A program made the translations under genes and the position numbers. The notes under the pieces were generated by a model. The model searched no databases, was not told the DNA's origin, and saw only the letters and a program-made list of their open reading frames with translations. Of a stretch of DNA of 64,000 bases, positions 1 through 64,000 are shown piece by piece; position 1 is the first letter of the stretch; the number at the start of each line of letters is the position of its first letter. This DNA is from Rhizophagus irregularis (Eukaryota > Glomeromycota > Glomeromycetes > Glomerales > Glomeraceae), in assembly GCF_026210795.1 (NCBI RefSeq), contig NC_089446.1:682001-746000 (forward strand). Direction: 5' to 3'.

Positions 1-450
1 CTGTTTACTGAAAGAAAAAGAAAAGATGAACATTAGAAAATGTTCAAATCTTGAAATCCATGTTCTATACTCATCTAAGAAAATTTTCAATTTCACCATT
101 TCCTACCAAAATCCACATTCTAGACCTGTCTAAAAAAAATTTTCTGAATTTTACTGAGATTTACGCATCCAGACCTGTCTAAAAAAAAAGATAAAAATTC
201 CATTAGCCTTAATACTATGACTATAAATAAAAAAGATAATAAAAAAACCCTTGCCTAGTACTGAATTCCAACGCATCCAAAGACTCAAAAGTTTGTCTAA
301 AAAAAAAAGGAAAAAATGAACTGTTAGTGGTGACCATTTATTAAAATAAATTAAAGAAAAAATTTTTTTTGAAAACTTACAAAATGTACACCCAGAAAAT
401 GAAATACACCTAGCAAAAGAAGAAAAAATTGAAATGTTATAGCGTTTCAT
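1..450 (-). CDS. Putative repeat-exon gene, partial, leaves the window at the left
   Basis: No protein family is recognised. On the minus strand an ATG at 450 opens a 70-nt exon (381-450) with a short hydrophobic start, MKRYNISIFSSF, ending at a GTAAGT donor. Three short exon-like blocks follow at 255-296, 165-178 and 107-129. Each is entered through a T-run plus AG followed by ACAGG or ACAAA, and left through GCAAGG, GTAAAT and GTAGGA. The first intron contains ACTAAC about 25 nt before its acceptor. Near 30-50 an inverted repeat GAACAT/ATGTTC encloses CTAAT on the minus strand. The layout matches the three other micro-exon arrays in this window. The exons are short and one donor is GC, so the exact structure is uncertain, and whether a signal peptide is present is unclear. 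Confidence 0.35.
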
Positions 451-1484
451 TATAGAATTTGAAATTTTTTTTTCATGGGCTTTTTTAAATAAATACGATA
501 AATACGAGAGGAGGAAAGGATAAAGGAAGAAAAATGGTTTATTTTTTTATAAATAAAAATATGACAGTTAAAAACCGTAAAAAAAATAAATAAAAAAAAA
601 TTTTTTTTATAAGAATGAAGGAAGGGAAGAAGGATAAAACAAAGGAATGAGAAAGGGCGAATAAAGGGAGTTGCTTAAAAAAGTTTAGTTTAAATTTTTA
701 AGATCAAACTGGCAGTAGTAAATAGTAATGAATTGATCACGTAATATTCAATATTTTATTTTTAAAGTATAATTTTATTAATTTCATTGTAAATTGTTTT
801 GTACAATATATAAATAAAATATTATATTAGACTTTTAATTGCATCTATATTGGAAAAAAAATTTTAACTAAAAAAAATTTTTAAGATCATACATACTGTA
901 TTCTCCAATTGTACGATCAATTGTATATCATTTATCACGTGATATTAACAATAAAACTGCCAGTTCATGCTGGTCGAATATCTACATCACGCGTTATGGC
1001 CGTTACGCATATCAAAAGTTTAAAAAAGAATCTTATGCATTCTGTTTTAAACTTTTATTCCTTCCTTTCCTCGTCCTTTGGCTCTATAGGCGCGGAAAAA
1101 AAAAATTTTTTTTTTTATTTTTTTTTAAAATTTTAGTGTGGCTTCATCTTTCCCTTCCCAGAATACCGGTCAAAACTACACACCGGACTTTGGATAATAA
1201 GGTAAATGGGAGGGGAAGTCAGTTTTTTTTTTATTTTAGAAATATTTTAACGTTTCTTTTCTTTCTTTTACTTGCAGGTATTTATGTGAAAAAAATAAAA
1301 GAAATAATAAATGACGCAACGAGAATAATGAAGCAAAAGAATGTAACAGAAAAACAAATAACGGATATATGGAATATGGTTATTATACCGAAAGTTGAGT
1401 GTATCAAATGATGGTGTAATCTTCTTCGTAGTAGTTTTTTTAATATTATGAACGGTTTACTAACCGTTCTTGTTTTCCATATAG
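451..1484. other. Gene-free AT-rich spacer
   Basis: Mostly long A and T runs with a few purine-rich stretches. An open frame at about 1276-1411 on the plus strand follows TTACTTGCAG and encodes a short Lys-rich peptide (MKQKNVTEKQITDIWNM near its middle) ending in TGA. It could be a 5' exon of the array that follows, but I cannot show a start codon or a donor linking them. Confidence 0.5.
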
Positions 1485-2564
1485 GTTTCGCAGGAAATAA
1501 AGGGCAAGAGAAAACGAAAGGGAAAGTGAAAATGAAAGGGGAAGTGAAAACGAGAGGGGAAGCGAAAAATGAAAGGGAAAAGAAACAAAAGGAGAAGCGA
1601 AAAACGAAAGAAAGCGAAAAATGAGAGGGAAAGGGGAAAACGAAAGGGATAGGGTAAAAATGATAAGGAAAAGGAAAACGAAAAAGAAAGGGAAAACGAA
1701 AGGGGAAAACGAAAGGGGATGAACTTCCGAAGGATGGAAAAAAGCCAAGATTCATCTTGGTTTTTTTTTTATTTTTTTTTTAATATTATGAGCGGTTACT
1801 AATAACCGTTCTTTTCTTCTTTTTTTAGGATCGTGGGCTTTCGAGTTCCGAAGAACGGAAAAAGCCAAGATTCGTAAGTACGAATCTTGGTTTTATTCTT
1901 TTATTTTTTTTTGTGATATTAATGAACGGTTACTAATAACCGTTTTTTTTCTTTATTATTTTAGGTTCAGGTTGGCTTCCGAGTTACGAAGAATGGAAAA
2001 CCCCAAAGATTCGTAAGGAATCTTTACTTTTTTTTATTTTTGTATTTTTGTATTATTACGAACGGTTTACTAACCGTTCTTGTATTTTTTTTATAGGTTC
2101 GGGAAGGCTTACGAGTTCCAAAGAACGGAAAACCAAGATTCGTAAGTAAGTACGAATCTTGGTTTTTTTTTTGTTTTTTTTTTAATTTTATTAATGAACG
2201 GTTACTAATAACCGTTCTTTCTTCTTTTTTAGGTTCGGCTCTCGGGTGAGCTTCCGAAATATAGAAACTCCAAAGATTCGTAAGTACGAATTTTTTGGAG
2301 TTTTTTTTTTATTTTTTTATTATATGAACGGTACTAACCGTTTTTATTCTTTTTTTTTATAGGTTCGGCTCTCTGGTGGGCTTCCGAAATACAGAAACTT
2401 CAAAGATTCGTAAGTACGAATTTTTTGGAGTTTTTTTTTTATTTTTTTATTATATGAACAGTACTAACCGTTCTTTTTCTTTTATTTTTTAGGACATTAA
2501 TTTCTCTCTTTTTTTTGTAGATATCGGTTTTCGACTTTGGGACTTGGATATGCTGATATGGTAA
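1485..2564 (+). CDS. Tandem micro-exon array with hairpin-flanked introns
   Basis: No named family is assigned. Five clean exon units (1829-1873, 1965-2012, 2097-2141, 2233-2279, 2363-2409; 45, 48, 45, 47 and 47 nt) start after a T-rich AG acceptor with GTTCGG or GATCGT and end at AAGATTC|GTAAG. Introns are 83-91 nt. In the introns after units 2, 4, 5 and 6 the donor lies in the loop of a hairpin, for example stem CCAAGATTC / GAATCTTGG around GTAAGTAC. Before every acceptor an inverted repeat such as GAACGGTTTACTAACCGTTC has the branch-point motif TACTAAC or TACTAAT in its loop. Units 3 and 4 translate to related peptides (VREGLRVPKNGKPRF for unit 4). The first unit (from 1485) is expanded by a polypurine tract and lacks a donor. 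A last exon at 2521-2560 has donor GTAAGT at 2561; reading through reaches TAA at 2562-2564. The 5' end is unknown and reading frames differ between units, so this may be a repeat-exon effector-type gene or a decayed one. Confidence 0.5.
1490..1740 (+). repeat. Polypurine minisatellite
   Basis: About 250 nt that are almost purely A and G on the plus strand, built from variants of GAAAGGGGAAAACGAAAGGG. One plus-strand frame gives a Lys/Glu-rich peptide before a TGA. It sits inside the first unit of the micro-exon array, between its acceptor at 1484 and the CCAAGATTC-type block. The minus-strand Phe/Pro-rich open frames over it are composition artefacts. Confidence 0.75.
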
Positions 2565-3239
2565 GTTTCGATTTTCGATTTGAAAATTCGAAACATAAAG
2601 GATTGAAGCGCGATTTATCCTTGAAGGTTTGCTTAATGTTGTCAGTGTTTAATTCATAATTTTTTTGGTATGTCGTAAAAACACATCATGTGATTTATTG
2701 GAAGAGCTATCGCTCGGAACTACTTATATTTGAGGATAAAATTATTTAATTGCTACAATTGAGTATATATTTAATGCAAATGTACTATATATTTACCATA
2801 AATGTACTATATGTTTACCACAAATGTACTATACTTACTGCAAATGTACTATATTTTACTACATAATTACTACAAATAAAAGTTGTATTTACTGCACAAT
2901 TACTTTTATTAGAACTTATAATTACCATACATTTATGTTAATTTGTTACATCGCTACTATATGTTTACATTATGGTAAATTTACATTTATACTAATTTTC
3001 TATATACTAACTATGGAAGTACTGCATCACTACACTATATTTACTATAAAATAGCGGTACACCTACTACTTTTTAATATATATATAGTAGATGTGTAGTG
3101 GCTACAAAGCCGCTATTTAACCTGTTTCTGTAATGTTTAATAATGATGATAAAAATTCAACGAAATAATTTTTCTTTGGTATAAAATAAATTAAATGAAA
3201 AATGATAAATTATTTAACAAATACAAAAATAAATGCAAA
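2565..3239. repeat. AT-rich spacer with AAATGTACTATAT minisatellite and a small inverted repeat
   Basis: At about 2770-2870 a unit of roughly 22-24 nt (AAATGTACTATATNTTTACC) recurs about four times with variation. At about 3049-3118 AAATAGCGG and CCGCTATTT form the ends of an imperfect inverted repeat around a TA-rich centre. No coding frame is convincing. Confidence 0.55.
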
Positions 3240-5315
3240 TTAATTTTTATCTTGTTCATATTTTAATTGATAGAGTGGATTCTTTTGCTTTTTAACCCAA
3301 GCTAAATATCCATTAACTGAAGGATTGGACTGGTTTTTTATATATGGGAACCCTTTCCATTCTTGATTTTCAATATCCCAAGAAATAATTTTTCATTCAG
3401 GCCGTCAAATTGTCACTTACTTTTTTGAAGAATATTGCATCAACTTTTTGAACAGAATTAACTAGATGTTTACACAAAAAAAAAACGGCTTTGAATATAT
3501 GCAGGACATGCACATATCCATTTTGTTGAATCTGTAAAATATTTGCCATTTAATTGTGTAGTTTTTTTTTCATGTTGCTTCCATTCTTTTTTAAACTCTT
3601 TCCGCCATGGTACTGAATGGCGACCTTGTTGAAATAATTGAATTCGATATAATTGTTGGCTGATTACTTTTTTAACAAGAATAAAACATAAATGATCAAC
3701 TCTGGGCTTGTGAAATTTGTATAAGTGATCATGTTTAATATGTCGCCAATGTGACAATCATTGTAGTTTTAATATGGCTAATGTTTTTATTAGCCGCTCT
3801 TGCCCATAAATTCCACTTTTCTTTTGAATACCATTCTCTCCACAAGTAAACCCATAATTGAAGTAATTCATTTTCTTTACAAAATTCTATCATTTCTTTA
3901 ACACACTCTTTCCAAATTTCGTCTGCATTTGTAATAAAGGTGCCATCATGTTTCAGTAACAACATATGACGATTTGAATGATTTTCAACGATGCTAATTA
4001 CAGTTTTTCGTAACTTTAAAGGGCAAAATACCAAATTTGAATTATTAATAATTCCCCAACTAGGATCAATTGATGAACATTCTTCATGTGCAACTTTTGG
4101 ATTATAAGAATAATATGTACCAATTTTATTAGATGATAAACGTTGCTTAATAGCCCGTCTTAAATGCCAAACACATAATTGTAAACGTGCTTCAGGCCAT
4201 ACTGTTTGTGCTGCATTGATTTCTGAGAAATCTTTATCAGTTAAAATAAAAGGAAAGTTTCTCAGGTTTCGTTCTTTTAAAGCTTGCATCCACTGAGTAA
4301 GAATCCCTGTTATATTTCGATTTTTTCCAACTGAAATTATAAGATAGCTAAGAGGAAATCCAGTACCATCTATAACACCCATAATAGCATATAATTCCCA
4401 TGCCAAATTATTGGTACCATAAGTTGCATCGATTTCAATTGCTTCAAAATTATAGTAAATCAATTTGTAAAACAATTCTGTTAAAAATCCAAGAGCGGGC
4501 GCAGAAGTATTAAGATTATTTACTATAATTTCTTGGTTAAACTCTTCTAGCAAACATTTTGCTGATAATAAAGGATTGGTGTCACAGCAGTATGCCTTAC
4601 GAGATTGAATAGACCACCAATAATAGGTCTGTTGAACTGTTATGTTTTCATGTCCAATAATTTGATTTTCTCGAATTTGGCGCCAAATTTCTGAAACAGG
4701 ACAATTAAGATTATCCTGGATAAATCTTTTAATTTCATACGTAGTATTAACATGCCTTAGTCGTGGATGTAACATTTTATGAGAATATTTAACTTTGATT
4801 AAGTCCAGTTTTGATAAGATCTCTATATTTATTGTTCCCTCACAATGGTACCGTTCTAAATAGGTAGATGTGTCTCTTTGTTTATCTAATATAGGATGCT
4901 TTACTTGCCATTTTCCAAGCTCAATTCGACAATTGCAATAATATAATATATGAAGAGAGTCTTTTTTTTGATTTTTATTCCGATAAACCCATGAATAGCC
5001 ATCACCTTCCGAAATAAGTGTTATTACATGATTGTTAACTTCAATTTCAAGGTTTTCTTTATTTGACTCATCTTTTTCTGAAATAAAGTTCATTAGTATC
5101 ATTTAGAGAAATTAAATGGTTGTATATAGTTTCAGTAATATCTGAATAATTAATTATTGCGTCAGATTGTTCAGCATTTTTTTTAAACGAGCAATTTTAA
5201 GTTTATCTCGGCAGTGCAAACATTTTTTTAAAGCAACACCTTTATCATTTAGAAAATTTTCATTGCTTTGACGAACATGACATCCTTTACAAGTTCTATT
5301 TTCTTGGTTTGACAT
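3240..5315 (-). pseudogene. MULE (Mutator-like) transposase, multiply frameshifted
   Basis: Minus-strand relic of a DDE transposase of the Mutator-like superfamily. The N-terminal piece (5154-5315) has a zinc-binding CxxC...CxxC layout (CKGCHVRQ, CLHCRDK). The central open frame (3735-5102, 455 aa) has a YYCNCR...RYHC Cys/His motif near residues 54-90 and a MULE catalytic core. That core shows AIEIDATYGTN (first catalytic Asp), FILTDKDFSEINAAQ (second Asp) and LQLCVWHLRRAI (CxxH motif). The next frame (3470-3757) carries a SWIM-like segment, WICACPAYIQSRFFF, and the C-terminus continues in a third frame to TAA at 3240-3242. Frames change near 5160, 5090, 3755 and 3490, the last within a T10 run. 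Homology resumes directly after each shift, so this was one ORF. Individual shifts in homopolymers could be sequencing errors, but four together suggest an inactive copy. I found no terminal inverted repeats. Confidence 0.85.
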
Positions 5316-6645
5316 TAGTGAAATTAGAAAAATAAGAAAAGGGTTTATAGTGACGTGTCTGACGAGATATTGATGAAAAAGTAAAAAGGTAAAAAATTGA
5401 TTTATAATCAATTTGTAATTAATGTAACCGGAAATCAGTTTCCGAATCACGTGTAACCAGCAAACCTATCCGGCTACCATTTTTTCTAGGTAAGTTAAAC
5501 GAAATTTATGATATCACGTGATTAACGATCGGCAAATTCACCATATAATAATGGGATGGCGCGACTGGGGTGAATGGGGGCAATGGGCAACCCGATTTTC
5601 TCAGCGTAACTGATGTCACGAAAAATCACGTGATATTTTCATCACCGGCATCACGGCCGTCACACCCTTCCTGGTTTCCATTTTTCATAAGTATCTGGGG
5701 GACTAAGAAATTTGTTTAGCACTATCCGTACCATGTAGTTGCGTAATGCCGGCCATTTCGTGACATTTTTTTCAGGTTACGCTGGGTAGTGCAACCCCAC
5801 CTCCCTGCGTAAAATTATTTCCATAATTTGATCAATCTCTAGCCGATTAAAATTCTGTCTGACAAACAAGCTCTGAATTTGATTGGCTAGAAGTCTAGAA
5901 CTAGAAGTTGCTGATCATTAACGAAAATAGATGCTGCGCGCGAAATCGTTCGCGTGACACGAAAGAAGTTTAGAATAGTCTCCATATAAATAATTTGAAT
6001 CGTGTAACATGAAAACCCATGACATATCTTTTTATTAAAACCATATATTTTATTCCAAACCTATATTTGCGATTCTTTAAAAAAAGTAATTATAATTCTA
6101 CAGAAATTCTTTGCTTAGTTATTATTTTTTTAGTAGAAATAATAAATTGAATGTTCATTATTCACCACGTTGTTTATTAAAAATAAATTCAATTGAAAAT
6201 AACTAAAGAAAATTGACTTTTTATCAATCATGTTTATATATTGATTTTTAAGTAAATTAATAATCTATAATAACAATCATTAATTTTTGTTTATCAATTT
6301 ATTTAATATTAATCAATATAATCAAGGATACATATCTATTCATTTAATATGACAATCAAATTTGTTAAATATAAATCGTATTCGCTGAAAAAAAAATATA
6401 TATATAAAAATAAAAATAAAAATTAAATAAGTAATTTATTAATTTTTAAATTATCATACTAAATATAAAAAAAAACTAGTTACTTTTTTTGTTATGAAAC
6501 ATAAAACTGGCGTAAAATACTACACAAAATTTATGTGGACACAACATGAAGTTTGATCAACTTTGCATTTTACTAATTTATCACGGAGTTCAAATGAACG
6601 AACTTAAAATAATTCATTTATTCATTCTTTCTTATTGATTACATT
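5316..6645. other. Spacer between MULE relic and kinase
   Basis: Contains the inverted-repeat element described separately (5588-5793) and several copies of the palindrome TCACGTGA (for example near 5513 and 5626). The last 600 nt before the kinase start are very AT-rich and presumably hold its promoter. No gene is seen. Confidence 0.6.
5588..5793. mobile_element. MITE-like inverted-repeat element
   Basis: Left CAGCGTAAC...GTCACGAAA (from 5602) is mirrored by TTTCGTGACA...GTTACGCTG (to 5784), about 180 nt apart, with a GC-rich interior containing TCACGTGAT. A related end, GGGACGTTTTTCGTGGTTACAC reduced to its core GTTACACTAGGTAG, occurs near 15630-15665, which supports a dispersed family. 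Boundaries and target duplication are not clear. Confidence 0.5.
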
Positions 6646-8934
6646 ATGTCCACTCTTCGATATGAATTAATTAATGCAACAAATACTAGGGCATTTACAT
6701 TATGTGATATTAGTATTCACAATGATATACACAAACAATTTGAATTTTACAAACAAACAGTCCTTGCTGATAAAATTCTTACAAATGATGAAAAAACTTA
6801 TGCAATAAGAATAATAACTAAAAGTTATGATCGAGATAAAGTTATAGATAATGATGGTGCAAGAAGAATTTGTGAAAATTGTAACCTAGAATGTTTAGCT
6901 ACATTATATTGTGAATATTGTGTTCAAAATTATTTAAAAGAAGATTTTTCAAATTGGACATCTGAAAATGATGTTATTGATAATTTAATACAGAAATGTC
7001 AAATGGAATCACTTGGACCAGAGAATATAGTTGAATGGATCCCATATAGTAATTTAAAAAATATTAAATATTTAACAAAAGGTGGATTTTCTGAAATTTA
7101 TACAGCAAATTGGATTGGTGGAGCGTATTATGAATGGGATTCTGAGAAAAAACAATTAACGAGATATAAAAATTATAGTACAGTGCTTAAAAAATTAGAA
7201 AATGTTGAAAGTGCAAATCAAAGTTGGTTTGAAGAGGTTTGTATAATTATATTCTATATTTTATAAAATTAGTGCAATTTTTGTATTAATGCTAGTATTT
7301 TTACAATTTATTGTCTATTAGGCTAAATCACATTTAACTATAAGTAATAAATGGGCAGATGTTGTTCGATGTTATGGTTTAACGCAAAATCCATCAAATG
7401 GAAATTATATGCTTGTAATGGCGAAAATGGACATAGATTTAAGAAAATATTTACAACAAAAACATAATCAACTTACATGGAAAGATAGAATGAAAATTAT
7501 TGATTTAATAACTCTTGCACTTTATTATATTCATGAAGAGAAAGCAGTGCATAGAGATTTACATTCTGGAAATATATTATATTCACAATATAATGATTAC
7601 TGGTATATTGGTGATCTTGGATTTTGTGGACCTGCTGATAAATCTTCAACAAGTATATATGGAAATCTACCTTACATAGCACCCGAAGTTATTGTTGGAA
7701 GAGAATATACTTTTGCATCTGATATTTATAGTATTGCAATTCTTATGTGGGAAATTTCATCTGGACAACCACCATTTATAAATTATGAACATGAAAATGA
7801 TATTGCAATGAATATTATTAACGGTATAAGGCCAAAAATTGTGCCAGGAACTCCATTAGAATATAAAAATTTAATGAAAGAATGTTGGGATGCTGATCCA
7901 TTAAAAAGACCTGACGTTAATACACTTTGTAATAAAATACAAAAAATTAGTTTATATTATCAAAATATGTCAGATGAATTACTCAAATCGGAAATGGATA
8001 ATTTAGAAATGAATAAAGTAGAAGAAAATTATACGAGTAGCAGTTCATTTACAAGTAAAATTCACAACTTTGGAAATCTACCTGAACCAAAAAATGCAAC
8101 AGAAGGTATAAGTGTATAATATTTTATTAATGAAGTGTATTTATTTTAAATTACAATATTAATGTTATCTTTTTTATTATAATAGAAGAACAAGAAGGTA
8201 TAACCATATAAATAATAATTTCTACCATTTTTTGATTATTATAATAATTTAGTTTTTAAAATACTTTAATTTATCCAATAATAGTGTTTCATAGTAAATT
8301 GTATGATTTTAACATTCCTAACAATAGTAAGTATATATTAACATTACAGCATTGAATTATCATATAATGATGTTTAATAATTGATTTTTTATTTTAGTTG
8401 ACGATTTTAATAAATCAAATGAGCAGAATAGTAACAAATCATCAAAAGTAATTACTATTTTTAGAGGTAATATATTTTAATTATTATCAAATCGAGATTG
8501 ATTTATATATTAATTCTATATCTTAATTTTTAGATAGTTGTAAAAAATTATCTAAATTATTTAAAAAGTTGCAAATAAACTCAGATAGTAAGTAAATTAC
8601 TAACAAATAAAATTGCTATAACAATTTCATTTATTAAACACGACTTTTATTTAAAATTTAGATGATGAAAAAGAAATAACTCAACAACATGTCGATGGTA
8701 GGTGAAAATTTTACGTAATATCAAACAATTAACAATTTTAACCTATTTTAATTCTATTTACTTGCAGTATCTCTTACGGATGATGATGAAGTATATAATA
8801 ATCCAAATCTTCATTCAAAAGAACAAGATGAACTGGAAATTCCTGATGGTAAGTTTTTTAAAAAATAAATTTCTTAATAAAGCAAATAATTAATTTATAA
8901 TTTGTTATTTTTTTTATCTTTAGATGGATTTTAA
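6646..8934 (+). CDS. TKL-like protein kinase with Cys-rich N-terminus, 9 exons
   Basis: Predicted 559-aa kinase. Exons: 6646-7236, 7322-8105, 8186-8197, 8285-8326, 8398-8466, 8534-8587, 8662-8697, 8768-8848, 8924-8934; all introns are GT-AG and the summed CDS is 1680 nt, ending in TAA. A Cys cluster (CENCNLECLATLYCEYC, residues 76-92) probably binds zinc. The kinase domain spans about residues 138-380: glycine loop KGGFSEIYTANW (145-156), likely ATP-binding Lys at 182 (TVLKKLENV), HRDLHSGN (His 274, Asp 276), DLG in place of DFG (Asp 295), and YIAPE. All catalytic residues expected for activity are present. The tail is made of seven short exons joined only by phase-1 introns, so six of them can be skipped without changing frame. 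The substrate is unknown. An inverted paralogue with the same exon layout lies at 57791-60069. Confidence 0.88.
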
Positions 8935-10180
8935 AATTGACTTGTGATAAATCAAATCATATATATATATATACACAATATTTTTTTTTATATTTTAAAT
9001 TATTATCATTTATTTATCTTGGATTATTTAAACACTAAGACTAGAGTAGTAAATGTTTTACAAAATTCTTAGTTTGTAATTAAATAATTTTAATAAATTT
9101 ATTCAAATTATAAAAATACTTAATACCGTATATTGATTTAGGCGAAAATTAAGTATCTTTTCGTCATAAACATTGTAAAATCATGACACGTTATTCATTC
9201 GTTATACACGAATTTATTGAAAGAATAATCTAATGTCATCTTTAGCCTCATGAAAGTATGACAAGAAGCGACGTTTAAAATACAAATATTGTGCACATGT
9301 TATATGTTAAAAATTTATTTTTATTTATAATAAACAGGTTAGGTTGACAATAACCCTAAATTAATTTGTTCTATACCAATTAAATGGAATTATATAGCGA
9401 TATAAAATTTTTCAGCATCACAAAATGATGGTATTTTCCATAATGAGAATACATTACTCAATTACTCATGCACTCAACTATGACGACTTCATGTTGATAT
9501 TTTACACCAACTTGACTCAATAATATAATAACATGTGTCATCACAACTTCAGCAAATTCTTTGTAGAAATGCACACGAACCGTCACTTTTTGTAATATTT
9601 CATAGCAGATGACAACAGGTTTCAAAACATAAATTTATTCATGGTTACATTACTTTTAATACACAATGAATCAATTGAATCATGGGAACAATATTTTATT
9701 ATCGTTTATAATTCAATACGATCTATGCCCGAGCCGACAAAATTAACATCACAATGAAATCTGTGAAAGTGTGAAAGTTCGAAAAGAAAAAAAAAAATCT
9801 TTTATATTTGTTCATTAAACAATTAAAAGCAAGGGTTTCTTCCCATGTATTAATAATGTAGTGGATGTGTAATATATTATTGGAATTACATAATACTTTT
9901 TTTTCGAATAATATGAATAATATGAACAATATTATTTAAAACAATTTATTTCTTACATAATAAAATTTTACATCATTTTTATTTCATTATTTTTTTTTAG
10001 ATGCCCTAAAAAGGTTAGAAAAGAATCACATGATGTTTGGTATACAATGTTACTCATTTTTCATACTTAATCATTTTTTGTTATAAAAGAAAGTTACATG
10101 TACAGTATGTGATTTTGATTAATTAATTATTTTTTGATTGACTAATTATACGAAAAAGAAGAAAAAAGTTGAAAATAATA
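8935..10180. other. Gene-free spacer
   Basis: AT-rich 3' flank of the kinase and 5' flank of the first Hsp70-like gene. Only short open frames without ATG or homology are seen. No repeat structure was recognised. Confidence 0.6.
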
Positions 10181-12795
10181 ATGACAACAGCAGAAGTTAT
10201 TGCAAGACTTATAGAAGATTTTAATGATTTAAAAGAACAATGTGCTCATCTAGTAGAAGAAAATCAAAATCTTAAACAAAAAAATCAAAACATTCAACAA
10301 GAAATTCAAACTTTAAAAGAAAAACTTCAAGAAAGAGACAAACAACTTGAAAAACTTCAAAAAAGTGAAAATCAAAACCTTCAAAAAGAAATTCAAATTT
10401 TAAAAGAAAAACTTCAAGAAAAAGACAAGCAACTTGAAAAACTTCAAAAAAGTGAAAATCAATATGAAAAACTTGAACAAAATATTAAAGATTTAGAAAA
10501 TCAAAAAAGTGAAGAATTACAACAATTAAAACAACTTGAAATAATTTCTAAACATATTCGAAATAGTTTAGGAATAAAAAATTTAAATAAAGTTGATGAT
10601 AATAAAGTACATAAAGAAAAATGCGAACCTTCTTTAATCAAAAAAGATAATCATGAACAAAAAAATCATAATATTAATAATAATCAAATAATCTTATCTT
10701 TAAATAATAATAATATAAATAGTGATAATTCCTCTATATACTCATTAAGTAAGTAAATAATGAATTTCAAAATTATCAATTTGATTAAACATTAAAATAA
10801 TTTTGTTTATGCAATTTTTAAGGTTTAGGAAAAGATACAGAAAAATCCGGGATTTATTCCGATATTCAAGTCGTGGTTGGGTTGGATTTTGGATCATCTT
10901 CCTACGCACGCTCTTTTCATAATGTTGGAAATCAAGGAATAGGAATATTCCAAAGTTATTCGTATAAGCAAAACAATATAATCCATAAGCAAAATGCATA
11001 TAAAACGTTATGTTGCGATACTCAATTTAGTAATTATCTCAAAATTGTTGAATTATATAAATTACATTTGGGTAACTTATCGGATAGTAATTCACAATCA
11101 AATTCTTATCTACATATCAATGATCCGCTTAGAAATATTGGAAAGGTAATGTGTCTTATCTGAATTATCGTAACGTTAATATTAATTAAATTATTTACTT
11201 ATTTAATTGAAATCTCTAAGGATATAAAAAATACAATTGCAAGTTATCCAAATATTAAATACTTTGAAAATGTATTATTGGTTCTTACTGTTTCTATGGA
11301 GTATTTAGAAAAAGACGAAGCTATTATGAGAGAACGTGTACATGATGCAAAACTCGTTAGAAATAAATCTTCGGAAAAGATACAATTTATTACAGAATGT
11401 AAGTTTCAAGAAAAAAAAAAAGAAAATTAATAATTATTCAAATTCATTTTTTTTTATTTATTTTTTTATCTTTTTATTACAGCTGAGGCTGCAGCAATTT
11501 ATTGTATAAAAAATGAATTACAGAAATATAACTTATCTACAGGAGGTAAGATTGTAATTATTTATTTAAACTACTTTAAAAGAATTATTTAATTAATTGT
11601 CATTTAAATATTATAGAGCCATTTATTATCGTCGACTGCGGCGAAAGTACTATTGATATAACTACTCACGAGTTTGTTGAAAACAATCCATTACAATTAA
11701 GCGAAATTACTCAAAAGTTGGTTGAGAATAATCCATTACAATTAAGCGAAATTACCACTCGCGTTAGAGATTTCTGTGGAAGTATATTGATTGATAAAGA
11801 ATTAATTACATTTTTACATGAAAAATATGGGATTGATCCACTATTAATATTATCAAGAACAGATTTTCTCTGTCAATCAGGACCGCTCATTATTTATAAT
11901 ATCTGTCAACATATAAAGAAGACTTTTGCGGCAGATAATAAGGAATTTTATTATACGCTAGATGTTGAGGAAAGTTTTCCATCTTTACTGCAGAATGCCA
12001 GTAAAAAAACAAGAGAAATTATGGAAGAAATTAACTGGTTGATTGATATTAAATATAATGACATAAAAAAAATGTTTGATACTGTTATTGATAGAATTAT
12101 TCGTTTAATACACATCCAACTTTCAAATAATAAAGAAACTTGCTCAGCAATATTTTTAGTTGGAGGTTTCAGTGAGAATAAATATTTGCAAAGAAGAATT
12201 AAACAAGAATTCCGTCATACCGTGAAAATTATTTCAACTACTGAACATCCATCAACTGCAATTTCACGTGGAGCGATGGATTATGGACTATCACTTATAA
12301 ATTCAAATAAATTAGGAAATAAAAATATTACTTCAACTATTCTTAAACATACTTATGGTTTTAAATTTGCCTCAAATTGGAAGGAAGATAGTAGGAAGAC
12401 TTCTGATGGAAAAATTTCTAAATTTATTTCTTTGGTCGAACGAGGCACTAAGGTTTCACCAGATCAGACCTTCACTTTTAATTTTAAACCTGAATCAGGT
12501 CAAACACATGCAAAATTTGAAGTTTATTGTGTAAACGAAGAATCTGTAATATATTTTGATGAACCAGGAATGGAATTACTTGGAGTATTAAACGCTGATC
12601 TTCCTGGTAAGTTTTAGAAACCATAATTTTTTTTAATGGAAATGGATAATTAATACAATTAAATCTTTATTATTAGATGCAAATCTTGACAACAGAAGCA
12701 TTAACTTTGGATTATCTTTTGGTCCAAATAAGATTACTGCATTTACAAGTAATAAACTCAATGGACAAAGATTTGAAATTAAATTTAATTATTAA
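10181..12795 (+). CDS. Coiled-coil / HSPA12-like Hsp70-family protein, copy 1
   Basis: Predicted 746 aa from six exons: 10181-10748, 10823-11145, 11221-11398, 11483-11545, 11617-12606, 12677-12795 (2241 nt, in frame). Residues about 5-140 form a Gln/Glu/Lys-rich coiled coil with internal repeats (KEKLQERDKQLEKLQKSENQ occurs twice in variant form). The actin-like ATPase follows: phosphate-1 motif VVVGLDFGSSSY (about 206-217), phosphate-2 motif IIVDCGESTIDIT, adenosine motif FLVGGFSENKYL, and a C-terminal segment ending in SINFGLSFG. Against copy 3 the region after phosphate-1 is shorter and diverged and the Thr-Thr pair is replaced by Ser, so ATP hydrolysis is doubtful. The start ATG at 10181 was chosen because upstream codons in frame are not ATG. 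Two other copies are at 23815 and 40309. Confidence 0.85.
11676..11765 (+). repeat. 45-bp in-frame tandem duplication in Hsp70 copy 1
   Basis: Two near-identical 45-nt units start at 11676 and 11721, each encoding VENNPLQLSEIT plus three residues, just after the phosphate-2 loop. Copies 2 and 3 have a single unit here, so 15 residues were inserted in copy 1 without breaking the frame. Confidence 0.85.
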
Positions 12796-12915
12796 TAGAT
12801 CAAAAGAATTTAACAATATTACACATATTATGAAAATTTAATACTTACGTACTTGACTATAATGTGAAATTGTTTATTGTAAAATTTACTTAAAAATCTT
12901 GTAATTTTTACTTGT

Positions 12916-13060
12916 TATTTTGTATTATGCATTTTTTATGATAAATTTGGTTGATAATAAAATTTTAGTAAGACTGGTAACTAATTTTACCATTTAATGG
13001 AGTGTTAATTTGATATTTTGAATTATGCATTTTGATAATAAAATTTTATTAAGACTGGTA
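12916..13060 (+). repeat. Degenerate tandem duplication in the 3' flank of Hsp70 copy 1
   Basis: ATTATGCATTTT...GATAATAAAATTTT...AAGACTGGTAA occurs twice, about 100 nt apart, directly downstream of the gene. It probably doubles the transcript end region. Confidence 0.6.
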
Positions 13061-13230
13061 ATTTTTAATGGTTAATTATAACTCAATTTTATGTGACAAG
13101 TGACGTATGTCAAAGTATTAATCTACATCTGATGCAATAATTTTATTAATAATTTTATTTCCCCAGCGTAATCATTAAGACATGTAATTCACGTGATTTT
13201 GACCGTGACTAAATGTAGCTATGATAGTTG

Positions 13231-13895
13231 TAGAGGTTGGAACCGGTCCAAAAAGTCTTAACCGGTTAATAACCGGTTAACCAAACCTTTAACCGGTTAA
13301 AACTCAATCCTAGTCAGCATTAAAATTCGGCCAGGATTAGTATCAAATATATTTTTAATCCCGGCCAAAATTAGGCCAGACCAAAACTCTAACTATCGAA
13401 ACGAAACTCTAGCTGAAAGACGAAATTCAGACCAAAATTGTCTGGCCGGCACTATGAATTTCGGCCCGCATTATGAATTTTATATAACACAAAAAATTCC
13501 ACCACCTGGTCCGTTGGTATTTTAACTGGGGGATTCCTTAATGTACAGTGGGTGTACGATATTAATGTACGAACTGGCCGGAGTTAACGTTAACTCTATC
13601 ACGTGCAAGTGCATAACTCCTAAACTCGGGCCAGTTTGTACGTTAATATTGTACACCCCTACTGTACGTTAAGGACGCCCTTTTAACTGGTGGCTAAACT
13701 TTTATCCGAAGTCCCGTGATTTATAATTCTGGCCGGCACTGTGAATTATGGCCAGAATTACAAATATTTTTAGCATTTTAACCGGTTAATTTAACCGGTT
13801 AAGAATTGTTTTTTAACCGGTTAACAAATGTTTTAACCGGTTAACCGTTTTAACCGGTTAATTAACCGGTTAAGCTTAACCGGTTCCAACCTCTA
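13231..13895. mobile_element. Non-autonomous hAT-like DNA transposon with AACCGGTTAA subterminal repeats
   Basis: The element starts TAGAGGTTGGAACCGG and ends with the inverted form CCGGTTCCAACCTCTA. It is flanked on both sides by the identical 8-mer GATAGTTG (13223-13230 and 13896-13903), the target-duplication length typical of hAT transposons. Both ends carry clusters of the palindrome AACCGGTTAA (about 13257-13303 and 13778-13888), resembling hAT subterminal binding sites. The 665-nt interior has no ORF. A second, smaller element is nested in it at 13530-13680. Confidence 0.8.
13530..13680. mobile_element. MULE-type MITE nested in the hAT-like element
   Basis: Termini GGGGATTCCTTAATGTACAG and the inverted GTACGTTAAGGACGCCC extend into arms of about 60 nt. 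The flanking 10-mer TTTTAACTGG is identical on both sides (13520-13529 and 13681-13690). A 9-11 bp duplication is characteristic of Mutator-like elements, and a MULE transposase relic lies at 3240-5315. A half copy is at 20991-21097. Confidence 0.8.
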
Positions 13896-13903
13896 GATAG
13901 TTG

Positions 13904-16336
13904 AACTCGGTTATTTCATTCGTTGGTTAAACATATAATCCTAGGCAACTCCAACATCAACATTATAGGTAAAAATAATTCAGCCTAAATTAACTTTCCT
14001 AATCTTTATTCCTATGTTACCACCAATGAATTTTGTAAATGTTAATTATAAGTAAAATAGAACAATTAATCAAATTAAAATTATTATTTTATTAAGGTAT
14101 TATGAAATAATAATTTAAATAATAAATTTTATTTAATTTGCATTTAAAAAAATAAACAAAATAATTTACAATGATAATTATTGTAAAATACAGTAATAAG
14201 TGTTATTTATATGACTCTTCCATATTAATCACTTTTTAAAAAATTTTCAGCATCAACTAATTTAGTGAACAATTCAAATATTATCAACAAATTTTTGTTT
14301 TTTCTTGAAGAGAAAGTGCTTTCTGATAGTATTAATTAAAATTGTTTCAAATAATTCAATTGAAATTTTATTAGATAAAATGATATTATTGCACATTTGG
14401 TGATGTAAGTATAATTCGGATAATATATCTTTAAGAGTTTCATTATTCAATTTCCTAGATACCAAGTTGGCAAATTTTTTTACCATAGATAGAGGATTCA
14501 TATTTTCTGCAAATTTTTAGTTTTTTAATACATTTAGCTCCATAATAATGTGAGATTATCATAATAGCCATTTTTATATTTTTAATAATATTCATCTAAA
14601 GAAACAAACCAAATTTTTTTATTTTTTAAAAAAATACAATTTTATATTCTCAGTAATGTAGACGTTTAATTACAATACGCGAAAGTTGCGAATGGATCAA
14701 TATTAAGATTGCGCCATATATAGCGAAAAAGGAGCTACTATGTAACAAAATCACATGTTCACAGAATCACATGCTCATACAGGTTATAAATAGGAATTTT
14801 TTTCACTAATTCTTGATGTCGGTCCATAATACTGGCTAATTTCGTGACTATTAGATTTCGTAATATAAATAGGTCATCATTTAAATTATGATTAAGATCA
14901 TTATGTCGCTAAAAATTTATTTGATAAAACAAATTAAAAAAAAAAAGAAAATGGGATTTTATTAAAGTAATATAATGATGATTTAAGGGTGTACTATTTT
15001 TATTTTTTACATTAACATTCTTTTCAAAATTAGTTGCTTGTAACAAGTTTTACAATATTTTAAGATTAAGATTTTTTTTAAGAAAATCACTGTACAAAAA
15101 ATGATGATAATAAAATGATTGCCACATCGATCATAATAATTGAAACATTTCTAAGATGTTGATTTTCCGAAAAAAAAAATTAAAAATAAAATAGGAAATT
15201 AGATGTTGACTAAAAGAGAAAATACGGTGAACAGGTCAATTCGGATGTCCCATCTGAAAATTTCAGCCAGGTCATTAAATTTATTTCATGACGTTCACCT
15301 TTTGTAACTTAAACCTTACTGTAAATGTTTTAAAAAAAATTGATCTTGTTGTATAATATATTTTATATATGCCCAAAGGAAGTTTATAAATTGAATTAGG
15401 GTTTTGAATGTCAAAAAAACCCATTTTAATCAAAAAACTAAATAATATTTTTTGAATAGTTTCGAAAGGAAGAGCCAAGAAACTTTTAGTTGATTATAAT
15501 ATTCTCGAAATGACAAATATGGTACAGTATATTAAATTAGATGCTTATACTAATGTTTCGTTATTAAAATAAGCTAGGGAAGAAATTTTTTAGTAGGAAA
15601 AATCAAATGTGCGTCACATTTAATCCAGCCATTTCGGGACGTTTTTCGTGGTTACACTAGGTAGTTGAAAACTTAATCTTATTAAAAGACTCTTTTGATT
15701 ATATATTTTCTAATTATAAATAAATTTTTTAAATATTACTAGGAAACGGTAACCGTTGATGCATCCAAAGCGCCATAAATCACATGCTCATAAATTTAAA
15801 CTATAAACTATAAAATGTAAGAAATCAACAACACAACGATATCAATAATTTAGTGTTATTTATGAAATCAATTGTTTTATTTTTTTATTTTTTATTTATT
15901 TTTATTATAATTTTATTTTTTTAAAAAAAAATACAAATTAAAAACCACAAAAAGCATGTAAAAATTATAAGAAATTAAAAAATTTATTTATTTTTTGAAT
16001 GGCGTAAAAAACTTTTAAGAAATATTAAGAAATTTTAAATCAGGGACTGTGGGGCATAAAAATTTTTAAGAAATTTTAAATCAGGGGACATAAATAAAAA
16101 GTGTTATATACGCAAACAAATTTAAGGTTACACCTGACCCTAAGATTTTATTGGTCATACACGTGTGCGGACAGACAACAACACATGTATGGTTTGGAGA
16201 GTGTCCTACGCATACGCTTCGGACAATTATGCTTATTTCTTAATATTAAAAAATTTCAAGTTGTTATATTTTAATAAAGGAAACGAATTTTAAATTCTTA
16301 AGAGTAAAATTTCAATATTTGAATTAATCTCAATAA
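13904..16336. other. Spacer with small unrecognised frames
   Basis: Mostly AT-rich. A minus-strand frame with an ATG at 14501 (stop at 14274, 75 aa, starting MNPLSMVKKFANLVS) has coding-like composition but no family I recognise. A second minus frame at 15281-15478 lacks an ATG. Near 15630-15665 there is a sequence related to the end of the 5588-5793 element. Nothing else is supported. Confidence 0.45.
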
Positions 16337-17977
16337 CTAATAAGTTTTATTTATAAAATCATAAATATTAATAACCAAATCATGATAATTCAGAACTTGA
16401 ATATCATGTAATTGAAATTCCTTTGCTTTATCTTTCAAAATAAACAAATCTTCACCACGAAATTGAAAAGATTCTAAAATAGCTAAATATTTAACTCTTT
16501 TCTTTTTCATTATATATTCTTTTATATAGGGTAAAATATCTTGACTTCCATAATTCTTGTCATACTTTACTTTAATTAACAATTTTTTGATAAAAGTATT
16601 TTGGGAATTTTTTAAGAATATTTCTAAATCACTTTCATTAATTGTAAGACATAAATTCAAATATTCTAATTTAAAAGGAAGAATTTGTCCTAAATTTTTT
16701 AATATAATTGAACTAATTTCAATATTTTTATTAATATTAGTGAAATCAAAGGAATCAATCATAAGATAATTAAGTTTTTGTCTCATATTTTTAATTAAAT
16801 CCAATATTAAATTAATATTCTGATTATTTGGTCCCATAGAAAAATATAATAATTTAATATTGTTACAATATAATTTAAGTGATTGTATTAATTGTCGGAT
16901 TTCACAGTTGTTAATTCCAAAATTTTCTAAATAATTTCCAGATTTTTGTATTAACGATTCTAATAATAATTCATCCATTTGACACAAAAATAAAGATTTT
17001 AATTTAAATGGTTTTGTAATATTATTAATTTGTTGAATAAATTTAGAATCTAAAGATAAACAATAAATAATATGAATTGATTCTAAAACATTCAATTGAT
17101 TAAATACTTCACTTAAAAAATTTATATTTTTAAAGTTAGTATTACGAAATATAATTGTATTTAATGTGTTTGAACAATTAGAATTTTTTAATGATAATAA
17201 TAGATATAAAGGGGGAATACTATGATGAAATAAAATCTTTTTAAGATTTTCTTGAAACTTAATCATTTGTGATAAATTTTCTTCAATTTTTGGATATTCA
17301 TGATATTTAAATGAAAATATAAAATAAAATGATGAAATCGAATTACAATTAGAGCTGAGAAATCCTAAAAATTTTCTTACATTATCAGTTATTTCATCAA
17401 ATTCAAGTGTTAAATTTTTAATATTATGAACGAAATTCGGATTTTGTAAAATTAATTCAACAGCCGCATCAAAATATTCAAATTCTTCATAATCAACCAT
17501 AACTTTAAAACTATGCAAATTTACTTCATTTTTAATGAATATAAGAAATAATGACTTAAAAATAAGTTTTGTAAAATTTGGTATTTGTGAAGGTGAATAG
17601 CTGGAATGTTCCTCTTCAATTGTAGATGCCCACTTTTTAATAGAATAATAAACATTATGTGTATTTAAACGTTGAATAAATTTAGGATAATTAAAAAAAG
17701 TATTTGTATTAGGAAATAAGTTATTATGGATTACATATTCATTTAATCTTGTTTTATCATCATCACTTAAATTATGCAAATAAATTTCAATAAAATGATG
17801 ATTTTTAGGTAATTTAATTGAAAATGGATCTTCCCATAATAATGGAATTGCTAGACGACACCATAATCTATTAACTAATATGCATGAATGTAATGTTTTA
17901 TAATCATAATGAAAATATTGTATGACTTCGTTTAATAATTCTGGCAAATCTCCTGAAAAAAATTTTGAACATGCCAT
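16337..17977 (-). CDS. F-box protein with LRR-like C-terminal region
   Basis: Single-exon ORF of 546 aa from ATG at 17977 to TAA at 16337. The N-terminal F-box (about residues 9-50) reads DLPELLNEVIQYF...LHSCILVNRLWCRLAIPLLW, the usual pattern in fungal F-box proteins, which act as substrate-receptor subunits of SCF ubiquitin ligases through Skp1. The rest is Leu/Ile/Asn-rich with degenerate leucine-rich repeat-like stretches (IKNLTLEFDE, LKSLFLCQMDE, LEYLNLCLTI). The target is unknown. The frame is intact and no paralogue is seen in the window. Confidence 0.85.
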   Translation of the reverse strand: MACSKFFSGDLPELLNEVIQYFHYDYKTLHSCILVNRLWCRLAIPLLWEDPFSIKLPKNHHFIEIYLHNLSDDDKTRLNEYVIHNNLFPNTNTFFNYPKFIQRLNTHNVYYSIKKWASTIEEEHSSYSPSQIPNFTKLIFKSLFLIFIKNEVNLHSFKVMVDYEEFEYFDAAVELILQNPNFVHNIKNLTLEFDEITDNVRKFLGFLSSNCNSISSFYFIFSFKYHEYPKIEENLSQMIKFQENLKKILFHHSIPPLYLLLSLKNSNCSNTLNTIIFRNTNFKNINFLSEVFNQLNVLESIHIIYCLSLDSKFIQQINNITKPFKLKSLFLCQMDELLLESLIQKSGNYLENFGINNCEIRQLIQSLKLYCNNIKLLYFSMGPNNQNINLILDLIKNMRQKLNYLMIDSFDFTNINKNIEISSIILKNLGQILPFKLEYLNLCLTINESDLEIFLKNSQNTFIKKLLIKVKYDKNYGSQDILPYIKEYIMKKKRVKYLAILESFQFRGEDLFILKDKAKEFQLHDIQVLNYHDLVINIYDFINKTY

Positions 17978-19704
17978 GTTAAATGAAAAGGGAGAAGAAA
18001 GAAAAGGGATGCAGAAATTACTAAAAGTTACATCAAATTTATTATATGAATTTTCGGAGCGGGAAATTCCGTTTGTCGCACAAACTTACATATGTCACTA
18101 TATATGTGAACTTTAGAGCGTAACTTTACGAATCCATGAGTCATATATAGGGATGCTAATAGTTACGTTACGTTACGTTACGTAACTTACACTGTAAGTT
18201 TCACGGACTGAATGTAACATTACATTGATATGTATTGATATGTTTACCAATTCAGTCAGTATTACCTTAATCTTGGCCAAGTTTATAATTTATAACAAAC
18301 ATTAACAAATAAAAAGTAGCTTATTATCATGTTTTACAGTTTCGGATTCAACCTACTGCAACTTTTTTTATGATCTTATCATACAAGTTTTAACATATTC
18401 CTGCAATCTTTGTCGCATTTTTGTTCATTCAGAATTACAGTATTTATATTTATATCATTTTTTTATTGGGATTTATTGTTTCTTCAGATTTTGATAAAAA
18501 AAAAATTTTATGTTACAATAACATAAGGCGATATAAAGTTAAAAAATTGGTTCTCATATCAAAATTTGCTTTAATTTAACCCGGCCGCACGGCTTTTTAT
18601 TTTTTTTTAGAATAAATTTTTTTTTCATCCGATCATGTAATACGGAAGATTTCATATGTACATTTATATTAATATAGTTAATTCAATAAAAGTCATAGAT
18701 AGATTTTACATATCAAGTTAATTACAAGTTTATTTCTCATGTTTAATTGTAGTTTTTTTTAAATTCTTTTTTTTTTATTATTCGTTAAATGTTAGGCATT
18801 TACATTGCAGATAGTGTTACGATTTATCAGATATGCGTACAAATTTAATTTATCATGTGATATAGTTTAGACCAATTTGATTGGTTAACGAAAAAAAAAT
18901 AATAATTTAAAGATTCCCGCTCTGGTGACCCGGCCGGGATATGAGAACCAATTTTTTAACTTTATGTCGCCTAATGTAACGTAACTTATAGAAAATTACC
19001 GTAATATAACAATAAATTTTATAAAATACGGTAATTTTACATCCCTAGTAGTAATATCTCATCCGTTTTTCATTTTCTTATTCGAAAAACATATTAATAA
19101 AGTTTTCCCACATCGGGGATAGGATTTTTTAACAAAATAAATGTTTAATTTGGTCGTCAAAGAAATTTTCTGTGCATTTTAGATGTTTCAGTTTCACATG
19201 AACTATTTTAGTTATAAAAGACACCGGATCAGAATTTTGTGTCGCAGTCATTATATATTAATTATTTATAATCTTGAGTAAAATTCACATGAACTTTATA
19301 AAGACGAAAAATTCGTGATTTATCAAGTTTTTATTTCGATTATCAAGATGTCATTATAACGGGCTGCTACGGAACTTAACAAGTGAAACCATTAAATTTT
19401 TTTTACTCTGTGCTCAGAAGCCTTGCCTATAAAAAGCGTACTAATGTCATCAAATTTTTTTACTGCATGATAAGTTAATTGATTCGAATTATTTGATTGT
19501 AATTATAAATTTTTTTTCTGTATAATAACTCGTCTTAATTAACAAAATATTTCTCTCCTCTTAATGTAAAAAACTAACAGAATATTTTACAACATTTAAC
19601 AACATTTTTTATGATTTCTAGGAAAAGAAAGTAAATAGCACCAACAACCGATTTGCTAGTGTTGTGCCACTACATGTTTTTGCACCAATAATAAGTTTTT
19701 CTAC
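17978..19704. other. Spacer holding a TIR element
   Basis: Besides the inverted repeat listed separately, a short TTACG tandem (CGTTACGTTACGTTACGTAA near 18171) and TAGGGATG / CATCCCTA at 18148 and 19047 are notable. The latter could be outer termini of a larger hAT-like relic, but flanking 8-mers (GTCATATA and GTAGTAAT) do not match. No gene is seen. Confidence 0.45.
18512..18980. mobile_element. DNA element with about 45-nt terminal inverted repeats
   Basis: The left arm (18512-18560) contains AAGGCGATATAAAG and TTGGTTCTCATATC. The right arm (18938-18980) contains GATATGAGAACCAA and CTTTATGTCGCCT, its near-perfect reverse complement. CCGGCC-containing GC patches flank the interior on both sides. 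The interior of about 375 nt has no ORF. Target duplication is unclear. Confidence 0.65.
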
Positions 19705-20667
19705 ATGGCTGAACAACCCTCCCAAAAAATAGATAAGACAACTTGTGAAGGATTTCCTAAAACCGTTGAGGTAATTTATATAGACAGTTAGGGAGAGAAA
19801 AAAAATTCGTTTTTTAACCAACCTAATTTATACAGTGCTCTATCAACCATGTTGAAGGAAACGAAAGATATGGTTGTAGAATCGAGGGTGAAAAATATGA
19901 AAATAATGAAACGAGTGAATACTGTCCTAATGCAACAAGAATCAGAAGCTTGCACATGGCCCTGGGGGAATTGTGCAGAATTAGTGCATTGGGAAGCACT
20001 ACAGGGCTAAATGGGGATCATGTCGATTTGTATACCCTCACTTTCACGTTAGAAAAGGCGGAAGTCTGGAACCCATGCATAAAATGCCAGCAGAAGGTGG
20101 CGGACTAAATGAATCTTGTAGGAGCTGCAACAGTTCACCAATGGTAATTGAAGTGATTGCAAATGAATATGAACATAATCTTTTTGCATCTTATATTAAC
20201 CATGGGCCTTGCGAAGTATCAAATCTTAATTGTATTAAACCGGGATCAAATCTTGAAGATTATGTTAATGAAGTTCAAGAGTATGGTTTCAATCATATTA
20301 TACTCATTGGAGTGCGTGAGCATGGAATAATTTTCCTAAATTGCTATGGTCGTCTTTTTATATTAGATACAATGACTGGCGTATTGTGGCCACTTGGAGA
20401 TACTTTAGATGAGGCAGTAACGAAGCCATGGACTGGCGAATTGGCGTGGAATGTTGATGAAGCTGGGACTATTTTTGAAGTCGAGTATTGTATGTATACA
20501 AGTCTTGGTTGTGTTTACCATGATTTTACGTAACTTTCTTTTCTCTTCCAGATGGCATTATTCGTGGAGTTAAAGAAGATCAAAAACCCCTGAAAATTGA
20601 GGAAACCCATAAGAAAACCAAAACTAACAAAGGAAAAAAAAAGAAAAAGAAGGGCATACTTTTTTGA
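19705..20667 (+). CDS. Hypothetical protein, structure uncertain
   Basis: I do not recognise a family. A plausible first exon is 19705-19770 (MAEQPSQKIDKTTCEGF), followed by an intron to 19835 and a 90-codon frame to TAA at 20106. It overlaps a second frame running from about 20000 to 20489, which continues after a GT-AG intron (20490-20551) to TGA at 20665-20667. The second part is acidic to hydrophobic (EVIANEYEHNLFASYINHG, YGRLFILDTMTGVLWPL) and ends in a Lys-rich tail. Joining both parts needs a frame change of -1, so there is a missed intron or a real frameshift. Base composition is clearly less AT-rich than in neighbouring genes, suggesting a different history. Confidence 0.45.
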
Positions 20668-21761
20668 TTCTTGGTGCTTTTCATTATATTTTCACCCCTT
20701 TAGCCATAATTGTAGTTTTACGGTTTGTTTTATCGCTGTTTTCAATTTAGTGTGACCCCTGATTTCATACGTCATCACAGGAAATCTGGTTTTCAGTTTT
20801 CATGTTATTATCACGCGATGATCAACATTAATCAAACCAATAAAATTTAAGCATGAGCAACATATAAAGTATTTTCACAAGAAGAATTTCAAAAGCAATT
20901 GATGTACTACACTATTTGTTCTTTTTTTTTTAATTATTAATATTATATTTCATATTTATCTTAGAATAAAAATGTATTTATATAATTTTTTGGCCGGAAT
21001 TAACGTTAACGCTATCACGTGCAAGTGCATAACTCCTAAATTCAGGCCAGTTTGTACGTTAAAATTGTACATCCCCACTGTACGTTAAGGACGCCCCTTT
21101 AAAATAGGTATTAACTATTAACTCTAGCCGTTATGCCGTTATTAATGTTCGTTAAATCTGGCCAACTTTTCCTTAACGTAAGGTGTGTGATTAGATCAAA
21201 AAAGAACTTTGCGAAAAGAATTTGATTGTTTTAAGATATGTGGTGTTACAAGAATCCCAACATAGTCATTCCAAATCATCGAGAATTGGATCTTATTGAG
21301 AACTCAAATAATAAATGCTTTTGCGATTTACTATTATTTTTTTGACCATAATTTTATTCGGAGTTATACAAAAATTAAGCAAAATAATTGATTGTATTTC
21401 TACACTGTTTCATTTGTCCAATCATGGCTAAAATAAAATGGCCGTCAGTATATAAGACAATCGAGACATGCAGTTTAAAAAATAAATTATAGTGAAGTCC
21501 CACTGAAAGTTTGTATTGTTTACATTCGGTGAAGCTAGTAATATCCGTTCACTCATATGTCGTACAGATCATTCATATTTCAGATGATCACACCACATTT
21601 CGTCATAATAGGCCAGTATTTATATGACCACGAGTTCCCTTCTTTCTCTTGTCTCATTTTTTTCAGTTAAAACAAATAAAGGAACTAATTATATATAAAA
21701 ACACGTTTAGATCAGCAATAATAGCTAGTTAACTATCTACTATACCTTTGATTCTCTAAAA
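20668..21761. other. Spacer with a half MITE
   Basis: Contains the element fragment at 20991-21097; the rest is AT-rich with no recognised gene. About 270 nt before the next start there is TCAGTATATAAGAC, a possible TATA-type promoter element (inference). Confidence 0.4.
20991..21097. mobile_element. Truncated copy of the 13530-13680 MITE
   Basis: TGGCCGGAATTAACGTTAAC through GTACGTTAAGGACGCCCC matches the right two thirds of the MITE at 13530-13680 with few differences. The left arm is missing. Confidence 0.75.
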
Positions 21762-23131
21762 ATGTTTACAACAGAATTCGAGACTATTACTGTTTCTTCT
21801 CAAAGTTCTCGTAGAAGCTCAGTGACTTCTTTATCTGATCAAGATTATCAAGATGCGGATGAGTTTGCACTTCGGGAGTGCATTGAAATCATCGAAGCTA
21901 ATGTGGAAGAAGTCATTATCGACAAAGCTGATGAAAGAGAGAAAAAATGGTGGATCGATGGAAATTACAAAATTATTGGCGAAAATACTAGGTAATGTCA
22001 TAACACTACATAAGTGCGATTCTTACTGTTCATGCTAGAATTTGTTCCATTTTATTAGACTCCCTCTTATCCTTGTGGAGGATGTAAGTTAAGAAAAGTT
22101 CAAAAAAAAATGTGAACGCGCGAATGCATCAAAATTCTGGGAATATCGAGATGGAACTGTGGTCATAGTCGAGTTGCCAAATCGTGATCACGAGGTTGCT
22201 CATGGTGAATTTACTAGACAATTTTTAAATGCTTTATCAAATGTACCACGTCAAAACCAAGTTAGTAATACTGGATCAACAAGTATGTACTGTAATTCAG
22301 TGTTTCGTTTGTGAAGATATATTTTTATATTAAATCTAACTCTGTTGTATTCAGCTTGTTCTTCTACTCCAGGATGTAGATCCAGGGGATTTATTTAGTA
22401 AACAATCGGATGCTTCATATACACCAAAACAACTTCCTAAACCGGCTGCAAACTCGTGTGATGCTCAGGTATTGTTTCTTGAATTATTTTATTGAATATA
22501 CAAAGATCAATCCTAATTTATAATGGTTTATAGGGTAATCCTTGGCCAACTGTCATTGTTGAAATCGCTAATACACAAAGTCTCCCAAGCATAATCCGTA
22601 AGACCACTCAATTCTGGTTGGCTCCAAACCGTGTAGAAGATGTCATTATATTAAAACTGTGGAATTGGAATTCAAGAAGGGATCAAAATGGAATTCCTTT
22701 ACGCTGTTTAACAGTTCAGTATTATTTTTTGATGTCATTTCATTTATTTCATTCGCCTAATAATTATCCTGTGTATTCTGACAGTGCTATAAATTCTGTC
22801 ATAGAAGAAGCCCTCAAAATGCACGTGGAGATTACCTACCAGTTCAAACAGTAAGAATTAATATATTTATGACAGATGATGATTCCTGTTTGGTTCAATT
22901 ATTATATCATTTTATGTATTCATTTTTTAGGTTTAATTTGGAACTATTGATGGAGGAAATCAACCATATAACGGATGCTCTAGTCCGGGAATGTGTACTT
23001 TGAATATTTCACCACGTTGTATGTACAGAGGCTGTCCTCGTCAAAATCCACCACTTCCACCATACCCCATTACGAATAATGATGTTATCGATTTACATGA
23101 TATTCAACAAGAAATATTTGATAATATGTAG
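21762..23131 (+). pseudogene. Uma2/DUF820-like (PD-(D/E)xK fold) gene, probably decayed
   Basis: ATG at 21762 opens an acidic, Ser-rich exon (MFTTEFETITVSSQSSRRSS) with donor at 21992. Later exons are 22059-22260, 22373-22468 and from 22534. The segment EYRDGTVVIVELPNRDHEVA followed by HGEFTRQFLNAL resembles the N-terminal half of Uma2-family domains, and PWPTVIVEIANTQS resembles their VVE nuclease-core strand. Uma2/DUF820 proteins are mainly bacterial restriction-endonuclease-like proteins of unclear function. The reading frame breaks within an A9 run near 22105. A second break occurs near 22940, where a TAA directly precedes a conserved-looking stretch (FGTIDGGNQPYNGC) that runs to TAG at 23129-23131. 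So either introns are misplaced or the gene is broken. Its composition is less AT-rich than the flanks. Confidence 0.5.
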
Positions 23132-23814
23132 AACAGTAATGTTTTTTATAATTTCTATCTCTTCTTTTAATACGTATATGTGACTCTTATAATATATACA
23201 CTCTTCTCCTCATTACTAAAATATAGATATGTAAAAAATTTACACTAATGTGTGCTATTGCTTACTACCTGAAAGTAAAGTGGAAGAAATTTGGACAGTT
23301 AAATATATTCAAAGTACAACAAAACATGTATAATTCATGATATTACTTGATGATGGTACACACTACTGTGTCGTCGGGCTGGGAGTATGGTCACTACGTG
23401 CCTAAGGCCTCGCTTTAAGCGTTCCTCTTGGGGCACGTGGTGTAACCATAAATGTTAATTTAAAAAAAAATAAAGTGAACTATATTAATTTTTAAAATGA
23501 ATCAGGGTAATACAACGGGAATTGATGAATTTCATGCATACATCATGTGTTATTATTAAACTAATCATGGATGCGATATATTTGAGATAATCATAACTTA
23601 ACATGAGTCATCACATATGAAAGGTGTCACATACTGAATTATTACCTGATAATAATGATATATATAAGCAAAGATAAGATACATCATTATGACATGTATA
23701 GATTAAAAATTATAAAAAGATATACTGACATTGTATAGAGATTACTTTACTTTCAAAAATTTTATTTTACTTTCAAAAATCTTTTTCAAAAAATTTTATC
23801 ATATTATAAAAAAT
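23132..23814. other. Spacer with a GC-rich hairpin
   Basis: AT-rich except for the hairpin at 23386-23450 listed separately. The last 100 nt before 23815 are T/A-rich with repeated TTTCAAAAAT motifs. Confidence 0.5.
23386..23450. repeat. Strong GC-rich hairpin
   Basis: TATGGTCACTACGTGCC (23386-23402) pairs with GGCACGTGGTGTAACCATA (23432-23450); the loop contains a further palindrome, CGCTTTAAGCG. The island stands out from the AT-rich surroundings. It does not fit a tRNA cloverleaf. It could be a foldback MITE, a SINE part or a structured RNA. Confidence 0.6.
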
Positions 23815-26653
23815 ATGGCTGATAATATTGTTCTTGACGAATTTAACAAACTCGAAATTATTAGAAAATTTAATGATAATTTACCCAAATTAAATGATAA
23901 CTTATCCAAATTAAATGATAACCTATCCAAATATAATGAGAATCTTGACAATTTTAAAAAACAAGATCTTCAACTTAATCAAAATCTTCACTTAAATTTA
24001 AAAGACCAAATTGTAAGACTTCAAGAACGTGTTCTAATTTTAGAAGTAAGAGAAGTAAAAGATCAAATTGAAAGACTTCAAGAACGTGTTCAAATTTTAG
24101 AAGTAAGAGAAGTAAAAGATCAAATTGAAAAAATTCAACAAAAAGTTCAAAATTTAGAACAACAAAATAAAATGGTACAAAATAAAGAAAATTACGAAGA
24201 TATTGTAAATTTTTTTGATCATTTTGAGAATCATAACTTCGATAGTCCATTAATTAGTGATAATTTTGAAGATACTGAAATATTATCTGAAAATTTATTA
24301 AATGAAAGTAAGTAATGAAATTTTTGAAATTATATTATTTGATAAATAATTAAATAATTAATAATTTGAATATATTATTTTTAGATCCTTCAGAATCTGA
24401 ATCTTACATTGATGTCTTTCCAAATATTGAAAGTATTGAAGATACTGAAGATACCGAAAATTACTTTGAAAACTTTTCAAGAACTTCAAATGAAGGTACG
24501 TAATTAAGAATTTTGAAGTTTAATAATTTGGTTAAATTTAATTATATTATTAACTTTAGGTGATGTAAAAGAAAGTATTGAAGATATTGAAAATTCCTCT
24601 GAATACTTAAGTTCTTCAAATAAAGGTATGTGTATACAGTAAGAATTTTGAAGTTTAACAATTTGGCTAAATTTAATAATATGATTAATTTTTTATATAT
24701 TTTTCAGATTATGCAAAATCTGAACTTTACAATAATACTAATATTCAAGTTGTAGTTGGATTAGACTTTGGAACAATTTCTTCTGGATTCTCTTCTTGTA
24801 GTGTTTCTAATGAAGAAAATATGTGTTATTATGATTCATGGTCAGAATATTTTTCATATTCTGGATTAAACCAGAAAATGAAGATCAATACAGCTTTTTG
24901 TTATGATGAAAGTCTTAAATGGGTTAGATTACCATATTTCAACAACGGACGAAACAGAGTTGTTGAACTCTTCAAATCATACCTAGGCGACTCACCAGAT
25001 AATTTAAAACCAAAACTTCCATTTAATTATGAAAAGATTATTTCAGATTACTTAAGGGAATTAGGAATGGTGAGTCTAAATGTAAATCTTTTTATTAAAA
25101 TTATTTACTTACATGAATGAAAATTTATTCAGTATATCAAACAAGAAGTTGCATACCGCTGGGTGGGAACCAAATTACCTGAAAATGCACTATTAGTTGT
25201 TACTATTCCTGATGAGTATACAGAAAAAGACAAAGAAATTATGAAGAAATGTTTATTTGATGCAAATCTTATTCAAAATGAAATCTCACAAAATCTACAA
25301 TTTGTTACAGAATGTAGGTATAAAATTCAGAATTTCTCTTTAATAATGAAATTAAATTATTTACTTTTTGTGTATTTATATTTACAGCTGAGGCTGCGGC
25401 AATTTATTGTATGAAAAATGAATTACAGGAAAGTAATTTGTTAACTGCAGAAAGTAAGTAGGTTTGATCACTTAAACAATTTTTTTTTTAAAAAAAAAAT
25501 TACTTCAACACATATATATTTTTATACATAAATTTTTAGGTTCATTCATGATTGTTGACTGCGGTGGTTTTACTGTAGATTTATCTACTTTCAATTTGAT
25601 TAAAGATAATCAGCTTCAATTGACTGGACGTATTAGAGATTTCTGTGGAAGTAAATTTATTGATGAAGAATTTGTTAAATTTTTACGTGAAAAACTTGGA
25701 ACTCGTGCCATAAATCTATTAATAGAAGCTAAAAATAATGAATTTCGTAATTTGATTAAATCATGCTGGAATATGACGAAAGAATCTTTTACTGGAGAAA
25801 ATATGATAGATAGTAGGCTAAATATCTATTCGTTTGCGCCATGTCTTTTACAATATGTCACTAAAGAAACAAGAGAAATCATGGAAAAAAATAGCTGGTA
25901 CATTACCATTAAATACAATGACCTGAAAAAAATGTTTGATAATATAATTAATAGAATTATCCGTTTGATACATATACAACTTTCAAACAATCAAAAAACT
26001 TGCTCAGCAATGTTCTTAGTTGGAGGATTCAGTAGAAATATTTATTTACAAAATAGGATTAAAAAAGAATTTCATAATATGGTACAAATTATTTCAATTC
26101 CTGATCAACCTATGTGTGCAATCGCAGATGGAGCAGTAATTTATGGATTACGTAAATTAAAAAATAATGAAAATAATATTAGTAATAGTTTTACAAAAGT
26201 ACTTAAATATACTTATGTAATTCATGTTATCTCGAATTGGACAAAAGATGTCGAACTAAATAGTAAAATTTCTTTGGTTAACAAAGACACTGAAATTACA
26301 TTTGGTCAGACTTATTCTTCTAACTATAAACCTGAACCAGGTCAATCTCATGTAAAATTTAGTGTTCATTATACAGACAAAGACAAATCTCAAATTGATG
26401 AATCAGAGAAACTACTTGGAGTATTAAATGTCGACCTTCCAGGTAAATTATTTTTATTATAATTTTTGGGAATGTCATAAATAACTAATACGATTAATAT
26501 ATATATTTTTCATTAGATGTGCATCTTGATGATAGAAGCATTGATTTTGGATTAACCTTCAATTCAAAAGAAATAACTGTATTTGCGAGAAATAAACTTA
26601 ATGGACAAAAATTTGTAACTAAATTTTACTATCCAATAGATGATGATTTTTGA
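23815..26653 (+). CDS. Coiled-coil / HSPA12-like Hsp70-family protein, copy 2
   Basis: Predicted 772 aa from eight exons: 23815-24307, 24385-24495, 24560-24625, 24708-25069, 25133-25313, 25388-25453, 25540-26442, 26517-26653 (2319 nt, in frame). The start is ATG at 23815 (MADNIVLDEFNKLE). The N-terminus is a coiled coil with two internal repeats: a heptad-length LNDNLSK repeat (about residues 28-44) and a longer one around VKDQIERLQERVQILEVRE. Two extra acidic phase-1 exons follow. ATPase motifs are VVVGLDFGTISSGF (about 238-251), MIVDCGGFTVDLST, and FLVGGFSRNIYL. A C-terminal segment with SIDFGLTFN ends the protein. Exons 5 and 6 (181 and 66 nt) match copy 3 exactly in length, showing common descent. 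Most similar family: HSPA12-type divergent Hsp70s; no J-domain or NEF partner is seen nearby. Confidence 0.87.
23870..24150 (+). repeat. In-frame repeats in the coiled-coil exon
   Basis: A 21-nt unit (AAATTAAATGATAACTTATC and variants) repeats about three times near 23880-23935. A 63-nt unit encoding VKDQIERLQERVQILEVRE plus two residues repeats from about 24010 to 24150. Both keep the frame and the heptad register. Confidence 0.8.
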
Positions 26654-26751
26654 TTTTACAAGAAAATATATAGTACTGATTAAAAATATACTACTTTTAT
26701 ATGAAAAATGAAATTAGTTTAAAAAAAAGTTAATCCTAAATAATTATGATT

Positions 26752-26910
26752 TTATAATAATAAAGCATCTGCATTTTCCTTTTGCAACCATTCAACAATT
26801 TCAACATGCATATTTTTGTTGCAAATCTTTATCAAATGTTTCATACCATATTTAGAAATGTCAGAAATATTAAAAATGTCTAAAATTAAATTTTGCACAT
26901 TATAATCTTA
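26752..26910 (-). pseudogene. Possible ankyrin-like exon remnant
   Basis: A minus-strand open stretch without ATG reads DIFNISDISKYGMKHL, then KNMHVEIVEWLQKENADA and a stop at 26752-26754. The HVEIVEWLQKENA part resembles an ankyrin-repeat helix pair. It is short and isolated, so this is a weak call. Confidence 0.3.
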
Positions 26911-28614
26911 TTTTTTGATTTTTGAAAAAAAATCAATTATTAATTATAAAATTTCAATAGCCCACAACTCGTGATTACCTATAACAAACAGTATAACTAA
27001 TCCATTTTATTAAGTGAATATAGAACTTGTAACCCTTGAACTTTAACCATTAATTAAATATTATAATGGTTTACTCATTACATTATATATACAAAGTAAT
27101 TTTATAATAGATAAAGACCCTTTTTTTTTATCTTTTACTCTTCATTTACTTACCCTTACCTTTTTCTTCTCTTCTTACTTTTCATCACTTACCTTTACCA
27201 ACTAATCTATGTCGCTGTACATGAACTGGCGTAAATAAGATTTTGTTTTTGAAAGATTTGGGTATAATAGCAATAAATATTTAATATGTTTAATAATTTT
27301 TTTATTATTATTAGTCTATAATTAGTTACAAATAGAAAGAAAAAAAAATTAAAAATAATAACATATTTATACATAAATACAAAATATTAAATAATAAAAA
27401 TCAAGATCAATAGATTTTTTTTAAAAAAAAAGAATCCAAAAACGTGTAATATTAAAATTTACTAAATGTTTTGTCAAAACTCACTGGATTACTAAACAAA
27501 GAATACTGATAATATTTATTTATCATTGAAGTTGGTAAAATAATAATGAATATAAGAATATTTTACGTTCATATGATTTAATATTCTAAATTATTGTTCT
27601 ATTTATTTGCTAAGATTTTAACGAAAGAACTACTTAATGATGATGGTTTGGATTTTAAAAGATTATAGCTTACCAGTTACCAATGGTTAGGTTCTATTGC
27701 CAAGAAATTTCGTTTTTTATAAATTTAACATATCGACCCATTATTGAATTCTCATGTATTAAAAGAAATTAACAAATATCAATATAAACTCATTTTAATC
27801 AGTAATTAGTTCTGAACTTTAAGTCAAAACCAAAATAATAATTCTTTTTTCATTTATTTTCGGATAATTAATTTTATTTTTGAATTTATGATGAGTAGGT
27901 AATTTCACTACCAAATTGTATATAATGATTCCTTGGCGAGTTTTTAATGAATCACATTTTACACAACCTTCAAACAATTGTAAGTCGAACGTTCAAATTC
28001 TAAGCATGAGAATATTCTAGAACCTTATCAAAAAAAATTAAGAGACATATTTTATCCTACAGTAATATATGTTTTGTCAAAAAAAAAATATATAAATTAA
28101 TTAACTATTTACGACGCATCATTAGAAAAATACAATTACTAACGTTGATGGCGTTTAATTAAAACCGCCCATCACAAAATTTATATACGTCACTTTTTAG
28201 GACTATTAATTCCAGAATTTTATAAGGCGACAATCCCACATTTTTTATTAGTGTGCAGTATTTCTGCATAATTGAAAGAAATGGTACATCGATTATTTGT
28301 GCACAATTCTCTATACTTTTTTTTACGTGTTCTGATGGTCAGATGTAGATTAGTAAAAAAGATATGGGTTATTCTTCATCTGTGTTCATTCTCGAAATCG
28401 TTGGTATATATCAACGATAAAAAAAGAAGTGTATAGATTTATAAATTTGTTATGTATTTTAAAATTTATTTGGGAACATACTTTTCATTTTTTTCAAAAA
28501 AAAAAAAATGATTAATCAAATTAGAATAAATTAATGATGAAAATAATTAATGCTTACAGTCTAACCTCATAGTTTATATACCGATAATTGATATATCCCG
28601 ATGAATTTTCTTAG
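26911..28614. other. Spacer with a segment shared with 39310-39900
   Basis: AT-rich. From about 27990 to 28560 blocks match the region upstream of Hsp70 copy 3: GAATATTCTAGAAC, ACGACGCATCATTAGAAAAA and TATTTCTGCATAATTGAAAG each have a close counterpart in the same order at 39340-39560. No intact gene. Confidence 0.55.
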
Positions 28615-28725
28615 ATATATAGTAGAAGTATTAATTTCGGACTAACCTTTGGTCAATATGAAATTATTGCCAATAGACAAGAACATATGGATACTTTTGA
28701 TTTTAAATTTTACTACTGTATATAA
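28615..28725 (+). pseudogene. Orphan last exon of an Hsp70-like gene
   Basis: After TTTTCTTAG the frame encodes SRSINFGLTFGQYEIIA and ends in TAA at 28723-28725. It aligns with the last exons of the three Hsp70-like genes (NRSIDFGL.FGQNEITAFA). No upstream ATPase exons are present, so this is a relic of a fourth copy. Confidence 0.75.
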
Positions 28726-29179
28726 ATAATTTTTATTTCATATTCGGACATAAGATAATTTTTATATAAATAAGTTTTCGATTAGAATAGTATTTATAAT
28801 TGGTTTGACAAACGTTTTAGTTATGAAAGAAATCTGAAATTCATGAGATCTAAAGCAGTAGTATAAGAATTAGTGTTCACACCTTAAATTTTATATCACT
28901 AAGGTACTATAAATTAAATTTAAATGTATAATGTACACATATATATAATACACATATATACAATGTATGAATTATTTTAAAAAAGTATTTGGACTTGATT
29001 CTCAATATAATCTCGATAATTATTATAGTGTGATATAATTTGTTTTTCAGAAAATATTTTATATACAGTATGTTTATTTTTGCATTTCCAAGAAGATATA
29101 TATTGATTAGAAATACTTTTAAACTGATTATGATATATACAGTTTTTAATTAATGAATAATTAATTGACCAAGTGATCA
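28726..29179. other. Spacer with an unrecognised minus-strand frame
   Basis: A minus-strand ATG at 29180 opens 67 codons (MITWSINYSLIKNCIYHNQF at its start, stop at 28977) with coding-like composition but no recognisable family. It could be an exon remnant. Confidence 0.3.
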
Positions 29180-29180
29180 T

Positions 29181-29650
29181 AAAAGGGACAATTCAAAAAA
29201 AAATCATACCATTTTCATTTACCCATTCTTCGCAATCTTCACAAAATATTTTCTAGAATAAGCCATCTTTTTTGTACAACTTTAAACATAATTCATCCAA
29301 TTTTGTGTGATTCCTGACATTGTTTAGACCACCATAAAGAATTCATTTAGCATTGTAACGAAATCTTTCTAAAATCGTTCAAAATATTAATTATGCTGAA
29401 TCAAATTCGATATTTAATGAGAAAAAAAATATACATATTTTTAAATACCTTGCACTTTATATACTTTGCTGCATTTCTACGTCTTACCCAACGACAATAT
29501 TGACTCAACTTAAGTCTAGAAAATCGTTACATTGTATACAAGGTGTTGTAAAATTTTGTACTTAAGCTTTTATGCGACATTCATCACTACAATATTCAAC
29601 TTCGGATCTAAATTTGGTACATTTTAGCATTTCTTAAGTTATTAATTGAT
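29181..29650 (-). pseudogene. Degenerate Cys-rich (zinc-ribbon-like) gene remnant
   Basis: Minus-strand pieces in different frames read KCTKFRSEVEYCSDECRIKA, TTPCIQCNDF, LKLSQYCRWVRRRNAAKY and, further on, KIFCEDCEEWVNENG. The CxxC spacing suggests zinc binding. In-frame stops and frame changes interrupt the series. The original function cannot be told. Confidence 0.35.
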
Positions 29651-29967
29651 TTACATGATGAAAAAGACGATGATATTTTACATCTATTTATATATTTGAA
29701 GATCAACAATCTACTTTACATTTCGCTAATTTTTTTTTATTTCATATATATAAAGAAAAAAATCAATAATTTATAAATAAATATAATATTTACAAAATAA
29801 TAAAATACAGTATTTACTAATGATAAGCGATTTCTCAAAATAATTATATATGTGAAACTTGCTTAGAAAATCTATAAATATTACTACTTCTGTTTCAGGT
29901 TCATTCCATAACCCCCTTTAATTGCAATTATGGTTATCGAAAATTTTACTTCCTATGATGACGATAA

Positions 29968-31572
29968 TTATAAACGCTTCGATCTTGGAATAATTTGCGC
30001 TTTTATAAAAATTTTATCACTCAATTTATCACCAGTAAATATGCCGATGCAAGGAAATCCGCAAACTTCCACTTCCGATTTTTCAGATTCATCATTTCCA
30101 AAAGCTCCTTGCATGAGATGCGGTTCCAAGGCTTGACCAGCTTCGAAAAATTTATAGGTTGGTACAGAAGCTTGTGTTTTAAAACTAAAATAAAAAATAT
30201 TAATAACTTTATGAGTTATTTGAATAGCCAAATCATCCATTTCACTTTTAATTTCTTCATCTACAATTTGTCTAACTCTATTCATCTTATGCAACAATTT
30301 ACTTGCTGTGGTTGTGATTAAAGAGTGATCACTTGGAAAGCCACGACAACTAAGAGCTGAATAAACCTGCTGACGAATTTTTGTTGGTGTAATCTTAGTG
30401 ATATCATCTTCTCCCTTCCGATTCTTTTCAAATAATATTATCTGATTAATTAAGGTTTCGGTGGCATTTGTAATATCTCTCTCAAGAGCCGCATCTCGAC
30501 TTCCTTCAAACATGCCATTTAAATATTTTTCAGCTTCTACTATAATTTTGACAATTACAGTCCTTTGAAGTAAAAACCCTAAAACAAGGCTTGCTCGCAA
30601 ACTAGGACAATTTACTTCGCATTTAAAAGACTTAAAAAGAGCATTTGCCTCACCGTTAATTATCTTATAATCACTTCCTTGAACCATTGTGAAATTTTTG
30701 AGCATATCTTGTAAATCTGTAATGTCTTGAATTAATTTTTTTGAATTATGTGACTCATCATCATCCCAAGATACATTATCAAGGGCTGCCTGTTGTTTCG
30801 AATTTTCTTTTATTAATTCTTTTACTTGAACTTTTAAATTCTCATTTTCTCTTTTCATGAGTTCTTGAGTATCTCGAGTACCTTGTAACTCATCTTCAAG
30901 AATTGTTGAATTACCAATTTGTAAATTATTATCGACTAAACCGACTATTTGATTTTCCAAACTTTTATTTTCACTTAAAATTATTTCTTGATTTTCATCT
31001 TTCATCTTATTATTAAGGGGTGCTTGTTGTAATTCTATTGCTTCTTTTATTTTTCTTGAAAATGATTGAAAGGATTTTATCCTAGATAAAATCATCGCTC
31101 TTAACTCTTTTTTTTGGAATAATGAACAACGGCTTAATTGGTCCGAAACAGCATAAGAATTATTCTTTAATCCATGGTTCTCCAATTCCGTCCAAACATT
31201 ATGAACTAAATTTTGTCTAAAATTTTGATCACTTATAAAACGAAAATCTTTGTAATCATCTAACATTTTGGAATAATTCTTATCGTTTTCTTTTGAAAAA
31301 TTTAACTCCTTGATAATTTGAATTAAATTATCAGTTTCTTCCTTTAATTGTTTTGAATATTGTGCACTATTTCGTACTGGAATAGTATCCCAAACAAGAA
31401 TAAATAAACAAATATAATTCTCAACTGTTTCCAAGGAAGCGAACCACATAAATAATTGCCAGTTATTATCACTAACTGTATTTAAAGAATATTCATTTTT
31501 ACTTTGGTTTCTAATAAATTCTTGATCTTGTTTTCTACTTCTTCGTTTTAAAGATGGTTGACTTGACGCCAT
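29968..31572 (-). CDS. Hypothetical coiled-coil protein, 534 aa
   Basis: An uninterrupted ORF from ATG at 31572 to a stop at 29968, with no recognised domain. The N-terminus is basic (SLKRRSRKQDQEFIRNQ, residues 7-23), a possible nuclear localisation signal. A Trp-containing hydrophobic stretch (NWQLFMWFASLETVENYICL) follows. The middle (about 185-300) is rich in Glu, Asn, Lys and Leu and probably coiled coil (MKRENENLKVQVKELIKENS). The C-terminal half is mixed helical and ends in a basic RSKRL. An in-frame 24-nt stretch near the 3' end looks like a GT...AG pair but is too short for an intron. Codon use resembles the neighbours. It looks like a real, possibly family-specific protein of unknown role. 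Confidence 0.7.
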   Translation of the reverse strand: MASSQPSLKRRSRKQDQEFIRNQSKNEYSLNTVSDNNWQLFMWFASLETVENYICLFILVWDTIPVRNSAQYSKQLKEETDNLIQIIKELNFSKENDKNYSKMLDDYKDFRFISDQNFRQNLVHNVWTELENHGLKNNSYAVSDQLSRCSLFQKKELRAMILSRIKSFQSFSRKIKEAIELQQAPLNNKMKDENQEIILSENKSLENQIVGLVDNNLQIGNSTILEDELQGTRDTQELMKRENENLKVQVKELIKENSKQQAALDNVSWDDDESHNSKKLIQDITDLQDMLKNFTMVQGSDYKIINGEANALFKSFKCEVNCPSLRASLVLGFLLQRTVIVKIIVEAEKYLNGMFEGSRDAALERDITNATETLINQIILFEKNRKGEDDITKITPTKIRQQVYSALSCRGFPSDHSLITTTASKLLHKMNRVRQIVDEEIKSEMDDLAIQITHKVINIFYFSFKTQASVPTYKFFEAGQALEPHLMQGAFGNDESEKSEVEVCGFPCIGIFTGDKLSDKIFIKAQIIPRSKRL

Positions 31573-33884
31573 AATTTTTAATTTAGTTGTAGATAATGGA
31601 TATAAGGGTAAATAATAAACCTAATTTTTTAAAAAAATTTTTTTTTATATGGAATAAATATGTGTTACGTTACATTATATTATATTACGTAACTTCTAAT
31701 AAGGTACATAAGGCGCAGTATGGCCGAAACGTGCATCACTGTTCGGCTGACATGTGATTACGCAAATCCGTCTCAGTTTCTATCAAGAATTTGACATACT
31801 CCTTTTAAGATAATTCAATAAATATAATATTGGAAAAAAACCAAAAAATAAAATAATAATTTTGAATAATTCTTGACTATTGAATACTTTATGGATATTT
31901 ACGATCATTAAACTTGAATAAATTTTTTTTTTAATTTTTATTTTATTAAGAAATACTCACTTTCTAATAAAAAGTGATCTTATATAGTCCTTCGTTACAA
32001 TTGTCGTCTCATCACGTGGTATGACGTACAAAATTTAAAGATAGTCAAGCCACTTGCGAAGTTTGAAGTCGTTAGAGTTTCACGTCTTTGACTTTTTAAT
32101 GTAGAAACGCAAGATTCTGATAGCAAATTTCCTATTAATTCAAATATTGGATGAAAAATTTTTAAACAATTTTTACTACAATCAAGTTATACACATATAT
32201 GGTTTTTATTTAGTTTTTAAACCTTTATTTAGATTTATTTGAATCTTTTTAACGCTTACATTCTTTGTTAATTTTGTACAGTTCCTGCCAATACCATATA
32301 TATATACTCATGATGCAAGTTTGTAAAATATTTTTTTTGGTCAGGAAAGTTATTGTATACTGTTTTTTTTTTTACTTTTATTTTATTAATTACAAAGCCC
32401 GTAAAATTAATTATAAAACTAGTTTATTTAAGTTTAGAATTTGGAATTTATCTAAACCGAAATCTTTCAAGTTATTTTTTGATAATTGAAAAGGTAGACA
32501 TCCGATGACTTTGGAATTGGATTTTAAAGATGGGAGGGGTTTTACTTCTGATTATTAGATTAATTTTTTAAATTAACTACGTAAATATAGATTATCTTAG
32601 AGATTTAATAATCAAATTCTTATTTGTGTGAAAAACATTGAAACTTTAAAACTAACTAATACTTATTTTAATTTATTACGTTATATACTTTCATTAATGA
32701 CAAATAAATTACGTACTTTGGGTAAATGATAATTAGTATAATTTTGGCTAACATGATGAAACGTCACAATGTTGAACGCCTTGTACTTCAAATTTGTAGT
32801 AAACTTTAGTAACTTGCACCTTATATTTAACATTTTGCGCTTTTTTTCTTATTTTATCAAGTTATTCTTTATTTAAAATTAAAAAAATAAATTATAATAA
32901 AAAGGTACTTTATGCTAATAGAATTTTGTGCATAATTGTTGTTCCAACATTATAGAAAAATCTTGCTTGGAATTTTCTTAAAGAACCATAAAAAGTTAAT
33001 TCGCTAGAGATGGATCGGCGGAGCAACTTTATATTAGTACTCATGATCTGGAGTCGAAATGCAATTATTGGTACAGTTTTATTATAATTTCAAACTTTTA
33101 AAAGTACCAAACAAATTCTTGGCTTTCTGACTATCTCTAATTAAAAAAATCATGAGGATAATCTTTTAAAATTGCAAATTTCAAATGAGAGCTGAAATTA
33201 CAAAATTAGACATTTTTGTTATGGGTATATTTAGGCATATTGTATTTTCAACAATTAAGAACTCTGATTCTTTGCAATCAGTGTCGGTCAAATTATATAC
33301 TAATTTAAATAAAATTGATAATTTATCCTATTAATAAAGATTTTAAAATTAAAAGTGAGATATACTGTACAATCTTTTTATTAATAAAAATACAAAATTA
33401 ACATCTCAACAATTTGGAATCAAAATACAACTTATTCCTGATTTTGAAAGATACTTTTCAGATATTAAATTCTTAGTAGTTGCAATACTTGTTTAAGTAA
33501 TAGTGTTTTTAGATTAATTTACAGAAATATGCAAAATCAATTAGTGAATTAGAATTTATTGCAAAAATAATTATGGTCAGTATTGATAATTCCCATAAAA
33601 ACTTGGCCAAGATTTATTATGTAAAACAAATATAATAACTTTTTTATGATTTATTTGGCAAAAATCTTCGTTTAACGTATTGGCCCAACTTTAGATTTCA
33701 GAAAATATTTTTCAGATGATTTTTGTATATTTTAAATGTATAAAAATAGGTGGTAAATTATGTTTAATGTACCTCTTAATCGTATTGAATTAGAAACTTC
33801 CAAGTCGATTAATTGAGAGTCAAACTAATTAAAGCAACAAAAAAGTTAATAATAATCAATTATTTAAAAAAAAATAAAATGTTT
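31573..33884. other. Gene-free AT-rich spacer
   Basis: No coding frame of note. A small inverted repeat (GGCCGAAACG...TTCGGCT) lies near 31721-31752. The rest is AT-rich. Confidence 0.55.
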
Positions 33885-34970
33885 AAAAATAGAAAATACT
33901 AGTTTAAATTATATGTAAATATTATAACAATAAGTAATAATAGAATTAATTAAATAACTTACCATCTATAAAATATTTTTTTAAATAAAGAAATTAATTA
34001 GTTTAAATTATATAAATAATATAAATATAGATATCATATAACTTACACCCTATAGTATTATTAATTATTAATTAGTAGATATAAAGATAATATAAAAGTA
34101 TTTACTGTAAATTATATATATTACTTACAATCTAGTTATTTAAAGTAAGAATATAATTAGTTAAATTATGTAAAATATATTAAACAAATAAATATAATAT
34201 ATATATTATAACTTACTATCTGTAATATAATCAATTATTAAATAGTTATATAAATAAAGAATTTAGTTATTTGAATGTTATATAAAATAAATAAAGTAAA
34301 GAACTAAAGATTTAAATAACTGATAACTTACCAACTACAAATTATTGAATAAATTATTTAATTATATGGAATACAATAAAAATAATGAGTAATTCATTAT
34401 AGTTAATCTAGATAGTATTTGAATTATTTATAAATAAAAATTTAATATTTCAGCTTAATACACCTTTAGATTTCGTGGTGTTACTTTCTTCAAATGTCTC
34501 AATACTACTAATTTCAAATTCTTCAGTGCCACTTTCTTCAAATTCTTCAATATTACTGGAAACTAGTTTTGTTATATTTGAAATTTAGTTTAATTATATT
34601 TGATTATTTATATATAAAAATTTTAATATTTCAATTTTGTTTTGTATGTTATATTTACTTTCAGGTTCTTTGGTATCACACAAAGCTAGTTTTATTATAT
34701 TGCAAGTTTGTTTTAATAATTTTGAATAATTTTAATTTATATTATTATTCATGTTACATGCTTTACCTTTACCAACATATTGGTCCATTGCTATATCAAA
34801 ACTCTCCCTAATTGAAAAGATAAATATCTTTATTATTATTATTATTATTATTAAATGCCTTTTAAATACCTTTATTAGTATGAGTAAATATAGTAATAAT
34901 ATTTATGCAAAATACATTACGTTGCAAAAGCATCAATCACAAGTACAAGCATTGCATCATTGCCAAACTG
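33885..34970 (-). CDS. Minus-strand multi-exon locus ending in 3-nt exon-like units
   Basis: No family is recognised. On the minus strand, splice-bounded blocks read FGNDAMLVLVIDAFAT (about 34920-34968), ESFDIAMDQYVGK (about 34774-34812), a short DTKEPE exon (about 34650-34680) and an acidic exon (SNIEEFEESGTEEFEISS and on, about 34450-34560). Then come five units where an AG acceptor is followed by exactly three nucleotides and a GTAAGT donor: 34332-34334, 34217-34219, 34129-34131, 34047-34049 and 33963-33965. The intervening introns are 112, 85, 79 and 81 nt; each has [TA]ACTAA[AT] upstream of its AG. A final acceptor is near 33898. The acidic C-terminal exons resemble the short phase-1 tail exons of the kinase genes. 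Start and expression are unknown. Confidence 0.4.
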
Positions 34971-35262
34971 GAATGTAAATCAATTATTACAAAATCGCAA
35001 TAATTGGTTAATCATTTTATTTTAGGTAATTATTAAGTACCTATTAAGTACTAATGAAATGATTATCATCCATTTTTATATAAAATTAGTTAGTTTGCTT
35101 ATTTTATTATTTTTATTGTATTATTTTTAAATAAATATAAATTATAGCACTTCAAAACAAAAAAAATTTAATTTATAATTGACTATTAAAAAGTTTTGAA
35201 ATAAATATAAAGTGATAAAAAAAAAAAGCACTCCAATTAAAATGTGTGATTATAGTGTTATA
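34971..35262. other. Spacer
   Basis: Low-complexity AT-rich sequence; an (ATT)n microsatellite lies just to its left at about 34830-34852. Confidence 0.5.
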
Positions 35263-35743
35263 CACAGTAAAATTTAATAAACCAGATCTTTGATAAATTG
35301 GATTTGGGTCTAAACCGGACTTTTTTGCTAGAACTAAATCACATATATTAAAATAGTTTGATATATCAGAGTTTACTATAATGGATCAATTTTCTAACTA
35401 GCTATAGTAAAAATAATTGATAAACTGGATCACGTGATAATTAACCAATAAAATTTAAGTAATGTGATGCGATAAATCTTAATTTTGGCCGGAATTATAA
35501 AAATCTTAATTCCGGCCAAAGTTATATATTAAAACATTTTATATTCATTTTCATGGCTTCTGTGATTTAAACTAGGATGAAAAATTAAAATATAGTGCAT
35601 ATTAGTTTTATTAGCATGAATTTTTAAAAAAATTCAGTATAATGATTTTCAATATATCAAAATTTTTTCAATATGCCGGATATCCTGATAAACCAGATAT
35701 TTTTGATGGAACTGACAAATCCAGTTTATCAAATTTCACTGTG
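35263..35743. mobile_element. Non-autonomous TIR element with TA target duplication (pogo/Tc1-mariner type)
   Basis: The left end CACAGTAAAATTTAATAAAC and the right end (inverted CACAGTGAAATTTGATAAAC) are near-perfect TIRs of about 28 nt, flanked by TA on both sides. This combination is usual for pogo/mariner-like transposons. The 481-nt body has no ORF and contains an internal palindrome around GGCCGGAATTA (35485-35525). Confidence 0.75.
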
Positions 35744-38473
35744 TATTTCAGCCACCTTCTTTTTACAAATATAAGATCATGTTTCCTAATGGTTAATTTC
35801 TGTAAATTTAATTAGTGATCAGCAAATTTTGTCTACATTATACTAATTTATACTAATTATTTTGTCACTAATCAGTAAAATCATTACTAATCAGTAAAAT
35901 CATAATTGCTTAATTATAAAATTATTTTCAAAAATTTATTTTTGGGGTGAGTGGGGTTATTCACCCATACAATCAAAGCATGAGCGAAATTCTATTTGAC
36001 CCTTATTGTTACACAATTATTTATATTAAATTTACAGTACAATATATATTAAAAATGATCAGTTATATGGTAACATAAGTTTTTTACTAAGTAAGTATTG
36101 ACAAAACTTTACATATTCTTTCATTAGCATGTTTTACTTTCATTTTCATTGTAGGATCCAGTAGAATCCAGTATTTGAAGCTATTTGGCTATAGAGCATA
36201 TAAAACCAATATATAATGGGATAGAAAGTTAATAGTTTTATGTTTAGGAAAGAATAACCTGTTTTGCTATACAAATTTTCAAGACCTTCTCCTATTGTTA
36301 TTTTATTGTTTTGTGAGAGGAGATCTCAAAGATCTTTTAGTTTGTGAAGGTTGTTTTTATAGATTAAGTTTTAACATTAAGTCATAGTATATAATGTAAA
36401 ATATTATACCATTTTTTTTGTCATAACTTTCAAAGTTCAAATAAAAACATTATATATTATTATAATAATTATGTTTAACTTCTGCTGCTAATAAAATTAT
36501 GCAAATGATTCATTTTGAACTAAAATCATGTGATCATCAGCCAATTATAGTTTGTATATGGTGATCCAATTAGAGATAAATTCTTTCATGCTTACGATCA
36601 ACTGGTATTTATATTTATATTTTTTTTTTTTGTCAAAAATTGTGGGATAAGAAATAATAATAGAGGTTATGAATTTCTGATTTTTGATTACTAATGCTAA
36701 TACTTTTTTTTTTATAAAAGAAAGCAATTAAATTTTTTCTTCTTAAAATCAATTGGAAATCCATATATAAGTATACTGAATTGAATCAATAGATACTGGA
36801 CTTATCTTCTTTTTTAATGATAATTGATTTTTAATTTAATTAATTTTTTGAAAAACTCAAATTTTTTATTATTCTAAACAATAATAATCAAAACAACCAA
36901 ATTCCAATAAGATTTGAAAAAAAAATAATGTATAATATTAGTAAAACTAATTATCACTATTATTGAATTAGTACTGTAAAAAGACCCAAACAATATATAT
37001 ACAGTATAGGTCAAATGAAAATTTCAAAATTTACTAATATCAATAAACAAACTATTTTCAATCCTGCTAAACAAACTCTTATTAGTATGACATTAAGATT
37101 TTTTACATTACTAAGCAATTTATTTTGTGACAATTTATAAAAAGGGTAACATTATTTGGTGACTTGTTGGCTGTGACATAATGATGATAAGAAATTACAA
37201 TAAGAAGTTAATTTTGGGAAAATTTGAACTTTGTGAAAAATTTACAAGACAAAATTTACAAAGAAATGAGAAAATTCGTAATCAAATTAATAAGCATACG
37301 TAATGTCCAAAAAGAGTAATATTGGATATGGAACTACATGGGAATTTGAAAATACATAAAAAGAGTAACTTTTGGAATTAGAAAAGGCGTAATATTTTAA
37401 TAACTTATGGGAAATAATCAATAAATGTTAGTAAGTTGAAAAATTGTGAATTTTTAATAATTATTTTATCGTTTTATATTATTTTATTTATGAAATACAA
37501 TGATAAGTAGGGAGAATTATAACAATTTGATATGATAATTAGGATTTTGAAGTTTTATTAATGAATTATGAAAGTTGAAATACGAGAATAATATTAAGTA
37601 TGGGAAATTATCAAAGTTCAGAATTATAAATTAAGAAAGTATAATGAGAAATGAATTTTTGGACGAAGGAAGTATTTTGTTATTTTATTCTTCTATTTTA
37701 TTGATATTATCATTAGTATATTTTATATTTAGGAACCAAGCATAGAACTCGGGATAAGTTTAGTTATTTTGTATTAATTTATTATATGATTAAAGAAAAC
37801 AATGTTCAATGACTGGTGGCAAATGTACGTCAGTACAGGCACGTATCACGATTCACGAGTCATTTTCCAAAATTTTAAATTAAATAGATTATTGCATAAC
37901 TGTTTATAACTTTAAATTTTTTTTTATTATAGTTTATATTATTTTATTGATGAAAAGCAACAAGAGTTTGCAAAATTAAATCAAATTTGAAATAAAAGTT
38001 CAGAAACAATCTTCCGTTGCATTTCTGAATTAAATCCTAATTAATAAGTAAATTAAGTTAATATTTATGCTCAAGAATATAAAAAAGAATAAAAATAAAA
38101 TATCGTTTAAATATTGAGTATAAAATTGAAAATAAAGAATATTCATTATGTTAATATAGTATTTTATGAAAGAAAATAAAAAATTACTAAATATGCACAG
38201 TATTAAAAATCTTATTATGGCTGTATCAGCTGTATCATGAACAAATTATGATTGTTACATCCAAGTTTGTGTAATACTTCTTTCACTCTTTTATTATTAA
38301 AGCTTTGTACTCTTAATCCCTATAACAAAATATCTAATGATGTTTCTTCCTTGAACGATATACTTGTCAACACATGAATTATAACAATTATGTCAATAAA
38401 TTAATTTCAATAAATAATGAAAATTTTGATATTAAGTTACTAGAAATTACAAGTAATAAACTTTGTATGATTG
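35744..38473. other. Gene-free AT-rich spacer
   Basis: No convincing coding sequence. A small hairpin GGGTGAGTGGGGTTATTCACCC lies near 35945 (described as arms GGGTGA/TTCACCC). Otherwise long AT-rich sequence. Confidence 0.5.
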
Positions 38474-38550
38474 TATGTTATTGTACGGGTGGGTATGTGA
38501 CGCGAAGCGTCACATCAGATCATTATTAAGCACGCCCGTACAATAACATA
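38474..38550. mobile_element. Foldback element with nested hairpin
   Basis: The outer arms TATGTTATTGTACGGG (38474) and CCCGTACAATAACATA (to 38550) pair. Between them a second perfect hairpin, ATGTGACGC-GAA-GCGTCACAT (38495-38515), is GC-rich against an AT-rich background. The result is a branched, cruciform-capable structure of 77 nt with no coding content. Confidence 0.65.
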
Positions 38551-38975
38551 TTAATATTTACTGAAATTGAATAATATCTTTAATAATAGAACAAAATATA
38601 AGAAAAGTTATAAGAAAAAATATCTCATATTAAAGGTTTAAAAAGTCTTAATAGAAAATGGTAAATATAGTTTCTTAATAATAGATTGTAAACCCAACTT
38701 TTTGACATTTTATGAGGAAATCAAGAACAATGGAAACAAAATTTTCAAGAAAACAAAGTAAAATGGAAAAGAAAGTCAAATTTTGATAGAAAAATTACCA
38801 GCAATTAAAAACAAATGACATTATACTATCAAATCAAATTCTCACGATCAACTGCCCTGTAGAACATATTAACCAATAGTTTAACGTCATCTCAGACGTT
38901 ACAAATTTAAAACTGGAAATATTAATTGGCGTAATCAATTATTAACTAAAATAAAATTCTTATGAAATTCAACTC

Positions 38976-39365
38976 TTTGATGATACAGTAATTAGGCCAG
39001 GACAAGAAGGTGTCTCAAAAGCATCTATAGCACTTCAATATGATGAAGGGCATAAAAAAATCACCATTTGGAGAATTAAGTTTCAGAGGAAGAATCTGGT
39101 GAAGTATCAGATGATACAGAAGAACAACGTCCACGCCTAGTTGAATTATTTAAGTTATATATATCAAATTTAAGAAAGAAATAATTACCTTAGTTACCGC
39201 CTCAATTATTATATTATACAAAAACTATTGAAATTTATTTAGCTCAAATAAGAAAATTAATTCAAGAAACTCTAAATGGACGATGCTCTACTGTTAAGTT
39301 TCCTAGTTAAGTTGAACGTCCAAGATCTAAGTGCGAGAGTATTCTAGAACTTAGTCGTTAAATCT
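38976..39365 (+). pseudogene. HSPA12-like Hsp70 N-terminal fragment
   Basis: Plus-strand pieces read DDTVIRPGQEGVSKASIALQ, then EQRPRLVELFKLYISNL, then LIQETLNGRCSTVKFPS. They match the region just after the phosphate-1 loop of HSPA12-like proteins (VELFKLHL and LIKETL-type motifs). Frame changes and stops lie between them and no ATPase core follows. This is a second type of Hsp70 relic, distinct from the orphan exon at 28615. Confidence 0.65.
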
Positions 39366-39900
39366 AAAATTATTAAATACGATAAACAGTTAAATTTTTG
39401 TTTTTCTTACAATATAGGATAAAATATTTCTTTAATATTTATTGACAAATTTAGCATTACTTTTTTTTTGAATACGAAGCATCATTAGAAAATACAATTA
39501 CTAATGTTGATAGAATAACCTTAGTATGTAGAATCTGTAATATTTCTGCATCATTAAAAGAAAAGGTACATTGATTGTTTAAGGTAAAAGTCTCCATGCG
39601 TGTTTTGATGATCAGAATGAGATCGGAATTACTCGTTATTCACTTGTGCAAGAAATAATCAAGATAAATTTACTCTGGAATATTTGTAACAGATGTGAAA
39701 TAATAAAAGATATGAGTTATTATTCATCGGTGTTCATCGTTGGTCTATACCAATTATAATAAAATTATTCAGAGGTATATAAATTTTTAAATTTGTTTTG
39801 CGAAATCATATTATGATATTTTTTTTGCATTTTTTCAAAAAAAAAAAAGGAAAAAAGAAAAATAATTAATCAAATTGAATAAAAATCTATGATGAATATG
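39310..39900 (+). repeat. Segment shared with 27990-28560
   Basis: The order AGTATTCTAGAAC, ACGAAGCATCATTAGAAAAT, TATTTCTGCATCATTAAAAG and TTATTCATCGGTGTTCATCG parallels the other segment. It lies directly upstream of Hsp70 copy 3, while the other lies directly upstream of the orphan Hsp70 exon at 28615. Confidence 0.6.
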
Positions 39901-40308
39901 ATTAATGTACCGCTCGTTATAACGGGCCATTAATAAATTTTTTCTAATTGTCGTTATAATGAGATTTATTACGTTTTATATAACTCAAAATAAGTATGAA
40001 ATTTGGAATTTTGTAAGTTATATATTTTTTGTTTATTATAAAAAAAAAAATTTTTTTATTTTGTCAAAAATTTCTGAAATTTTTGTGGTGAAAATCATGA
40101 AAATCACATGCGTAAAATATTATCTGGCCGTACATACATTTAATTTTATAAATTGTCAGCCGAGTTTTCGGCAAAAAATAAGCCGTGTGTAACGTATGCA
40201 ATAATTGTATATGTATCACTGATCAGCTGTACACAGTCGAGCGTTGCGCCATTACGCCCTATACGCAAAAAAAAAGAAAAGAAAAAAAATTTGAGGACAA
40301 CGACATCA

Positions 40309-42872
40309 ATGGCATCAGGAATTGCTGGTACAATTTTAAAACTTAAGACAGATTTTAAAAAAGCAAAAGATGAATGTGCTAATTTAGTGGAAGAAAATAA
40401 AAATCTTAAACAAGAAATTCAAGTTTTAAAAGAGAAACTCCAAGAAAAGGATAAGCAAATTGAAAAACTTCAAGAGAGAGATGAAGAATTTGAAAAACTT
40501 CAACAGCATGTTCAAAATTTAGAAAAACAAAGAAATGAAGAGTTATTACAATTACAAGAACTTGAAATGATTTCTCAAGATTTCCAAAATGAACTGGGAT
40601 TATCAGAATTGGATGAAACTAAGGAGAATGATATTAAAGTTGAAGAAAATAATGAACAACAAAATTATGATTCTAACGATTCGACAACTTTTCCTTCTGT
40701 TGACCAAAATAAAGAAAATAATAAACAAAAAAGTTCTAAGAAATCGTTCTTATATAATAATAGGGATAATTTTTCCGAAAGTATGAATAATGAACAAAAA
40801 AGCTCTAAGGAATCGTTCATATATAATAATAGTGATGGATTTTCCGAAAGTATGTTGTCAACTTTTTATTAATTGCCAATTAAATATGGAATTAAATACC
40901 ATAATTGATTTTATGCGTTTTTCAGGTTTAAAAGAAAATACAGAAAAATTTGAACTTAACTCTAATATTCAAGCTGTGGTTGGGTTAGATTTTGGAACAA
41001 CTTACTCTGGATTTGCTTGTTGCCATGTTTCTAATGAAGAATATATATATTCATATGATTCATGGTCAAATAATAGAGATTACCTAAAAATGCAAGTCCC
41101 TACAGTTCTTGACTACAATTATGATTATTATATTGAATTTTTCAAATTATACCTAGGCGATTCACCAGATAATTTGAAACCAAAACTTCCAGTTGAATAT
41201 AAAAAGGCTATTACAGATTTCTTTAGGAAAATTAGTGAGGTACAAGAAAAAATTCTTTATTATTAAAATTCATACCACATATTTACTTGCATGATTGAAA
41301 TTTTAAGGATATTAAAAAAGAAGTCCAAAATCACTGGTTAGGAATTGATTTCTTTGAAAATGTATTATTAGTTCTTACTGTTCCCATGGGATTTTCAGAA
41401 AAAGACAAAGATATTATGAGAGAGTGCGTATATGATGCAAACCTTATAAGAAATAAATGCTCGAAAAAGTTGCAATTTATTACAGAATGTAAGTAAAAAA
41501 TTTAGGCTAAACATCTTTTTCAATATTTCACGTTAAATGTGAAGAAATTCTATTTATCTTATATTTATTTATAGCTGAAGCCGCAGCACTTTATTGTATG
41601 AAAAATGAATTAGAGGAGCATGATTTGTTGACTACAAGAAGTATGTTATTGTTTAACCAGTTTAAAAGTTATTTTAATTGGGGTTTAACTTTGTTTTTTT
41701 TCAGACTCATTCATGATTGTTGACAATGGTGGTTGTACTGTGGATTTGTCTACTTGTAAATTGGTTGGAAATAATCCATTGCAATTAGGTAAAGTTACCG
41801 AATACATCAGAGATTTCTGTGTAAGTACATTTATCAATGAGGAATTTATAAAATTTTTACGTGAAAAACTTGGAAATCGTGGTATTGACCTATTAATGGA
41901 GGTTAAATATGACGAATTTCAAGGACTGGTTAATAGTTTCTGCCATAGGATAATATATTTCTCAGATGATAACATAGAATATCATGATGTCTTAAATGTT
42001 AATGATTATCCATATTTGAAGCAATATGTCAGTAAAGAAATAAGAAAAATCATGGAAGAAAATGATTGGGTTATTAATGTTGTTGAGTATAATGATATAA
42101 AAAAACTGGTTGATCTTATGATTGATAGAATTATTCGTTTGATACATATACAAATTTCAAATAGTCAAGAAACTTGTTCAGGAATATTTTTAGTTGGAGG
42201 ATTCAGTGAAAACGAATATTTGCAAGAAAGAATTAAACAAGAATTTCATCATAAAGTGAATACTATTTCAGTCCCTTATAATCCTACAACTGTAATTGCA
42301 CATGGAGCGGTAATTTATGGGTTATCTATAAGTTCAAATTTGGATAAATTAGAAGATAATACTAATAGTAGCTCCTCAAGAGTTCTTGATTATACTTATG
42401 GAATTCAATTTAATTCGGATTGGAAAAATACTGACCCTCCTAATAGAAAAACTTCTGACGGAAAAATTTCTAAATTTATTTCTTTGGTCAAACGAGGCAC
42501 TGAAGTTACATCAGATCAGGTCTTTTCTTTTAATTTTAAACCCGAATCAGGCCAGGCACACATAAAATTTGAAGTTTATTATACAAATGAAGATTCTGCA
42601 ATGTACATTGATGAACCAGGAATGAAATTACTTGGAGTATTAAACGCTGATCTTCCAGGTAAGTTTTAAAAACCTTATTTACAATATTGGTAATATTGGT
42701 TAATTATTTGTAAGTTTTTTCTTATTTAATTTTTTAACAATCATTATTAGATACTCATCTTGATAATAGAAGCATTGATTTTGGACTTATTTTCGGTCAA
42801 AATGAAATTACTGCATTTGCAAGGAATGAACTTAATGGTCAAAAATTTGTAACTACATTTTATTATCAATAG
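40309..42872 (+). CDS. Coiled-coil / HSPA12-like Hsp70-family protein, copy 3
   Basis: Predicted 725 aa from six exons: 40309-40849, 40926-41239, 41308-41488, 41575-41640, 41705-42658, 42751-42872 (2178 nt, in frame). The start ATG at 40309 (MASGIAGTILKLKTDF) follows an A-rich leader. Residues about 10-100 are coiled coil (LKEKLQEKDKQIEKLQERD), then an Asn/Ser/Lys-rich linker with a 23-residue tandem repeat. ATPase motifs: AVVGLDFGTTYSGF (about 197-210; the best-preserved phosphate-1 loop of the three copies), MIVDNGGCTVDLST (the canonical GG is kept, but an Asn replaces a usual Gly), FLVGGFSENEYL, and SIDFGLIFG near the C-terminus. Gene order and exon lengths agree with copy 2. Probable nucleotide-binding protein of the cytosol; client unknown. 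Confidence 0.88.
40720..40858 (+). repeat. 69-bp tandem duplication that includes the splice donor
   Basis: AAGTTCTAAG at 40731 and AAGCTCTAAG at 40800 start two 69-nt units. Both units end in TTTTCCGAAA followed by GTATG, so the real donor (40850) has an upstream twin at 40781. Both donors leave phase 1, so use of either keeps the frame. Confidence 0.85.
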
Positions 42873-45800
42873 ATTCAATAATTTGTTTTTTAAATTTCAA
42901 ATGTCATGTATAATTTTGTAATGTTTATATATATATTAAATAAAAAACTTTGAAACGACTCTGATTTTAAAAAAAAAACTATACTTTAATATATTGCAGT
43001 TAGCACACGTAAAAATTGAACAATTTATTACTTCGGAATGGTTATATACAAAGGGTGGCGAAAACTTGTACATTCACTTTTCTGCATATCTATTCTAGTG
43101 ATACGATGAAAAAAAAATTTTGCGTTGGAAAATCTGTAAATATTATTTTCAAAGTACAAATATTTGGGTATTTGGATTGAACCTTTTAAATGATTTAACT
43201 TAACAAGTTTGGACTAGTATCTTTTCGATTAAATGGAAAAGAAAATTTTCAGAGATTTGTGTGTATGAGACTTTTGATTAATTGATTTAATTATTCGCGT
43301 ATAATTTTAAACTTCATAAATATTACTATATCGACAGACTTCGGTAGGTGGTTGTGTTTTTTTTCGATCCTCTTTTTTTTCTTGATTACCAATACTAATG
43401 ATATAATTTTATTTCCCCCTTTTTTTCTTTAGCATTAAACGATTACTATTTTTTTTTTAAAAAAAGAAAATTTTTGTCTTTTTAAAAATGGTTAATTAAT
43501 TGTAAGTGATCGATAAAATGATAAGTTGATACAGTACTACTGTAAAAAAAAAGATAAGATCACACAATAATTTAATTTAAAATTTTACCCAAACGTTCTC
43601 GCTATCTGGATTTTCACTGATCAAAAACTTTATTACAGTAAGTTTACAATGGCAAGAAGTTTTCGTTAATAAAATAACAAAATATTTGTTAGTAGGATAA
43701 AATAAATGTTGTATTTCATATACTTTAATAGTTAAATAAAAAAGTTATGTATAAATTTGAAAGGTCGGGTCTTATTTACTTCATTGTCATTATAGATTTA
43801 ATTAAGCCTATATTTTATAATATATACTTTTAAATGGTTAATTAACTCAGTTTAGAGTTTATATTTATCTTTCATAAATTGAACAATTTTACTTTGTAAA
43901 GATAGGTAAAATTTTTATATATATTAATTAGTATGCAAAATATTCTTATTTGTTGTAAAGTTGTGGATTAATATGAATAGTTATTTTTCTCATATACAGT
44001 ATTTCGCGGGCAAATTTTTTAAAAATCACATGGAATTTACATTTGACTTTTATGAGCTAATCTGTCATATGGAATTGACCCAATAAACCCAATAAACAGA
44101 CTTTAATAAAGCTACTGGTGGACGCGCTAGTCGTGCTACGGCGAATCAGCAAGTATAGAATATTATGATCCATTTAAAAAAATTCAAATTAAAAATATTT
44201 TTTTTTTGTCAGCGTTAACTATTGAAATTTATTACTTTTTACGCGTCTAACGAATAAATTTTGTATACTATGATTAAATTAATAACAGCAATAATAGCTA
44301 ATATTACTATTATAATATGTGGATTGCTTGCACTGCCTACAAGGAAAGTAGTGGTATACATAGTATGCTTTGCACGTACATCCTTCCACCTTTGCTTCTA
44401 AAAACTAAAGCAAAACCATCGTAATATCCATGTAGACAATATGTTCATCATTTAATATCTACAAATTAAATATAGTTCATTAGCATCAACAAATAAATAA
44501 TTCAGTTAGCCGCCATTATGTTCTTCACCTGTATATATTATAAACCATATAATTTGAAATGATTCCATATTCCATTCTTTAAAAATTCAATTAGAACCAT
44601 TTTTAAATATATTTAACTAAATTTTATGTCATTCCTTACCTTATTTTGTGAAAAAATTGAATCAGTAATATTATTCCTTATCTCATTTAGTTAAAAAATT
44701 TTATTGATTTCACTTTCACACGTATTTTTATTGTTAAATATAGTCTAGTTTCACACTCTCCCCCTTCATTTAATTTTATTTCCTACCTTATTTTTATAAA
44801 ACACTCCATTATTACTTTCTAGTTTTCCACATATTTTTGCTAAATTGAGTTTTCTTTAACAATAATTACTTGACTTGCTTAAACTTTATTTAAGGTTAAT
44901 TTGTTTCGGCTATTGGTCTTGAGGGAAAGAACGTGTAGGGAATTATTTAACAGGAAGTATATAATCAAGTAATTTATTAATGCCACACAATCAACAAAAT
45001 AATATCTTATTTATTGAAATAATATTTGATTAAGACTATTTGATTTTGCAAAGTTTTTCCATAATAACATACATTTTTAGGATTAGCACGTTGAAGAAAT
45101 TTTTAACATTCAAATTTAAACAATATGTTAAAAATCTTTTCAATCATATTCCTTTTTTTTTGTAACACTGATAATTTGTAATCAATTTTTTTTGTTTAAT
45201 GTTGTAATAAAAAAGGATCTAGAGTAAATAAACATGACGGACTTTAATAGTTACCGTTTTTCTAGTACTGTATATCCCATCATATGATTTAACGTTACTG
45301 ATTTTTCTACAAATATTCTTTTTTTGTGAGTTATAAAATTATTTTCTTCATTTTTTTTTGCATTTTTAATCTTTTATTACCTTTTTACTATTTTTCTTAT
45401 AAATTCTTTATTTTTACATTTTCTTTTATCTTTCTGACTTATTTTGTTATTTTTTCGTTCTCAATGACTTTGAACATAGTCACATTATTCAGAATTCGGG
45501 AAGTATCTACATTTTTATAATGATATTAATTCTTTTTAGGTGATAACCACCTCTTCGAGGAGCATAGTGAACATTATTAGAATCGCATTATTATTAGGCA
45601 ACATTTACTAATAGTTAACTTTTAAATGCTAATAATTAGCTTCGATTGGAAAATTTTACATAATAATACACGTTCAAAATTTACAAATAATTTTAGTATT
45701 GTTTTAATTTACTATGTATTAAATTTTATTAGAGTTGTATTACTATTGAATAATATCTATTATTTAATAAAAATAAAATTTTAACAATAAATTTAGTTAT

Positions 45801-46204
45801 ATAATTTTATTTGTTATCAAAATTCATAAAAAAGTCCACGTGATTTCTCAGATTGCAGCTGACGTGCCTCAGATAATCAGATAATCAAATAAACATTGAT
45901 TACATCATGCACCAGCCTGTCAATATAAATACTGATTTTATTTCAGTAAAATAAAAATAAAACACTTCTGAATTCTCACGTTAAAATTTTATTAAGAATT
46001 TTGTCACAATCACAAGAGAATTTCATCGTAGAACGTGAACCGCGTCTTTTTTCAACCACACACTTTATATATCTCGTAAAACCAGGTACATTTATTTATT
46101 TATTTATTTATTTTTTGGAAATCGGGAAATCATAATATTTAAAGACAAAATATACATGGTATAAAGTCTAATTAGATACCATCCAGCTAAATGCTGGACC
46201 CGTC
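42873..46204. other. Gene-free spacer
   Basis: About 3.3 kb AT-rich without a convincing gene; open frames here are hydrophobic composition artefacts. A (TTTA)n tract is at about 46088-46112. Confidence 0.5.
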
Positions 46205-47489
46205 ATGTTGTTCAAGAAGGACCTCGACCAGAACACAACAGAACCAGCCAAGATGGTAAAACCTGGTACACCAAGTGTTCATGAATACTTTATGAAACAG
46301 AGCGCGTCCACCTGGTGTATTCAAAATTACATTAAATATATTCATGAGAATCTTGAGAATGAGATGATTGATTTTGATCATGCTCTCTCACTTTTCACTG
46401 AGAGCTTAGATCAAATCAATCAGAACTTTGGTATTCTTCTTTCGATTAAATCTTATTGTAAAAGTTATCTCATATGGTTAAAGGTACAGTACTGTTGCTA
46501 TTATATTATTGAATAATACAAACACAATATTTATAGATTTAACAGTCCTGCGCAGGTACTGCAACTATACAAACGTGTTGCAGTATTTTTGATTCCAAGA
46601 AAAATTTTCTTGAATTCAATGATGCTGCTAAGGTTAGTTAACATACTGTATATGCACCAAATCTGTTGAATTAGATATTCACATTTTATTATTGTCTGTA
46701 GACTTCAATAGCTATTGATACGAGGACGGAATCTTATCCAGAGTCATATGGATCTTTGCACCACCAAGGACTCCAACCCAAGTCCATCGGGATTTAACGA
46801 ATTTGCTTTCAACACCTAATAAGAGACCATTGGGAAATGAAGAATTTCAACAGTAAGTTCCGATTTTCTACTTACTCTATATCAGGGAAATGTTCTAATA
46901 GTGTATATTTTTTTCTGGTAAAGTTACTCCCAAGAAATCTCAATAATATGCGCATTTGGAATGACAACAGAGGAGTTGATGAAGGAAATTGGCAAGGAAC
47001 TAGCTAGGGAGTTGTCCACTTCACGTGATAACAATCCTTCCGTATGGACGCCTGCCCTGGAACGATATATAATCACTACTCTTAAGGAAAACATTGTTCT
47101 CGGAATTTTTATCGATATAACTTACAGAAAACTGGGAATAATTTCAGGCAGGCAGTTTTAGAACATGTGTCAGATATTGAAAATGTGTTGTTCAAGTCAT
47201 ACTGTGAGAAGGTTCTTCTCAATTTGTAAGTACTTTTAATATTTGTGCTATTAGTGTTTCCTGAAAGTACTAACATTTTGAATCTTATTTACAAATAAAT
47301 AGTTCCCATATCTTTGACGTTCATTCAACAATGCCTCAGGATATTGGTGAATGCAAATACATAATCTACCTTGTAGCGTCACTTTTCAAATTTTACGAAA
47401 CCACCTTTGATTATCTTTATTTTGATTGGATAGAGTCACATGCTTGTGCAGCAAAAATGATTAACCGGATGCCTACAAAAAAAATATAA
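46205..47489 (+). CDS. Hypothetical multi-exon protein
   Basis: No recognised family. Exon 1 (46205-46483, phase 0) encodes MLFKKDLDQNTTEPAKM... and a helical segment (SLFTESLDQINQNFGILLS). Exon 2 is probably 46546-46632 (IQTCCSIFDSKKNFLEF). Exon 3 starts near 46702 and ends at 46852, but three overlapping open frames make its acceptor uncertain. The next exon from about 46927 contains MTTEELMKEIGKELARELST. After an intron that may use AAAACTGGG as exon start (47128) the frame reads AVLEHVSDIENVLF, and a last exon from 47303 (SHIFDVHSTMPQDIGECKY, then FDYLYFDWIESHACAAKM) stops at 47487-47489. Composition is less AT-rich than the surroundings. The 3' end overlaps the first unit of the opposite-strand micro-exon array. 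Confidence 0.5.
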
Positions 47490-48230
47490 AATTTTTTAAT
47501 AGAAAAAAAACAAATTAAAAATATTATTACAGATAAGTTTCGAATGACATATCCAAGTCCTAAACTGAAAGAACCAATACCTACAAAAAAAAAGAGATTA
47601 AAAAAAATAAATTAAAAAAATGTTTCAAAATTTTGAATCGAAACTTATCAGATCCAAGCCCCGAAGCCGAAAAAACTGACACCTACAAAAAAAAAATTAA
47701 ATTAAAAAAAAAACAAAATAAACAAATTTTTAAAAAAATTTCGAACCAAAAAGCAATGAAAAAGAAACATTAGTTTGTTTCTTAAATTTAAAACCTTCTC
47801 CCTTTCCAAAGTCCAGTTTCATGTTCAAGCCAGCGCCTACAAAAAAAAATAATGAAAAGAAATGTTAAAACATTTCTTAAATTAAAAAATATTCCAACTC
47901 TTTCTTACTTTAAAGTCTGGTTCATTCGGGCCGGCGCTTTACAAAAAAAAATAATGAAAAGAAACGTTAAAACGTTTCTTAAATTAAAAAAAAAGATAAA
48001 AAAAAGTTTCAGCTCGTTCACACCTTAAAGTCCAGTTCGTTCTGGCTGGTAATTTCTACAAAAAAAAAAAAATAATGAAAGAAACGTTAGTAAAATGTTT
48101 CTACAAAGTTAATTTTAAAAAAAGCTTTACCTCTCAAAGCCGAAATGAAGCCAAAGGAGCTTATCTATGTACTTGCAGACCGAAGCTGAAACGAATAAAA
48201 TGCCATTCATGAAAATTTTTTAAAATTATT
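47470..48230 (-). CDS. Tandem micro-exon array, minus strand
   Basis: Units of about 100-155 nt on the minus strand: a T-run plus GTAG acceptor (six near 47474, 47582, 47680, 47835, 47939 and 48058; that at 47939 is degenerate), a short exon, and a donor (GTAAAG at 48130, GTGTGA near 48024, GTAAGA near 47907). Exons share a motif: AGLNMKLDFGK, AGPNEPDF and a diverged third copy. Introns hold inverted repeats with a branch-point-like centre, such as GAAACGTTTTAACGTTTC and GAAACATTTT-ACTAACGTTTC. The exon at 48131-48186 (LLWLHFGFER at its end) may be preceded by a start at about 48210 (MNGILFVSASV, weakly hydrophobic). The lower units are strongly decayed into A-runs. Confidence 0.4.
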
Positions 48231-48243
48231 TTATCCAAATTAT

Positions 48244-48338
48244 GGTGTAGTTAGCCGGCAAATAATTAGCCGTGATCTGGACTGGCTCCAGATGATCGGC
48301 AATCAGGAATTTGGCTCCGTTTTTCGGCTAACTACACC
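48244..48338. mobile_element. Foldback element with nested hairpin
   Basis: Outer arms GGTGTAGTTAGCCG (48244-48257) and CGGCTAACTACACC (48325-48338) are a perfect inverted repeat. Inside, GCCGTGATCTGGA and TCCAGATGATCGGC pair to form a second stem. About 95 nt, GC-rich against the AT-rich flanks. Same design as 38474-38550, with different sequence. Confidence 0.65.
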
Positions 48339-48399
48339 ATTATGTCGAAAAGATCCTAAAAAGTCTAAAAATATTAACTTTTTTGATTATCTTTCGCCG

Positions 48400-49477
48400 A
48401 TCAGCTGGTTTCTTGCAAAAAAAAAAAACTAACTTTATTAGATTATATTAATAAAATTTAATGTATAAATGGATTAATACTGTAATTGTTATATAATTGA
48501 ACTAACTTTATTAATCCATATTGCAATTGTGTCAGTATATATAAGCAGATTAATAAAATTATTAAATAAAATCTTTGATCTCTATATTAGGAAATATTAA
48601 CAATTGAGAAGACGAATAAATGATGTAAGTCTTTTTTAGAAGAAATTTTTAATCATACTCCTTGTTTTAAAGTATTAGTTTTTTTCATTTCATAACTCAT
48701 AAGCCACGAATAAATTTTTTTTTGCATTAAAAAGTTATCTAATCTTATACGGATATTATACATAATTATTGAGAAAGCTGAAACCATGTGATGCATTTTT
48801 GCATTTTTTCTAAAAAATCTTTTTTTAGGAAAAATACATGATTATTGTAATTATTTAATATTAAATAAGTAAATGGAAGCAAATAAAAAAAAATTTTTTT
48901 TTAAAAAAAAAAGATTTAAGGTGAATATATAACTACTGAACTATATAAAGTCTAATCTGATTATAGTCTTGACCCAAACCAAAAAAAAGAATAAAAAATA
49001 TTTTTTGGGTTAAAAAAAAAATTCCAAAAATTAAAAAAAAAAGAATGACTAAAAATAAAAATTATTATTATAGAAATGGTTAGTCGTGGTAACTAAAAGA
49101 AGAAAAATTATTACTTTTTTTTTGTTAGTATTAATCCATCAGAATAAAAAAAAATCTAGTTAAATTTTTAATTAACCGGAAATGTATTAGTTTAAAGATT
49201 GGTTATTGTAGTCAATTAATTATGATATGATAAATCAATGTTACACAATTCAAATTATTTATACAGTGTAATCTAAATATGACAAAATTTTTTTAATTAG
49301 ATAGATTCCCAATTCTTTACATAGTTACATAAAAATCTTTTTAGTTATTAGATAAAATCGGATGAGTTCTTCTTCCGTTAATGTTCCCTGGAAGAAATAC
49401 ATATTATTTTTTATGAATTGTATGTTGGCATCTAACTTTTCAAATTTTTTTCTGTATAATTGACAGTTACCATTAAT
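48400..49477. other. Gene-free AT-rich spacer
   Basis: Homopolymer-rich; no coding frame, no repeat family recognised. Confidence 0.5.
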
Positions 49478-50021
49478 TTAAGTAGTCAAATGTTTTACTA
49501 ATGTTTTGTGTCTTTTATAATTTTTATTATTAATTCCTTGACAGTTATTGTCGAAGTATTGCAGAATAATTTTTTCAGCGGGTGTATCAATCCATCCAAT
49601 ACAATTCGAGAATTCTTGATTCAACTTCTTCATGTCGAATTCTGTAAAATTAGTGGCAAGCTCATATGGTAAACTTGACAATAAACAACAGTCAACAATT
49701 AGCTTATAAAGATAGTCAAATTGTTGAAACAAATAATAAAATGACTTACGTTGCCTCATCCCACCTGGCTTTCGAGGTTTTCCACCAGTACTTGCGATAT
49801 TTTTTCAGTTAGCCGGGCTCAAAGACATCAGAAGTGGAGGTAAAAGAGGTGGTTGCAGTATCTTGAGTTGATTGAATATTTTGACTAGATACCATATTAT
49901 CCAGATTGATATACTTTGGGAGTTCACAAATATTACGCAATATTCTAAAACTTTCCGTTGCACAAGATAGTGATCTACAATCAAGTGCCGAAGTAACGTT
50001 AGTAAAGCCAAGGTGACGCAA
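49478..50021 (-). pseudogene. Unrecognised gene remnant, minus strand
   Basis: Two minus-strand frames: 49809-50021 (RHLGFTNVTSALDCRS..., Ser/Thr-rich end STSDVFEPG; no ATG) and 49478-49759 (with SLPYELATNFTEFDMKKL and GWIDTPAEKIILQYFDNN). A GTAAGT donor at about 49749 and an AAG acceptor near 49683 could join pieces, but a stop lies between the two frames. It may be a decayed transposon or host gene; no family is assigned. It runs divergently from the BTB gene, with under 100 nt between them. Confidence 0.35.
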
Positions 50022-50106
50022 TGAACGTAATGAATTGTGTACTACCGTACATCAATATTTAAGTTTAAACCATGCCTGAAAATTTTTTTTTTTTTTTTTA
50101 AAAAAA

Positions 50107-51622
50107 ATGATCGCGCAATTTTTTTCGAAATTAAGTCAAAATTATATTGAATTATTAAAAGATGATGAATATTATGATGTCACCATTGAAGTTGGCGAAG
50201 ATCCTAACGTAAAAATATTTCGTGCTCATATGAATATTTTATGCTATCGTTCACCATATTTGCGACAAGCTTTAGCTTCAAACAAAAAGAATAATGATAA
50301 TATTTTATCTCATATCAAATTACCAAATACATCACCGGAAATCTTTCAAATTATATTAGAGTAAGTTTATATATTATAATATGACATGACCTTGAATGTT
50401 CAAATTAATATAACATTTATTTTTGTGATAGGTATATTTATGGCGGTATTCTTTCGTTGGATGAAAAAGATACTTCAGACTTTCTTAAAGTATTGGCTAC
50501 TGCAGATAAGCTTAGTCTTCAAGAACTGGTTGATTATTTACAAGGATATTTAATTGAAAATAGGTCTGAATGGTTGGAACAACATTTTGGATTTACTCAA
50601 CAAATTAGTTCACAATCTAATAATTTATTGAGACTTCAAGAATTTTGTACAAATTTAATGGTTCAGTCTCCCGAGAAAGTTCTTAAATCATTAAATTTCA
50701 CTTCATTTCCTGAAAAATCTTTAATTTCGATTATTAAAAGTGATGATTTACAAATGAAAGAAATTGAAGTATGGGAATATGTATTAAAATGGGGACTTGC
50801 ACAAAATCCAACTCTCATTCCAGATCTTAAAACTTGGTCTGATGATGATTTTAAAACAATGAAAAATACTCTACAACATTGTTTACCTTTCGTTAGATTT
50901 TATTGTTTATCGCCAAAAGAATTTTCACAAAAAGTTCGTCCATATCAAAAACTTCTAAATCAACAACTTTATGAAGATATGTTATTATTTTATTTAGATC
51001 CTGATAGTGTATCATCTCATAACATTCAACTTCCTAGAAAAATTAAAATTAATAAAAACATCGAAGAAGTTATTTGTTCACAAATTGTTAATTCTGGTAT
51101 TATTTCAACTATTTCAAGATGGATAGATAAAATTGCTATTAATAATAACAATTTTAATGAATCATATTTACCATATAAATTTGAATTATTATTAAGAGGA
51201 AGTCGAAATGGATTTACCCTAAAAAATTTCATGAATTATGTGATAATAAACCTAATACTGTTATATTTATTAAAATAAAAGGAACAGAAGAAATTATTGG
51301 TGGGTATAATCCATCAATTTGGGAATCTTGTGCTAATTGGGTTTGGGGTAAAGCCGAAGAACGTTTTATTTTTTCTTTTAAAAATAAGAATAATTTTAAA
51401 GATGCAATTTTGAGTAAAATAATATATTCTAAATTTGCGTTATGTTTTGGTCCTACAGCTGGTCCACATTTTGGTGGTGATATTAATATATGTGCTTCAA
51501 ATGTATTGGCAGATTATAATTTCACAGAGTATTTTAAGGGGCATTATGAAAAAAATATAAGAGATAGTGAAGGTAAATTTACTATAGAAGATTATGAAGT
51601 GTTTAAAATAACAAAGAAATAA
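50107..51622 (+). pseudogene. BTB/POZ-BACK-TLDc protein, frameshifted paralogue
   Basis: Exon 1 (50107-50360) encodes the BTB domain start (FSKLSQNYIELLKDDEYYDV, IFRAHMNILCYRSPYLRQ); exon 2 runs 50432-51622 with BACK-like and TLDc regions. At 51217-51219 it has CCC where the intact paralogue at 55144 has CCCC, shifting the frame at the TLDc entry (GFT|L instead of GFTP). After that point the correct frame is open to TAA at 51620-51622 and still closely matches the paralogue. TLDc proteins are linked to oxidative-stress resistance and V-ATPase regulation, and BTB domains to Cul3 ligases. A one-base loss in a C-run could also be an assembly error; with the base restored by inference the protein would be about 481 aa. 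Confidence 0.8.
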
Positions 51623-52600
51623 ATATAGTGTTTAATTAATGAATTTTATTTAAGGCAAAAAATATAATAAAAATATTTATACGTCATTTATAACATTTTA
51701 ACAAAGAAATAAATAATTATTTTTAACATAACAAACTTATACTAGTTTATTTTTGTTAAATTAATGTATAATATTTTATATTTAAAGCGTACTAAGATAA
51801 TACTAAATGTCTACTATAAATAATTAAATAAAGGTCTTTTTATACAAGTTTGTTGAAAAATCAAGTTTCTATGATTTATTTCTTAACTCATCAAAAAGGA
51901 TTTTTATATAATCATGTTGAAACAATAATTTCACACAAAGTTCTATTAACTAATAAAATGAAAAAGTGTCTTTTTATAATAATGTATTATTTCTTTAATA
52001 TTAAATAAAGAATATCATCATTGTTTAACATTGTTTAACTTAACATCGTGAATATGTTACATTTACGGAAAACAATATCTGATATGTATTAAACATTTCT
52101 TACAGAGCACTCAATGAAACCTTCACAATAGGAATCATAATTAAAAGTTAAATTACATCACGAATAGTGTAGTACTTGCTATTTTTTACCTAAATTTCGA
52201 AGAAAATATATTTTTTTCTGAATATTGAAGAATCAATACTTGTTCCAATAAAGTTAATCGAGAATCCTTATTCTAAAAAACGGAAATATCATGACTTTTT
52301 TTTTAACGTAATCCGAGGGTAGCTGCAGAAATAGTATTTCTAATGTAAGAAATAAAAAAAATCAAAATTTGGTTACATTTCCTACTAAGTTAAAATCTGA
52401 ACATTTCTCTTAAAAACTCTTGTCGCCGTTAAATTTCTGATGTTAGGAGATTTTAACGAATTTAGCACGCAATATTTTAATGTAAGATTTTTTTAAACAT
52501 GCACAAAAAACTTGTTTTCTTTAATATTTTATAACGATAAAGGCCTCTATATCAAATACCTCTCCCTTGTGATTTTCAAAAAAACGATGAAAAAAAATAT
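51623..52600. other. Spacer; first 120 nt duplicated at 56642
   Basis: The first 120 nt (GAATTTTATTTAAG, AACAAAGAAATAAATAA) match the 3' flank of the intact BTB gene, so the duplication included the 3' end. The rest is AT-rich and has no gene. Confidence 0.5.
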
Positions 52601-52603
52601 AAT

Positions 52604-52706
52604 TTAGACCGGAATTATAAAATTTGGCCAGAATTACAACCGAAATTATAAATCACATGACATGTACATAACCGGTTATAATTCTGGTCAAATTTTGGTC
52701 ATTTTT
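52604..52706. mobile_element. Inverted-repeat element abutting a kinase relic
   Basis: GACCGGAATTATAAAATTTG (left) and GGTTATAATTCTGGTCAAAT (right) form imperfect arms, with GGCCAGAATTA in the middle. Kinase homology on the minus strand stops exactly where this repeat begins (after DESLKN), suggesting insertion or a deletion end point. Confidence 0.5.
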
Positions 52707-53355
52707 TAAGGATTCATCAGTAATATTTCGTGTCTCAAGCAAAGCAACTTCTTTATTTTGTAATCTTAGATATTCATATTTATTATAATCATAATATAAT
52801 GGACCTTCATTCCATATTGCTAAATATTTAACGAAATAACCTTCACCTATTTCTTCAATATTATTAAATTTATCATAAGTTATTCTACAGCCAAATAGGA
52901 TCATGCTTTTTTCATCATGCTGAAATCTTTTTATTAAGCTATAAATAAACTACTATTGCATAATTATTATTGATATTTTTGACGTTGTTTAATCAATAGT
53001 TTATCGTATTTATAAGATGATCATTGGCGGCTGCAGAATAACACAGTTTTTAGATAGGGGTTAGAATATCATCGAACTGCGAACACAGTTATTTGATGGG
53101 GTTAGAATATCACCGAACTGCGAACCAGTTCGGTGATATTCTTACACCCCTATCAAATAACTAATATATATATCCATTCAATTATTTTATCAATTATAAT
53201 ATCATCAATTTTTTCATTTTCACTGGTCCAATTTGATAAAATAATTTTAAATTATTCACTTGACATGGTTTACACCATTTATATTTTGAATGATTTTTAC
53301 TTATATATTGTTCGTCACATTTTTCACATCGTCCAAATTTATTTTGAGGTGGCAT
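52707..53355 (-). pseudogene. Protein kinase N-terminal relic
   Basis: Minus-strand fragment starting at ATG 53355: MPPQNKFGRCEKCDEQYISK with CxxC...CxxC, then SNWTSENEKIDDIIIDKIIE in a shifted frame. After an interruption, ITYDKFNNIEEIGEGYFVKY and IWNEGPLYYDYNKYEYL follow, with the glycine-loop region and VALLETRN. This is the Cys-rich leader plus N-lobe of a TKL-like kinase. The catalytic loop and C-lobe are absent. A foldback element (53088-53161) and unrelated sequence separate the two halves. Confidence 0.65.
53088..53161. mobile_element. Foldback MITE inside the kinase relic
   Basis: GTTATTTGATGGGGTTAGAA...CACCGAACTG pairs with CAGTTCGGTG...CACCCCTATCAAATAAC over about 33 nt with a 5-nt loop. 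A partial direct copy of the left arm (GATAGGGGTTAGAATATCAT) lies at 53053-53075. Confidence 0.7.
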
Positions 53356-53361
53356 TATTAA

Positions 53362-55143
53362 TTATTTTAATGTTGAACTTTTCTTTGAAAAATTTGGTCA
53401 ATTAAACTTGTCAGAACAAGAGGAAAAAATGAATTTTAATTGGGAAAAAACGCCAAGAATGTTTGTTGTACAACCGTAATCATCATGTAGTAAATATGAC
53501 GCAAAACATATATTGTATTTAAGATAAATCTAATAACAAAATATTATAGTTCTGAATTTATATAAAATCATAATGAAATAAATATATAATTATACTTTAA
53601 ACTATCCTTCGATTTTACCTTAATAAAGACAAAGATTTGGTATAATATTATAATTCATAATACAGTAATATTATGACTTATCTGATTAATAATTTTAAAC
53701 ATACTTAAAGAATTGAGACAACAAATTTTAGCCTAAGAAAATTATTTATATTTTAAGTAAAAAGCTTTGTTATATTGAATTTAGAATTATGAGTAAACAA
53801 ATTTTTGATTTATAATAAGATGATTAAAGGCTTATTTTCAATATGCAAATATTAACTTTTAACTTTTAATAAACTATCCATGTTGTAGTAAATTAAACAG
53901 GTTATGCGTCAAGTTCAAGACAATCAATTATTGTTATTTTCTATAATCATTATAATAATTATTAATTTAAGTGGAATATTTATAATTAGGCGCAACCAAA
54001 AATTAACTGAATAAGAAAATATTTAGAAATTGAAAAATAAAAAAAAGTTAATCGTAAATTAAACATAATCAAATGATAACTTATCTTTGTCTTAAAAGAT
54101 TAAAATTATTCTTTCTTCACTCAAAAAAAAGTTGAGTTCAAAGATTAAAACAAAAAAATTCCGAGGATTTCAATAAAATCCTTTCATTATTTATTTTTTT
54201 TTTTATTATTTACTGATATATTGAAATATTAAAACGATGATATCATTAATTTTTAGTAGAATGAAATCACAATATTAAATTATGATCCACATTACTTTTA
54301 GTGTAAAGCGAAATGTAAAATTCTTTTAGTTACTACGGAATAAAAATATTTATCTTGATCCTAATAAAAATAGTTAAAATAGAAGATAAAGTTTGCATAA
54401 TGCAGAAAAAAGCAACGGCAACGAGATATCTAGAAATCTCATATATATAACGTGATTGATTATTTGTCTTTTAATGTTTTCAGGTTCGTGGTTTTCCACC
54501 ACAATCATGATTAATGTTACCATAAATCTTTTGAATAAAACTTTTTATTTTCCTAATTAAAAATTCATATCTCCAGATTTTCTAGAAAATTCTACTATAT
54601 TATTTGGAAAGATATTGAATAATTGCATTAACTAAAAAATAAGAGAAGCAAGAAAAGCCAACTCGTGAATATTTAGCTATTCTATATCGAATAGTTAAGA
54701 ATCAGAAATCAAAAAACTGCATTATTATTTTTAATAACTATTTTTGAACCATTTTTATAAACATTACACCTATCAAAATGTTGCATGCAAAATTCGTTAA
54801 AGGTAAAAACTAAAGATATGAAATTTTACTTGTAAAACTAGAAATATAACGGTTAAAGGGTCAAACATTCCAGATTTTAACTTTAATATGGAAAAGTTTA
54901 AATTAATGGAAAGATACAAATCATTAAATTCTAAACTTTTTTTTTATCACTTTATTTGTGATCTTCAAATACTGCGGGAATTTTTTTCATAAAAAAAAAT
55001 AAATACCTATTTCGGAAGACAATTGTACTACTATTGTATATTGTACTACTACCTGAAACGTTATAAAATAAAACTTTATTTATTTTTATTTTTATTTTTA
55101 TTTTTTATATATTTTTTTTTTAAAAAAAAAAGAAAAAAGAAAA
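53362..55143. other. Gene-free AT-rich spacer
   Basis: No coding frames of note. The 80 nt before 55144 are T-runs followed by an A-run, as also seen before 50107. Confidence 0.5.
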
Positions 55144-56641
55144 ATGGTTACTCAATTTTTTTCGAAATTAAGTCAAAATTACATTGAATTATTAAAAGAT
55201 GATGAATACTATGATATCACTATTGAAGTTGGTGAAGATCCTAACGTAAAAATATTTCGTGCTCATATGAATATTTTGTGTTACCGTTCTCCATATTTAC
55301 GACGAATATTAAAGTCTAACAAAAAGAACAATGATAACGGTTTAGTCCATATTAAATTATCAAATACATCACCGGAAACCTTTCAAATTATATTAGAGTA
55401 AGTTAAATATTATGATATGCATAATTTTAATAATCAAATTATAACTTTATTTTTATAATAGGTATATTTATGGTGGTATTCTTTCATTGGATAAAAAAGA
55501 CACATCAGACCTTGAAGTTTTGGCTACTGCAGATAAGCTTAATCTTCAAGAACTAGTTGATTATTTACAAGGATATTTAATTGAAAATAAATCCGAATGG
55601 TTAGAACAACATTTTGAATTTGCTCAACAAATTAGCTCCAATTCTAATAATTTATTAAAACTTCAAGAATTTTGTACAAATTTAATGGTTCGGTCTCCCG
55701 AAAAAGTACTTAAATCGCTAAATTTTACTTCACTTTCTGAGAAATCTTTGACTTCACTTATTAAGAGAGATGATTTACAAATGAAAGAGATTGAAGTATG
55801 GGAATATGTATTAAAATGGGGACTTGCAAAAAATCCAACTCTCATTCCAGATCCTAAAACTTGGTCTGATGATGATTTTAAAGCAATGAAAAGTACTCTA
55901 CAAAGTTCTTTACCTTTGGTTAGATTATTTTGTTTATCATCAAAAGAATTTTCACAAAAAGTTCGTCCATATCAAAAACTCCTAAATCAACAACTTTATG
56001 AAGATTTATTAAACTTTTATTTAGATCCTGATAGTGTATCATCTCATAACATTCAACTTCCTAGAATAATTAATGAAAACGTTGAAGTTATTTGTTCACT
56101 AATTGTTAATTCTGGTATTGTTTCAACTATTTCAAGATGGATAGATAAAATAGTTATTAATAATAACAATTTTAATGAAAAATATTTACCATATAAATTT
56201 GAATTATTATTAAGAGGAAGCCGAGATGGATTTACCCCTAAAAAGTTTCATGAATTATGTGATAAAAAACCTAATACCGTTACATTTATTAAAATAAAAG
56301 GAACAGAAGAAATTATTGGTGGGTATAATCCATCAATATGGGAATCTTATGGTTGGGCTTGGGGTAAAGCCGAAGATAGTTTTATTTTTTCTTTTAAAAA
56401 TAAGAATAATTTTGAAGATGCAATTTTGAGTAAAATAATAAATTCTGAATATGCGTTATTTTTTGAATCTATAGCTGGTCCATATTTTGGTCTTGATATT
56501 AATATATGTGCTTCAAGTGTATCGGAAGATTATAATTGCACTGAGTATTATAAAAGGCATTATGAAAAAAATATAAGAGCTAATAGTGAAGGTAAATTTA
56601 CTATAGAAGATTATGAAGTTTTTCAAATAATAAAGAAATAA
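55144..56641 (+). CDS. BTB/POZ-BACK-TLDc protein, intact
   Basis: Predicted 477 aa; exons 55144-55397 and 55462-56641, one 64-nt GT-AG intron at phase 2. BTB domain about residues 20-110 (YYDITIEVGEDPNVKIFRAH, NILCYRSPYLRRIL), BACK-like helices about 115-270 (LVDYLQGYLIENKSEWLEQ, EIEVWEYVLKWGLAKNP), TLDc about 300-475 (YKFELLLRGSRDGFTPKKF, IIGGYNPSIW, INICASSVSEDYN). Members of this class are greatly expanded in Glomeromycotina. By family knowledge BTB-BACK suggests a Cullin-3 adaptor and TLDc a stress or V-ATPase link; a direct function is not shown. The paralogue 5 kb upstream is frameshifted, so this copy probably carries the function. Confidence 0.9.
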
Positions 56642-57507
56642 ATGTAGTATTTAAAGGATGAATTTTATTTAAGACAAAAATATAATAAATTCTGTATTTA
56701 TACATATATTGTAACAAAGAAATAAATAAATTATTGTTATATTTACGTAACAACTCTCAGTTATTAAATAGAAATTCTGTTTAAAATTAGGATATTCAAA
56801 TGTTCATTTAAATCAAGTAAATTAGAATATTCGACCATAGAATTTTGTGATTCGAATCTGTCATGAGTTTCGATTCGTTATACCATGATTCGAGTATACT
56901 ATGAGATCATGATATAAATTGCCGATCATGTAAAATGCTTTTTGCTAATTTTTCAACTAATACTTTGATTTTTGTAATATAAACTGAAATCATAATAAAG
57001 TCCATAACACGTAAAAAAAAATTGTCTAAAAGTCACATAATATTTAAATATTATAGTTTCAATGCATTTGAGATCTGAATATCATAAATATTCATCTTAT
57101 GAAAAGTTATTTAGAATGACGTAACTCTCATGTTTTTTCTCATGTAAATTTATGATAAAATGACTCATCTAGACTGACACATTAAATTCCTTCTCAAATT
57201 CTTTTTTATATAACTTGTATAAAGTTTATAGGTTGATGGGCAAAATGCGCATTTTAGGTGGTTTCACGTACGTGATGCCATACCTGCATGATTAGTAGTG
57301 TGTGATAATTAATATGTATTACAACATGTTTTATAATAATAATAAACTTTTTTCAAACTTTCAAACTTTTTTTCACCATTTTCTAATTTTTATTGCCATG
57401 CGTACGTGCGTAAAATGTTTAAATATTAAAAATATGTTTAATTTATTTTATAAAAATACGTTTATACTACATAATTGATACTTCATAATATAATAATATA
57501 AAAAAAA
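56642..57507. other. Spacer
   Basis: Duplicated 3' flank (first 120 nt), then AT-rich sequence with a 14-nt palindrome AAAATGCGCATTTT near 57243. No gene. Confidence 0.5.
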
Positions 57508-57729
57508 AATAATAATAAACAAATTATACAAATTACAACCAAGAAACCTAAAAAAATAACTCATCAAGTTATATCCCTCGTACTACATAGATCTCAAAAT
57601 TATTCCATATGGAATCCTTCACCAGTACCTCTTTGGATGATTTTGGCTACTTTGAATTATTTACATTCGGGAGGATGGACTTTATCTTTGAATAATTATA
57701 GTTTAGATTTCTTTAACGATAGTGATTAA
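57508..57729 (+). pseudogene. Unrecognised coding remnant
   Basis: An open plus-strand stretch without ATG reads KKITHQVISLVLHRSQNYSI, then NPSPVPLWMILATLNYLHSG, and ends SLDFFNDSD with TAA at 57727-57729. Composition looks coding and the hydrophobic part could be a membrane segment. It lies tail to tail with the kinase relic. Family unknown. Confidence 0.4.
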
Positions 57730-57790
57730 GTAATTATGATAAAAAAAAATCAGACGTAATAATGTTATTTATTTTATATAATGTGTATAC

Positions 57791-60069
57791 CTAAATAGCT
57801 ATGATAAAAATATTGTCAAATTTTGTAATTTGTCAATAAAATTTAACATTTAAAAATAAATTCTTACTGTCAGGAAGCTCCAATTCATCTTGTTCTTCTG
57901 AATGAAGATTTGGATTGTTATGTGCTTCATCTTCATCTACCAAATATATAATGTATTAAAATTAAAAAATCAATGAAAAAACATTATAAAGTATTATAAA
58001 AATATGAGTTTTTTCGCACCATTATCTTTAATATGACGATTCATTGTTTGCTGTTGCATTGCTTCAATCTTATAATTATTTTGAATATCTAAATAAATTA
58101 AATCATTTATTAATAAAATTATAATATAATTAATATACTATAAATTATTTTACTACTTGCCATTTTTTGAGCTTCTTTTAAATATATTGGATAACTTTTT
58201 GCTGCTAACTAAATAATCTTAAATATAAGTTATTCATTCATTTCAAAATAAAGATATATTATATAATTACCATTAAATATGCTACTTATTTTTGAAATAC
58301 TATTTTTCTTACTACTTAATTTGTTAAATTCATCAACTAAAAAAGCAAAATAAGTCAATAAATAACGCTTAATTATATAATATTTAACATAAATATAATT
58401 GCCCTTACTATTATTAGGAATATGAAAATCATATGAGTTATTACTATGAAATGCTATAAAAAAATTAACCGTGTTATCATTAATTTTATAAATTAAAAAT
58501 TATATAAGAATTTGTTTAATTTATACCTTCTTGTTCTTCTATTATTGTTTAAATTAAAAAAAAAATAAACATTATTAATTAAATATATTAATATACTCTT
58601 TAAACAATTAACAAAAAGCAATAAATACCTTCTGTTGCATTTCTTGGTTCAGGAAGATTATCAAATTGATGAAGTTTACTTGTAAATATTTTGCTACTGT
58701 TCGTATAATTTTCCATTTCAAAATTATTATTTTCTTCTGGTTGAATTAATGATTCATTTGATTTACTTTGATAAAATAAATTAATTTCTCTCATTTTATT
58801 ATCAAGTGTATCAATATCAAATCTTTTTGATGGATCAGCATCCCAACATTGTTTCATTAAATTTTTATATTCTAAAGGAGTTCCTGGTACAATTTTTGGT
58901 CTTATACCATTAACAATATTCATAGCAAGATCATAATCATGTTCACAATCAATAAAAGGTGGTTGTCCAGATGAAATTTCCCACATAAGCATTGCAATAC
59001 TATAAATATCAGATTTGAAAGTCTGTTCTCTTCCAATAATAACCTCAGGTGCAATATAAGGTAGATTTCCATATATACTTTTTAATGGTTTATCTGCAGG
59101 TCCACAAAATCCAAGGTCACTAATACGGAATGTATTACCAAGATTATATAATATATTTCCAGAATGCAAATCTCTATGAATTGCATTTTCATAATGAATT
59201 CTTTGAAGTGCAAGTGTTATATCAGTAATAATTTGAATTCTTCCTTTCCGTGTAAGTTGATTATGATATTGTTGTAAATATTTTCTTAAATCTATATCCA
59301 TCTCATTCATTACAAGCATATAATTTCATTTTGATGGATTTTGTGTTAATCCAAAACATTGGACAATATCACTCCATTTATTGCTTATATTTAAATGTGA
59401 TTTAGCCTATAAAATAAACCATTAAAAATTTTAAACAAAATATTTATTTGTTAACTTTTTAATATTTTGATTACAAACCTCTTCAATCCAATTTTGATTT
59501 GCATTTTCAACATTTTCTAATTTTTTAAGAACTACATAACAATCTCCATATCTTTTTAATTGTTGCTCTTCAAAATCCCATTCAATAAAATGCCCATTAA
59601 TCCAGCCTGCCGTATAAATTTCTGAAAATCCACCTTTTGTTAGATATTAAATATTTTGTAGATTATTATATGGAATCCATTCTGGTATTAGTCCTGGGTC
59701 AATTGTCTTCATTTGACATTCTTGTATTAAATTATCAATAATAACATTTCCAGATGTCCAATTTGAAAATTTTGCTTTTAAATAATTTCGAACACAATAT
59801 TCACAAAATGTTATGGCTAAACATTCTTGGTTACAATTTTCACAAATTCTTTTTGTTCCTTCATTAAAAAGAAGTTTGGCAAGATCATAAGTTTTAGTTA
59901 ATATTCTTATTGCTTCAGATTTTTCATTTTCCGTAAGTGATTCATCATCAAGAATTGTTTGTTTTTTAAATTCATGTCTTTTGTGTATATCATTATGAAT
60001 ATTGTAATCTGTTAATGCATATGATCTATTAAGTGCATTATTAATTAATTTATTTTTAGTATATGACAT
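57791..60069 (-). pseudogene. TKL-like protein kinase, inverted paralogue with two nonsense codons
   Basis: Same architecture as 6646-8934 on the opposite strand. Exon 1 (59479-60069) is 591 nt, exactly as in the intact gene; exon 2 is 58629-59406; a 12-nt micro-exon is at 58527-58538; further short phase-1 exons follow down to the last one at 57791-57798. The Cys cluster (CENCNQECLAITFCEYC), HRDLHSGN, DLGFCGPAD and YIAPE are all present. Two codons are stops: TAA at 59647-59649 replaces Lys just before the glycine loop (NI*YLTKGGF), and a TGA near 59330 replaces Gly before NYMLVM. Both are single-base changes relative to the intact paralogue. The tail exons remain open, so inactivation looks recent, or the stops are errors. 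Confidence 0.82.
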
Positions 60070-61413
60070 AATGAAATATTTTATAAGGCTTTAAATCCTT
60101 TTATCAAATATGTTTATTAATTTTTTAAATAAAAAAAAAAAGAAAAGGTTGAAACCGGCGTTTTAACTTCGAAGTTATACAAATTAAAATAGTAATGTGT
60201 AACCAAAATGAATGTTACATAAAGCAACTTGTACTACCTACATTTGTGATATGCATGCAAATCAACGTTACATACAAAAGAAAGAAGAAAAGAAGTCGTC
60301 ATTATATAAATTACTAATTTGATATGTTAAAATCTTTTTTTTTTAATTTCTCTCTTTAATAAAAATCATCAAGAAACTATCCTAATGCCACACTTCTCAA
60401 TTACGTAGACGTAGAAGACTAATAATTAAGCACTGCATACGCCACATACTAATATAGTAATCCCGGTGGTTTTGTTTTATAATTTTTAGAAGCTATAAGT
60501 ATTACCATCCTTCCAGAAAAAGTCCCGTAGCTAGTACAAATAAAAATCTTTAACTTGATAATAAAAAATTTTTTTTTGGAATATTAAATTATTTTAATTA
60601 TTTTTCCGTTCTTATCATCCTTGATCTAATGATCTGCAAGGTGAAGTGCACAACATCTGCTACTTCTGTTCCACTATCTATTTAATCACTTTCTCATTTA
60701 TGGTCACCATGTGACTATCATCTTTACTTCGCCACCCGCAGCAGGTTGAAAATTTTTCTTCATCAAAAACTTTAAGGTCATATAACATCTTATTTACTTC
60801 ATAAAAGTTAAATAAAAACACTCTTTTTATCAAAAAAAAAAGGCTTGGACTTTCTTTATCGTTTTTCTAAAATATTTCAACTTTTGTTAAAACGTCTCTG
60901 GTCGTTTGGTCAATATTTCTCTATTTTCCAAAAATAAAAAAATACATAACCTATAATAAAAAAATAACAAAAGTTGGTTTAATAAAGAGAAACTCAAAAA
61001 TTAATAAAATTTGTACCACTTCAGTCTCTTCATGATATAACTTGTTATCATTTTTTGAACATAAAATTTTAGTTAAGTCTCGATCGAAAAGAAGAGTTTT
61101 TTTTGTAGTTTGAAATATTTATTACTCTTGTAATAACTATTAATGAAAAATAAGTTTGCTAACAGTATAACGTCATAAGAAATTGGTATTCAGAGTCCAA
61201 ACTAATCAGATTTTAAAATATCAAAATATAAAAAAAATATTAACAAATGTCAGTTTCATAGTACATATGTAATAAACGATTTTTTCTTTATTTTACTTAG
61301 TATGATTGAAAAATTCAATTTACATTATTATTAAATATTGCGTATCCTTTTAAATACTCACAAAAATGTTAAATTTCTTAATTTAATTTTAACTAATAAT
61401 TCAGTACAGGCAG
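60070..61413. other. Gene-free spacer
   Basis: AT-rich upstream region of the kinase paralogue. No repeat or gene recognised. Confidence 0.5.
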
Positions 61414-62655
61414 CTATAATACCTGATTCAGTTTTAAAGGAGCTATCTTATCCACTAAATCAATATCATATTTTCTAAATAATAAAGTCATTAAACAAAT
61501 TAATTCAAACATTACCAACTTTCTTCCTGGACAAACTCTTAGTTCTCCGTCAAACGAAATAAATGAATTTTTCTTAACCTTCAATCATTCATTTATCAGG
61601 GTAAAATTTATTTGGTTCTTCTCAGTATTCTTCATTATTATTAATAGCATCAATATTAATTCTAATTATTGTTTCAGCTGACCATTGATAACCTCCTATT
61701 TCATCATGTTTTTTAAGAACATCTTAATTTACGACTGAGAAAATGCAAGACACTTCTTTTACAATCGCTTCATGATAAGTTAAATTATTAACATCATTTT
61801 CGGTAATTGAACGTGTTTTGTCAACTTGAAGATTCTATCGATTTCGTTCAACATTTTCTTTTTACCATCTGGATAATTTGCAAGATACAGTAATAGACAA
61901 TGAATGAAATAGTATTCGCAGTCTATTGAAGGATAAAAATAAAATTTAAAATAATATTCAAAACCAAAAATTTTGTCAAATATTTGATAAAAATACAGTA
62001 CGAAAAATATACTCACGGTATCATCGAAAATAATAACACGAGTTTCAAGATCAGTCATAGGTCTCATAACTTCTTTATCATCAATTTTATTATAATTTAT
62101 ACCCCGGTGGTGTATTTGCAGTAATCATCGATGTCAAAAGGTAATTTGATAAAAATTTATCTAATGGAGCATTTTATACATACATCCTTTTGATAATTGT
62201 ATCCATTTTTTGATTTATAAATTTGATGTTTTGAATAAAATCAGCTGATTTATTCTTAAAATATGAAAAATAATGTCTTTAAATGGAGATACGAATTGAA
62301 ACATTATTAGATAACCCAAAAATATTTACGAATTGCACGAACAAATTTTACAGTCTCATCAACTAATGCAGATTGACGTTCAATTTTTTCGTTCTCACTA
62401 GTAAGTCCGTTGGAGTATCCAGCTTAATGATGCGGATAATTATATCATTTGTAAATTGATTAAACCATGTAGAAATATCCACGAATTTCATTAAAGAGTT
62501 TATTTACCAAATGAGGAGTAATAACATTAACAAATTTTGGTGATAAAATAGCATGGCTTATGTAAAAAAATGACGATTATATCTCCATGATTTATAGTCT
62601 TGATTTAACAATATTCCCTTTCCCATTATCCCTAATTCATGAATCCTCTAAAATG
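61414..62655 (-). pseudogene. Cytochrome P450 relic
   Basis: Minus-strand pieces in several frames, in the correct order for a P450. N-terminal part: HELGIMGKGILLNQDYKSW and RYNRHFFT, the helix-C Trp/Arg region. Then comes a helix-I/J type stretch ending LYLANYPDGKKKMLNEIDR, and DVNNLTYHEAIVKEVSCIF around the K-helix (the ExxR motif is not recognisable). AETIIRINIDAINNNEEY and EEPNKFYPDK mark the region before the heme loop. The heme-binding loop is SFDGELRVCPGRKLVMFELI, with the Cys ligand kept. The stop is at 61414-61416. Several in-frame stops and frame changes make it non-functional. P450s are haem monooxygenases, often ER-anchored; the substrate cannot be told. Confidence 0.75.
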
Positions 62656-63039
62656 TTTATCAGAAAATTTCTTTATATATAGATTTTTTATGAGACTAAT
62701 AAAAGTTTTTTAAATATATTTTATTCGATTTAGAGCTATAAAGCGTGTATCTAAATGGAACTCAAATAAATCCTCATATTTTTATGATTAGATTCGAAAA
62801 ATTTTATGAGATTTTCACCATTATGCACACATCGTTTATTATCGTTCATTATCGTTTATATCGTTTATTAACCTTTCACTTTACATCATTATTTATTCGT
62901 ATACACTAGTGTCATATCACTTGTTATATAACGTCATCCTACCTATCATTTGTTAACCAATTCTTATATTTCTTTCTGTTACTACCTGACCAAACGTCAA
63001 AAACCGGTGATAACAGTACGTTTCTTAAAGCCAATTTCA
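62656..63039. other. Spacer
   Basis: AT-rich; short tandem of CGTTTATTATCGTTCATTATC type near 62830-62870. No gene. Confidence 0.5.
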
Positions 63040-64000
63040 AAATTTCACCCAAAGAAATCAGCCTACCATCGAAAGAACTTGGAGAAGCAATACCTACGAA
63101 AAATAAAAAAAAGAACCGTTAGTACGTTTCTTGAAGTTAATTTCAAAATTCCACCTCGAAAAAGATAATTTGCCGTTAAAAAAAGAACTCTTCTGGAGAA
63201 GCCGATGCCTACAAAAAAGTAAAAATTCCAAGTCCAGTTCAAAAGGCCGAGAAGAGACCTACAAAAAAAGAAAATCTAGTCCGAAGTTGAGACTTGCAAA
63301 AAAAAATTAAATCGTTTAAAAAAAGGAAAAAAAAAGAACTGTTAATGTTTGGAAAAATAAAAATATATATACATATTTTTTTTTACTTGCCGATATTCCC
63401 CGTCCTAATACCCAAAAAACTCGCCTAAAAAAATAAGAACAGTTAGTAATGATCGTTAAACAAAAAAAAATCAAAAAAAAAAATTTTTCTCCCTAAAGAC
63501 GAAAAATCATCACTTCACAACTTACCTTTCATAATCCAGGAATCCAGATCCGGGAAGGCGTCCCCTAAAGATAATAATCAAAAACGTTAATGACGTTCCA
63601 AAGACAAAAAAAAACCAAAAAATCCCTACCTCACAACTTACCTTTCATAATCCAAGCCGGAATCCAGGTCCAGGAAGGCGTCCCCTGAAGAAAAAGAGAA
63701 AAATGAACGTTAATAATGTACCCAATGACAAAAAAATGAAAATTTTCTCCTCTCAACTTACTTTCGTAGCCCAAGCCGAAATCCAGTTCCAGAAAGACGT
63801 CCCCTAAAAAAATGAAGCAAAATAAACATGACGTTCCCAAGATGAAAGAACAAAGAAATTTACACTTTCCATCTAAAACCAAAGCTGTCTAAACTGGCTA
63901 AGTCAAATTCCGAAGAGAGAAGACCGAAGTCAAAGACGCTCCTAAAAAAAAGAAGTGTTTTTTTTTTAAAAAAAAAACATACCGGATTATCTGATTAATC
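63040..64000 (-). CDS. Tandem micro-exon array, minus strand, continues beyond the window
   Basis: Three well-preserved minus-strand exons share one sequence: 63762-63803 (42 nt), 63642-63684 (43 nt), 63526-63564 (39 nt). Each starts AG|GGGACG and ends GAAA or GAAAG before GTAAGTTG; both introns between them are 77 nt. They encode variants of GDAFLDLDSGLDYE. The introns carry ATTAACG or ATTACTAACTG before the acceptor, in or near short inverted repeats (AACGT...ACGTT). An upstream exon at about 63866-63942 (SVFDFGLLSSEFDLASLDSF) belongs to the same gene, whose 5' end lies beyond 64000. Further decayed units with TTTTTTGTAG acceptors are at about 63213, 63260 and 63099. The repeated acidic, Leu/Asp-rich peptide is not a known domain. 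Confidence 0.5.

Follow-up and report, generated by a model that had tools for sequence, protein, structure and literature searches.

Non-autonomous elements of the CACTA/EnSpm type have CACTA ends and a 3-bp duplication, and their body is typically a deleted transposase gene. A separate point of reference is the donor-sequestering hairpin of the tau exon 10 type, in which the donor is paired within a stem that spans the boundary of exon and intron. Introners, as presented in the accessible text of PMC9860276, are single introns spread by transposons that have terminal inverted repeats and make target duplications, and the intron ends lie at or near the element ends; the main text, in its available sections, contains neither 'Rhizophagus' nor 'Glomero'. 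Structured yeast introns (zipper and downstream stems) keep their stems in related species, and these stems lie between the donor and the branch or past the branch (PMC12350175, available sections). The internally symmetrical stwintrons of the Hypoxylaceae are multiplied fungal introns, nested as twins, whose internal symmetry is stated in the title of the source and for which the accessible part mentions no tandem mini-exons (PMC8469720). Among its transposons, R. irregularis has CMC and Plavaka families, and about two-thirds are unclassified (PMC11075540, available portion).

Here, we describe an array of mini-exons and short introns with hairpins at its splice signals, found in a 64,000-nucleotide stretch of Rhizophagus irregularis DNA (hereafter the window). 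We read this array and its relatives as mobile, non-coding exon/intron arrays whose splicing would be gated by RNA structure. The anatomy is observed, splicing and its gating we infer, and we hold the reading as a whole to be evenly poised between right and wrong.

The array in the window

The preliminary description had noted tandem repetition of exon/intron units at 1441-2564, each comprising an acceptor, a mini-exon, a donor and an intron. Both the repetition (TRF period of 130, 5.2 copies, 1754-2448) and the unit layout (exons of 45-48 nt and introns of 83-91 nt within 1441-2564) are borne out. Five complete intron units lie downstream of a long purine-rich exon, and the donor, branch motif, pyrimidine tract, and acceptor follow one another in the correct spliceosomal order in the array introns. 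The features, all on the forward strand, are as follows.

1450..1469 (+): branch-site hairpin GAACGGT(TTACTA)ACCGTTC; acceptor AG at 1483-1484
1485..1760 (+): purine-rich long exon, with a terminal donor hairpin whose GT has been lost (CCAAGATTC-ATCTTGG, 1745-1760)
1793..1808 (+): branch-site hairpin CGGTTA(CTAA)TAACCG; acceptor end at 1828
1829..1873 (+): mini-exon, 45 nt
1865..1890 (+): donor hairpin CCAAGATTC-GTAAGTAC-GAATCTTGG; donor at 1874; the fold gives a longer stem, z -7.0
1874..1964 (+): intron, 91 nt; branch hairpin AACGGTTA(CTAA)TAACCGTT at 1925-1944
1965..2012 (+): mini-exon, 48 nt
2005..2025 (+): donor hairpin AAAGATTC-GTAAG-GAATCTTT; weak fold, z -1.5
2013..2096 (+): intron, 84 nt; branch hairpin at 2060-2079
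2097..2141 (+): mini-exon, 45 nt
2133..2162 (+): donor hairpin CCAAGATTC-GTAAGTAAGTAC-GAATCTTGG; z -7.2
2142..2232 (+): intron, 91 nt; branch hairpin at 2196-2217
2233..2279 (+): mini-exon, 47 nt
2268..2300 (+): donor hairpin CTCCAAAGATTC-GTAAGTAC-GAATTTTTTGGAG; z -7.0
2280..2362 (+): intron, 83 nt; branch hairpin at 2327-2342
2363..2409 (+): mini-exon, 47 nt
2398..2430 (+): donor hairpin CTTCAAAGATTC-GTAAGTAC-GAATTTTTTGGAG; z -5.3
2410..2492 (+): intron, 83 nt; branch hairpin at 2455-2472, interrupted
2493..2560 (+): terminal stretch; candidate acceptors at 2492 and 2520, donor at 2561

Seven branch motifs of the array sit in hairpins whose strict Watson-Crick stems measure 7, 6, 8, 7, 9, 6 and 4 bp in order, the seventh (GAACAGTACTAACCGTTC) being interrupted by a mismatch. 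Their placement in the loop, as first claimed, holds in part: the branch A lies inside a CTAA loop in the TACTAAT form but at the closing pair in the TACTAAC form. Folded as RNA, two of these branch hairpins gave z-scores of -2.4 and -3.4. Hairpins were likewise found at five donors, where 51-nt pieces folded with energies of -22.0, -9.3, -23.2, -19.4 and -16.6 kcal/mol (z versus shuffles of -7.0, -1.5, -7.2, -7.0 and -5.3); by these z-scores, four of the folds are strong and the second is not significant. The donor itself had been placed in the loop, but in the four strong folds its G and U are paired at the top of the stem and the loop consists only of the bases that follow, while the weak second hairpin has GUAAG as its loop. 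Adjoining the array on the minus strand (7-453), in the opposite sense, are three more matches to a branch-hairpin model (E 0.001, 0.07 and 0.11).

On our reading, transcripts of the elements would be spliced at the array sites, and the hairpins would gate recognition of those sites, with the donor GU paired and the branch motif held. Exon use would be slow or variable because of this gating, splicing taking place as stems open. As for benefit, our guess is that the splice sites of the element may stay mostly silent within host transcripts, or that the element RNA may stay unspliced. Since yeast introns are depleted of structure around their canonical splice sites (PMC12350175, available sections), the array hairpins could also simply block splicing.

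Elements that carry the arrays

The genome searched (Rhizophagus irregularis, 146.7 Mb in 32 contigs) contains relatives of the window array that fill elements bounded by CACTAGTCGAAAAAGG inverted repeats. These terminal inverted repeats start with CACTA. Array similarity led to 20 loci, of which 8 have both ends by exact match and the others one or none. Identical 3-bp flanks (GAT, TTT, TAA, TAC, TTG and ATA) surround six of the eight elements, the exceptions being those at L013 and L015. When elements were instead picked by their end pairs alone, arrays were present in 7/7 and the 3-bp flanks were identical in 7/7 (TTA, TAA, AAC, GAG, TTT, TCA and CTA), giving a 3-bp target duplication at 13/15 end pairs overall. 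The end pattern, with up to two mismatches allowed, has 63 matches, compared to 0 for the backwards control. One copy, at L011, interrupts an open frame, and its joined flanks match another place over 240/240 bases (96%), which is the empty site. Complete elements read range from 1.4 kb (L044, 5 branch hairpins) to 3.9 kb (L014, 20 introns), with 5 to 20 units per element.

No transposase was found in the element copies read, or in end searches that scored 40 candidates each; there are at least 155 Transposase_21 matches elsewhere in the genome. End pairs more than 16 kb apart were considered as a possible autonomous partner and rejected: those at L046 and L026 hold ORFs that by eye look like those of retrotransposons, and we thus take these pairs to be nested insertions. 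The L011 array transposon is itself nested in another element, since it is enclosed by an element of 6.2 kb that has inverted repeats of 30 bp (CGTCTAAAGCGGAG...; L011:2483-8697). Elsewhere, at L015:2940-3200 and L025:6400-7800, array transposons lie in or beside other mini-exon arrays.

The array in the window has a different carrier:

1..3136 (+): the portion inside the window of a ~4.5-kb dispersed repeat, with a 95% identical copy at L010 and a partial copy at L009

The right end of this repeat, near 3136, is common to the copies, and ~950 bases between L054 and the window are unread. The sequence CACTAGTCGAAA is absent from the window, and the repeat ends share no inverted repeat longer than 9 bases. 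With the window copy thus in a different repeat, in which no inverted repeats were found, the array type has more than one carrier. The preliminary description had raised the possibility of a mobile, introner-like intron unit; mobility stands for whole elements built of arrays, but not for single introns, and the window copy shows dispersal only (three copies). A Transposase_21 match 2.5 kb upstream of the window was not assigned to the repeat, as only the last ~412 bases of L054 match L010. At L009 (~6669, minus strand), an unrelated GC-rich sequence replaces the 5' part of the repeat exactly upstream of the first branch hairpin, which suggests an exchange of 5' modules. Adjoining the repeat, on the minus strand of the window (3735-5102), is a 455-aa ORF that by eye resembles a MULE-type transposase.

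The design of an array with hairpins recurs in the CACTA-like family, in an unrelated TA-flanked repeat family, and in a third dispersed family. The TA-flanked family is represented by a 1.6-kb repeat (L028:1262-2852) with TA at each end and ends that, we take it, resemble those of pogo/Tigger elements. It has 13 more near-complete copies (query 42-63 to 1652-1662) at 93-96%, with other copies matching from later points. Its mini-exons are 30-40 nt long and its branch hairpins are of the type AAGAACAT(TTACTA)ATGTTCTT, and by eye the repeat has no clear donor hairpin. The third family is found at L047, where a flank of 460 bp is found again at 35 further places among the matches listed and donors lie in stems such as TAAGTTTCGTT(TCATC)AACGAAACTTA; as L047-L053 were chosen by hairpin pattern, only their donor hairpins constitute new evidence. 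Genome-wide, the patterns GAAACGTTN{0,4}TAACGTTTC and GAACGGTTN{0,4}TAACCGTTC have 1,069 and 593 matches, respectively, with 0 for each backwards control; these counts score palindromic sites on both strands and reflect the pattern alone, not the splice context. Exact hairpin patterns had no match in viral and genome contig collections. Two further series in the window are array-like:

47740..48110 (-): second array-like series; branch hairpins include AAGAAATGT(TTTA)ACATTTCTT
63096..63800 (-): third array-like series, with exon GGGGACGCCTTCCTGGATCTGG... and imperfect branch hairpins

Next to the second series (48240-48350, minus strand) is an inverted repeat, TGGTGTAGTTAGCCG ... CGGCTAACTACACCA, with ~100 bases between its arms, resembling a miniature transposon. 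At 63096-64000 (minus strand) and in L029, more exon/intron-like series with donors GTAAGTTTC... continue for several kb past the window end.

Tentatively, and at somewhat less than an even chance, we propose that these families constitute a novel mobile-element class, comprising DNA transposons from unrelated superfamilies in which the body, by convergence or module exchange, would be a non-coding mini-exon array with donors and branch sites locked in hairpins. Structure-gated splicing would silence or diversify the transcript of such elements, which would be misannotated as orphan genes.

Stems in array introns, covariation and decay

The intron sample was drawn from the 20 similarity-found 10-kb loci, the window and L029, with introns selected on motif and spacing, irrespective of stem. 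Donor stems of at least 7 bp occur in 215/250 array introns, branch stems of at least 7 bp in 186/250, and both in 172/250; as most of these introns are copies within a single family, independence is overstated in comparing them with controls. Among 16 control introns of chaperonin (Cpn60/TCP1) genes, stems of this length were found at 0/16 donors (stems of 2-5 bp) and 1/16 branch sites (3-7 bp), with TACTAA in 0/16 of the branch candidates shown; these controls were placed only roughly, some with doubtful boundaries (16 introns placed, no placement in 11 other gaps, gaps >140 nt skipped). Shuffled arms gave branch stems of at least 7 bp in 61/5,780 trials, compared to the 186/250 observed. 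Of 39 intron candidates outside the arrays, five had such a stem at the donor and eight at the branch, and all five donor cases are array remnants with the array's own motif. A covariance model (R2) was searched against nine chaperonin loci as well as the window and L029, and 35 matches had an E value no higher than 1. The 16 matches at E up to 0.01 include none in the nine control loci, where two matches were seen (E 0.31 and 0.45); several hits in the window and L029 are sequences used to build the model, and, owing to the overlap of L029 with the window, three of its hits duplicate those of the window.

The stems had been described as varying while staying paired, suggestive of maintained structure. 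This holds across array lineages, where the outer pairs covary, but not in recent copies, which show no purifying selection on donors. With the donor register fixed by the inner four pairs, 201/250 donors qualified, among which 44 have arms distinct from one another. Watson-Crick pairing is present at outer pair 4 in 70% and at outer pair 6 in 66% of these 44, against 34% and 32% when shuffled (0/2000 each); pairs 1, 2 and 8 are also above shuffles (28, 4 and 7 of 2000), and pairs 3, 5, 7 and 9 are not significant in the same 44 arms. At pairs 4 and 6, both sides have changed from the commonest pair with pairing retained in 16 and 12 arms, and pairing is broken in 11 and 11. For the branch hairpins, 317/369 candidates have the three-pair core (135 distinct), and outer pairs 1-6, but not 7, exceed 1000/1000 shuffles among the distinct hairpins. 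In a cross-family set of 24 branch hairpins from several families, chosen mainly for having hairpins, 79.6% of cells are paired versus 70.6% when shuffled, with all slid registers lower. Two-sided changes number 23 versus 8.9 in shuffles (0/500), and the tally of pairs that show such a change does not reach significance (90/500). Shared ancestry may inflate all of these covariation values.

In recent copies, purifying selection on donors was looked for across 221 sites and not found: CpG decay destroyed the donor G 15 times and spared it 7 times, and changes that break a pair to A.C were no rarer than changes that keep a wobble. This donor-blind decay is the strongest doubt on the mechanism, as it fits copies that are dead on arrival and, equally, splicing that never mattered.

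Both results bear on the possibility that the palindromes are DNA features (sites for transposase or host proteins, or products of template switching) that overlie splice motifs inherited from an old spliced gene, with splicing now irrelevant. Arm complementarity is equally expected of DNA palindromes, and the decay of recent copies, in its indifference to donors and to A.C-breaking changes, suits this explanation as well. Every unit read is nonetheless strand-asymmetric: the branch palindrome is followed by a T-rich tract and TAG, GTAAG occupies the 5' side of loops that vary widely in length, and an identical layout is seen across families distinct in sequence, so that we regard a DNA-level origin as unlikely, if deserving of serious weight. 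More improbable still, in our view, is a neutral satellite, in which one unit of a formerly spliced gene was tandemly duplicated within non-autonomous elements, with hairpins inherited and unselected. The variable number of units per element and the neutral appearance of recent decay would fit such an origin; against it stand the covariation in both donor and branch stems and the recurrence of the design in different families.

Gene models and comparison with known systems

Tuning of a repeat protein by splicing, one of the roles initially suggested for the array, finds no support in the exons. The lengths of distinct exons leave remainders of 0, 1 and 2 in 66, 52 and 53 cases (n=171, p=0.34), indicating that codon phase is not kept; across all 224 exons there is a slight excess divisible by three (95/62/67, p=0.014), an effect that can arise from repeated copies. 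CpG decay in the TTCCGA context yields TGA 27 times and CAA 28 times, with no avoidance of stops, while stop triplets in 145 distinct exons are fewer than in dinucleotide shuffles (88 vs 151). Judged from sequence, coding constraint on the array exons is unlikely.

Translation of the joined exons matched 145 proteins among the 7,992 candidates scored (those with the most shared words). The 120 matches listed are all named R. irregularis, and 119/120 lack a Pfam domain. At least 16 of these 120 models lie over at least 93% of their length, in ordered exact blocks, on the fetched arrays (three best loci per protein), and GT..AG is found within 3 nt at 183/192 introns of the 16 mapped models. In OCT59_004792, for example, 14 introns fall at L011 units, with some donors shifted by a few bases. 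The matched models contain as many as 16 introns, and their isoform names run from t1 to t6, several hits being isoforms with numbers t2 to t6. According to the available text of PMC10234402, the OCT59 models were made by BRAKER with RNA-seq and refined with Nanopore data, and the RIR_jg models, by the accessible part of their description, come from AUGUSTUS with RNA-seq intron hints. Such RNA-seq-guided models favour real, variable splicing without proving it.

These models, with their many introns and isoforms, together with the deficit of stop triplets and the slight excess of exons divisible by three, could also be accommodated by a genuine repeat-protein gene, whose exons encode repeats and whose splicing variation tunes repeat number. 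We consider this highly improbable, given the distinct exon lengths, the even split of CGA decay between TGA and CAA, and the fact that the models gain their open frames via donor shifts of a few bases. The SP7-like effectors, known repeat proteins of R. irregularis in which a conserved intron precedes the first repeat (PMC11333574, available sections), were set aside on description only.

Some orphan proteins of R. irregularis appear to correspond to transposon arrays that annotation has taken for multi-exon genes, and orphan-gene counts of the species may be inflated. The array families may belong among its unclassified transposons. Whether RNA structure at splice signals is kept and used can, moreover, be tested here on hundreds of natural variants in one genome.

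To our knowledge, no known system combines the features of introners, CACTA elements, structured introns, and donor hairpins, and titles and abstract openings listed by searches of an open-access library pointed to no description of such arrays, subscription papers and preprints being outside this scope. The array elements are like non-autonomous CACTA/EnSpm elements in their CACTA ends, 3-bp duplication and transposase-free copies, and unlike them in that the body is an exon/intron array and in that the window copy lacks CACTA ends. As in tau exon 10, a boundary-spanning stem pairs the donor, whereas tau exon 10 is a single regulated exon of a protein gene, with no array, transposon or branch hairpin; MAPT is mentioned in the accessible part of PMC7404189. 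The Hypoxylaceae stwintrons are comparable as multiplied, symmetrical fungal introns and differ in being nested twins (PMC8469720, accessible part). With introners, the array elements share terminal inverted repeats and target duplications around multiplied introns (PMC9860276, accessible text), but in the elements read the element ends lie outside the splice-site array. Finally, kept stems are common to the structured yeast introns and the arrays, but where the yeast stems lie between or beyond the splice signals (PMC12350175, available sections), the array stems contain the sites themselves.
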